From Gavia stellata (lineage: Eukaryota > Chordata > Aves > Gaviiformes > Gaviidae), in assembly GCF_030936135.1 (NCBI RefSeq), contig NC_082603.1, forward strand, positions 20,364,880 through 20,428,879: DNA of 64,000 nt, given 5' to 3'. The notes below the pieces were generated by a model. That model ran no database searches, was not told where the DNA came from, and saw only the letters and a list, made by a program, of their open reading frames with translations. Within the stretch, counting starts at the first letter, position 1, and each line of letters begins with the position of its first letter. Positions 1 to 64,000 of the stretch are shown one piece after another. The translations under genes and the position numbers were made by a program.

Positions 1-2756
1 TTGCTCCGATGCTGCCATATAAAATAAACCAGGGAACAAATTCAGGCCTGAGACTGTTGATCACCTATGTTGATTAAGTGTTACTATACTACCTAGCATG
101 ATTTTGGCCCAGGCAGCTATCACTCTTCAAGCAATGCACAGACATAGCTTGGGGGGCAGCACATGCCATTCTCAGTAAACAGTATAGACAAGAATGCACC
201 ATCCCTTCAACTTGGGCAGGTCTTCAACATTAATTTGTCAGGGTTTGTTTGCACCCTCAATCAGCCCTATATGCCTTCACTTCACACCCTAGGTATGTAA
301 AAACACCCTCGGTTTCACCATAAACACAATACTTCAGTGGGCTACAATGCTTCCCTCACATTATTGCAAACACCCTGGCCTTAGAGGACCCTCCTCAAGA
401 TCATAAATCTGCCTTGGAGCACAGGCATGCAGCAGAAGAGACCCAAGTCTGCAGAGTGGGCACATCTAGGCCACACTGCTTGGTCCCTGTGCGTTTAGCT
501 CCTGTTTATTTCTTCGCCAGTCACTTTTTGCCCACACTTGCTGCAGATATTAGCCCTAATGTCATTTATTTCAAATGTATAAAGAAATATGTGAAAGATG
601 GATACATAATACAATACACATCCTTCCAAGGTCTTACGAAAGAACAGAGCTGATCTATTATTCAAATATCTCTTATTCGCTATTGTTTCTTCAAGCTGAT
701 GTCTCGGAGAAGATATGCCCCTTGAACAGTCTTCTGAAACCAAATAAATGCAAGCTCTTTCAGAGGAATTCTAAAACTGCACATTCTTCACTGATAATGC
801 CCTTCCAAACCAGCATGGAAATCTAAATCTAACACATGTATGAACACCGGGGAAAGCATCTAAGTAACTATGATGTATCATGGGAGAAAATTATTTAGGT
901 GTACAGAACCTAAGATATAGAGCAGAGATTTACCTGAAAATTGTTTGCCAACGCAGCTGCTAGGACAATATAATAATATATTTCTTACTTGCTGCCACTG
1001 GCTAGCAGAAGACTCATCACATCCGAGTCATTTGCTTCAGGGTGTTACTTTAAAAGTAATGCAAACTAGAGTTCATTGCAGCTATCTCATCTAGAAATAA
1101 CAAAAGTATGGCTTCTGTGGTGAGGAATGAGGAATAAATAAAAGATCACAGGAGCTGAGAAAACAAGTTCATGGGAACAAGAACTGAGGGCCATAGACAA
1201 TTACACACAATATTTTCCTCTAATTTCATGATTAATGGAAGTGGCCTGTACTTAGACCTAGGAATCCTTTGTTAAGCTGACTCAGACAGTACTAGGATTG
1301 TCAAGCTGACTGGACAGTGCTATCAACAACATCCAAACAGCATTAGTACCAGCAAGACTGCTATTCCTGCTCCCGGATTATAAGAGAGAATATTTTAAAA
1401 ATATTTTTTTGTTTTTAAAGACAGTGATACACTGAACGGGTGCTAGTTATTGCTAATGCTGATGTACTGCAGCATTGCACAGTACCCATAGAATCATTAA
1501 TTAGCACTTATTTAAAATTCATTAGCAAGCAACAAATACCCAGACAGATATAAACCCACTGAAATCAATGAGAATCCTCCTCCTCATCATCATCAACATC
1601 CTCAGAAGCTGATGACTCAAAATTGAGCCTTAGTGCAATAAATTTACACTAGAGAACAGTGACAGATGTCCAATCGCATTAAATGATTTGAAGTTACCAC
1701 TCCAGACATGTATTTTGCACCTCTGATGGAGACTAGTGCAGCAAACAAAACAGATACATGCACTTATTTCATCTGGTTTTGAGAAGCATTTCAACAAAAG
1801 AAGCTGTGAGAATGAATACATTCCGCCTTACATGCTCATTCATACCTGACTGCTGTCAATCTTTTCAGCTACACAGTATATTGTCTTTAGTGGACAATAC
1901 AAGCCTAAATTTACATGAGTTAAAACCTATATTCCCTGCAGCTTAAGCTAAACTGACATGTTTTGCACAGGAGCAGACAAGGTGCATGTAAAAGCTCCGT
2001 TTCAACACACACTCTTTACACTATTGGATTTTTCTGCAACTTCTTACCACACCAGATACACACAGATTTTGTAAGTGTTTAGGAGAATGAAACAAACTTT
2101 CAAAATTGTGAAAGATTAAAACTGCAACTCCCTGTGCCAGGTTCGGGGCTAGGACTGGGAACCAGAATAATCTTTCACTAAGTCCTCTAAACAGCTACCT
2201 GAGAGTGCACATAGTACACGGTGTTGTGGGCAACCTTTCAGAAATACTACTGAAGATGAAAGAAGATATGCTGATGCTTGCATGGACTGTAATGCTTCCC
2301 CTTGAGAAACATGGCTTAAGCTCTTTCTTCAGACTGAGCTCAGATTGTCATATCCCTGTTCCTGGGAAGTGACAGGCTTTCCCGTCTTCATCAAGCCACT
2401 CTGTCTTGAAGCTGGCCCATTGCCGAAAAGAGTTCAAGATTTTGATAACCAGGCTCAAGGAGACAGCATGAATATAAGACTGTAATTTTCCAACATAAAT
2501 TATTCTGCAGAAATACTAGCACTGCTCTGGAAGTGCACTTCAATGACCTACATCAAGGGCTGCAATGGAGCTAATCCTGATACAGTCCAAACAGACATAA
2601 TGCTAGTCACAGGCACCACTTACCCTCCAGAAATTATTAGAAAACAAGTCTCTTTTGACAGACATAATTGTGCTCTATAGAGCAACAGCTGGACTACATG
2701 ACTGAAGGACAATGTAAAGGACCTACCATGTACATGAAGCCTAAGAATATACTCAC

Positions 2757-3777
2757 CTTATAAATCCGGCTGAGATGAATTTGCTAGTAAGAGCTACAGG
2801 AACTGTATTCAGCTTAAAGTTCCACACTTCTTCTGGGACATAAAAAACATGGAGCTCCACCAACTAAAGAAAGAACAGATGATCATAACTGTAGATGTAT
2901 TATAACCCTCTTCATATACACTTTGCTTTGCTTAGGTGGACTTCCATTTTCTGGAGGCAGGAATGGTTTCTTTGACGTTAGTACATGGACTAGAAGAGCG
3001 AGGGTCTATCTGACAATGATGACTAGATAGTGAGAACAGTGATGAGTAGAGCAATTTGTGATTGAATGCCAGCTGACAGCATCAAAATAAGTCACATTAG
3101 AACAAGCTCAACAATGGAAATGAGAGAAAAGAAAGCTTGTGCTACCGCTGTATGTCACCGTGACAGCAATGGAGAGAGCTTACCAAAACCAGTTGATACT
3201 CTGGAGCATGCCATGGTTACAAGAATACTTCAGCTGAAACCCTACCTTTGTTCATCTCACAAAAAGTGCAAAGCCATGAAAGCTTGATCCAAACAACACC
3301 ACAACTTGACCTTGCCAACAAGAAAAAAAATTCAAAATATTTCTGACAGTTGTTAATACCTTGGAAGCACAGAAATGCTCCTGGTGATGTCTGCAACAAG
3401 AGTAACTAAGCCTACTCTGAGCAAGGTTCACTTAGATGCTGTTCAAACCTCTGGTAGTTGTGGGACTGTTGATGTCTGGGTCTTGATATTTTTAGTGAAA
3501 ATCAGATGGTATTGACAAGGAGGATACACTTTGCTGTAACTAGAAGCCATGCAAATAAGCTATATTAAAGATTTCTGCAATTGTTGAGTTACTAAACATA
3601 AACTAGAAAAGAATGCTTTCTATACATAGTATGTTAAAAGCGTGGTTTTTTCCTCTCAGCTAGAAATGGTACACTGTCACTTATTTTAACATTTTTTGTG
3701 AAATCTAAAAAATCTCTATTGAAAAGTACAAAAACTCTCACCTGTGATGTTCGAGGTCTCATTTGACTGAGCGACAT
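2757..3777 (-). CDS. SPATA1: SPATA1, first two coding exons (partial gene)
   Basis: Two spliced minus-strand exons match the N terminus of spermatogenesis-associated protein 1. Exon 1 coding is complement(3742..3777): 12 codons, MSLSQMRPRTSQ, then a GTGAG donor. Exon 2 is complement(2757..2863), after a CTTTAG acceptor and before GTGAG. It begins LVELHVFYVPEEVWNFKLN and ends FISAGFIR across the splice. From memory the human protein starts MSLNPSRP and continues LVELHVFYVPEGSWNYKLN, so both exon content and phase (0, then 2) fit. I did not find the next exon in bases 1-2756, so the gene most likely continues left of the window; that stretch would be intron. The start ATG was chosen by homology and by the direct in-frame join. 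The gene is head to head with GNG5, as in human. Its molecular function is poorly known; the family is testis-associated, with a C-terminal coiled coil not present here. Confidence 0.87.
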
Positions 3778-5036
3778 GTTGGTCCCTGTACTTGATCACA
3801 GTGAATGCCAGGTGGGCTTTCTAATTTTCTTTTTAAGGAAAACATTCTTTAAGAATGAGTTTCATGATAATCTGTTACGAGAGAAGTTACTCCATTAATA
3901 TCCTTTATTTTCACTTACTGTTCTTTCCATTTATGAAGATGGAAAAGTTGTTTCTGTGCTGAGGCAGAAAGCTTCCAGCTAACTGCAAACAAACAGACTC
4001 AACCACACCTTCTACACAAGTGAGTGTCACCTCAGTAACTGGGGGAATTGCTAAAACACAGCCCTGCAGCTCTGAGAGATCTGCCCTGGAGCATTTCCCC
4101 TTAACATTTTCTCCCCTTTCATAAAAATATTTCGGTTGTATGTAATTTTCTACACAACTGTACTGTCTTCCTAAAGACACAGACCTAAATCCCCACAAAA
4201 CGGGATTCTTGCAAGGTCTGGGTTTATCTCTGTTAAAGGGACGATTATTGTGAACTGCCACCAAGCCACATGCACGGCACATTGTGCCGGCCAAACGGTA
4301 TTCCAAGGAAACCTGACCGTGCCGGGCAACCATGTCAGAAAAAGCCTTTCATAAACTATAAACCATGGTTCTGCCCTAACCTTGTTAAGGCTTCCCTCAG
4401 CGCTCTCACTTCGAAGGCTCTCCCAGCGCCTCGGAGGTCACAAGCCTCCTTCAGATCTTCAGCCTGCTGAAGGCCCTCGCTGTTCTCCTGATCCTGATCT
4501 TAGCAGCTCTCCCGGGCGCCCCTGCTACTTTCAATCCACCTTTTCTTGAGCGCAAGGGACCAGACCTTCCAGATGACCTTCCCGGCCTCGCCCTGGCTCC
4601 GTGCGCTGGAACTAAGTCTTCCCCGTGTCAGGGGGAGGCACCTACTCAGAAGGGCCCGTGCCCTCACTTGCCTCTTCACAACTACACCGCACCGAGCTCC
4701 CACAACCACCTGACTAGAACACCCCGCCGCTTCTCCACAGGTATTCCCAACCTAAGACACGGCAGGTTACAGCACAAGTTCTTCCCATTAGTCCCTGTGC
4801 ATATATATATCTTACTTCCATGTTTCCAGGCGATTCCCCCCTTCCCGGGCACACAGAGCTGGCAGGCGAACCGCCGCGAACCACAAGCACTACTGGCAAA
4901 CCCGGACCGCGGGCTGCCGCCGGGCTCGGGGCGCCCGCCCGTCCCTTGGTGCCGCCTCCGGCGCCCTCCAGCGGCCCCGCAGCGCCCCCCGCGGCGGCGG
5001 CCTGGCCCTGGCTCCGGCTCCGGCCCAGGCGGCGGT

Positions 5037-5048
5037 TGCGCAGGCGCC
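5037..5048. promoter_or_regulatory. NRF1-like site upstream of GNG5
   Basis: The 12-mer TGCGCAGGCGCC matches the near-palindromic NRF1 consensus (YGCGCANGCGCR) in its core. It lies about 80 bases upstream of the GNG5 ATG inside the CpG-rich promoter, the usual position for this factor. Similar motifs occur in the RPF1 promoter. Binding is inferred from sequence only. Confidence 0.5.
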
Positions 5049-5129
5049 ACCGGGCCGGAGAGTTTGGGACGCGCCGGGAAGTTGGGGCTGGGTGTGCCGC
5101 CGCCTGCCGTGCCAGCCGCCGCTCCCACC

Positions 5130-6527
<1,398 letters not shown>

Positions 6528-6559
6528 TTACATGAAGTACTTTGGTATCTTTCAGTGGT

Positions 6560-6910
6560 AAGTTCTTGAATTACAATTCATAAACTGTTCTGTCATTAAA
6601 AATAGCTGGCTTTAAATGAGACTGCCTGTATTCAGAGTATGCAGAAGAGACATCTGACTTCTGCAGCTGGTGTTGGTCTAGATCCCCATTTTGGGGCACT
6701 CCTCCCCTACTCTGATGGTAGCTCTGTACTGGACATATGCTGTTCATAAGTATTATGAGTAGCACTAAGCTGTTGCAGAGCTTCAACCAGTTTCTGTTGC
6801 TGCAGCAAAGTAGCAGTGAGGCCAGCTACTACTGAGCTGCTATTTGGACTAACCTGGCTGTGCAATAATCCTGCTATATCTTCCCTCTGTGTAAGGGCAT
6901 TATTTCTCTT
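6560..6910 (-). pseudogene. Unidentified decayed coding-like stretch, possible retrocopy
   Basis: Read on the minus strand from about 6910 down, one frame gives about 67 residues without a stop that look protein-like. They include NNALTQREDIAGLLHSQ and SVVAGLTATLLQQQKLVEAL. A TAG ends that frame at 6700-6702. A second frame on the same strand then continues with similar low-complexity-free composition (YHQSRGGVPQNGDLDQHQ, then VSSAYSEYRQSHLKPAIF). Upstream of 6910 the reading is closed by a TGA. The Gln/Leu-rich helical pattern looks more like real coding sequence than random AT-rich DNA. I see no splice sites, and it lies between the 3' ends of GNG5 and RPF1, so an old processed retrocopy is the simplest reading. 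I cannot name the parent gene. It could also be chance. Confidence 0.3.
6595..6600 (+). terminator. Candidate GNG5 poly(A) signal ATTAAA
   Basis: ATTAAA lies 67 bases after the GNG5 stop codon, followed by A-rich sequence. It is the first plausible signal downstream. Canonical AATAAA hexamers occur much further away, at 8023-8028 and 9037-9042, so longer 3' UTRs are possible. The choice among them is a guess. Confidence 0.35.
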
Positions 6911-9900
6911 TTCTCATATAGGATTACTCAGCTGACAGCGTACATGGTGAATCCTGATTGTGGCAGATAAAGCAGACTTTAGTTCTTAAACTTTTAAAGA
7001 GCACTTCTAAGGATAGATTAGGGGTGATCTCCAAGAAGAGCACTGTACCCTACAGGACATGCCTTCTAAGCCAAAAGAAAAAAGTATGTAGTCCAAGAAA
7101 TGTATGAAGGCCCATACTCCACTCAAATAAGCTATGACATCGGTAGCAGTTTAAATAACTAGAAACAGTTGAATACTCATTTGGATTTTCATTCCAAAAC
7201 TTTTATAGGTTCATTAGCACTACTGTTATCACTATGAAGACTACTAATCTGGCATTCCTTGAAAATTCTGGTGATTACATTTTAGACTAACCTATTTAGA
7301 AAGGTGAGTTTTAGATCCACAGTAGTCTCACCAACACTCTGAAGAGTCACAATAATTTGGTATTTTGCACACAGTAAATGCATGATGATTTTACTGTGTC
7401 CCTCTTCCCCATTACCCCTTGACTTGGATCTGTTGGGTGTGAGAACATGTATGTTATTTTGAAGCACATGATATGCAGTTAACCATAATTCACAACCCTT
7501 AGAAATCTCATAGTGAGTCTTAACCTTGAAGAATTCTGGTTTTGTAGCTGACTTACATCACCCAAAGAATTGTAGTTTGCTAGATTTGTGTTATTTAGGC
7601 AGCTTTATAGAAGGGTGAGCACAGTCAGACTGTTGTTAAAACTGTTCTTTAAAATTGTTGTCCCCTCAAGCAGACTGTAGAAAGCTTCCAAAAAATCTGT
7701 GTATAAAAAAGGTGGTTTGTGCCAGTAGAGCCCAGAGCAGTAACAGTGTAGAGGTTGATGCTTAACTATTTAACAAACAAAAACACTTCCCCCATTGTTT
7801 TAAGTAATGAATTACAACAATGTAACTGAAGTGTGCTTTAGAGTTCTTTTAGCTTTTAAAGTTATTTCTACTGTGAATTTTATCAACTATTCTTATTTAA
7901 AAGATACTATTCTTGGACACTGACTTGTGTTCACACTACTGTAGTTTCAGCTTTAAGCAGTAATTCAAGGAAGAAATCAGATAATCTGTAAGCGTTATAG
8001 ACTGATAACCCATAAAAAGCCAAATAAACTGTACTTTAATCAGTGACACATACAGTTCCCCACTAAGCTTTGCCAAGGTCTAGTAATTCCTGGGTATGGA
8101 TGCCAGGAAATAACGTTTCCTCTGTCTCACACACACGTGTGTATACACAGAGCATAAAAGGCTTAATATTTTTTTTTCTCAGTTACAGCCCTTATCTTCC
8201 GCCATTCTGATTTTGGTACAGAGCAGTTGTTTCTGCTGATGTTACAGGCAAACATCATCAGAACAGCAGTTATAGTTACACTACCTATATGGAAAATTTC
8301 TCTTCCTTCACTGTCTCTCTTGCAAGCACTTCCTCAAAATAGGCAATTTCTTAGTTGTAATCCTGGTGTTTTCATGATGAGCCAACAGAGTTCATGTTTG
8401 CACAGTCAGCACCATCTCTGTGAAGTGAAGAGGAAGTGTCATTTGTTAGTTACACAGACTTCCCCTGCTTTTCAAAGGCAAAGAGGATGCCTGGTATTCC
8501 TGTAGGCACCAAGTGACTAGGAACAACTTTTTCTGTCCTTCCACTTAGCAGTTTGGCTTCCAGGAGACACTAAGCTTCAGTTCTTTTGTAACAGCTTTGA
8601 TTATCTTCTTGTACCCTTGGGGATAGCTTCATGGTTTTAAAAGTTTATTTTATAAACCAGTAGTTTTAGAAAACAGCTGTGGAAAAAGAGGTTTGGGGTT
8701 TTTTTTCTAAATAGTTGTCCATGGCATACTCTGAAGGTACATGTTCTTAGACATAGAGTTGCTTCATGCAGCATTGATACTTTTCTAACTACATTTTGTT
8801 TTTCTTTTTCAGATCTTTTAGCATCTTTTTCTAGCTGCTGATGTGTGTATGGGCAGAGTGCCTCAAGGAGTGGCCTGGTTTGAAGTCTGTACAAAAGCTT
8901 AGCTTTAACGTGCCAAATCTAGCTGTAAAATTGTTACTGTCATCAAACCTTTTACCATCTACCTCTCCAAATGAACTGTATGCTAATTACAATACTTCTG
9001 TTTCATAAGGGAATCAGTTTTATATGCCAAACAAAAAATAAAAGTGTCTTGACTTAGACTGGTCTTGAAATTACTGTAACGAGGTGATTCACTCCTGGAT
9101 ATGTTGACACCTCACCAGTTACTGCATTGCTCTGCAGCAACTGGAGAGCATATACAGGAGTCTGTCTTTAAATATTCCATGCTGCTGCAAGTTTGCCTGG
9201 GGTTGACAGTCTTGCAGAACAATGAAGCTTCATCAGTACTATACTTAGAAGCATAATAGAAATAGAACAGAAAAAATTTTTTTGGCTGTTAGTTTAGAAT
9301 TCAACGATACAGCAGTCCCATGTCATAGACATTAAATAAAGACAAGGAGTAACTTAAATTACTCTTTATCTTAAAGAGTAATTCTAGCCTAGTAGATGAC
9401 TTACTCTATGAGCTATCTTACTCTTTAGGTAAATATGAAAAAGCACTTCTTATAGCTGCATATGAAAAGAAAGTAATTCAAAGAAAACTTAGCTTTTTAG
9501 CTGCCAATGAATGTCCAGACTTAAGGCAGAACAGTAGTTTATTTTGCAGGTAATACCAACTCAAGTATAGCTATGAGGCTGAAGAAACATTTTTAAGATT
9601 TTAATGGGAAAAGCCCTGCTCAGACACCTCACATGTTCAACTGAGCAGCATTTTTAGATGAGATAGCTTTATGTACTTCCTGTAAGCTGACCTTACGAAT
9701 TCTTTCCCATCAGTATTTCTTTTTATATACAAGAGTATCTACTGCTTTGGGTATATACCTCTTCTAAATACGACATTTACAGAAGAGATACCTGTAGGAT
9801 TCAAGCATATTATTTTTGTAACTTGGGCAACACGACTATTTTATGCAAGATGTTAATGAAATAAAATACCACACTTCCTGGATTTCATACAGCCTTCTCA

Positions 9901-10064
9901 ATGTTTTCTAGATAGGAGACTATTTTTGGAAAACTATCACCATACTGTCAGGGAACAGCATATTATAAGTTAGAAAGAGGTTTAAAATATTTATCTTACC
10001 TGATTAATGGAAGATGTCTGGATTTAGCTGCTTAACAGAAAAAAAGCTGTATAACTAGAAATAC
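6911..10064. other. Intergenic DNA between the GNG5 and RPF1 3' ends
   Basis: AT-rich, unique-looking sequence with no gene that I can support. It contains short CA/TG runs near 8130-8150 and two AATAAA hexamers on the plus strand (8023-8028, 9037-9042) that could serve long GNG5 3' UTRs. GNG5 and RPF1 converge here. Confidence 0.6.
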
Positions 10065-10070
10065 TTTATT
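10065..10070 (-). terminator. Candidate RPF1 poly(A) signal
   Basis: TTTATT on the plus strand is AATAAA on the RPF1 strand, 375 bases beyond the RPF1 stop codon. It is the first canonical hexamer I found downstream. The intervening 10071-10444 would be 3' UTR. Other hexamers further left are possible. Confidence 0.35.
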
Positions 10071-10444
10071 TTGAGAATATCTTTAACCAAAATCTTTACT
10101 GTCTTTGATGTTGCAAAGTGTAATTTATCTCTACAGCATAGCAGCAGTCATGGCAAATCTTCAGTGATAGCTAAATTACAGGCTGCTCTGACATTGCCAT
10201 AGTTTTTCCTGCTAAACTGGAAAAAGAGTCACTGTCCTTGTCATGTTGGATTTGGCTACAAACACAGGAAGAAAGATGCGTCCTACTTGATCTGCTCCTG
10301 TATAAAGTTGTAATGTTTGCAGTTTGTCTTTCTGCAGACAGATACTGTTCAGTATTGTTATCATCAGTTAGGAGTCTGAGACAATCCATAGTTCAAAGCA
10401 GTTGTTGTATTTCTGGTCACCAGCAATTGGCATATAGCTGTCCC

Positions 10445-13400
10445 TTATAAGTGAAATTTTCTTCTACTTGTGTCCATTTCTCGGCGCTGAAATTTAAAAG
10501 AAGAGTTATTAACCAGCAAATTCATGCAACAGGATACAAACAAAAATGACCACTTCAGTTTATAGTAGGGCAGGCAGTGAAATGTGTCACAGTTACAGTG
10601 TAGTTGAGTCTTTGAAGTCAGCTTTTCAAGACTCACAAGGGAGAAGAATTAAGAGATTAGTGATTTAGAACTAAAAAACATGTAGCAGTTCTGTCTACTG
10701 ACAGTAGACAAACTGTCTTTAAAGCAAAGAGAATTACCCATTTCATGGTCTACACCAGGTGTATTAGAATTTTCCTTCCAGTATAGCTTGGGTACTCACT
10801 TTTAAGTTTTGCCAAATCAACTGCAAGTCCACGGTAAAAATGACTGGAAAAGTAATTTATCATTGCCTAGAGTAATACTTCCATTTCACTTGAAGATATG
10901 CAGAGGTCAGTGTTACTTTCACTATTAAGAAGTGACATTTATGTAAACAGCTTAATCATTTTCACATTATGATTCTTGCATTCACCTTCCACAAAAATAG
11001 CTCTAGTCAAGTTTACTAGGCTTCCAATAATAGCTTATACCAGGGCAGCGTATTTCACATTTGCTTATATCTGTGTATGTTAAAGAAATTACGTTCTGCA
11101 AATAAGCAGACAAGGTATATTGATATTCATCATCCTTGCTATTTTTATTTTTGACTTGCGATATAGCAGAATGCTTCTACTTTGCATATTTCTCAAAAAA
11201 TATTTCGGTTAAATACAGTTCTCAATCCAGAAGTGTTTATACTGCTTTTTTAGGCTAAGATTTGTGGTTACATTTCACGTCAGATTTAGTCTCCGTTCCC
11301 AAGCAGGACTATTACCATTACTTAGGACATACCTTATGAATCCATTCATACTCTCCAAATTTGGAATCAAAGGTTCCTTTTTGAAGAGACCTCAGCTTTA
11401 ATGTAAAACGTGGCCCAAGTTCTTGAATTCCCACTTTCTTTTCACTCTTGAAGATATATCTTGGGGAAGAAAAAAATAAGAATTAGGAAGCAAGTTACAA
11501 GAAAATTAATCTCATTTGTGAGTTTTGTGGAAAATGTCACCTGTGGAATCTGAAAAAGATGTAGTCTCGCTGGTTGTGAAATGTAGCTACTTGTCTTCCA
11601 ATGAACTGAGGGTCATGTGGGAAGAGAGAGGCAAACATGCGACCAACAGAATGGCCAAGTCGTGTTGTAAAATTATTCAGGATTACTTCAGGTACATGTT
11701 CTGTGGGCTCCTTCCCTTTTCGCTGAAATGAAAGTAATGGATAAGAATGCAAAGAACAGATTGAATGCAAAAACATTATCAAAGAAGAGTTTGAAATAAA
11801 ACTGAAGACAACCAGGGCCAACTTCTTGTAACAGGGCTTCTTCTAACATGCCCTAATCATTTTTTCAAAAACAACCTAAGTTTCTATACAAGTGAAGGAG
11901 CAGCTGGTAACATAAGGATCTTCAGTTCAACAATACAAATTGAATGAAAAAACACAAATAATTTTTACATTTCCTCTCTCCTGCACCAGCTTCCACCTCT
12001 GGCAGCACACATTACAGCAAATAATGCAGTCTACCTATACCAACTAAGTATACAGGACTAAGAGTATATGGGATTCTTCTTTAATAAGAACAGATGAAGT
12101 TTAAAAATTACTTATTGGAAAAGAGAAAACATTTTACTGCAAATTATTTAGGGCTAAGTAAGCAATACTTACTACAGAAGAGGTGACAGGGCTGTAAGAA
12201 TAAGAAAAACTAGGTTTTATTCAAGACTAAAGAACTACATCTATTGAAATATTTTATACTGCTGATTTTTATATACCCTATTGTGTCTATACTATACATT
12301 GGGTATTCCCTATTGACGTAGGTTATCAGCTGCTATTTATTGGCATGACTATAAAAATACTTGGCAGTTAAAGAAAATTAGCAAATAACTATAAAAATGG
12401 AAATACGCTGCTTCTAGAAGTAGAATATACTAGTCCCTGGCCTCCTGTTAGCTTACGAAAAACACACCTTTACAAGATCAGCTGAATCGTACAGAAGTGC
12501 AACCAGTTTTGACAGTTCAAGTAGACCGACTACCCATTTTTTTTAATCTGGTTGGAGTCTCACCTTTATTTCTTTACGCAAACGGACACTACTCATTCTA
12601 AAATGAGCAGTTGGACCATCAGGCAGATGACTTAAAACAAGACCATCTGTTCACAGAGTTAAAAAAAAAAAAGGCTGGTAAAATTCAACATGTAATTTAC
12701 ATTGTCTGCAAAATGCAGTATTACATTAGAATATTATATCCATAATCTATGCCTGATTTACAAGGTTTCACTATATTTTCAAACCTACATTAATAAACTA
12801 GTTAACTAGTGTTTTGAAGTATGTCCATTAAATAATAGCTAACCAGAGTTATCTTCTATCGTTTTCTCACTTAGTAATGTTTTATCTAGTCAGCAAAACT
12901 AAATGGAACTTCCTGATCAGAAAAACTCGTTAGTTAAATTTATTGAAATAATAACAATGTTTATCCATGCATTACAAACTAAAAAAAAAAGCCAATGCAC
13001 TTTCTTTAATAATTCCAAGTTCCATTAGCCATCAGATATTCAAGTTGGCACAGCAACTTTTAACTCTGTAGTTACACTGTAAGCTGCACAGTGAAAAGAA
13101 AAAATCCAGAATAAAGTAGATCTTTGATGCATACTAAAGAATTATTTTCTTTCCCTAATAGGCCTACAGCTAGTATATATATTTTAATAAATACACAAAA
13201 GGATACTTGGTATTTTGCGATCTTCATTAATGACGATTAAATCTGTGAAGTCCCTTGCAATACACTGTGGAATAATTCTTTTCAAAGCCAGTCCTCTTCG
13301 ATAGTAGACATGCGAGTTAGGTATAACAGTAGACAGTTGTTCACAGAACCTCACTGTCCTCTGCAAAACAGGGGAGTTAAATTGCAATGTGGTAAATACA

Positions 13401-16008
13401 GTGCCAAATTCAAATATTAGGGGAATGGAGGGTTGCTCGTTCCAACTGCCCTCCCTGATGACGTATTTATTCAAGTGTCTCTAAAAACGTTTTTGAAGAC
13501 AAGCTACTAAATTACTTCAGTCACTCAGTGGAAAAAAATTTTATTTGCAGTAAAGACTGCAGCACACCAGGGACTTTTTTAAAGGATTTTTTTTCCTCCC
13601 TCCTCAATCATAGAAAAGCAGGAAAATTCCAAAAGCATAACCTCAAAACTCATTATTTATTAAGGACATTGGTTTACAAAAAGTTCATAACATTTCAAAA
13701 TACAATTACTTCAGGTACTAATGTCCGAGTTTCTAGATAAACTGCTTGAGGTGTACTTTTCCCTATTTTTAAAACCACTTCTTCTATGGTTTTCACAAGT
13801 GTCAGTAATCTCCCCAATTAGGTGATGCAGATCATTTGCATACAAGAACATATCCATGAAGTTGTTTGTTGTTATGAAGGAAACAAACAGCGCTAGAGAA
13901 ACTAATAGATTACATACAAATACAAGGTTATTGATAGTCACTAAATAAAACAGCATAAAACAATCCATGTGAAAGCTATTATTTTTAGCTTTAATTTACC
14001 AATCATAGTATGAAAACCTTGGTATCTTACAACCAGTTGATTGTTCAGAACTCTCCAAGTAAAGCATACATACCCCACGAGGTCTGTCTGATGTTGTAAT
14101 AAGAATCTTGGGAACTGTCTGTCTGTTGAAGTATGGTGCAAATTCATCAGTTGCTTCATCAAAAGCAACCTGGAAGAACAGAAGTCTCGTTAATTCACCA
14201 TACATGAAATAACTGAAGAGCAATTGTTCAATATGACCTAAATGCTGATGAAATTGAATTTAGTAGGAAAAATTTCAATTCACAAGATCTATCCTAGAAT
14301 TAATCATCACAAGGCATACGGTTTTTACATTTTTAAGAATCTAGCGTGATGAACACTGATTGACAGGTTTTGCTATCAGTAACAGTAATGCAAAAGGCAA
14401 TTACCTAATGTAGATAATGAAAGAATGACATCACCTCTTAGTGAACCCTTCACATGTAAAAAGTAATTCATCAACACCTTAACAGTAAAGTGGTGAATGT
14501 TAACTTTCATCAATCCATTTTATGTCCCTTCTTCAAAAAAATGGTTAACTTAATAGCATATGCAGAAATTGAGCAGTTACCTCTTCATCATTGGGATCTA
14601 CAGTTGTTTCGTCATACACTCTCTGATTTTCAATAGTCTTTGGTATGGCTTTTGGAGGTGCCTAAAATAAAGAAGTTTATTAACATAACACATTCATGTA
14701 ATTTTTAAATGTATTGCAAAAAACACATTCATACTACCATGATACTGTGTATATCTCTACACAGGATTAGAGATATTGTTTTTAAAAAGAAATTACAACA
14801 TGCCTTTGATTAAAAATATGCACAGGTATTGGGACACCAGAGAGCATCACCTGGAGGAGAAACATCGCTAGAACAGTGACACAGCTTAATTTCAGTCTAA
14901 TTAAGAAATGGGGTTCCAAAACAGAACAAGAAAAAAAAAGGGAGAACTTTCTATCCACTTTTCTTCTCTTCCATGCAAGAAAAGAGCTCTACTTTCAACA
15001 GCAACACATTTTAGCCTTGACAGCTACAATTTAATGACTAATGGCGTATAATATTTACCCTGTTTACTTACACTGCTCTTGTGAGATTATGATAATACAG
15101 GAACTCACACCTGACTGTCTTCAGCTCTCACTATGCTTTTAAAGTAGTTCAGTAAAAGAAGCAAAACCCCTATTCGTGGCTAGGCTTGGAAACAAGCAGA
15201 CAATTGGTCTGGGCAGGGTTTGGTCAGGTCTGATTTTTGTTTTAATTTACACAGAAATTAGTTGTTAGAGTATAACTCCTAACAACATCAACACAATAGC
15301 ATAGCAATTGACAGAAACGATTTTCAGGAAGAGCCTGCTTTTATGCCATTATTAGCTTAAAGGTCACCCTGCCCGATTACTGCACCATTTAACATTGTAG
15401 CAACAATGTGTCTAAGCTCAGCTGTTTGATACCTCTGCTACACAACGCAGTGTCTGCAAAGGCCACCACGGTCAGCGAGCACCGAGACCACTGCTTCACT
15501 TCACTGAAGTCTGTGGAGAAACCGCTTCACTCACGAAACTGAAGACCCCCCAGCACACAAGGCTGAGCTGCAGAACTATCACCCGGGGCGAGCTCCTTCC
15601 CGTTCGCGGCGGAGCACCACCCTCCTGCAGCGGGGACGGCCTCGCCACGACACGGGGGCGCAACACGCTGCAGCCGGAGCCCTTACTTTGTCTCCGAGGG
15701 CTTCTCTCTCCTTTCTCCGCTTCTTCTTGGCGGCCAGTTTCTCCTAGTGGGAGAGGGAGAGCAATCCGTTAGCCAGACCCGCCGCGCGGCCGGGGCCACC
15801 CCCGCCCGCGGGTAACGGCCGCCGCGCCGGGCCCGCCCTCCCTCACCTTCCTCTGCTGCTGCTTCCAGCGAAGGAACATGAAGTGCCGCCGCTGCTTGTT
15901 CTTGATCTCGGACACGCTGAAGGTCGGCGGGAAGAGAACCCGCTCCGGGGCCGGCGGCCCCCCATCCTCCGCCGCAGAGCCCACCGGGCCGCTGCCGTCG
16001 CCTGCCAT
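10445..16008 (-). CDS. RPF1: RPF1, ribosome production factor 1 (complete)
   Basis: Nine coding exons on the minus strand join in frame: 15847..16008, 15687..15743, 14581..14661, 14074..14169, 13207..13360, 12564..12646, 11541..11722, 11333..11459, 10445..10486. The product is 327 residues (human about 349; the difference is a shorter N terminus). RPF1 is a nucleolar assembly factor of the large ribosomal subunit, from the Brix-domain family (Rpf1/Rpf2/Brx1/Imp4/Ssf). The acidic/Gly-rich N terminus is followed by [16 protein letters not shown] and a Lys/Arg-rich helix ([14 protein letters not shown]), consistent with nucleolar and rRNA contacts. The Brix domain runs from about residue 119 ([13 protein letters not shown]) to about 310, including [38 protein letters not shown] and [12 protein letters not shown]. 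The C terminus is [10 protein letters not shown], identical to human as I recall it. All introns are GT-AG and no frame defect is seen. The start is the ATG in the CpG-rich promoter block. Confidence 0.98.
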
Positions 16009-16080
16009 GCTGCCGCCGCCGGGCAGGATCTGACCCCTCACCCTTGGCCTCTGCCCCCGCCCGCTGGGAGAGCACACGCT

Positions 16081-16090
16081 GCGCCTGCGC
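16081..16090. promoter_or_regulatory. NRF1-like site, RPF1 promoter (proximal)
   Basis: GCGCCTGCGC is the reverse complement of GCGCAGGCGC, the same core as the motif upstream of GNG5. It lies about 75 bases upstream of the RPF1 ATG. Inferred from sequence only. Confidence 0.5.
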
Positions 16091-16110
16091 TGGGGCCGCC
16101 GGCTCCCGCC

Positions 16111-16120
16111 GCGCATGCGT
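16111..16120. promoter_or_regulatory. NRF1-like site, RPF1 promoter (distal)
   Basis: GCGCATGCGT differs from the perfect palindromic NRF1 core GCGCATGCGC at the last base. It lies about 105 bases upstream of the RPF1 ATG and 20 bases from the proximal motif. Paired NRF1 sites are common in CpG promoters of ribosome and mitochondrial genes. Function here is inferred. Confidence 0.5.
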
Positions 16121-16470
16121 GGAGGGGGCGGCCGAGTAGCCGTTAGGCTCGGCGCACGCGGGGTGGCTTTCAGGGGAGCGGCCTCGCGCGGCGCCAACCG
16201 CCATTGGCGCCGTCCCGGTGAAGCGGCGCCGGCGGCTCCACGCCTCAGGGCGGCTTCGGTTAAGCCTTTGAGAGGAAGCACGCTTTTTGAGGCAAGCGCC
16301 GTCGTGATCGGTGCGCCGAGGAGACAGGGCTGGGCCTTGGTGACGGTCGTTGTACGGCGAGTCCCAGAAGGGCCCAGCCCCGACCCCCTCCGGCGCACGG
16401 GCGCGGAGCCCGGCTCTGGCCGCGGCGCTGTGCGGCAGAGGGGGGCGTCGGCTGCCTCCCTCGGCCCTGA

Positions 16471-19400
16471 GAGTGCGCAGGCAGTGTGCCTGACTGAGCT
16501 ACTTGCATGGCGTGTTGCTTCACTGCAGGTACCTGCAAGATGGTTAAGCTAATTGCTCAGCAGGCAACAAACCTTGAGATAAGATGAGAGTCTTTAATAC
16601 AAATTACTACTGCAGTGTAACTTATGATCAGGGTTAACAATATCAGAATGGGAAGCTTTGAACAAACATCACACACCGATGGATTTACATAAATGATAGT
16701 CACTTCATGACCCAGTAGTGTGTTCCCATGTGCACGTTTCACATTCAGACGTATTCACAGTGAGTCAAGTGGGGAGCATCTGCTTAAAATGATCCATAGG
16801 GTTTTTTGATGGTAGTGTTCCTGAAAATTATTTTCATTCCATTAAAGCCTGTTAAAACGTTAAAATTGAACAAGAACCCCTACAAACGATTAAAGAGATT
16901 TAATACATGCAAAGCTAGAATTGAGGTTTTCTGTTCATGAGCTGATTTCCCAGCTTAGAGGTGTGCAACCGTTGCTGCACAGTGAAGACTATACTCTGTT
17001 TTATAGAAATTGAATATTCAGGGATTTGGGGGGGCCTCGGATCGGTTAAAGGCATTTTTAATCTCAGACTGCAAAATTCTGAGCCTCAGTGGGGCTGATT
17101 AGTTCCATTTGTCCTAAAGATTGTCTCAAAGCTTGGAATATGTCTACTAATTTTATATACAAATGCTATTTCACATTACTAAGTTTCTCTTCCTAGAAAA
17201 GTGAAAAAGAAATCTGTTAACATAAAACGCATGAAGATAATGGAAAAATGTCTAGAAGTAACCTGAACTAGACAATGTCTCAAACCTACTTCGGTCCTAT
17301 AAACAAATTTAACTGTAACTGAACTTGCTTCACTGAGGTTATTTCTACTTAACACAGATGTAAATGAAAGATCAAAGGCCTCATTATGCACAATCCCATA
17401 TTTTTCTGGCCTCACTTGCATTTTTGTCAAGAGAAAATACTTCATCTATCCTTAGTGCATAAGGATAAGTTGTTTCCATGGTAATTAAGGTTTGGGGGAT
17501 TTAGTTGAGAATATGTTAAACAAGGACTTTTCTGTAACTTTATCTCACTAGCTGATTCAAATATCAGAGATTGCAAGGGTATCTCTAAAAGTCATTAGCA
17601 GAGATTTTCATCACTGCTGTTAGGAGAGCTAATAGGGAATTCTAAGTTATTTGTAGTTTCAGTTTGCAGTGGTGTTTCTTTTGGAATCATTGCACACTGA
17701 TGTGAAGCGTAATTCTGTGAAGCTCACTGAGTGCTTACGTGTGGAAAAAACACATTATCTTTCTTCCTCCCAGCAAGAGCGAAGACAACCTCCTAATATT
17801 ATTCAAAGGCTTTTCTTCCAGGGACTCACAGGAACAAAATAATGATACACAATAATACAAGAACTTCCTAGGGCAGGGGAGGGCCAATAAAGAGGCACCA
17901 GAAGCACATTGTGGACTTGGTAAAAATAAGATCACTAACAAGGTACAATTATAACTTCAATAGAAGACCCAACTAATAAATGCATGCATAGCATTAGTTT
18001 AATTTCTTCATAGAGAAGGTACCAGGGTCTTTTGCTTATTTTAGCTATGAACTCTGTTCTGTGTAAATAACATTTTAACCAGGATACTCATTTTTTTACA
18101 ACTAATGTAGCATTGCCAGGAAACCACCTTTTGGAAGAAGATGCTTGGTTAAAAAAAAAACGCCAAAAAAAAACCCCAAACAGAAAACACCAGTAGCTTT
18201 GATTTGTGTAAACCAACAAGTAAGTTCTCCAGTGGAGAGTGGTGAATGAAGACATTTATTCCATGTCAGCACTAAGGAATTTCGGTGGAAACCTTTCTGT
18301 AAATTACTACGGACACAGCTGCAGTAGTGGAATCATCATTTTGAGTTGTATTGATAGAGGACTGGAGTTTTTTGCTGTTCTGTCATTTTAAAAAAATGAA
18401 AAATATCTTGGGATTAAGTTGAAAGGACAAAAATTCAGCTGGGAAAGGAAATTAAGTTAGAAAATACTTATGGAAGGAGAAAAGAGGGTAAGGTGCCTCT
18501 GGATTCAAGAACTTACGAGAACTGTTTGGGATTTTTTTTAAAATGTAATAACCAACATTTTGCTCTTTTCCTGTTTTGTTTTTCTTAATTTCATTACCTG
18601 AAGGTAGAGAGGACATACTACTTGTCTTCAAGATTCATTACACTGAACAAAATGCCCCAGAAAATGCAATGCTCCAAACCAAACAAACAGTTGTCTGTGT
18701 TGGAAGAGAGATATGGCCTACAGGCTTCTTTCTTTTTTCCTATAGAATAGTGGTTTTCATGTGAAAAATAGGACAAAAAGCTGTTGTATTTGTTTTTAAA
18801 ATGGATTCATTTTGACTGTAGTTACATTGGCTTTTTAATATGGCAAAGCAATTCCCCTCGGAATCAGTGAGCCAGAATTCTTTGTGGTTGTTAAAACAGA
18901 TAACCACCAATGGGTAATAATAATTTGAAGATCACAAGATTCATGAGCAGTTTCTGTAAAGTAATGTCTCAGTTCTAAGGATTCTTGGTGCGTTAGTAGA
19001 GTAGAGGACAAGGGAAAAGTGACTAATTTTCCTCTAGGACAAAATCCCCCAAGTTACACAGTTGGAAGCAGTATTGTCATGGATCTAAAACTGGCGAGGA
19101 GAGGGACAACACAAGGAACACGAGGTCACAAGAAAACATGAGTAAGAAGTGAGGTGGCTCAAGGTTCCCTCAAGTGCTGGCTTTGTTGAGGTCCACCTTT
19201 ATGGCCCTCAAACCTTCTGCAGGATCCCTAGGCCCTCTGAACTTTCTGTTGGTGGTGAAGAATATATCTAAACTGTAGACATTAGTGCTATGTACAGGTA
19301 GTCAAGCTGAGTCAAAGAGGCTCATACATTTAAACAGCACAAGGCAATGCAGAGCAGAAATATGGGTTGGGGCCTTGCAGTATGGTTGCATGCTGTCGCA

Positions 19401-21439
19401 GCAGGCATCCTTTGTTCAGCTGCCCAGGAGGGCTAACTGGCAGGAGCAGACTACTGAACTAAGAAAAGTGTGCCTTTCTTATTCTTGCATTCAAAGCTAG
19501 TTCTCCCATCCCCTCATGGTGCTGTGTAGATAATGAAGTTTTACCCCAAAGGTCTGGGTTTTGTTATGCCTGTAAGCACCTCAGCCTTCAGACTGCAGAG
19601 CAGTTAGCACAGCTTTGATCACACCTGAGCGTTACCAGCCCCCTCAAAATAGACATTATTCACACTCTTCCTTGCAGCCTCTCTCTGGAAGGCATCCTCA
19701 GGGACTGTCTAGCAGCACTGACTGTAGCAAAGTTAGTGATAGTAGCTTTCCTTAACAGAGAGTTCAAAAGTTGAAGTATTCACACTTGATACAGAAGACA
19801 GGACTTTCCAGCCTCTGGAGATTGGGAAGAACATCTTTTCTTTCAATGGAACAATCAAACCACAAGCCTGCAGGTTTTTCAGGGGTGAGAAGTTAACTTC
19901 ATTCTTCCAGCTGAAGCTATTGTTGGATGCAGGATAAGATACAGAAAATGCTGGACCAAATAGCTAGTGGCTGGGGCACTCTTTTCCTGAAAGGAAGGAA
20001 TATTGGATTCCTGGCCAGGTCTTAATATTCTCCCTGTAGCTTACTTTAAAAGGTTACACAGCAAAGCAGAAACAAGATGTAGAGAATGGATTGTAACCAG
20101 GTTCAGTCTCTAGGTGTGTGCCTTCATCGCTGGGCTAAAGAGTCTGGTTCCTTTTACGCTCCTGGCCTGATGCTCTGTTGGGCTTTTTGCACAGTGAAGA
20201 AAGGGTAATGTGGTCTCACCAGGGTGAAATATTCAGAGAGTGGTGGGAGATGCTCCGTGTGGCAGAGGAATCTGTGTTTGAGCCCACATCTCTTTAACTG
20301 AGGAAGGAGTTGAACATGGGCCCAGCACAATATGCTGTCATATGAAAGATGGACATCTATATCATCCCTTTTTGAGAGAAAGCCTGCATTGTATTTTGTA
20401 GAGAGCCTAGGTCTGTGATGCTTGTTACGTGTTATTGTACCAAGCCATCTGGGATCTCTGCTGTAGAAGAGCCTCTTGTTCATCCAGCTAGGCATAAGCA
20501 TGAAATACATGCTAAACTGCTTAGCTCTTTCCAGACTGTTCCCAGGCTTGGGCATACCCAGAGCTGTTTCTCCAGGGGAGGATTACATAGGGGAGCAAGG
20601 TAAAATTACAAGGTGCCTATGCAGGAACTGCGTGGGTAGTTTTCAGGATATCTGTTTGGGACTTACAGGCTTGCATTCCTTAGTGGATGTTGTTTACAGT
20701 CTTGAAATTCAGTGTTTCCAGTCACCTAGGGCAATCTCTCTAATGGATAAAATGGGGATCACGCTCAATGAAGTTGGGTATTATTTAACATTTCAGGATG
20801 AACACTAGATCTTACTATGTGCTCCCAATGCCTGTCCTCATCCCATAACTCAACACAAAAATTAATTATTTTCATATGCTTTTCTGGGTTACTCTTCTTT
20901 ACAGTATCTGAGATGTGTACAAACATTGAGGTGCTTATTGGAAAGAAGGTATGATGTCCATTATACAGATGGGAAAATTAAACAAGTTTGTCAAAACAAA
21001 ATTTATCAAATTTAGCATGCCCAGTGTAAGATACACAAAGTTGGGTATTTTGAGACTATTTAGCATTATACGGTCAAATCACAACTATGCTGAATTAGGT
21101 TCGCAATTAACTTCACCATGCTCAGGATCATTCTAGATACCAGATTCCAAATATCTCAAGTTCAGCACCCAGCAAATGAGGAATGCAGACTTAGTGTCTG
21201 TCCCTAAAATGAAATTAAAGTTTGTTATACTATGGGTCAATGAGGAGACCAAATGAAATTTTCTTAGTCAGTTTTCATTCTGTAATGCCCTCACTTTTGA
21301 GAGTTTCTTTACGATCTTTGATCTTCGTGCTTTTTATAGCTTGTGTGTAAGAAGTCCTAGGTTTAAGAAAGCAAACAACGGTAAAAAACAGTGAAGGCCT
21401 CTCTGAATAGCAGCTTTATCTTCCAGAATATTGACACCC
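16471..21439. other. Intergenic, no gene seen
   Basis: Mostly AT-rich unique sequence to the right of RPF1. A poly(A)/AC-rich low-complexity patch lies near 18150-18190. The part from about 20150 to 20810 looks like an old dispersed repeat on general texture, with a 133-codon open frame on its minus strand, but I cannot assign a family. No splice-bounded conserved exon was recognised. Confidence 0.5.
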
Positions 21440-21965
21440 CCACCTGCAATAGGTATCACAGCAGAACTTGCTGAGAGTGCACTCTGTTACCTTGTCTAGG
21501 TCATTAATAAGGACATGAAGAGTTTTGGCCCCTGTATGGGTCCCTGAGGAACACCACTAGTAACCAGCCACCTTTTTGGTGGACTTTGCACTGCTGATCA
21601 ACACTTGTTGTACTCCACAGCCCAGCCGATTTTCCATCCAGTTTGTGGTACATTTTTCCACTCCATATTTCACCAATTTGACTGTAAGGGTACTGTGGGA
21701 GACCATGTTGAAGGCCACCCTAAAGTCAAGGTAAACAGCACGCACTGTTCTTCCTCCTCTGCTGAGCCAGTCTTCCCATCAAAGGTTTGCCCTTGGTAAA
21801 GCCACATTACACCAGCTGTTCTCAGTCACCTTTGTGTCCCTCAGGTGCTTGGAAATGTCTTCCAGGAGTATTTGTTCCACAATCATCCTGGGGACGGAGG
21901 TGAGGCTGACAGATCTGTAGTCCCTGGCTCTTCCATCCTGCCCTTCTTGAAGTTGCAGCAATTTA
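21440..21965 (-). mobile_element. CR1 LINE remnant, reverse transcriptase region
   Basis: On the plus strand this reads as the antisense of an avian CR1 reverse transcriptase. It contains the familiar run around TCATTAATAAGGACATGAA, then CCCTGAGGAACACCACTAGT. On the minus strand a decayed frame gives VYLDFRVAFNMVSHSTL followed by KYGVEKCTTNWMENRLG. These correspond to the CR1 motifs VYLDFSKAFDTVSH and KYGLDEWTVRWIENWL. The part from 21800 to 21965 continues into the upstream RT segment (the frame containing YRSVSLTSVPRMIVEQILLE). The element is 5'- and 3'-truncated, with stops and frame changes, so it is long dead. It lies 5 kb from RPF1 and 17 kb from DNASE2B. Confidence 0.9.
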
Positions 21966-24160
21966 GCTTAGTGTAACCCTCTTGATATACTGTGCGAAGA
22001 GCAATGATTACTGATGCGTTTAAATGGTCTGTGTCTAACATCTCAGAACATGTATGTATGTGCATGTGAGAAAGAAAAAGAAGCCAAGCTTTTGGAAGCA
22101 TGAGAAAGCAAAACTTAAATAATCTAAGTAAAAATGAAGCAAAGGAGAGCATTTAGAAAAGAAGGTATTTTATGTGGTATTCTTGCAAAAAAACTTGCAA
22201 ATGTGTTATTTAAAATTATGGAAATTCCATAGTCTACTGCATGTGAGTGTCCAGTTTTAAAGCTCATTAGAGTTTAAAAAAAATGACTTTACAGCTGCTT
22301 TATGTATGAATGTCAACACAATCTTAAACATGTAGTTATAACTGACATTACAATAATTCCTTCCCACAGGACCTATCAAGATGGCATAGCTGGCTATTAT
22401 CTTAATCTGGGCAGATCAGCCTGATGAATACTGGGTGTTTGATTTACTAAATGTCTGTCAGCACTTCTGGTTAGTTACTAGATTAAAATTACTAGATAAT
22501 GCATTAATTGTATGTAAGCCCAAAAAAAAAAAAAAGATAAAGGAGTTTGCTGGCGCTTCAGGTGCCTAGTGCAGAAAACTGAAATACTTCCCCAAATAGA
22601 AATTCCATAAACCAGAAAATTGTAATTTCATACATTTAGACTTTTTGAGATGTTTATCCAATAGCTACCTGTGGCAAAGTACTGAAGAAGCATCTACTGT
22701 TTCCAACCTGGTATTTTGCTGGATTAATTTTGCTGCTTCTGGAGATCACTGTCCTTTTCTAAAGAATTGTCCTGTAAAAGGGAAGGTAGTCAATGGCAAC
22801 ATTTCATCAACTTTGTGGGTATGTAGAAAAACTTGTGTTTCTTGAGGGGTGTGGTCCTCTTTGCAGGAAGTAATGCTAGTATCTTTCTGCTGGTGGCAAT
22901 TTCACATAGCTTGGGCTACCTTAATAAAACATTCCTTCACGTACTGAAGAAAAAAGAGTATATCCAGCATTAGAGCATGACTCATTTCTAGCCAGATACT
23001 TTTCAGAATATGCTACCTTGTGTTTTCATTTTATATACTAACTTCCTGTTATTTTATATTAAGGTGTATTTGCGCTGTAGTGGCGTAATTTCTCTGTAAT
23101 AAATAGAACTTGGTATAGCAAATAATTTTGCTTCTTTTTCTGCTTGCAGGTTGCCCACAGATAATCTAAGAATTTTCTTGTTCAAAATTATTGCAGCATA
23201 ATTTGTAGGTGTAACTATAGAAATAAGGTAACTATTTTGTTACAGAGTAAAGTACCTCAAGTGAAACTGTTGTTCCCCTTGCAGATCACTCTTAACTCCA
23301 TGGTCTCAACGTACATGTTATCAACAATTAAGCAAAATATATTGCTTAAATATTCTTCTATTTTAATACATTTCAGTGGCTGGCTACAGACACTTTAGCT
23401 CTTAGTAGATCCTTTACATTTTAAATTGGGAAAAAATAGTCAGGATCGTTTTCTACTTGGCATTATTAAGAAGTCAGAAGTATTTATAAATGGCTAGTAG
23501 CACATATTAGTTTGTTTACAAATTTGTAAGATAATATTTGCATAAGAAACAGAAGTTGTGAAGTGATACATGATAAGGATTTATTCCACAGTTACCAGAA
23601 TCTTTGGTAAGATGAGCTAACTTGAACAATGTGCATTTTAATATAGTTGAGTGCAGGCTAATATTTCTAGGAAAGAAAAATGTAGATCAGTTATCTGATG
23701 GAGGACTGCATTATGAAAAGTAGTGATACAGAAAAGCAATTAAGAGCACACAGAAATTCTATCCTTGTGGATAAATGTGGGGAGCACACTGTAGCAATAG
23801 GGATTTCATTGATGGAGCAGTAGGTCTTGGCCTGATACCGAGACAAAAATTGAGAAACTGATTAAGCAGAACTATATGGTTGATTTGGGATCTAGAAGCC
23901 CTTCTTACAGAAGAGACTTAAAAAGCGTAATCTCTTTAGTCCGTCAGTGGATCACATAAGAGCTAACTCACCTGGAATTACATAAATAAAGAGAATAATT
24001 GTAATCACAGAAATCTTCAGTTTAGCAAACGAATCCTTTTAAAGATGTAGTCTTTGAAAGATGAGCCAAGAGACTTTTTTTATTAAAAACCAAAACCAAA
24101 ACAAACAAAAAAACCCCTTAGACTAACTAAGCCTTGGATAAAGGCCTGTGAAGTATTCCT
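21966..24160. other. Intergenic, no gene seen
   Basis: AT-rich sequence between the two CR1 remnants. A 13-base A run lies near 22523-22535. A poly(A) and AAAACC-type patch lies at about 24083-24115, just before the second CR1 piece. No conserved exon or RNA gene recognised. Confidence 0.5.
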
Positions 24161-24330
24161 TGTCACCTGAAATCTTTAAATCAAGAAGGTGGATTTTTTT
24201 CCAAAGGAAGTGTTCTAGCTCCACCAGAAATCATGTAGACATCACTTGATCTAATTGTCACCTGTCCTGTGCAAAAGGTCAGGATGGAGAATCATGGTGC
24301 TTTCTTCTGGCCTGAAAACCTGTGATGCTA
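24160..24330 (+). mobile_element. CR1 LINE 3' end remnant
   Basis: The plus strand shows the order of landmarks typical of a CR1 3' UTR. First comes CTTTAAATCAAGAAGGTGGA, then a T-run and a TCTAGCTC segment. Then come CTTGATCTAATTGTCACC and CTTCTGGCCTGAAAACC, and finally a degenerate TGATGCTATGAA tail resembling the CR1 terminal octamer repeats. Divergence is considerable, so the insertion is old. It is a separate insertion from the one at 21440-21965, being on the opposite strand. Family assignment is by remembered consensus and not by alignment. Confidence 0.7.
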
Positions 24331-27300
24331 TGAAACATCAAAATGGAGCAAAAACCCCCCTTAAAATGTTTTATAACAATTTTAGAATATCTGCCATAAT
24401 ATTCAGATAGTATGTGGTTAGAGACTGCAATGAATGGATTTTTAAAATAATTTAAGTTAAAAGACATTTTTAGCTACATTAACAGGGTTTTTTTCCTGTT
24501 TGTATCACTAAATTTTTATGAATAGTCACTAGAACTGCAGTATCTCTTTTATTTAAGGCTACTCAGCCCCTTTCCCCTGATAAGATTCTGTTTCCTTTCT
24601 TTATTGGTTTATCAAATCTTTTAAGACTGATATTTCCAGGCTGGGTGTTCACCTCAGGATAACTTTATGGAAACCATATTTCTGTATTTGGTAGTGATCA
24701 TAAACAACATCAGAAGCACAATGACTAAAGCTAATAAACATAAATGCTAATGCAAGAAGTAGTTCCAAAATATTAGACAGATTGGTGGGATAATTTGGAG
24801 ATTTACTAGAAGATTTTCTTTTGTATTATAAACTCTCAGTGGCAGAACTTTTTTTCTTATGTGTTGATAAAATATGAATGTGCTTTCGGACGTTTATAAG
24901 TGCTAATTACAAAATAACAAAGGTAATGAACATTGTAAGACATTTAGCTGGCAACATGTAATGATCCCACTGTAAGATAGATAAACTCTTTTTTTCCAGT
25001 ATGCATATGTAGCTCTTATTAATGAAACTCAAGCTGCACCTAATTACTAGTAACAGAAAATCACTGGCGTTTACCTCCCACGTACAGAGCCACACCTTGC
25101 CCTCCAGGAAATCCAGAGAGCTTCCCAAGAACTATCCCTAGCTCTGGCCTAGATTTCAGCCTCTTTTATAGCATTTTACAGTAGAAGCTTGTCAGAGCCA
25201 ATCCTGTCTTGTGTACAAGGTTTGACTGAATGAAGAAATTAAACTCATAATGAAATATGGTCTTAAGTTAGACCTTTTATTACAGTAGGTCTTTTGCTTG
25301 GTCTACATAGTTCAGCAAGTTTGGTACTCTACCCAACACAGACTGATGCCGAAGACTATCTCTGTTCCATATAGTAGGAGACAGGGGACAGAATCAAAAG
25401 TACCATTTCAGTAAAAGTTACTGTACAAGACGACAAGAAAGAATTAGCTAAGATAATATTTTCCTTTGTCTGTATTTCCAATTTGATCATATTTTCCTCC
25501 TGATTGGGAAAATATTTTATTCCCTAAGTTTGTGTGGGATTATTTATGAAAGAGAAGGTATGACATGGTTACCTTTGGCAGGAAGAGAGTTAGGCTAAAT
25601 GGTTCAAGCCCTATTTTTTTATTTCACCAGGGGAATTGTAAATGCATCTGAAAAGAAATGACAGCATTCAGTCTGATACTGGGATTGTATCCATCAGCTG
25701 ACAATGCATCTGGTCATGGCCTCTGCAATTCAACTTCAAATGTAAATGTGCAGTACTAGTACCAGTATGGGATTCAGGAGACCTGTCCTGTCCTCGGTTT
25801 CCTTCTTCAAAAATACTTCATGGTAACCTCTGATAAGTCCCTTTGTGCCTTATTCTTCTATAAAATTAGTGTGAAAGTATTTTTGCCTTTTATACAGATA
25901 AATAAACATAATGTATTCTAGAAAGAACAAGGGCCCAGCAGATCTCATAGGGAGTCCTCTCCTGGGAAGTAGTCAGTGAGGAGGAGTTGGAGACTAATAG
26001 ACCACAATTGCTACTACTCTGACATGCTGACTAAAATAGGGAATCTAACTCTTGATTGCCCAAGCAAGTAAATATTGAGAAAGAATTGAGAGGTTTATAC
26101 TTCCTCTGTATCTGGCACTGACGCAAGGCAAATTCGAATGTTGTACGTGGGGTTTGTGTCCTAAATTCAAAAAGAGTGATGAAAAATTAGAGGGATTTTA
26201 TAGAATAGACATGAGACATGGTTAAAGGATTAGGATACTCTCCTTCTAATGTGGGGCCCAAGGAGTTCCACCTATTTAGCTTATCAAAAAGAAAGTTAAT
26301 GGGGGCCCTTTACGTACCTTTCTATATAGTAAATATCCATTTGAAAATACATGGCTTAGCTGTAGCAGACAAAGATCCAGGACCTGCAATCTTAATTCAT
26401 AGTTACCCATCATTAACCATTGAGAGGGTTACCAAGAATTATGGTAACTTTTTTGTTGATATTTATATCAAGATGGGATGTTTCCCCTTTAAAATGATAC
26501 AATCTAGTTCAGACAGGAACTAGTTCAGGGAAATCTGCTCTCCATTATACAGGAAGTCAGAGTAGAAGATGACACAGGTCACTTTAGGTTTTCTAATCTG
26601 TTAATTAAATATTTTATAGAAATTCAGTTTAATTGGTTCTGTGACTGTTAATAAACAGTATTTTTGATGTTTCATGTTTGACTGCAGCCTCACCTGATCT
26701 CAATTATTTCTTACTGTATGTGGGTGGTGGGATTTTGTCATCGTACCAGCACCTCCACCTTCATCCCTAAGGGTTGCATCATTATCTTGTTACACAACCT
26801 GCAGGGTTGATATTGTTGATACGATGCCAGCCACAGAATCGTTGAGAGATGGAGTGACGGCATTGTGGGAGATCCCAACAAAACTGCTCTAGATCCTGCA
26901 CATAAGTTACTTATCAAGACCAAGTTTTGTTGTACTTTTTAAAAACTTAACTAGAATATACTGCTCAGATGATTGTAGTCTCTTCGCAAGTCTCTGTTAA
27001 GGATTTTTAGCACATCATTCTAGATTTTTTTACAACTAAATGTATAATTTCCCAGGCTTTTATCCAGCCTGGGGCTGATATTTAAAGTTTTGTTCTCACT
27101 TGTTCATTCAGCTGTATTTTGCTTGGTAGTCCTGGGAATGGACTGCCATCCTGACAAGGATGATCCGCATCCATTGGCCATGCTGTTGTTTTTCTGGGCA
27201 CCACTCCAGCTTTGCATGGACAGCAGCCTGTCCTTAACACCATCTGATGAGGAAGCAGTCCATCTTTTTGGGGACACAGTGACTTGCTTCCCTTTGGGCT

Positions 27301-30300
27301 CAAGATCTTTTATTCCATTACGCCTGTTGGCAGAAATTAAATGCGGTAATTTTGTTGTTTCAGGTGAGATGTCAGTCTAGTACCTCCCCTACTGGCTGTA
27401 TTTCTAGGTATTATCCTGCCTTAGGAAGAGGCAGGCACTCCACAGCTCTCTGCAGTTCAAAACTCTTTGAAAAGTGCTGTCCCCTTCATGTTTGCATTCA
27501 TAGATTGTTTTCATTTTTCTCATTTGAAAAAGCAAGCTACAGCAGATAACTCTCTTCACTCTTTTTGTTGTTCCACATTTTGGTGCTGGTTAATCTCTTG
27601 TTAGCTTCCTGAACCATCTGGCCTTTAAATACTTCTTACATTTCCAAGAATTTTTAACAGTCACTACCTAAACCTTCAATGCTACTGGATGTTCCAGTGT
27701 ATTCTCAAACCAAGCTTCAACCTACTGTGATTTGGAAAAGATGTTACATATGTTTATTACTAGCAGAAGACTGTGTGGCAGAAACCCAACTATGTACTTA
27801 GGTTGAAAAACATTTCAATGGGTTTTAAGAAAAGCTTTGTTACTAGGTAAAGGCTTAGCGTGAAGCCAGCGTAATCTTGTAACTAATAATATATTAAACT
27901 AAGAAAAATTGTTTAGGAGCAGAACTTGCTATAGTATACCGGAAGGGAACCCACAGAATGAAGGAAATGAACGGTTTGGGTCTGTTAATAGTAAATACTC
28001 TTTATGCCTCCACCCACAGGCACACATCTTACTTGTAGAATTACTACATATCCTAGACCAAACATGAGAACCATAGTAGTTCAGGGAGCTAAACGTATAA
28101 AACTCCCATGACAGAATTAGGTTCTGGGGCAGAGCTGGCTAATGAGCAATAAATAATAGCAGAAGACTATACACTTAATAAAAAGGATTAAAAACCAGCA
28201 AAGCCCCTACCCATTATCTGAGAAAGCTGTAGATTTTGTACATGAAATGAAAGATGGTCCAGTTGTAAAAGATAGTCACACACAGGCCAAATCAAAGTTG
28301 CACAGGCAAATGTAGTTCTATATTTCCTCACTTTTGAATGCTTTATTTTACAGTATTAGAGCTCTTCAGCTGTAAGTTTCTCTTTATATATAGTATGTTC
28401 ATACATCCATATACAAGACTTACTGGAATCCTTTGCAGTATTAAGCCATCTGGGACACGGTGCTATGGGAGTTTGGCATAAAAGGTATACAAATATCTGT
28501 TCTGGTAAAAGTGCTTTCTTTTCAGTCCAAGAGTTGTTTTTTAATAAGCCCAAAGAAGAAAAAAACAACAAATTGGAGTTACAGTGAAGTAAGCTGGGGC
28601 ATCTCATACCTGCAGTGAAGGGAAATGGCTTAGGTGCCTAGAAAGCAAATCGTTTGGCAGAGTCTGGGGCATCTGCCATGACAACCTCCTTCTGGGAGTA
28701 TTCAAAACAGAAAATGCAAAGCACTAACAGATACAAAACTGTATCACCAATGAAAGAAATAGCATGGGGTTTTTTTCTGTAAGAACAAAACCATGAGTTC
28801 TAATTGAGAATATTGGCAAAAAGTGTCTATGTGTGAAATATTTTAAAGGCTTATGCCTTTGAATGTATTAGGTCCAATTTCCAAGGCTGTTGAGAATTTG
28901 CCAGTTGCATCATTTTCAGGTGTAATTATGAGAGATTACTGTTAGAAAAGCTGACTTTCATTTTTGAAGCCCAATCCTGAGAAGATACTGGAAAACCAGG
29001 ACTCACCCTCAGTATTTCTGATCATCCTTTAACAGTTTCTTCTGATGGAGTAATACTGGTAACATAATAGCTTTGCTAGAGAGCTTTTGAAAACTGGTCT
29101 CTCAAGCTTAGAAAATCTGTGTGAAGAAAGTAATAGTTATCATTCAAACTTGACGCCAGACTAATTATTACTTCAAACACAACAAGAACACAGCATCAAC
29201 AGGATTTTTTTTTTTAATCTCTTTGGTACACTGTAGTAGCCACACCTGCATCCTCTTAGAATAAACATATTTCTCTTCTCCTGAATACTTTGCACTTATT
29301 AATTACATATTAATTTGAGCAAAGCATTCATAAATTTGTCCAGAGTTTAGCTCTTCTAGTTTTTCACTCAGTTGATCTTGTTGCCATGCTTCATACAACA
29401 TTTAAATTACACTAGACTTACTTCAAATGCTGTTAGCCCTTGAAATTTCCCTTGCTTAGGGAAGATACTGTGCTTATGGTATACGTGGTAAGGGCCATGA
29501 AGCTGCCTAGTTTCACTTTGCCTTTACCACATTGGTATGACTAATCTAATCAAATTGCTCGTGCTCAATAGTATTATATTTAAGAGTGTCACCTGATCCC
29601 ACAAAGCGCTGGGCTCATATACCCAGAGAAGCCAGGGACCATGAAATAAAGATTCGTTTCTTATCTGCAATACTGTGTTTCACCTTTATTGCACTATCTG
29701 TCTAGCTGACAGTCATTTTAGTTGGACTGCCAAGCTACACCCACAAACTCAAATAGCATTATTAAGTGATTTTCAAAGCAGCCAAACCACATGTTTCATT
29801 CCTCATTTCTTAGACTGGTTGTATACATGCTGATTGTTAAAAATGAGGGCACTGGAAACCAAAGGAATTTAGCATTAAAGAAATACTGTGTTTTATTGAA
29901 AACAATACTGAAACCATAAGTTCTCTGTTCCTGCAGGATCCTGAGCAATGTTCTCTGTCTCTCAAAAAAAACCCCAAAACCCCAGCTGTGCATTTTGACG
30001 TACAATGTATGTCTGACTTGCAAAAAACATAGGTTTTGAAATTTCCCTATAGTTTTCCAGTAGAGGCACAAGCTTCCTTAAGAAATTTAACGTCTGGAAA
30101 ATATGCGTGAGCTTGTATTTTGTAGTCATATTTGCGGCTTTCTTAAAGGTTGTCCATAGACCTCTCTACACCCAGGGATTGAAAATCATTGCCATATAGT
30201 ACACAGACATATTAGCATATAGTAAACATATTTCTTTTAAAGGGGTTTTTCTGAAAATGTTTGTCATTTTTTTCTTGATATGACCTGCAATGGACTGGTG

Positions 30301-33300
30301 GTGCAGATCCCATATGAAATATAATCTGAAATTAATGAGGAGGCCTTAGTTAGGGTACACACTCCCATGGAACATTTTCCTCAAACACCTAGCATTATTT
30401 GGAATTTGGTTTATTTGAAAGGGTCTATGTTGTCAGACTTATTTTGCTGACCAATAATGAAGGACAGAGGGGGACTTTTTCTTAAAGAGCTAAAATAGGC
30501 TTACGAGGAGCTGTTTTGTTTGTGGGGCAGATGAACTCACCCATCAAGAGTATAACAACCTCTCCAGGTTGTACATTACACACATTATCATACAGTGACT
30601 TGATACTGTGTCTTATTATGCAATCCGGGGAATGGAAGAAGCATAAGGAGTAATCCAAAGGAAAGAGAGGGAAACTAATTCTGCTGTTAGCAGAAGAATG
30701 GCACCTCTGTTCTACTTTGCTGTATGGTGCTGTATGGTGCCAGTACCAAAAGAAGACCTGCAGAGATGCTTGGAAATTAGTTCCCTCATCTTGGCTTTCC
30801 CACATTGTTTTTTCACAGCATTTAGCAGACAATTCTTAGTCCTCAAGGGAGATCTTGAATCTCCCTGGAGAAGAAAAGATTCTTTCTATCCATACCGCTC
30901 ATCTTCCTCAACACAAGGCAGGATTGAGGAGATACAGCTTTCAGCCTTCATTTTGCCAGAGACAGGCTTTGAAAGAATATCTTAAATTACTGAGATGTAA
31001 AAAAAATACCTTTAAAGGTGGGGATATCGCGTCTTCCTGATTTGAGCACTGAAAGTAAAGCCATGAACAGCAAGAGAGAGAGTGTTCACCAAGAGGAGGT
31101 TCATCTCTGCCCAGCTCCTGCATGGTCCTGCCTCAGAGAGGTTCTTCTGTCAAAGAAACTGCCCACGCACATGGCCTCTCTGACGTCTGTCCTAACAGCC
31201 ACCCTGGCAGCGCTGGGGACAAGGCTGTGGTCAAGCCACGATGTGAAATTCCTGCTGGGACATTTCCACCGTGTCGGGACTACACTACCATGCTCTGAAC
31301 ATGGTTTGTGTCATAGACCACGAAAGGTTCAGATTTTATCCTTCAGGTTTTATGCGTGATTCCTGTGTCTTTGAAGTTCTGTTCCCACTGAAGATGAAGG
31401 CAAATTCCCGCTGATATTAATGGGGTTAGAATGTGTCCTTGTCTCTATTTTTGCTGTTGTTTCCTTTGTTGCAGTAGACCTATTCCTTTATTAAAGCTTT
31501 TGCCTGGGGGGAAAAGAAAAGGCATGTTACTAAATAAATTATGAAATATTTACATTTGTGAAGCCAACCCCTTATGCCTAGCTCCTCCTCTGATATTAAG
31601 ATGACACTTTTTATAGAGCTACAGCTTCTATACTGCCATTATTCCTCTGTGGATCCAAGACCGGGAGGTGACAAAACCGCAGGCCACCATGAGCCAAGTG
31701 ACAGTAAGTAATATCTAGGAATGCTTGCTGATTTTGACTCAGTACAGTGAGAAACAACTATATTAGACCGATGGTGGTTTACTTAGTGCTGGAGAGCAAG
31801 GTAGGATCAGAGACGAAACCAAAGAGAATGTAAAACTGGGAAGGTTTCTGAACTAAGCTTGATTTTTACCTGAGAATAAAAGGCCATATGTTGTAGAGAT
31901 ATCTGTAATAATAATCTCAAGAGCAAAGTGTTAAAGGCATCAGTTTGCTTATCACTGTTTATGTTCTGTTTATGTTCTTTTGTATTTACTTTTTTGCCTC
32001 CAGTTCTCTCAATGCCACAAGAATGAATGAAGCTAGCTTTGGTGTCACAATCCATAATGAAATGATCTGCAGTTACTCTTGTGGATGTTTTGCATCTCTT
32101 GTTTTCATTGTATTTTTTTATTGGCTTTAAACCTTAATAGTAGCTTCCTTCTTTAAAAAAAATGGTTTAGCATTTTGTTCAAATATGTGTGGTTCAAACT
32201 GTTTAGCTTAGCTTATGAATTTCTCCCTCCTAGATTTACATATTTAATGCTTTTGACTTTGCCTTGCCCCAACTCTTGTAGGTTTGGTAACAGACAGGTA
32301 GCGACTGTCTCTGCGGGTGTTGGTTTGTTGGTTTTTGGTTTTTTTAATACTTGGCTAAGTCACTTCAGTTTATGCCTCTCATTTTTATCTCTCTGGGACA
32401 TAGCCTATGGAGGCTGTATCTGTAAAATGGATAAACGTTAAGTAACTATCATAGTAAATGAAACATCCTGGTAACTGGATTTCTGCATAGTTAATTCCTA
32501 ATAGTTCTCTGTCACCAAACTCAAAGTCTCTGACCTCCCTGGTGTCGCCCATCCTAATGTTCCTTCTGCTCTTCCCTTGCTTTTTCTCTTTTGCTCACCT
32601 TCAGTTGTCTTGTTCTCTCTTCTGAGTTTTCTCCTCCATTTCTCCTGCAAGCTCTCTTTGCTCCCGTTTCTCTGGTTCTTCACGTCTTTGGGCAGTAAAG
32701 AGGAGGGCAGGTTGGTGGGCAGCTGGGAACTGTAGTAATTGTCCCTATTTGCTGTGCAGCATTTCTTCCATGGTCTTTCCTTGGAAAATGTCCCATGCAA
32801 AACTGTCAGTTCCCTCATTCTCACCTTGACTTTCATGAAAAAAATATTTGGAGTAGTTAGAATGCAAGAGAGGAAAAGGTGCAGATTTCCTTTGCACAAT
32901 GCCTAGGATTTACAAGGTCAGTATGTGAATTGGGGCAGTTTCCAGAGCAGGGAAGGAAACAGTTTCTGAAATGTGTACTGATCTGGGCATTTTTAATCCT
33001 GAACATGAAGTGGTGGACAGTAGTGCTGAGCATACTCAAACCAGTGCAAAAATACATTTTAAAAACTGCGCTATAGCGAGAGAAATACTGATTTTGGGCT
33101 GGCAAAATCTTAGCCCAAAAAGGAAACCTGAAAAGAGGCAGACACAAAAGAGCCTTGGAGCTAAATACTCTTACACTTTAGAAAGTCAGAAGTAAGGAAC
33201 AAAAAGAAAACACTTGATGATAGGGCCTTTAATGAGCTTTTGGCAGGTTTTGGAATGTCATGGGGAAACCATGTACTGCTGTAATGTGACATGCTTATTT

Positions 33301-36300
33301 GCAGGCATTAATACATGTGAAGACTATTTTTGGGTTACTGTATTATGATTCACAACTGTGTGGCTAATTTGCCTGCAAAATTTCTATGATTAATAAATTG
33401 GGCAATGCTAGTACAAGTGTACTACAGTGAACCACTGTAGCAATTGCCAGCACTCTAGCAGGCAACATTAAATACTGTGCTCTGCTCCGGTGAAGCTTGG
33501 AATATTTGAATATCAGTTTGCAGTTCCCAAGCTGCAAAGTGACCAAAGGACTGGAAGAATGTTCCTTACTTTTATCCCTCTTGCAGGAGAATCAGAATAG
33601 ACACCAGATACCTTGTGTAGAAATGTCAAACAAACTCAACTGAAAAAAATAAAATCAGGAGGATTTACTAAAATCACTTGAGTAAAAGTGTAACACAGCT
33701 GTTTATAAAAAGCAAGATATATTTTTTCAAGTCCTAATGTTTTGTGTTTAGCAGTTTGAGTAAAATGAACATATCAAATATGCATAGAATAGCATACTCT
33801 TAATACTGGGATAAATCAGTTAAAAAACATAAAAATAAGCATACAATGGGCCTGCATTAAAGATTACATTATGAGCTAGCTCCTGTCTGAGGCCAAGATC
33901 TGAAAGTGCTACAACTGCTTTCTGAGTTCATATGCAGCTTCTTTTACTGCATTCATGCCGAGTTCATAAGGATTATGAGAAAATTCAGCAGATTAGGCCT
34001 TTAATCTGGTATCTCCAATCTCAGTAGAAAAGCGTCAGCTATGGCTAAGCTACTCAGGGTATCGGGGTACCTAGAAAACACTGATATTGATATCCTAGCT
34101 TGAAATTTCAGGTCAGGCTCTCCACCTTGTACTATGAAGAATTTATTCCCTGCTACATGGAGGTTTTTTCCCACACTTTGCCTAACATAAATTCCTATTC
34201 ATGTCCATTCTTATTTTTAAATTTGTGCCTTTTTAACAAATCTCTTGTGAAATAAAAGAGGTGCATCATATTCTTGCATCACATTCTGAGCACAGTTAGG
34301 CTTTGGCTTACACCGAGCTTTTAGAAGACGCTGCCAGCACTACTCCATCTCCTGAATGTTTTAGCCAGGGCATAGGCAGTTTACACGTTCTGAAGCAATT
34401 ACTGTACTAAGTACCTAGTGATGTGTCTTTCCCAGAAACTGAAAATAAAGGTATAAAAGAGATCCACACAATAATTTATGGGCGTTAACGTATGGGTGGA
34501 AGTTTCTCTGGGGATAATTATGTGACTATGCTAATAACACCAAGGATGCTTTGATACATTAAAACAAAATCTCACAATGATGTTCTTGAGCATATCATTA
34601 CCGTCAGGAGTCAAGAGTGTATATATTTAAACAGGAGAGAGGGATGAGAGAGGCCCATATGTCTTCACCAAAATAACCCTTCTCCCTTCACATCGCAGGC
34701 AGGCTGAGGAAGCCCTGTTTGATAGAGGTGCTTACATTACATGGGTTTACTGGATACTCCCTGTTTTGAGAGCAGAGAACTACACAAAGTATGCTGAGAG
34801 GGGAGCAGCGTGTGTGGTTTGCAAGGATAGCTGGAAGAATGGGCATTACTGACAGGGAAATGATCAAAACCTCCTGGGCTTTGCAGGACTTCTGTACTTT
34901 TTAAAAGTGCAGTCTAGCACACTTTGAAGCAGACTTTGCTGTGGTTCAGAAATACCCCTGCAAACCTCTGTGACAAGTCCAAGTACCAGGCTAAGTTAGC
35001 ATGCCTTGGAGAAGGGAAGGTTCCCAGCTCCCAGAGCTTCCCTTGACTTGCTGGCAGAGAGCTGGCGTGGAGCCCCAGGTGTCCTTGAGAAATTCTCCAA
35101 TACATTGCTCGTCACTCCCATCATGAGGGCTCAGTACATTTTCAGTTGTTGTGGAGAGACCAGAAGCAATCCCACCATAAAGGCTGCCCTCTGAAGTGGG
35201 CGCAGGCTGCAATGCCGGTGCCTGTTTTCCAGTGTTGTAGTTGCCCAGCTGGAATTAAACTTCACACAGTTTAGGGTTTTTATGCCTTCAAATTTATTTT
35301 TTTTTAGCTCTTCTTCCAGTGAGGCTAATGTCTAATCCTTTGACGTCTTTCATTAAATCTGTGGAAAATTGCAGTCTTGTAACACAGCAAACCACTACCC
35401 TAACAATCCACAATTACGGGTGTTATAGAAGCATCTATGGGGATACCGGGATTTACAGAAAAATTGTCAGGAAATTTTTTTGAGCAGTGACAGGGAGACA
35501 GACTTGTGCGCTTGCTCTGGGATGGCAGTGGCCATGGTGAGGGTAGGGGTAGGAGACGTCCTGGTGGGTGAGCGAGTGGCAGGCGTGTAGTTGGAGAGGC
35601 TGGATTTGCATTTCCTGCCCCTTGTGAGCTTGTCAGGCGTGCTGGGACCGAGCCTCGGCTTGTAGAAATGATTACAAGGCAATTTATACCAAACAACGAT
35701 CCCTGCTGTTGTGTTTGTTACAACCTTGGCTGCAGTACAGTAATGTTTAGTGGATTAATAACGTCTGCTTTTGGCCTCTCCTACTCCCTCGGCAAACAAT
35801 TTTCATGTCATAATACATGTTCTCTTTAGTCCACCTAGACCAGAGCCCAAGGGTCAGAATAGCCATACCTGCACGCTGAGCAGAAGAGACTCTGGGTTTC
35901 CAGATGAGAGACCAGCTTTCTCCCCTCCCCATGCCAGGGTCCGAGACTTCTGCCCTTTTGCAGGATCAGCTTTGCTGGGCAGGTCCCCCTGAAATCGCAG
36001 AGGGGGCAGTGCCAGAGGTCCCCTTCCACAGAAGAAGGTCTGTCCAGTCAAAAGGAGAGCAGTGGGCAGCAAAGGCATCACAGAGTCACTGAGACAGGCA
36101 GATATTTGTTGAGCATTTGGCATTTTGAAAAAGAACAGCACATTTTAAAATTAAAAACTCTATGAATACCTATATAAAATATGCAAAAACAAGTATTTCA
36201 CACCAACGATTGATCACAGTGCATGCTGTGAGGGCATATGAGGTTGAGTAGGTAGCGTATGGTCTTGCCTTTCACAGGGAGCCTGAGAGTTACAAACCCT

Positions 36301-38020
36301 TTAAAAATCTGTATGGTTTATCTTGTTGATTATCAGTCTTTTTCAGGAAACAAAGACTCAGCCCATGTTTCATAATGTGTGTAGCAGAAATACCGCGATA
36401 TGCAAATATGGAAGTTACACAATGAAAGCAAAACTGAATTAAAACTGTTTACAGTCAAAAAACGAGAGAACCAGAACTGCAGCCTTTTTATTGCTACACC
36501 ACTGAAATGAGTGTGTGCACAACCTGGCCATTTGGGTGCTTGTAACGTTCGGTTGTACAACTGTTTCTCTCCATCTTCCCACTGCTGTTTATGCCTCTTC
36601 AGTAACAGCTAAAATGGAGGCTACCGATCTTGGGTATCATGAAAGAGGAATGTTGTACGTAGTCTTGTGAAACTTTATGACTGCTATTGATTGATCAAAT
36701 AATTAAGAATAACAATCAGCACTGAAGTGATGGACAGTTGACTTTTAGCCTGGGGAGAGGGCTGTGGCAACACTGTCGTGATAGCTGGTGGATGGAGACT
36801 CTTTGTTATTGAACTCTGTGACAAAAATGCTGTGGCTGAGCATCTACCATAAGAAATACAGGTTGTGTCCAGGTGCCCTCTGATGCACCAGGGTGAACTG
36901 CACCAGCAGTATCTCCAGTGAAGGATTTCTCGCCATTCCTGTACACTGAGGTCATGTGTGGGCAAGATACAAGAGTTCAGACAGGTTAGGTTAGGTTAGT
37001 GTCTGCCATGGAAAGGTGGACAAGAGAAATTAATTTTATCTTGGCTTATCTGAGTGATGCCCTACCGTCCCACTGCTTGGCATTCTGTGTCACTGGCAAT
37101 TTTCACTGCCACAGATAGGTGCTGCTTGACCACAGCTAGTAAAACAACGAAAAGTAGATATGTAAAACAATTCGACAAGCATCAGAGAAAAAACATTATC
37201 AAGCAAATTATTTATCATATATTATTTGGTCGTATGCAGGGAAAAGACGAAGTCCTGTTTCGTGCAGAATATCTAAACTATCTACATTATTTTCACTGAG
37301 CTATAAGACTCGGGTTTGCCTTCAGTCCAGATCCACAAAATATAAAATCTATTCTTGGACAATTCTCCTCGTTAAGCAGGCCAGATACATTATTTTTATT
37401 TCTTCAAGAAGTATGCACAAATGTTTTCTGAAATTAATTTGTTTGGTACTTTGTACACTTTGTTGTTTGGTTGGTTTTTCAGGGTGAAAAGGGAAGGAAA
37501 TTTTCAACAACTTCTTGAGGTTATGGGGCGTTTCTTGATATCTACTTCCTTTTAAGACACTGTTGTGGAGAATCAGTGGTATGGACTATGAACACAGCAA
37601 AACAGAAATATTAGCAGGACCAGACTGGAGTTTATATTAGCAATTCAGAAAAAAAAGTACAAGTGAGATATAACCCTGTAAATACATTTAGGAACATATG
37701 ATATACAGATACGGATTTGAAATCTGAACCCAAGAGTGTATCAGGATTTTAAAATTAGCTTTGTCTTTATAGCAAGTCCATGCAAACTTCAGGTCCTAAG
37801 CCTGAGACTGGAGGTATTGAAAATTAACAACCATGTTTGTTGTAGTGTGAAAATGTAGATGAAATAACATTTTCCTTCAAATATTTTCTTCTCTTTTCTT
37901 TTCAGTTTTTTTCCTAATTGTTTCCATTTTTCCTTTGGCAGCTATAAAACATTGTAACCAACCACAAATAAGTATAAAGATGGAAGAGGGAGACTGTAAA
38001 CAGACTCTTTTTGCCCTTAA
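24331..38020. other. Intergenic, no gene seen
   Basis: About 13.7 kb without a supported gene. Contents are mostly AT-rich unique sequence and short open frames without splice context. A promoter/poly(A)-like stretch near 29430-29740 might be an old solo LTR (see findings). Short local duplications occur, such as TGCTGTATGG twice near 30718-30737. Conserved regulatory elements could be present but cannot be recognised from one sequence. Confidence 0.5.
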
Positions 38021-38026
38021 TTTATT
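38021..38026 (-). terminator. Candidate DNASE2B poly(A) signal
   Basis: TTTATT on the plus strand is AATAAA on the DNASE2B strand, about 690 bases past its stop codon. It is one of several possible hexamers downstream, so this is a weak call. Confidence 0.22.
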
Positions 38027-38719
38027 TTGCTTATTCATCTTTTGGACATGTTTGTTTATAAGATTGCTGTACATGAATAAAAGCACTAGAAATACTCCCA
38101 AGCTATTGGTTACAAATGATTTAAAGCTCCTCTCTTCTCTAAAAATTAATCATGTAAAAATGAAGCCTTCTTGTCCACAGATCTACTCGTCTCCCTGTCT
38201 GTATCCAATTCTGTCAGCTCTTTAAGAGATTCACCCCAAACTGCGCAGAAATGCTGTCACTGATCTCAACAGCGCCTGGAATACGGGGTGATTTTGAAGC
38301 ATTTTGGGGTACTTTTCTCTTGCTAACTGCCCAGCCCTGACAGCCTAGCTAGCAAGACAGGTTCCTGTTGTTCCTCCCATCCCATGTCGAGCATCACTCA
38401 CAAGTTCCCTTGGGGACACCCGTCCATGGTCACTCACAGCGATGTGCTTCGGTGCAGCCGTGTGCAGCAGCGTTGAGGCCGAGGGCCGAGGGGAGAGCAG
38501 AGCGTGGCTCAGCGCACCCAGAGCCTGCTGGGCCAGCACCCAGAGAAAAACAGCCACAATTTACCTGCAAAGCACCTGCTTTTATAGCTAACAAGGTGAA
38601 GGTCTAACACATCTGGCGACTCACAGGGCCATTTTTCAGAGTGAAAATACAGTTTAAGGGAGACGTTTCCTACACTTTCTATGTAACAAGGGGCTGTGCT
38701 GTTTCGGAGGAATGGTTCA

Positions 38720-41700
38720 TTATATCGATGTGGAAGCATCACTGCAGCTTTCATAGTGGATCATCAAATGTCTGAAGGCTTTGTAGATGTGTTCGTTCTG
38801 CGTACAGATGAACCCACCACTTCTCCAAGCTTGCTCGGCAGCACGGTTTAAATCTCCGATGCAGGTCCACTGATCTTTGTATTCCTTTGAAACAGCCCAT
38901 TTGGAATGATCATTAATGGAATAAAAGGTGGAATTCAATGGTGTCCCTATTAGGTTTATGTTGTAGACGTGGTAGTTGAGAGAGCAATTTGAGGGGAGTT
39001 TTTGGCCGGAATGCTGCCAGGATTCAGCCAACAAATCGGTCTTCAGTTCCTGAGCCACCCAGGCCACGTAGATATCTGTGGAATAACACAGGGTGTGGGA
39101 AATTAGTCTTTCACGTTCCTTCATTTAAGAGGGGACTGAAAAGCATCGCCTAAACTGGGCTTGTTTCATTCAAATGCATGAAGTGGGGCAGAAGGGATTT
39201 TGCCCCCTCCCCTTGTTTTGACTTTTGTTTCAGAAGTTCATTTCTACTTTTCCTCCTTCTCCTGGAAAACCTGTTACAAACAATCAGCAGGAATAAAAGG
39301 AAAGGAAAAAAAATTCAAGCCTTCTTCATAACAAAACCAGATGATTCAAACCCCATTTTTGTTCTTTATTGTTACTGTTGAATAGCAGGAAATAAATTTT
39401 CTGAAAAATCCCATTATTGAACACCTTAAGAAGGTGTTGGAAGGACCAGACAGCTTTTTTGTTTTGTGGGGCCGAGAGAATATTATGATGGGACACCTTT
39501 CCCTGCTCTCTGTTACATTTATTTCTGAAGCTGAACTTCTTTTTTCCCCTCAGAGAAAATACTAATTGTCAAAGAATATATTAATCACTTATTACTTGCT
39601 TGAGAATGTGTGGCAGATAGAGCAACAGGTTCTCTTACCATCTATGTACAAGTGTGACTTTGCAAAGTGGAGAAAGGTTTCCCTGTGAGCTGACTGGAGT
39701 TTGGAGAGGTGGCGCAAGGGGACCGAGGGCAGCCTGGACCCTGCACAGAGCTTTTGCAGATTTGGGAGATCAGCTTGGAAGATGTTAGGGATGGAACAGC
39801 TGTAGATTCCTGGATTATAACTCAGCATCTGTTGGTCTGAGAAAAACCCAAAGAAATGAACACATACAGAATTAAAATGGGTTAAAGCAAAGGAATCAAG
39901 AGAGTAAAGTTCTGCGTTGGAAAGGAGACCTAAATCCTTCTTAATCTTCACAGCCTATCTCCTGGAGGAGTTCAGTGTCAAAGTATCTTATTTTAGCAAC
40001 CAAAACCTTGTTTAATTGCTTTGTACTCTGACTGGCCTTGCAGCACGTAGCCTGGCTGGGAGAGTATGCTCAGGTTTTTCCACTTACACCTCATTATTCT
40101 TAGCAGAACTGTTAACAGGTGGTCTCAGTCCACTGCCACTTCCACCCGTGCTCATCTTCAAGCCTCTAAGCACACAGTGCTCAGACGGCATAGTAAATTC
40201 AAGCCTGTCCGTATTTACAGGAGTAGTTTCCAGTCAGTTACGGTTGCCAAGCCACATGCAAACAGAAGAGCTGCCAAAGGGTCTAGTGTGGTTTTAGGGA
40301 GAACAGAGCTTGACTTTCAGCGTCTAGATTGACTTAGCAGAAGAAAATTACTTTTCTGTACAGTGTGCACCTTAACTGTAGAAGCCCTTGCCACAGATAT
40401 GGTAAAGAGCAAGGGAACAAATGGGCTTATTAAATGAGTTCATGGAAGACCAGTCCATCAGGAACTTTCAGTCTTTCCGGCTCGGGAAATCCCTGAACCA
40501 CAGATTACCAGAAACTGGGAGGATGGAGCAGGAAAAGCATTACTGTATGCCTCCCATGTTCTTGTTCTCTTTCCCTAAACACACGCATAGATGTGCTTCC
40601 ACAAACAAGAACCTGGTTCAGATGCTCTGGGCTGTGGCCAGGCTGGCCATTTGCACAGCTTCTGTGTTTCATTAGTATCATTTGAGGCTTGTAACTGAGA
40701 AAAGAGTGAAAAACAGTGTGAAAAGCTTTAAGGAACATACCAGTATGATTTCTTATAGCACCTTTTGATAGTCCCTTTTCAGGATTCCAGTACCAGATAT
40801 CACTGTCAGATTGTTCTGAATCTTATGGGTATAGATTTCTTTTTTTTATTATTTTTAGTATTGGTATTTTATGTGGCAAAAGGTATCTGGGGAAACTCTG
40901 GGTGATATTTATTCCATACTTCATATTCTGATGTGTCCAGGCTACTACTCCAGCTCACGCAGTGGTTGCCTTACATTTTAGACAATTGCAGCTGAATGAG
41001 CTATTACTGTTAAAAATTATTAACTTTATATTTCCAAAGCATTTTGTATGCACGGACTGAATTTACCCTTGATACACATTTGTGACTATTATTATCCCAG
41101 TAATCCCCATGGGGAGATGGAGACAGAGTGGTAGGGTAAATTTCCCACATTCATACAGGAAATTGTTGGATAAACATAACTGAAGCCAAGAATGCTGTTT
41201 CCAGGCCCCGCTTGGCTTCCCAGTCTGACAACAAAGGACAAGAACAAGCAATTTTTGAGACGAAGCCTCAAGGAAAGCAGAGAGGTGCAGCAGGGCAAAG
41301 GCTTTCTTAGGGAGAAGCTTTTCATACCTATTTCTATGAACTGGTCATATTTGAAGGTTATACAGATGGCTGTCTGTCCGTAGGACTCCCCAGTAGCTGG
41401 ATACCCATAACCATCCTCAGGGATGGGAGGGAACAGGGGCACGCTGTGAATCACCCAGAAGCCTTGTGATTTGTCCAAGAGCAGAAATCCTGTCAAAGAA
41501 TAGTTATTGCAAATGAGTTAAGGGGGAAAAAGCCCTGCGATGATACGCTGTGTCCTACTTTGGATTTGCTGCTGCAGACACCACACTTCAATGTGTTAAT
41601 GTCCACAGTAAACTGGCTCTAGAGTAGATTAATGGATTATAGGAGACACTAATATTGTATTAAAATAGCATTAATTCTGTCTTGCATAGCCTAACTCAAA

Positions 41701-44700
41701 CTGTCATTTTTCTTTTGAAAAAAAATCTTTTAAAAACCTTTTCTCTTTCTCTGCTCAAATGTTATCTTCAAAAAAATACAGTGATTTAGTGGCTGTGACC
41801 CTCTCTCCACTGCTCATTTTCCTTCCCTTCATATATTCACTGCGTAAGGGGAAACAAATGTGCCTTCCCCAGACCAAATTCTCCTCCGCGGGGAAGCAGC
41901 AGAGAGACTGGCTGTGCCTCCCCCTGCAGCAGGGTGCTCCCAGGAGGAGCACGGCTCCCGAGCCGTCCCCATTGCTGCAGCCTGGAATTACAGCCCTGCA
42001 AAATATCTTCGTCCCAGAGTTAGGCTGGGCAAACCTCTTCTGCTTCCTCAAGGGAACGTTTAGACCGCCACTGAAATTTACACTGATCTGAAGTCTTGCT
42101 TTACTTTAACTGCATACTTTAGCACTTCCATGATCTTGGCAGCGTTTCTTACCCCAGAGAGAAAAAGTTTGGAGGGGTTTATGTTTAGGGTGCCTTTCCC
42201 TTCACATCTTGTACTGCTGTTGCCATTAGGCTCAGGATGATGTGGTCTGTACTCACTGAAAGGAGCTATATGAGTTTGAACTCTTGAAAACAAAGAGACC
42301 ATAAGCCCTAAGAGTTCTTCAACACAGCACAGGCATAGCAAAACCAAAACAGAAGCTACAGTGTATATAACTATTCAAGAAACCATGCATCATGCAAATC
42401 ATTCTCCAGTTTTGCTTTAGGCAGGGATTTTAGATACGCAGATAGACAAACAGACAAGTAGATGCTATCCACAGCTTTAAAAAGGAGAAAATAGTAGCTT
42501 GGGACTCTCCCTGTACCTTTGGTATGTCCTCTTTTCCACCCGTCGGAGTCCGATTCAGGGACCTCATCGTTGTATATCACATATGCAATGCTGTTCTTCT
42601 GCAGTAAAACACACATTTCTGAAACATGACATTCAGTAAAAGGAAAGCATTTAAGCGAACATCTTCTGCTGGATTCTCCCAATTCAGCTGACACAGTCTC
42701 TGCCGAAGTGACATTAAATAAACCTGAAGACTCAGCCTCAGGGTCCTGCTTAATATAAAGTGAAAGTTTTCTCAATCATTGCAGTAGCCCTTCCTCAAGA
42801 GGTAGAGTATGCTCACTAAGACAATTTACATGGGTTTATTGGGCACTTGCTTGCAAAGAAGTTCCCCCCTTCTTTTTTTTTTTGTGCCTCTCTCTGATTT
42901 AGCAACCAGATCCAGTGAAAATGTTTGCTGAGGAAAAATAGACATGACAAGTGTTCTTATGAAGGTCAAGCAATTAATGCTTTTTTGCAAAATATTTGCA
43001 TATGGCCACACCTTATTCCCCCTGAATAGAGAACTTCAAAGGAGTTGGGACGTGTTTCCCCTCCTGATGTACTTTGAGTTTGTAAACAGTTTATTACAAT
43101 TACAGCGAGACCTGGAACAGGACAGGTGATTGGATTGCCAATATTTGACTGGCTTCTGGGAATCTCTTCTACATAGAAATTAATGGCACCCTACCACTAA
43201 CCCACAGCACAAATGCAAAGACACACCCAGACTCCCAAGAATACTATGTAGATGGTAAAAAAATAACTATAGGCAGATCTTGTGGTATTTTATAATCGCT
43301 TCACACAAATATAAATTAGTTGTCTGACTGGGGGGTGGGGAAAAAAGGCCTAACAAGCAGCATGTCACTGCTGAAGCAGTCACAGTGATTTCAGGGGGGG
43401 AAAGCAAAACCCAGATTTCATTTGAGATAGAGCGTGAAACACATGCACATGGGAAAGCTTAGGATGAGTGTCTGTAATAGTCACCGCTGGCCCTGGTCTG
43501 AGTTCACAGCCAGTTCACGGCTTCAAATGTTGCCTGAACATGAATTGCAGAGAAGAAGCCAAAGAGACTATGTACCAACGCTCATTTTTTTAATGGGCAA
43601 TACTTTAAGTGTGTGAAAGGCTTGACTAGAAATTAGAATTTCGAGGCTAATTTATAATTGTAGCCAAAACAGTGAATAATCTGCCCAGCTGTCGAGACGC
43701 TCCCCTTGACATGTTTTAGTTCATCTAGTTGGTCAGGTCCAGCCATACCTCTACGTGCTTATTTCGGCTGGTTTCATTTCATTTGCATGAAATATCAAGT
43801 AAGTGTACTAACGAAATGATAGTTAAATGTCACTTGCCTCGGATTCGTACATCTCGTACAGCTGCTTCAGTGTTTGTCCCAGAGCGCTCTGTGTCATGTT
43901 GATGAGGTATTTACCAAGCTGCCACTGCGGAGCCAGGGCGTCCATGTACATGTATTCCAGCCCCAGCAGCGGAATCTCTCCTTTGGCATGTTTCGGCAAC
44001 TTGTAAAGAGCAAACCTGCAACAGTGAAGAGCAATTGGGTTTTTTACAACCATCCGGCTTGAATGTGTAAATCAGTATCTCCTTCTCACCTGAGGTTTTA
44101 AGAGAAGGGTGACTCTGGGGTTGCCTACGTGGGAGGGGGACCAGTGCCACCAGTGTGTGCTGTGGATGTCTCGGCCTCGAGGAGGTGACGCGGTGCAGGG
44201 ACCAGCAGCAGTTCAGCAGCGTGGTACCTGCTGCAGACAGGTTTGTTCCACTTCTTAGCAAGCAAGGGAGGCTGATTTGGCATCAAACTCCTGTTGCTGT
44301 GGCCAGACTGCTGCTGGTACCCCAAAAGAATTTGAGGTAGCCCTCGTTTGGAGTCCTGTTTAGCCGTCAAACCCCTATTGCTCCTGGTTCTGGTAGAGAA
44401 CCTCAGGTCCCAAACTCAGTCTGACATTCTCATGGTCAACCTGGCCACCTCTTACCAATACATTCTTATTACAGAAGTATAACTTTATATGAAATAGATA
44501 AAGTTATGTATTAAAATAGTAAAAATGCATAATGTTATATTTATACATATTAAAACCACAAAATAAGTATCAAGCTATGTGATGTTTTTCCTGTCCTACT
44601 TTTCATAACAGACTCGCACTCTGCTGAACTGTTGCAGACTGGATATTTGCCATCCATTAGCCAGAAACACAAATCTTTTCAAAACTGTGGAGTACTCAAT

Positions 44701-47700
44701 ATTGTCAGTAAATGGCTCAGTTCATATTAATGTCCCTCATGAAGTAAACAGGATTTCCCAGTGCACATGTCCATGGGTTTAATTGCAATATAATTAATTG
44801 AGCCACTTTCTTTGAGAGCTGTACTTGAGTGATTTGTTATTTATGTCAATAGTAAGAACTGAGTGGCATTATTTTCAGTCTTATACTATTTACCAAAAAT
44901 ACAGCCTGATGGTGCTTAACCCTTCAAGTGTATCAGGAGGAGTGAGCCTTCCCCAGTTGACTTACAGTCTCAAGTTGGTCAAAAAAGGCATCTCTGAAAG
45001 CAGATAAGAAGTGGCAGGAAAGCGTTTCACCAGAGGAACATTTAATCCGTGGGAAACGTACATGTACAGGCAGAAGAGAAACACACACCACTGGTGATCC
45101 TGGTAATCCACCTGCATTGCTGCCACTGACTGAGTGATGTTCCTTAAATATCTCAGGAGAAATTATTGCTGATGACAGATCACAGAGAAGAGAAGGAAAT
45201 TATTTATATAGCAAGGCTGGGGAGGGCTGTCCACGCACGAGGAGTCACAACAATCCCTTTATTTGAAATGAGGATTTAGGAAGGAGAGGAACAGCAGTAG
45301 TTACAGTAGTGGAGCTGATCCGGGAATTAGTATACAAAGCCTTTCCAAACTGCTTTGAAATGTAATGGAAGATTCCCGCTCTCGGGGTGTTCACCGCCTT
45401 GCATCTGACAAATACGCATTAGCAGGTATGCCTACGGAAATGCTAGTAGTTAAGCTATCAGTAAATTGCTTGCCAGTTCCCAGTGGATACATGTTTTGGC
45501 CCTTTCCAGAAAGCCAGCTGAAGGTATTAGCAACTAAAGTTGTATAAAATTCTTCACTGCTGTTTGTGCACAGGAAGTTTCTCAAGAGCTTAGGCGTTTG
45601 TGGGAGCAGACTGAAAGTTATTTTCCTGAGAACCAAGGAAAAGCAAATCCGCTTATACCCGATTAGCATTGTCACATTGTTTGCTTCTGGCTGAACACAA
45701 ACTTACTACAAATAATCACATCTTTACTTCTTATTCACACCTTTACTTCCCACCACCTCAAAAAAACCCAATGTGCATCCATGGCTTCAGTCCTTGACTC
45801 AACGCTTCTCAGAAAGCAGAGTTTTGGCTTTTATTTGCTTGAAAAGCTTCCCACAGAATACGGTGGGTTTGGATGAATAAAGGAGAGACTTTCTGACCTC
45901 CTTAGAGAGCCGAGCCTATGGCCGTTTGCTCTGGTAGCCCCTGCGCAAGGTGCAGTGAAGATGGCAGGATGAGCTCCCGAGTGGCATGGAAACCCAGGGG
46001 GGACTTTTGCCAGCCCAGGCACCGCGTGTGGGTAGGAAGTGCAGGCACGGCTGGGGAGCACAGATGGGATCAGGTCAGATAAGGCAAGTGATTCTTCCGG
46101 TTTAGTGGGGCGTGAATACTAATAATTAGTAATTATGGAATACTGTAGGATGAAACCACTGAATAGTCATAAAGCTCATGCTAACTGAATATAAAACCTG
46201 CAGTGTTTGTTTGAAAGGGCATCAACATCTTTTGGTTAAGAGGAAGCTTTTCTCAGCAGTTTCAGTTCTGTTTCTCCTATCAGCTTCATAGCAACCAAAT
46301 CCAGAATCAGGCAGAAGTTGACTATTTCTTGTCAATAAACTAGGATGAACCCTGCAGATAGGCAAGTTTCTCTTTCATTTGATCATGGCACATTGGAAAG
46401 GAAATCCTCCATGTCCTCCCTGCTAAACTTGGCAGAAGAGAACATGGTTTTACCTGTGCAGACCCCCCCACTCCCATCTGGAATGGGGCCCACGTGGCTG
46501 ATGTTCACATGCATGGCAGCACAGGTGAATTACTCCTAGTCACAGCTTTCAAAGAATTTCTCAGAATTTGGATACAAAAACTGTGTTCATTTAAGAAATG
46601 GAAGGTAAATGTTTTTCTGTTTTGTTTTTTTGTTTGTTTGTTTGGGGTTTGGTCTCTTTTTTTTTTTTATCTTTAGCACACACAGACTCATTCTGCAAGG
46701 AATGATTGCAGTTTGTGGAAAAATGAAATTTCTCGTACTTTTAAGTTGGGTATCTGCACCAACTAAGAGTGTGATTCCTGAAAAACTCACATTATCCAGA
46801 AGGGCCTTGGCAAGGGTGACAAGTCACAGGGATGGATTGGACCCTCATACGTCTGATGCTACACCAATAGAGAGCAAAGCCGGCTTTATGCCCCTGCTTG
46901 AGTAGCCTGCCTGCGGTGCGAGGAGCCCCTGCCCTCCCTGCAGTTAGCTCGGTGTGCAGAAGGGATGTGCAAGAATAGCACCTACTTCTTTATCGCTTGT
47001 ATCCAAACGAATCATTGTTCCATGAAAAAGACACTTCTTTTAAATCAGTTGGTATTGATCTCTGAGAGGCTTCTATGCTCTTTTTTAAGAGCCCTCGTTT
47101 CACTTTTTAAACCTGGCTTGGATATTGTGTCATTATTCTTCGCGTCTTTCATCTTCAAAGCGCATTAATCCAATTAATCATTTAATACCCAAAGCCGGGC
47201 TCGCCGCTGGCAGTGGGATGGTACCGGCTCTAACGCACCAGCAGCTCAGGCGGTGGGGAACGACCTCTGCTCCTCAGTCACAGGCGCAGACGGCGCTTTC
47301 CCAGGCTGCCGCCCTCGCCCCGTGCCTCTGCCGCAGTCCTCCCGGGGGCCGCTCAGCCTCCGCTCCCCCTCGGTGGCGGCAGCAAGGCGACAAGTCCCAC
47401 CACACTGCCGTTCGGGTACGAGCAACAAGGCTAAGGGTGAGATACGGCTGTCTTCCCTGCTTGGCTGAGTTCCTTCTGCCAGGTGAGCCGCGTGCTGGAG
47501 CCCTGGCCCGGGCTGGGCGCCTCCGGGGCTGCCGACGGCGAGCACAGCCTTGGCACCCGAACACAGGTTATGCTCCCTTTGATGATGAGACATGAACGCT
47601 GTGTAAGCCGGTGATTATTTTGCAGTTAGTCATAATGCAGTAGGGTGGTTGGTTCAGTGAAATGAAATCACATTTCAATAACTTATCCTAGGTTTTCCAA

Positions 47701-47962
47701 ATGCAAAATTCAGCTACGACTCACAGGCAAATGGGATTAAAACAGTGATTGCTATGCATTACTTCTCAGTGATCCACTTACTTCACGCGGTTTAATCTCA
47801 AGCGTTATTTACTCACCCAGGGTTTCTCCCCTGCACGGTATTTACTTACCAATCAACTGTCTCCCCGTCTTCGTTCCTGCAGGAAATCTCAGCTGCCCAC
47901 AGGGGCACGGAGGAGAGAAGCAATAGCAAAGCAGGGTGACACCATGCAGCTCCCGCGGGCAT
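38720..47962 (-). CDS. DNASE2B: DNASE2B, deoxyribonuclease II beta (complete)
   Basis: Six coding exons on the minus strand: 47850..47962, 43838..44015, 42517..42598, 41328..41489, 39639..39836, 38720..39075. They join in frame to 362 residues (human 361 by memory). This is an acid, divalent-cation-independent endonuclease of lysosomes or secretions; in mammals the beta form degrades DNA in lens fibre cells. Residues 1-24 form a signal peptide (LLLLLSSVPLWAA before EISCRNEDG). Two HxK motifs of the DNase II/PLD-like fold are intact: GHTKG (H122, K124) and NDHSKW (H301, K303, the catalytic-histidine site). Other family segments include GLEYMYMDA, YVIYNDEVP, GFWVIHSVPLFPPIPEDGYGYP, LPSNCSLNYHVYNIN and WTCIGDLNR. 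Intron 2 starts with GC, not GT (GAG|GCAAGT); the phase-0 join to AAGAACAGC is supported by alignment to human. The gene appears functional. It is divergent from UOX, about 2 kb apart. Confidence 0.97.
47190..47560. promoter_or_regulatory. GC-rich CpG island in DNASE2B intron 1
   Basis: A clearly bounded GC-rich, CpG-containing block sits inside DNASE2B intron 1, about 300 bases downstream of exon 1. It is flanked by AT-rich DNA on both sides. It keeps frames open on both strands for over 100 codons, which is a composition effect. It could be an alternative or internal promoter, a downstream extension of the DNASE2B promoter, or simply a GC-biased conversion hotspot. No exon was recognised in it. 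Confidence 0.45.
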
Positions 47963-49788
47963 TTTGTTTTCTGGGCTGCACAGGGCGAGCACTGAGTAGG
48001 CTCTAAAAGGAGAAGTTGTGTTGCATTAGCTGTCAGCTCCTGCTGTATGATGCAGTAAGTACACGCCGGGCGGCTGCCCCGGATGGCAAAGCCAGGCCAG
48101 GAAGTCGGGCTCCCACTGCTGGGGCGGCTGTTGGCACCGGATCCAGGGCTCCTGGGAGCTGCTGGAAACTGCTCAGGATTTCTTTGGGCAACAAAACGGC
48201 AAAATGACAGTTGTCAAGTTATGTTTTTGAGAAAACTTACCTTTGTATTTTAAGAGGTACTATTTTGACTGTTTAAAATATTTAAGGTATTCTGCTTTAA
48301 AAAAAAAAAAAAGCTGCAGATACCGAAACCCTTTTTGTTTTCTTTTTAGTGCTGCGCAACTGAAGTATGAATTTTTTACAATGATCTGAAAAAAGCTCAG
48401 CGTTCAGACGAGCAAAACAAAATCATTTTCATCTCGCTACTTCTCCATCCAGCCCTCGTAGCGAGCACAGCCTTTGCGCTGTTCTGCAAAGAGGGTTTCT
48501 GGTGACGCGCTGAGCCCTGCCCAGTTCTGGCTCTGGCAGTGGGGACCTTCATTTGTCTGTGGGGATTGAGCCCCCGGGGCCTGACAGTCAGAGAAAACGC
48601 TCTGATCTCTGAGCCACAGTAATTTACTTACAATTAATTAATATTTTTTTTAATTATCTTTTAAGTGCATTAGCATTTCTCTTAGGAACAAACATATCTG
48701 AATGGAGCAATTTTACATCTGATAATCTTTTAGCAACTCACAGATAAAAAGCTTCAATTTATATTTTGGTGTATAAAATATTTTTTCCCCCTCCTCATTA
48801 TGCTTACATTAAAAGGTGCTGATTTACATTAAAAGATGTTGATACCAAGTATGGAGTATTTCAGCCTCAGGGAAAGTCTAGTGCAACAAGCTCTGGATGT
48901 TTTAGCACAACAGAAATCCTCACAGCCTTCATGGCATTTTGTCTCCTTTCTAGTATAGCCTCTCCAACACTGTCATAGATGCGTAAATTGGGTGTGTTTG
49001 ACAGAAGCAGGATAACACTGAATAGGGCTTAGCACAAACAAAACCGCTGATCCCAGAAAGCCAGGATTTTGGAGGTGTGGATCAAGACCTGAATTTTGCT
49101 GTTCAGACTCGCTCCTGATCCCTTTTGTGGGAGATCAGAACTGCAACGCAGTTGTGAGGAAATGCTTTCAACCAGCCCAGCTCGGTCTGTCTTGTCTTCT
49201 TGCTCTTGGGAATTGCAAAGTGCATAGAGGGCATAGTAAAACACACAACATGCCAAGAACGTGACAGCTGTTTCCATTTTCTGTCTGGGACTTCTGCCTG
49301 CTTACAAAGCAACCTTCCCGCCCCTCACAGAAGAATTGCTTTGATACTCACCACTTCCACTTGGCCTCGGAGCAGCAAGTCCCTGCACCCCTGTGTGCGT
49401 GATGGGGGGCCGCGCTGGGGACACAGAGTGCTCACTGGGCTCTGCCTGCTAACGGGGGGCTCTGCCTGCTAACGGGGGGTCTGCCATGCAGGATGCTGAC
49501 CACATTTTGCCAGCTTCTGCATGAAAACAAGAGAGGGCTCAGCGCATCGCACGCATGGAGCCTGACAGCAGTTGTGAGAGCTGGGAGCCAGAGGCGTAGG
49601 AGGCGGTGAAAGTCTGTTCTTGCTGCCAGGAAAAATCAGGAGTGGTATCTAGAGAGGCGCAGCCCAGCCTGGCAGAGCCGGCCCCAGTGGAGTGACTGCG
49701 GAGGGCGCGGGCGTGAAAGCTGCCTGCCCTCTGCGTGGCTGTACCTGCTGTGACTGAATGCACTGGGACACTCTGCCTTCAGAAAGAG
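47963..49788. other. Spacer between divergent DNASE2B and UOX
   Basis: About 1.8 kb that must hold both promoters. It contains a 15-base A run (48299-48313), an AT-rich stretch at 48620-48800, a short tandem duplication at 49441-49480, and moderately GC-rich sequence at 49540-49760. No gene seen. Confidence 0.5.
49441..49480. repeat. Two-copy 20-bp tandem repeat
   Basis: TCTGCCTGCTAACGGGGGGC is followed immediately by a second copy differing only in the last base, then by a partial third beginning CTGCC. It lies about 0.5 kb upstream of the first UOX exon candidates. Likely a recent slippage product. Confidence 0.9.
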
Positions 49789-49814
49789 ATGGTGGAGGGA
49801 GACTCAGTGAAGGT

Positions 49815-49822
49815 CTATATAG
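49815..49822 (+). promoter_or_regulatory. Candidate UOX TATA box
   Basis: CTATATAG lies 171 bases upstream of the candidate UOX start at 49986. If it is used, transcription would start near 49845, leaving a 5' UTR of about 140 bases. Against this, the same bases lie inside an alternative first-exon candidate (49789-49839), so the two readings exclude each other. Confidence 0.3.
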
Positions 49823-49985
49823 CCAGGACTAATCCAAAGGTGACGAACAAGAGAGACTAGTTCACCATTACTCATGTTAAATGATCTGCCCCCCATAAAA
49901 TTTTAAAATTCTATTACAGCTGGTTTTATTGTAGTAATATCTTCCTAAAGCGTTTTTTCTTCCCATCAGGACTTTGCAATTTATA

Positions 49986-52900
49986 ATGGAAATATTTTCA
50001 TCACAGGTAACCACAAAAATAAAGGTCATAAACATTGTTTATATTTCATTGACTGAGCATAACTCAGGCTTCCGCTGAGTTCCTTCACAACTGTCACATA
50101 TTTTCTCTGCAGATCAAGGATGTAGAAGTCCTCAACTGCGAATATGGCAAGAACACAATTAAGTTCCTTCGCCTTCATAGAGAAGGGAAGAAGCACTTCG
50201 TTAAAGAAGTGGAAGTGTGCACACATCTCCGGCTGACTTCTGCTCATGAGTACCTGGATGGAGACAACTCTCTTGTGATACCTACCGACACCATAAAGAA
50301 TATTGTCCTTGTGTTGGCCAAAAAAAATGGGGTATTCTTTTTTTTTTTAAACTAGTCTTGCTGTTTCTTATGACTTCATTTGAAAGTGTTTGTTATACTA
50401 ACTTCTTATTTTCAAAATGCATCAAAAGAATCTCTCTCCCCATCAGCATGTCAGATCAGCACTAAAGTCACCTTCAGTGATTTGGGAGAGAATTTTTCCT
50501 CCTCCACTGCTTATCCTGTGGACTCCTCCTTAGTTTTCCAAAGCCTTTTTTTTCCACAGAGCTACTAGTATTTTTTGTAGATTTTTCATATAAGAACCAT
50601 CTTTTTTTTAATTTAATAACACGTAATACTGCGTTACTCCTATATAGCACTTTTAAACAGAAGGTGTCAAAGCATGTGAGACTCCTCTTAATTCTGTTAA
50701 CTGTGCTCTTACCTCCCTCAGTTGCGGCTATCGTAATGACAATCTGTAGTGCAAATTCTCTGTCTCAGTAATGAAATCCCATCTTTAGCCTGTAAAGCTT
50801 AATCAGAATATTACTATGATTATTTCAGCATTGTATCCTCAAAGTGTAAGGCTTCTGTAGCAGTTTCGCTCAGTCCAAGGACTGCAGCTCGCTATACCAC
50901 AGAATGGGAGATTTTTGACGTGACTCTGTAGCTGCTATTTGCAGCGTATGCTGCAAGCTGATCAAATGACTAGGCACGGTGCGCAAAACCAGAATTGAGA
51001 GAAATCTGTATTTTTAACAACACTGATCCTTCCCAAATATTTACAACAATCAGAACAATCTACTTTTGTACACGAGGTAATTGCTTCTTTCTAATAATAC
51101 CGTTTGCTGTCTTAGATCCCAACTTTAGAACAATTTGCTATAGATATCTGCAAACACTTCATGACAACATTTTGCCAAGTGGCGTACGTCAAAACCTACG
51201 TTCAAGAAGTACCATGGCAACGTCTACACGAGGTATCTAAAATACTAATACATTCCATTTGTTTATGCTGGAGCCATTTGTCACACTGTTAGTTCCTGTT
51301 TTCAAGTTAAGACGTTATTTACTGCACTTTTACTTACATGTCTGCTCTAAATTGCAGAACGGCATTCCCCACATCCACTCGTTTATATGCGTTCCTGATG
51401 GGATCCGCTTTTGTGAAGCTGAGCAGTGCCGAAATGGTGAGAAAAGAATTTGCAACTTCCCCTACTTCTCTGTAAATATTTCTGCCGATGAGAGATGAAG
51501 ATGGCTTTAGAAATAGTGAAAGGTGTTACAGGGCTTACAGCATAGCCAAACCTCTCCAGAGGTCTAAACCAAAGAATATTTTTATGGTCTAGTTTTGCGC
51601 TCCTTGATCTGAGACATGGCTGAAGAACTAATGTAGCTCACATTTGCATGTATATCCTAAACATATACTGATTACAACAGCACATACAACAGAACTGCTA
51701 TATATTATCACATGATTTAATAGCCTTCTGAGAACCGTCTGCTCACTTTTTTACGTTATACTATATTGTGCAGTCTCACTATTATCATTACCATATAGAG
51801 ACTATATCATGGAACCACACTGCTGTTGGCCAATTGCCTAGCTTGCAGTTATTTTCAAAACACTGCCTTGGTTTTACTTCTAAGAAAGATGCAGTTTCAT
51901 TGCTGCAAGTCAGGCTGGCTTGAACATCGTGAGCACTCAGGTCTAGGTGCAAACAATTTTTCACATGAAAATACTCCAGAGTGTGCTTAATATTTTTGCA
52001 TGCCATGTGTAAACAAAGCACCGTTTGGCTTCACGAAGAGTTTTGTGATACTTAAAAGACATAGGCTTTAAAGCTCAACTGTCTGTCCATAAATTGGCAT
52101 TCTAAAGGGGGTGTAAAAATTATCTCTTCTTGCTATGATTCACAACAAGAGCATAAGTTCAATCTCACTGTCTTGGTGTTTCATTTAACCCGTCTCTCAG
52201 ACTACTGGGAACTGAGCTGAGACCACTACATTATTTCACACAGTGGATTTAGAGGTTTTAGGCATTAGTTCAGTATCTGTCTATTACTTTCCTCATGTAA
52301 CTTAGAACTATTTCCCATCCTGCCCTCTCTCCCTATTTTCCTAATGTGTCAGTGTTAGGACCAGTGCCAAGACCAGTTTCACTTGCAGACAGGACACAAG
52401 TTCTGAAAGGCTCATTTGACATTGTCCCTGTGTTCCTGCTGAAAGCAAAGAGAGAGCCCGTACAAGTCTCCAGTGCCTCTTGGCCTAATCTTTTTTAATG
52501 TTCCTAGTAATGTTAACTACTGCTGTATTTTTGGCAGCCTCAATAGTATTGAGGTTTCTGGAAAATGTTAAGAAAGAAAACTGGAAAAAAAATTAAAGAA
52601 AAATAATATATGCTTTCTTGAAAAGCTGCTGCTCTTCATGTACAGATTGAATTAAATTTTTCATCACCTTGAAAATTCAACAGGATATTCTGCAATTTCA
52701 GGTTCTAGACAAACAAAAAGCCTTTAAGGCTTATTGAAGAAACTGTCTTTCCTTCTTAGTCTTCCCTTCATGTAGCCCTTTAGCTGTTTCTTTAGGATTC
52801 CCTGCCTAGGTGAGCAATAACCAAAGAGAAGATTTTCAAATCCCTTCTCTATCTTTAGCATCCTCCTATGCACCTATCAGCCAGACACAGAAATTTATTT

Positions 52901-55900
52901 CCCAGTTAATGCTATCTTTTAACACTTTTCTCATCATTAAAAGAAACCTAGCGAAGCTTAATAGAATTACAGGCTTATTTTTTGCCATTATATCGGCTGA
53001 TAAGGTGCTCACAGTTTTTTGGAAATTGAAAACGTCATAAGTAACTTAATACAGTCAACATTTAACAACTGAAGACAGCACAAGCACAAAACATACTGAA
53101 AGCACAGCACAGGCTGTTCACCTCGAAAACTTCGCCCAGGCGTTATATTCTTCGGTGCAAGTTTCAGGTCGATTGCTACACAGCCAGCCGGTCAGCCAGC
53201 CTTTCAGTAAATCACTCATTGCAAGGAGCTCTTTCAAACAAGGCTACATATCTGAATATGAAATAAATATATCTCCAGGTTCACTGATAGTATCTGCATT
53301 ATATCAATACCTGTGAATTACAATCTTATACCCAAGCAATGAATTCATCCAGATCTGAACAAACCCCAGAATATCCTGTCCAAGGACAGTCTCTTCTTCG
53401 GACTTTTTTTAAAGCTTTAGTAAATAACAGGGGGATGTAGCCAAAATTATAGATACATCTCTTTGGACTCTTTCAAGAACAATAATGAATGTAAACAAGA
53501 GAAGAAATAGATAAAATGCAGTTTTGATAATTTCCAGTGACAGAGCAGTTTAAAAAAACCAAACCTCTAAACAATCATGTCATTTAGAAATATCCATCAC
53601 AGTGGAATTATTTCCAGTATAAATTCCTGCAAAGATGCAATTTAAAGACAAAGTCTGTCAGTCTTCCCAGTCAAAGGCAGGATTACTATGCACCAGACAT
53701 ATTCAAGGATTAATTTTGAACTAGCTAGTGTGAGCACCAAGAGCAACACAGAAACAGCTGCATGGGCTTCAGCCACTGACAGCCTGTACAGGCTCTGGAT
53801 AAGCCTGCATGCCATGAAGTTTCTGTTTTCTGAATCTGATTTTTTTGGCAGCTCTGGTCAGTGAAATTTTCAGTTATCAGTTTGGTGTGCTTTAAATGAC
53901 TGACTGCTTGAAATTGTTTAGCCACCACCCAAAAGGTTTGTCAGAAGAAAAAGTTCAGGACACAACTGTTTCGTCTTTAGAAGATGATAATCCACCCATG
54001 CAGCAGTGAGCTACAACAGCACATTTTATAAATAGTGGCTAAGAGCTAAAACACCGTCAGTTTGAACCTGTGGGTGGCATCAGCATCAGTGCCAGTCCCT
54101 GCTAATTAGCTGAACTGCAAGGATTTGCATTGGCTCCTCTCGTTCTTATGGATGCAAAACTCACAACAGGCTGGGTATGTAAAGCGAATTTCTGACTGAG
54201 GCTCCAAGTCTTTGTACAGAGTTTCTACACTCGTCTACATTGTTAGAAAAGGCTCACCTCACCTCTCCTGTACTCCACAGCCCTAGCAGCCTGTTTCATT
54301 TCCTTTTAGAGCAATTAGTAGTCCCTGAACTGACATCAGCAAGAGCCAACCCGATGCATGTCCCAGCTCCAAGGAGGTCAGATAAAGGGTGTCCTTACCT
54401 CTCCTTGACTGCAGGTCACTTGATGGGATTCTCTGCTTTCTGCATTAAGTTCTGATTTCAGTAGTTTCTGTCTTGTTTCTTACCTTTCTGCTAACATCAG
54501 TGTGCAGAAAGTAATTTTCAAAGTAGCTAGGCTTGCAACAGAGACACACGAGTGAGTCCTGGAGAGACCACTTCATGGCTCTGGAGATGTCACTGCAAGT
54601 GTGCTCCAGAGGTTTTGTTCTCTCTACCTGAATAGGAACTCAGACTGTCTTGTATTTTTGGATCACAGGTCCTCTGGTTGTTTTTGCTGGAATTAAAGAT
54701 CTGAAACTTATGAAGACAACACAGTCTGGATTCGAAGGCTTCTATAAGAATGAACACACCACACTTCCTGAAAGGCACGACAGGATTTTATGTGGAGAGC
54801 TCTTTTGCAAATGGTCATATGGCGAATGCAGAGATTTTGACTTTGATTGCATATGGTATGTGTCAAATCAAATAATATTTATTACCTAATCTATGATCCC
54901 AAAGCCCCTCTATACAATACAGCAGGTGTAAGGGCCAGATCTGCAGTTGCTGTGCACCAGCTACTCTCACAGATCTCAGTGGTGGTGGTAAGCCCCTGGT
55001 TCCAGGGGTGAGAGGCATGCCTCGGGGGGTACTCGTCTCTCTGCTCGTGCATCAGTGGACAGTATTTAAATGGACAGCTCAGTGTTCAGTACAGAACACT
55101 TCAGGAGAACAAACTAGCAACTAATTTGTTAAATACTTTCAGCAAAACACCTATTTGTGAATTATAGAGCTGGGGGGTGGCATTTGGAGGTGACAGGACA
55201 GAGAAATTGTTCTTCCACAAAATCCCATGTGCTATTATTTGTCAGAAAAGACAGAGAAAATTTTAAAAAAACCCACAGTAAAACATTATGGATCTAGACA
55301 AAGACAGCTGATACAAGGTTTCGTAAGAACTTGTGTTACCTCTAGGAACAAAATCCGTGAATGTATCCTTGAAGCCTTCGCTGGGCCACCCGACAGCGGG
55401 GAATATTCACCCTCTTACCAGAAGACTGTCAACTGTATCCAGATGCTCATCCTTTCCAAAGTGTCACAGGTAACTTCTTCCCTCCTGTCAATGTTTTGCT
55501 TAAACAATAATGAATGTTAATCGGACCACTGAGAAGACCAAAATGAGCCTGTTATTTCCTCTGACAGTTCTAAGTAAAACTGGAAACTGTTTGGTGGTAC
55601 ACCTAGATGGTCTGAAAAAAATATGAACACACTGAGAAGTTCATATGCTGCTCCCTGGCTGTGAACATAATGGGGGAGAGTATCACTCAGTGCTTGGCAG
55701 GATGTGAGTAAAAGTGAAATGGATGCTACAACATTGCCTAAATGTTCAATAGATTGCATTTTATCAACTGTACATAATGGGGGGGGGGGGCGGAGTTGCA
55801 TTGCTTTTCTTTACAGTGAGTGAAAAGATTGCCACACTGTTGGCTGAGAAGGTGCCCTAATTCATTGTCTCATCTGTTTTCATGGTTTCAGGTACAGGTC

Positions 55901-57115
55901 ATAGAAGTCATCTTGAACAACACTTTTTATAATGTCGTAGACATGAAGAATCTAGGCTTGACCAATGACAAAGAAGTAAGTAAATGCTCCAAACACAACT
56001 TGCCTGGACTCTTCAGAAATACTCAGCCTTAAAGCATATCAGCAGTTCTGCATAGAACAGAGTTAAAGGGAGCAAACTTTCTCCCCCAGCCCCAGTGAAA
56101 GTTCCACCTTACCTCTAAAAGAGATTTACAGAAGAAGGATAATTGCCTTCTTGTGTTGTTGATAAAAGCTAAAGCAGCAAGGTAGAATGCTTTAGAGATC
56201 AAAGGGATTTGTAACAGAGACTACCTCTGAAAAATCATTGTTTTCTCAACTGAATTTGACTTTTACTGATAATGTCAACCTGTGCAGTTTTAACCAAGCA
56301 GAATGTGTCATGGCATCCTTCCACATAGCCAGGTAGTGTGAAAAGCTAGCCCAGTGTGGCTCTTCTTTCTGCTCCATTGGCAGCACCACTGAAGCCAGGG
56401 AGCATCCTTGGTGCAGCGGGGTTACAAGTAGGTTAGCTAGGCCACAGGCTAGCTCTAGGCAACAGAAGACCAGCACTCTAAGGGAGCAGTGAAGGGATGT
56501 TTCTGTAGCCATTAGGAGCCAAAGTAGATTGGTCCAACAGTGGACAAGGTATAAGCCTGGGATCAGGCAGAGGGTGAGAGATGTAGGGGATGAGGTGTAT
56601 TTGCTCCTCCCTCTACAGCTGCTCTAGCTGACAGCCAGGTCCAGCTGCAAGTCTGTTAGGTTATCCTCACATGACAGAGAGAAACTGGGTTATTCCATTT
56701 TGCATCAATGGTCTATAGTCTGTTTGTGCTCTAGTCTCTCTCCCTAAGTCTTGTGATTCTGCTGCTATCCTACCCTGCCCTTGCCCTCTTTCAGGTGGAC
56801 TTTATAGATCCATTTTCACCTGAGATAACACCAAAATCTACCATTGATATTCATAAGGGAAGGGAAGGGCCTGGACACAATTTTGAGAGGAGGTGAATAG
56901 CTGCAGTTTCTGCTGTGACGGTGCTGCCACATCCCTGTCTCAGAAATGACTTCTGTGTTTGTGCTCATCCCCCTCAGGTTCTGGTTCCAGTGGAAACTCC
57001 CTACGGCTCCTGTGCTTGCACGCTCGGCAGGAAGAAGTTCTTAGAAGCACAAGGCCACGTGCTAAAAGATGAGAGGCAAAGTCAGTTTGGACTGGCAGCT
57101 GCCCAGGGAAACTAA
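49986..57115 (+). CDS. UOX: UOX, urate oxidase-like (intact frame, catalytic His lost)
   Basis: Exons 2-8 are clear: 50113..50331, 51116..51232, 51358..51436, 54669..54855, 55346..55469, 55892..55975, 56978..57115. They join without stops to 315 residues through GT-AG introns. Exon 1 is uncertain: either 49986..50006 (MEIFSSQ, then GTAACC) or 49789..49839 (MVEGDSVKVYIARTNPK, then GTGACG). Uricase oxidises urate to 5-hydroxyisourate in peroxisomes. Landmarks kept: EYGKNTIKF (catalytic Lys, 50149-50151), IPTDTIKN (catalytic Thr, 50284-50286), KTTQSGFEGF and TTLPE, DRIL (urate-binding Arg), SPSYQKT (urate-binding Gln). Exon 7 reads ILNNTFYNVVDM where mammals have SLPNIHYLNIDM, so the catalytic His is Phe. 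Exon 8 keeps ETPYG, but the mammalian SRL-type targeting end is absent. The protein runs to 45 residues in this exon (mammals about 24) and ends AAAQGN. Birds lack uricase activity, which fits. The gene is divergent from DNASE2B. Confidence 0.93.
51437..54668 (+). other. UOX intron 4
   Basis: The 3.2 kb intron is by far the largest of the gene; the other UOX introns within exons 2-8 range from about 0.1 to 1 kb. It is AT-rich with no recognisable mobile element or nested gene. Donor GGTGAG and acceptor CACAG are canonical. Confidence 0.8.
55779..55790 (+). repeat. Poly(G) tract in UOX intron 6
   Basis: A run of 12 G residues, followed by CGGAG, about 100 bases upstream of UOX exon 7. Such runs can form G-quadruplex-like structures and vary in length. 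It has no obvious role here. Confidence 0.9.
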
Positions 57116-58575
57116 ACCTCTTGGCTACACTCACACGTTCCTGATAAACTTAACAGTATGGCTTTCCTATCAACATATACTCCTTATTGGCCTCTTCCAT
57201 TGCTGACTACTTTTCCCTCTATGAACTCCTGAGGTTGGGATTTCTGAAGGACCCTCAGGAATTCAGAAATCAAAGTCTGTCCCTGAATCTCAGTGTGATC
57301 TGCAGATTGAAATCCCCTATGCTCTTTTGAAAATCCCAGCTGGAAACATTATAGTCAATTAATTTTTAAACTAGCTATTGCCAGACCTCTTAATGAAACA
57401 ATTAATTTGCTAATGTCTGTAACATGCTTTTGACATGTGAAATCAGGAACTCTGTATATTCTATTTATTAATGTTCCTTCAGTAAGATGAATATACAGGC
57501 ACAAGACCAGATGTTTCATTGACGTAATCTGTCATGACCCCTTGATGCCACACTGATCTACAGAGCTGAGGTTCTGACCCAGTAACTGAATAGGAAATCA
57601 GTCAGACACCGATTTCTTTGTGAAGGAAATTAACTATTCATCTCCTTTACGGTGTGAATAGTTACAGCTGTTGACTAGTTTCTCTGCATGTATTCTGACT
57701 GCATGGCTGCTGCTGCTACTCGTCAGACTATACAGTTACTATATAATTACTTTTATATTAATCACTGAGGTGTTTGCGGTTTTGGGCTATCTCTGTAAGT
57801 TTAATTAAATAGTTTTCTTTAGTCTAATAATCTCATCATGACTTCTGAGCAGGCAGGAGTAAACCTAAGTAACCCTAGTACTTTCGGGAGGGGCAGGGAG
57901 AAAGCTAGACAGGCAATGCATATCTTACTTTAGTTACCCCAGGTGATAGCTTAGAACATAGAGATAAAACTATACGGCCAACAATTCTCGTCTCACAGAC
58001 TGCAGCTACCACACTTCCAACAGCAATCCTGCTCAACTTCTGACAACTTCTAACCACTGCTCTCATTTTCTCCGGTCGCCGTTTTCACAGACTCGAGGGC
58101 AAATCCAATGGGAAGTGCCCAGAAGTACTTCTGAAAACTGCAATTCGGTTGCCTTTGTGCCTTCCTGATTTAGGCAGATCTGCAGCATTCCTCTGGGTAT
58201 AACCATTAAATTCATAGGCATTAAAAATTAGGAACATTCCCTGTACCGTGTGACATTTTGAGGTGCTTTGCAAGATAGGAACTTGTCTTGGTGAGCAGGA
58301 CATAACAGATGCAAAGTGAAGACACTGTTCACAACCCTGAGGTATCTCCTGAAAAGCAACAGGACAAATGATACCACAGAGTCCATCTGTCCGAGATACA
58401 CTGTTCTCTGGTCACTAGCCAATTCTGAAAGTTTTATTTACAACACTTTTAGCTTTTGCCGGGGACATTCTTTCTTACTTTGTTAGATTGTGTTTTATTG
58501 TACTTGTGGGCTTATGTCTTGCTATTTCTGCTATTTTTAGGTGCTTGTAATTTATTAATGTATCTTTTAAGGGCA

Positions 58576-58581
58576 AATAAA
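58576..58581 (+). terminator. Candidate UOX poly(A) signal
   Basis: AATAAA, followed by GAGCAACATC, lies about 1.46 kb after the UOX stop codon. It is the first clear canonical hexamer that I noticed on this strand. The 3' UTR length is therefore uncertain. Confidence 0.28.
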
Positions 58582-61500
58582 GAGCAACATCAAAAAACAA
58601 ACTAGTAGTTGACTGTTTACCAAATAAGAAATGAAACCATTTACTACTTATATATAAATGCAAACACTGTAAGTAAAAGAAATATGTTTTAGTTCAGCCA
58701 ATTTTACTTCAAAAAATGACCAGTCTTGTTCCAAATGACAGTTCACTACCAATTGTTAAAAACAGATGAAAAAGGATCTTACTGAACATTTTAATATTTA
58801 CCTCTTTCTAAACAAGGCAGATCTTCACAACCCACTTTCTTTCTACCTTATGAGAGATTTATTGCATTAGGCAGAAGGTTTCCTATTGTTACTACTTGCG
58901 CTTCATTTGTGGGCTTGTGAGGTAGCAGTGGACTAACCTTCATGGCAGAATGAGGACACAAAGCAGCAACCAGTTGTCTATTTAGACTTCCCTGTGGCAA
59001 CAAGCACACACATACACTCATGCAATGTGGTTTCTACAAACCTCCACAGACATGCAGAGATTCAGCAAGTCTTTAAAGGCATCTCGGCACAGCTTCATCC
59101 TGCACTGCAAACCTGAGTCACTTACGTGGGCAGACTGCTTCTAAAGAAAGTACTTAGGCAATCAAAGAAGCCCAAATTTTCCATATGGCAGTTAGATTCA
59201 GATAACAATGGCATAAATCATTCTTGAAAATGGGACTTAGCCAGACTTACCTGGGCCTGAAACCTGACCAAATTCCCATTGGCTTCATTAGATTCAGTCT
59301 CCACAATGGACTTGCATTATTTTAACTGAGACAGATTTTTTTTTTCAGATCCTGTCCTGAGGAACTATTCAAGTTGCTTACTGTGTTTTACTCAGGGGCA
59401 GCTGTGATGCTTTGCTGACGAAATCACACTTGACGAAAATGAGCAGCAGCTAGCAGATCATAAAATTGCCATTCAAAATACATCTTCCTGCTGATAACAT
59501 GGACCTTGCTGGTCCTGGGCCATATCCCAGTAGTTTATAGGGCCTGGAGCCTCCTACCAAGAAACAGGGTATTTCAAGTGCACAAATGTCTTACTATCTT
59601 TTTAGCATCCGGTTCTTTCGCATCCTGTTTCTGTTCAATTCTGGTAGCTGCCCAGGACAGTTCAACCGTAATCCTCCTCAGCTGCTGATCACACTCCATG
59701 CGCAACCACTGTCACATAGATAAAATGCACTAGCTAAACTCATTAGCCAATATCTAAACCAGAGATGAAATGTCACCTTCAGGGTCAGTACAAGTGATCT
59801 GTCTTCACTGGCTATATTATTCTATATATCTTCAGGCCACCTGCTTTCCAACACACATTTAAACCTGATAGTTTTTATTAACTATTACAGGTACATTTTT
59901 CTTCTTTAAAGTTGTCTTTTTCTTTTCTTTTTTAATCTTGCCTTTATTAGGAGTACAGAACCCTGATTCTAAATTGAACAGAGCTGACTTAAAGTGACCA
60001 AAAAAAACCCCTTTCTGGCTAGAAATCTCAATATAAATAGTTTAGAAGTTAGAATCCCACTATTTACATACATACAACAGCCAACCATCTCCTTCCTGGA
60101 AAGCGCACAGCTCTATGTAGAAAGGAAACCTATTAAACGTCTCCAGTTATAGGATCAAAAATGTCAACTCACATCTCAGCTATAATTAGGATATAAGTTG
60201 TTTTGTGATACTGAGATTGAACCTTACCATTCACAGCAGGCTGAGAAAGAAAAGACACACACACATACCTGAGTGCATGCACACACACCTGGTCCCATAT
60301 GTATACATATATATATATAAAAATATATATGTATAAATGGTACTTACTAAATCAGCTGGTGTACGACTGATCTATGGCAATCAAATAAGAAACGACATGA
60401 GCTGGGTTTAGTTGTTACATAGTTTTATTACAGACTTGCCAACTCTCGGCTGCACTGAGTTGAAGCCTGCCATGTTCCCTTCAAGATCCAGCCCAGACAA
60501 CACACCAGGACAGCAGTTCACCTCTGCCAGGCTCACAAAAAACGAGTGGTGGAGAGAACCAGAAAAGGGGCACACACTCCATTGCTGCCTGCCAGAGAGA
60601 GCTGGAGGATTACTTCATGCACCTGGGGGGCAGAAGCAAAGGTAATCATTCAGTCCTGTTAGCTGACCTTAGCAGGTGAGGTATTGCTGCATGTAAATGC
60701 TTGCCTGTGGGGACAGGCATTTGTAAACCAGGTCCTGATGAATGGAGTTGCACAGTGGGGGCCAGCCTGGAATGGGAACATAAGGTAACAGAGGCAAGAC
60801 ATACTAGAAGATAAGCAGGAAAGGTGGGGGGGAGGGAAGAGGAGGGAGAAATACAGTGATAGCAAAAAATATCAGACAAATCAAATAAAGGGGAGAACAG
60901 AAAATAAAAAAAATCACTGAGGACAAGTATCTTTCCTATCTGACTTCTTTAGAGCTGGAAACACAAACCTAAACCAAACAATATCGCAGGGACTCAAAAC
61001 TAGAAAAAGAAGGGGGTAGAGAAACCTTTGGTGCAGAGGGAAACATAACAGCAGAAACCAGAGTGCCTGAGTACTGAGGGGGGCTTCTGCCACCTCTCAA
61101 GAGTGGCATTAGGCATGAATTCCCATATTAACATCTACATCTGACTGGAAAAGACAAGAGCTCAAGTTTGAATGGCCTTGTACTTCTGCAATGTTTCCAA
61201 ATCTTCCAGATTACACATATTTCCAGGTAGAGCAGCCCAGGCAAACTGGCATGTGGTATTTATACAGAAAGGAGGAGGGAGCAGAAGAGGAGTATCCTTG
61301 CAAAACAGGGTTGCTACACCCAGGCATACACCCACTTCCACACTTCTCCTTATGGTTTGGCCACCAGCTGGGAAACAAACTCAGCTACAAGTTCCTTACT
61401 CTTTACTTCCTTCCTCCTGCTGCAATCCACCAGTACAAGACAAAGCAATGTTACTCTTGAATCAGAGATCGGTGCAAACAATGAGCCTTCCCTCCCTTTT

Positions 61501-64000
61501 TTGATACGATTTAGCTGCTACAAAGGCCAGGGTATCCTCAATATAGCAAGTACTGCAGAGTGTTTATAGAGGGGCAGCTGGATTATAGCAATCATCTGAA
61601 AAGGGGAAGAGAACATCCTGAGATGAGTGCAAGCCTGACAATGCCAAGACATTTGTTGTTGCCTTATCAGCACATCAGCTGATGATACAGCAGTTATAAC
61701 TGCTGACTGTGCCTTCCACAAAGATGCTCACGAGTGCAGCATATAAATACACCAGTGGTCTCCAGTACTCACCAGCAGCCTTCAGTAGCAATGAAACTCT
61801 TACATGGAGACCAAGGGCCACTTACAGTCCTCATGGTGCTCCCCTTGGGCTCTCTAGGTGTTTGAGGTTACAGTCACATTCCCCAAATTTAGAGCATCTA
61901 CCAGCTAATGTTATTCTGGGAGTAAGTTGAATACATATCTGGGATCCAAAGGAACATCACTAAATTAAACAATTCCCTATTTATAGGGGCTAAGAAAAGA
62001 AGAATTTAATGACCTTGTTACATTATCATATTAAAAAGAACACAGCCTTTCCCAACAGGAAAGCAAGGTACTTATTAAATCAGTCTGCCCATTATTCCAA
62101 TGGAGACTGCCCTTGCAGACTGCCAGTGGGCTAATGACAGCCACTGCCCTCTGCACCTCCTTGGGGGAAGCTGCTGTCAAAACTGAGCAACACAGAGGGG
62201 AAGATGTATGGAGGCCTTCAGTGTGATGGAACAGGACATGGATGGGGTCTCCTGGCTGACATCCCCAAGCACCAAGTCTTCCCATTCTCTGTTAGATAAA
62301 GCAGAAGCCAATCCATTGCCTGTGTAAATTGTCCCCAAGGTGAAGGTGAGAGAGTAGAGCAGACCCTTCTCTATACCGCTCCATTCATCCTGCTGCCTAC
62401 TGAGCCAGCGACAGTTACACTATTCACATGGACATTTACAGTCAATTAATTTCCCACATGACTTTTGGGCCAAAACCCATTTCTGGGAGGGAAGGAACTG
62501 CTGTTCTGACTTAGAAGTAAAGAACCAGAACGGAGACAAAGTGAGATGATGTTTTTCTAGTCCTGCTCAGACTCAGCCTTCAAATTTTAGACAATATTGC
62601 CATTTAAAAAATGAGAAATAAATTTGTAGGTTCCCCCAGACTCACAGAAAGTAAGACCCTCTGCTTTTCAAATAACTGTGATTGTAACTTAAGTGCGACA
62701 GTAGAAAGAGGAGTGTTGAAAATAACAGACCAATTAATGCTAATTTTTAAGAAGAGGAAGAGGTAAAGGACATGGTAGAATTTGAACATGTTGAAAAAAA
62801 AAAGCAGTGAAAAGAGAGAAGAGTTCATTTAGCAAGTAATCACTGAAAGCAGGGGCCTAACGTGACATTTTGCCTGGGCCATTTCTAACCAGGAGTGACA
62901 AGTGGGTGACTACTCCCTTCGCTATAGCTGCCAAATCTTGTCCTGTAATTACAAGAGCAGAGAATTTTCTACAAATTGATGAAGTGGAGCACATTAGAGC
63001 AAACTGTTTTAAAGGGAACAGTAACACATAGGGATGGGAGATACAGGCAAGCAGACAGAGCAATTTTCTCTGAGTTGAGAAAGTGACCTTTGCGGACAGG
63101 CACAGCCACAGCCTCCATACTTTGCCGACAGTTGCCTTATATGTGCTTTATGTGTGGTAGTTGGCACTATATTTGGATGCAAAAAGAACATGCTATGCAT
63201 TGTGTATCTACAGCTTGAGAGGATAGTGAACATCAGAGCTGATGAACAATACCAATATATATTTCACAACTGTCATACCAAAAAAGGAATACTGTAATGC
63301 TTTCAAATCATTTTTAAAAGTGCTCTGAAAGATTCTGATAGATGTGCACTAGTGGTATTATGAAAAGGGTAAGAGGAGGGACAGGGAAGAGGATGGAGAG
63401 GGAACAGGAGGACCTTGGCTGCAGCACATCTCTGTTCTTGTGCTGACCAGCAGCGGGGCTGGGGAGCTGACTGCTGCTTTGCTCCTTAAAGCTGCTTCTG
63501 GGAGAAGGAGGCCACTCTAAATTGCTGTTTCAGTGTGAAAGCAAGGAGACCTGCAGCACTGAGATCATCATCACTCTCACACCCAGTATCAGCTGAGCAG
63601 TTGGACACCTGGCAGCTTAACCACCACCCAAAGCACAGGAAGAGCTTTTAAGGAAGGGGGAACTCTCCTAGCTGCAGGCACATTAAGGGCATGTTATAAA
63701 CTGGATTCCTGTGTAGCTCTGCAACTCTCAGAACTGCGGTATTGACATGGTATCCAGAAATGCCCATCGGTCATTTCCTCATCTCAACAGCAGCTGTGTT
63801 TTCTGCAAGAGGAATGGTGGCTAAAAATAATCTGGCTTTGACTTCCTCTTTCAAACCCTCCAGTCTCTTTTAAAAGGATTTTTTTGTTCTCACAGAAACA
63901 GCAAGGAGAATGTAACAGAAAAACCAGAACTGTCACCTGCACAAAGAGAATAGCATCATTAGAAAGCTCAGAGAACAGTAGGAAACTACAATAAAGATCA
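58582..64000. other. Intergenic, no gene seen
   Basis: AT-rich unique sequence with low-complexity patches: a CA/TA-rich stretch at about 60250-60337, purine-rich AG runs near 60820-60870, and A-rich patches. SAMD13 is the neighbour expected from the human order and should be on the minus strand. I looked for its SAM-domain exon and did not find it, so it probably lies further right. Confidence 0.5.
60251..60337. repeat. CA/TA microsatellite cluster
   Basis: Short CA-dinucleotide runs (60256-60267 and near 60280-60290) are followed by an interrupted TA/ATAT run to about 60337. It is simple-sequence DNA prone to slippage. Confidence 0.85.

Follow-up and report, generated by a model that had tools for sequence, protein, structure and literature searches.

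Why does a bird keep an open uricase gene in which the codon for a catalytic histidine reads phenylalanine? The gene lies in a 64,000-nucleotide stretch of Gavia stellata DNA (contig NC_082603.1), hereafter the window. Mori et al. 2023 (PMC10517255) start their paper with the unexplained presence of open uricase genes in birds and reptiles. A sequence-only reading of the window proposed that this gene had suffered a targeted loss of its key residue, and with it of catalysis, while the rest of the protein was preserved for another job. Our comparison identifies the gene as orthologous to CRUOX, the chicken cysteine-rich urate oxidase of PMC10517255. The gene is neither decayed nor newly found, as a uricase redeployed in sauropsid skin is already described in that paper's text. 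Our analysis establishes how the gene is built, that its frame is unbroken, which cysteines it encodes, that residue 259 is Phe and that the product matches the chicken protein of known structure.

An intact gene of eight exons

The uricase reading frame is unbroken. Its eight exons join into 963 bases with no internal stop and no frameshift, all seven introns are GT-AG, the 14 splice dinucleotides are unbroken, and the uricase domain PF01014 scores 180.2 bits (cut-off 25). Intact splice sites and frame had been claimed for exons 2-8, and these exons are indeed open, but the gene model behind that claim lacked the first coding exon. We place it 18.4 kb ahead of exon 2, with DNASE2B exons (minus strand, 38.7-42.8 kb) sitting between the two; its 15 coding bases all match the start of the coding part of the chicken forward primer printed in PMC10517255. 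With this chicken-type exon 1 located, a small in-frame ATG exon at 49986-50006 was set aside. The intact frame and splice sites rule out a decayed gene.

Table 1. Exons of the uricase gene and neighbouring DNASE2B stretches, in window positions.
Feature	Positions	Strand	Content
UOX/CRUOX coding exon 1 (MSQVT)	31689..31703	+	GCCACCATG context, GTAAGT donor; beyond DNASE2B
Open stretch with last exon of DNASE2B	38720..39124	-	Pfam DNase_II E 1.8e-42, profile positions 213-326 of 326
Open stretch with further DNASE2B exon	42371..42775	-	Pfam DNase_II E 2.1e-5, 24.3 bits against a cut-off of 23
Exon 2	50113..50331	+	Cys14, Tyr16, Lys18, Cys41, Thr63; catalytic Lys and Thr kept
Exon 3	51116..51232	+	Cys90 and Cys98
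Exon 4	51358..51436	+	
Exon 5	54669..54855	+	Phe165, Leu176, Arg182 (urate binding) kept
Exon 6	55346..55469	+	Ser229, Tyr230, Gln231; position 230 aliphatic in canonical rows seen
Exon 7	55892..55975	+	Asn257, Phe259, Tyr260; AG before, GTAAGT after; translation VQVIEVILNNTFYNVVDMKNLGLTNDKE
Codon TTT, Phe259 (chicken numbering)	55925..55927	+	Catalytic His in canonical uricases
Exon 8 including stop	56978..57115	+	Cys287, Cys289; C-terminal extension ending AAQGN, without an SRL/SKL-type peroxisome signal

The orthologue of chicken CRUOX

Chicken CRUOX (LOC101747367), whose PDB entries 8ofk, 8oh8, 8oih and 8oiw share a single sequence, is 89% identical to the window protein. The two differ at 34 of 314 aligned residues of 8ofk, without a gap; with termini taken from the paper's primers the count is 35 of 320, the extra difference being the primer-derived last residue. 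They have in common an exon 1 beyond DNASE2B, a C-terminal extension without PTS1, Tyr230 and Phe259. The crystallised chicken protein thus carries the same Phe at the relay position, and the change is not peculiar to this bird. Besides the uricase, the globins point to a bird: the alpha-A globin of the same genome matches alpha-A hemoglobin entries in the PDB, 85 sequences reaching the threshold, 60 of them listed.

The window protein bears the hallmarks that the text of PMC10517255 gives for CRUOX: a cysteine content near 5%, where other uricases have about 1%, and a C-terminal extension of about 20 residues with loss of PTS1. Cysteine makes up 15 of its 320 residues (4.7%), and its C-terminus ends QSQFGLAAAQGN, the final tripeptide QGN not being a peroxisomal targeting tripeptide. 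Eight cysteines numbered in that paper's text (14, 41, 98, 141, 197, 204, 287 and 289) are all present. Chicken CRUOX has 18 cysteines; the window protein is without Cys149, Cys223, Cys240 and Cys270 but has Cys128.

Canonical vertebrate uricases share the framework and differ at the pocket. With 4mb8, a reconstructed mammalian uricase, and 5ll1, which we take to be zebrafish uricase, the window protein has in common the family PF01014, the Lys-Thr pair, the Arg and Gln that bind urate and the oxygen-site Asn. It differs in having Phe for His259, Tyr for Val230 and Cys for Ile287, in its richness in cysteine and in lacking a peroxisome signal; identity to 5ll1, 4mb8 and 43dy is 45-52%. The hominoid UOX pseudogene likewise sits in a urate-excreting animal but carries nonsense mutations (PMC10517255), whereas the window copy is intact.

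The chicken protein is an active, if slow, enzyme. As described in the text of PMC10517255, it is a folded tetramer that binds xanthine and 8-azaxanthine and weakly oxidises urate to 5-hydroxyisourate and H2O2, with a KM of 12.5 uM and a kcat of 0.03 per s, over 100-fold slow; the defect lies in kcat, not KM. Given a reducing agent, it converts 5-hydroxyisourate to urate, which zebrafish uricase does not. It aggregates through disulfides under H2O2, and urate itself also triggers aggregation. Cys98 forms intermolecular disulfides in the crystals, and Cys287, Cys14 and Cys289 lie near the pocket. The gene is expressed in feather epithelium, not liver, and is co-expressed with feather keratins; expression of this skin type has also been reported in canary, anole (tail) and two turtles.

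These properties separate two claims that the sequence-only reading had joined. Because chicken CRUOX oxidises urate slowly and reverses the product, retention for another job is supported, and PMC10517255 has already reported such repurposing in chicken and other sauropsids. As an absolute statement, the loss of catalysis is wrong: a chicken protein that shares the Phe is active, which rules out complete loss, and measured activity was an outcome that the sequence-only reading had itself named as overturning that claim.

Phenylalanine at the relay position

The relay histidine is replaced in both birds. In a five-row alignment (window, chicken, 4mb8, 43dy and 5ll1), column 259 is Phe in the window and chicken and His in the three non-sauropsid rows, with no gap nearby, which bears out the call that TTT replaces the catalytic His; the change needs at least two base changes. 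The residues said to be kept around it are also in place: the neighbours Asn257 and Tyr260, the relay residues Lys18 and Thr63, and the urate-binding Arg182 and Gln231. With Lys18 and Thr63 kept and the His replaced, the Lys-Thr-His relay is incomplete in the window gene. Phe259 takes the place of H256 in the enzyme whose neutron structure was solved. The paper on that structure has H256 hydrogen-bonding K10 and sharing protons with the catalytic Lys, in a Lys-Thr-His triad that lies along the route of protons to the peroxide site, and I288 lining the cavity; the CRUOX authors, by contrast, treat catalysis as a Thr-Lys dyad (PMC10517255).

The more distant uricases sampled carry His at this column. 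A profile search found uricase in 21 of 149 actinobacterial genomes (including G001, the centre genome already known to be positive), and His stands at the relay column in all 22 C-terminal-domain loci. We use this count in place of the 80 of 80 from a pattern search (the best 80 of 557 confirmed loci), which is biased because one of its two patterns includes the His; the profile sample is free of this. Twenty of those best 80 loci match the other, His-free pattern, ten of them only that pattern, and all 20 have His. Among 10 PDB uricase rows listed, nine have His and one, chicken, has Phe; the nine are redundant, 2yzb, 6oe8 and 1vax being one protein or nearly so, and 43dy and 23bt likewise. 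The vertebrate alignment run against prokaryote genomes gave 149 pattern-matching stretches, none of them confirmed.

Phe259 did not change alone. In 63 columns one residue is common to both birds and another to the three non-sauropsid rows, among them V230Y (codon TAC, 55416-55418) and I287C, which fall in the same pocket as Phe259. With 5ll1 as outgroup, the window has 80 unique changes against 16 in the mammalian row 4mb8, indicating a fast bird branch. Together with the cysteine gain, the new termini and the two further pocket changes, these counts contradict the idea that one residue was targeted while the remainder of the protein stayed as it was. PMC10517255 names Tyr230 as the sole active-site change, and its main text seemingly leaves the His-to-Phe change unremarked; reverting Tyr230 (Y230V) in chicken CRUOX did not restore activity. 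Our literature search found no assay of Phe259 and no mutant data on the relay His.

Proposed causes of slow turnover

We consider it probable that, on the stem lineage of sauropsids, this CRUOX orthologue was recruited to a redox role in cornifying skin, with Phe259, Tyr230 and Cys287 slowing turnover; Phe259 is seen in two birds, the window and chicken, the only sauropsid sequences compared. Judged from sequence, the three residues would remodel the oxygen pocket. With Phe for the relay His, Lys18 would lose its hydrogen-bond partner and proton acceptor, and the Lys-Thr pair could then no longer shuttle protons quickly to or from the peroxide site. kcat would fall about 100-fold while substrate binding through Arg182, Gln231 and Phe165 stayed untouched; the measured defect, in kcat rather than KM, is what would be expected if binding residues stay and a relay residue goes. 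Tyr230 and Cys287 (Ile in canonical rows) would line the same pocket, and the three changes together could convert a fast oxidase that works irreversibly into a redox protein that interconverts urate and 5-hydroxyisourate slowly and reversibly. The missing His may explain why the chicken enzyme is slow but not dead; the His is not strictly required, since chicken CRUOX still oxidises urate with Phe in its place. As a counterpoint, the low kcat could instead come from the chemistry of the cysteines, from Tyr230 or from other changes among the 63.

A bolder extension is tentative and, on balance, doubtful. The His-to-Phe change may have been the switch of co-option itself, disconnecting the relay with Tyr230 and Cys287 and leaving urate, peroxyisourate and 5-hydroxyisourate in slow reversible balance. 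Driven by urate, the protein would then supply or sense H2O2 and in this way set how feathers and scales are cross-linked through disulfides, and restoring the His would return a fast, irreversible uricase.

Rather unlikely is a reading close to the published one, in which cysteine enrichment and Tyr230 set the slow reversible catalysis and Phe259 is a passenger. It draws on the reduction of 5-hydroxyisourate by the chicken but not the zebrafish protein, on the three cysteines near the pocket and on the Thr-Lys pair taken as catalytic in PMC10517255. Y230V without restored activity speaks against it, and the residue that it sets aside is His in each canonical uricase row seen and shares protons with the catalytic Lys. 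Nor is a 100-fold lower kcat with normal KM obviously explained by cysteines.

A purely non-enzymatic scaffold in cornified skin, binding urate or cross-linking disulfides with residual catalysis as a relic, overlaps with the Phe259 step and is unlikely. Cysteine gain, aggregation under H2O2, feather keratin co-expression and retained purine binding (PMC10517255) would suit it, as would loss of the relay His in the window gene, but Lys18, Thr63 and Asn257, kept in both birds, serve oxygen chemistry more than binding. Since urate itself triggers aggregation, slow catalysis may be the trigger.

An early or slow pseudogene, coding for a functionless protein and open by luck, is highly improbable. 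Birds do not degrade urate, the relay residue is lost, and sites of ancient invariance show no visibly stronger constraint when the two birds are compared: they differ at 17 of 188 sites invariant in the three non-sauropsid rows and at 11 of 97 elsewhere (P 0.54), a lack of depletion that fits changed constraint and also some relaxation. The absence of a stop between window and chicken has a chance of about 0.18 and is uninformative alone. Against this, the absence of a stop after 143 amino-acid differences from 4mb8 has a crude chance of about 0.0009 (0.049 nonsense per missense; indels and splice sites uncounted). The 35 window-chicken differences are conservative, with a mean BLOSUM62 of 0.8; random missense changes, with transitions given an assumed weight of 4, average -0.35, and none of 20000 draws scored as high. 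Unique changes are even between the two birds, six against eight. The chicken protein is folded, tetrameric and active, and its gene is expressed in skin. A low Ka/Ks is quoted in PMC10517255 from Keebaugh and Thomas 2010.

Least credible is an alternative exon 7 or second uricase gene that supplies the His, as turtles with two UOX genes (PMC10517255) might suggest: no N-x-H-Y, N-x-H-F/W or PN-x-H motif occurs between the end of exon 6 and exon 8 in any of the three forward frames, and the three Pfam uricase matches in the bird's own genome lie in exons 2, 5 and 6 of the window gene, so a hidden source is rejected as far as the motif scan reaches and a Pfam search that scores exon by exon, and that a diverged copy could escape. 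The own-genome search gave no match for URAD and, for the transthyretin/URAH family, one URAH-like locus and no transthyretin. Birds have transthyretin; such searches can therefore miss genes, and the absence of URAD and of a second uricase is only moderate evidence.

CRUOX itself is already published, and what this window adds is Phe259 in a second bird, as a candidate for the slow turnover. PMC10517255 gives no settled cause for turnover being 100-fold slower, and Phe259 is a concrete single-residue candidate. It bears on the role of the triad's third residue, which may be essential to uricase or may only speed it up.

Structure, copy number and identity of the window uricase gene

The window carries a uricase gene of eight exons on the plus strand, whose 963 coding bases contain no internal stop and specify 320 residues with a PF01014 domain (180.2 bits). 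The product ends in AAQGN and lacks a peroxisome signal. The forward primer for chicken cysteine-rich urate oxidase (CRUOX; Mori et al. 2023, PMC10517255) contains ATGAGCCAAGTGACA; these 15 bases plus GT have a single mismatch-free match in the window, at 31689 (GCCACCATG...GTAAGT), and two further matches with 3 mismatches each. Minus-strand exons of DNASE2B sit between uricase exons 1 and 2, the arrangement that the same paper describes for sauropsids. A small exon-like in-frame stretch at 49986-50006 (+), ATG GAA ATA TTT TCA TCA CAG with GTAACC directly after it, begins the approach to exon 2 from 106 bases upstream and may be an alternative first exon (MEIFSSQ) or chance.

Coding exons of the uricase gene in the window
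Exon	Position	Strand
1 (coding)	31689-31703	+
2	50113-50331	+
3	51116-51232	+
4	51358-51436	+
5	54669-54855	+
6	55346-55469	+
7	55892-55975	+
8	56978-57115	+

Exons resembling RPF1 and GNG5 by eye lie within about 4.7-16.5 kb (-); one, at 11537-11842 (-) and judged RPF1 by eye, matches the Brix domain in Pfam, and three other stretches tested there gave no Pfam match. The bird's own genome (GCF_030936135.1; 1.32 Gb, 1185 contigs) yielded three uricase matches, all to exons 2, 5 and 6 of this gene, so there is a single copy as far as an exon-by-exon search can see. An alpha-A globin frame of three exons was also noted on contig C18 (L006).

Among solved proteins, 8ofk ('Uricase'; E 1.1e-201) is the nearest, with 34 differences over 314 aligned residues and no gaps. 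We identify 8ofk as the chicken protein because its 18 cysteine positions, in the numbering of this analysis, match the eighteen cysteines reported for CRUOX and the eight given by number (PMC10517255). The window gene is a further member of this already described kind. Compared with chicken CRUOX it lacks Cys149, 223, 240 and 270 but has Cys128; with cysteine sets unlike in the two birds, part of the enrichment turns over within birds. Chicken CRUOX is expressed in feather epithelium and not in liver, regenerates urate from 5-hydroxyisourate, and forms disulfide aggregates with H2O2 (PMC10517255). The sequence-only proposal that the protein had been repurposed is borne out by this orthologue.

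Phenylalanine at the relay position

Codon 55925-55927 is TTT (Phe259, chicken numbering), and His occupies its alignment column in 5ll1, 4mb8 and 43dy. We take 5ll1 to be zebrafish uricase. The reconstructed mammalian 4mb8 is named in PMC10517255. The sequence-only reading had placed this codon correctly opposite the canonical His. Lys18, Thr63, Phe165, Arg182, Gln231 and Asn257 are retained, the frame is undisturbed and splice dinucleotides are canonical in 14/14. That reading erred in taking the change as unique and catalysis as dead. The same Phe stands in 8ofk (NNNFYNVVDM in chicken, NNTFYNVVDM in the window) and is therefore present in the CRUOX actually expressed, crystallised and assayed, whose KM is 12.5 µM and whose kcat of 0.03 per s compares with 3.95 per s in the zebrafish enzyme (PMC10517255).

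The replacement requires at least two base changes, via Tyr or Leu. Among ten PDB uricase rows viewed, chicken alone had Phe and nine had His, these nine being redundant (three are approximately one Arthrobacter protein; 43dy and 23bt are nearly identical). A profile search of 149 actinobacterial genomes found uricase in 21, including the centre genome, whose uricase was known beforehand. Across their C-terminal-domain loci the relay His was present in 22/22, the equivalents of 182, 231, 257 and 287 were invariably Arg, Gln, Asn and Ile, and that of 230 varied (V 11, L 9, A 1, M 1). A larger actinobacterial set had His in 80/80 loci, but was partly chosen by a His-containing pattern.

Evolutionary rate and the urate pathway

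The 35 differences between window and chicken are conservative. After 143 differences from 4mb8 the window has 0 stops, against ~7 predicted by a crude neutral ratio; the same reckoning for the window-chicken pair is uninformative (chance of no stop ~0.18). When 5ll1 serves as the outgroup, the window has 80 changes of its own and 4mb8 has 16 (P 6e-11), and the two birds are even (6 vs 8 with outgroup 4mb8, 9 vs 7 with 5ll1). These counts look like a burst of change before the two birds diverged, followed by steady evolution, as co-option would predict. Counting against a simple story, bird-bird differences show no significant deficit at positions that are constant across the three non-sauropsid rows (17/188 vs 11/97, P 0.54), which suggests a changed constraint map, the old one no longer predicting where birds change.

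Family searches of the own genome gave no URAD match and one URAH-like locus (C15:22425501-22425921; L014, L015), whose last exon ends PYSYTTYRGS, with the YRGS end intact. The search that gave the URAH-like locus returned no transthyretin, which birds have, so absences in these searches are moderate evidence only. The URAD and URAH results fit the published pattern of sauropsids, which lack OHCU decarboxylase and express HIU hydrolase (PMC10517255).

A candidate cause of slow catalysis

In the enzyme solved by neutron diffraction, a path of waters plus the K10-T57-H256 triad runs from the substrate to where peroxide sits. The oxygen site is made up of N254 and T57, and the purine is held by R176 and Q228. 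Because the window keeps all of these residues except His, substrate binding would survive and proton transfer would be slowed, matching a normal KM with ~100-fold lower kcat. In the sequence alignments Cys287 occupies the place of I288, presumably numbered as in Aspergillus flavus. I288 lines the cavity of the same enzyme (PMC9634612), so V230Y, H259F and I287C make three pocket changes common to both birds. Cys287 is the CRUOX cysteine nearest the peroxo hole (PMC10517255).

That paper gives Tyr230 as the sole active-site exception, and concludes from Y230V that Tyr230 is not the only determinant. Its main text contains none of H256, H259, His259, F259 or N257, and no second paper on this protein was seen among titles listed by literature searches. 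What seems to be new is the recognition that CRUOX has Phe in place of the relay His, and that this Phe is a direct candidate cause of the enzyme's unexplained slowness.
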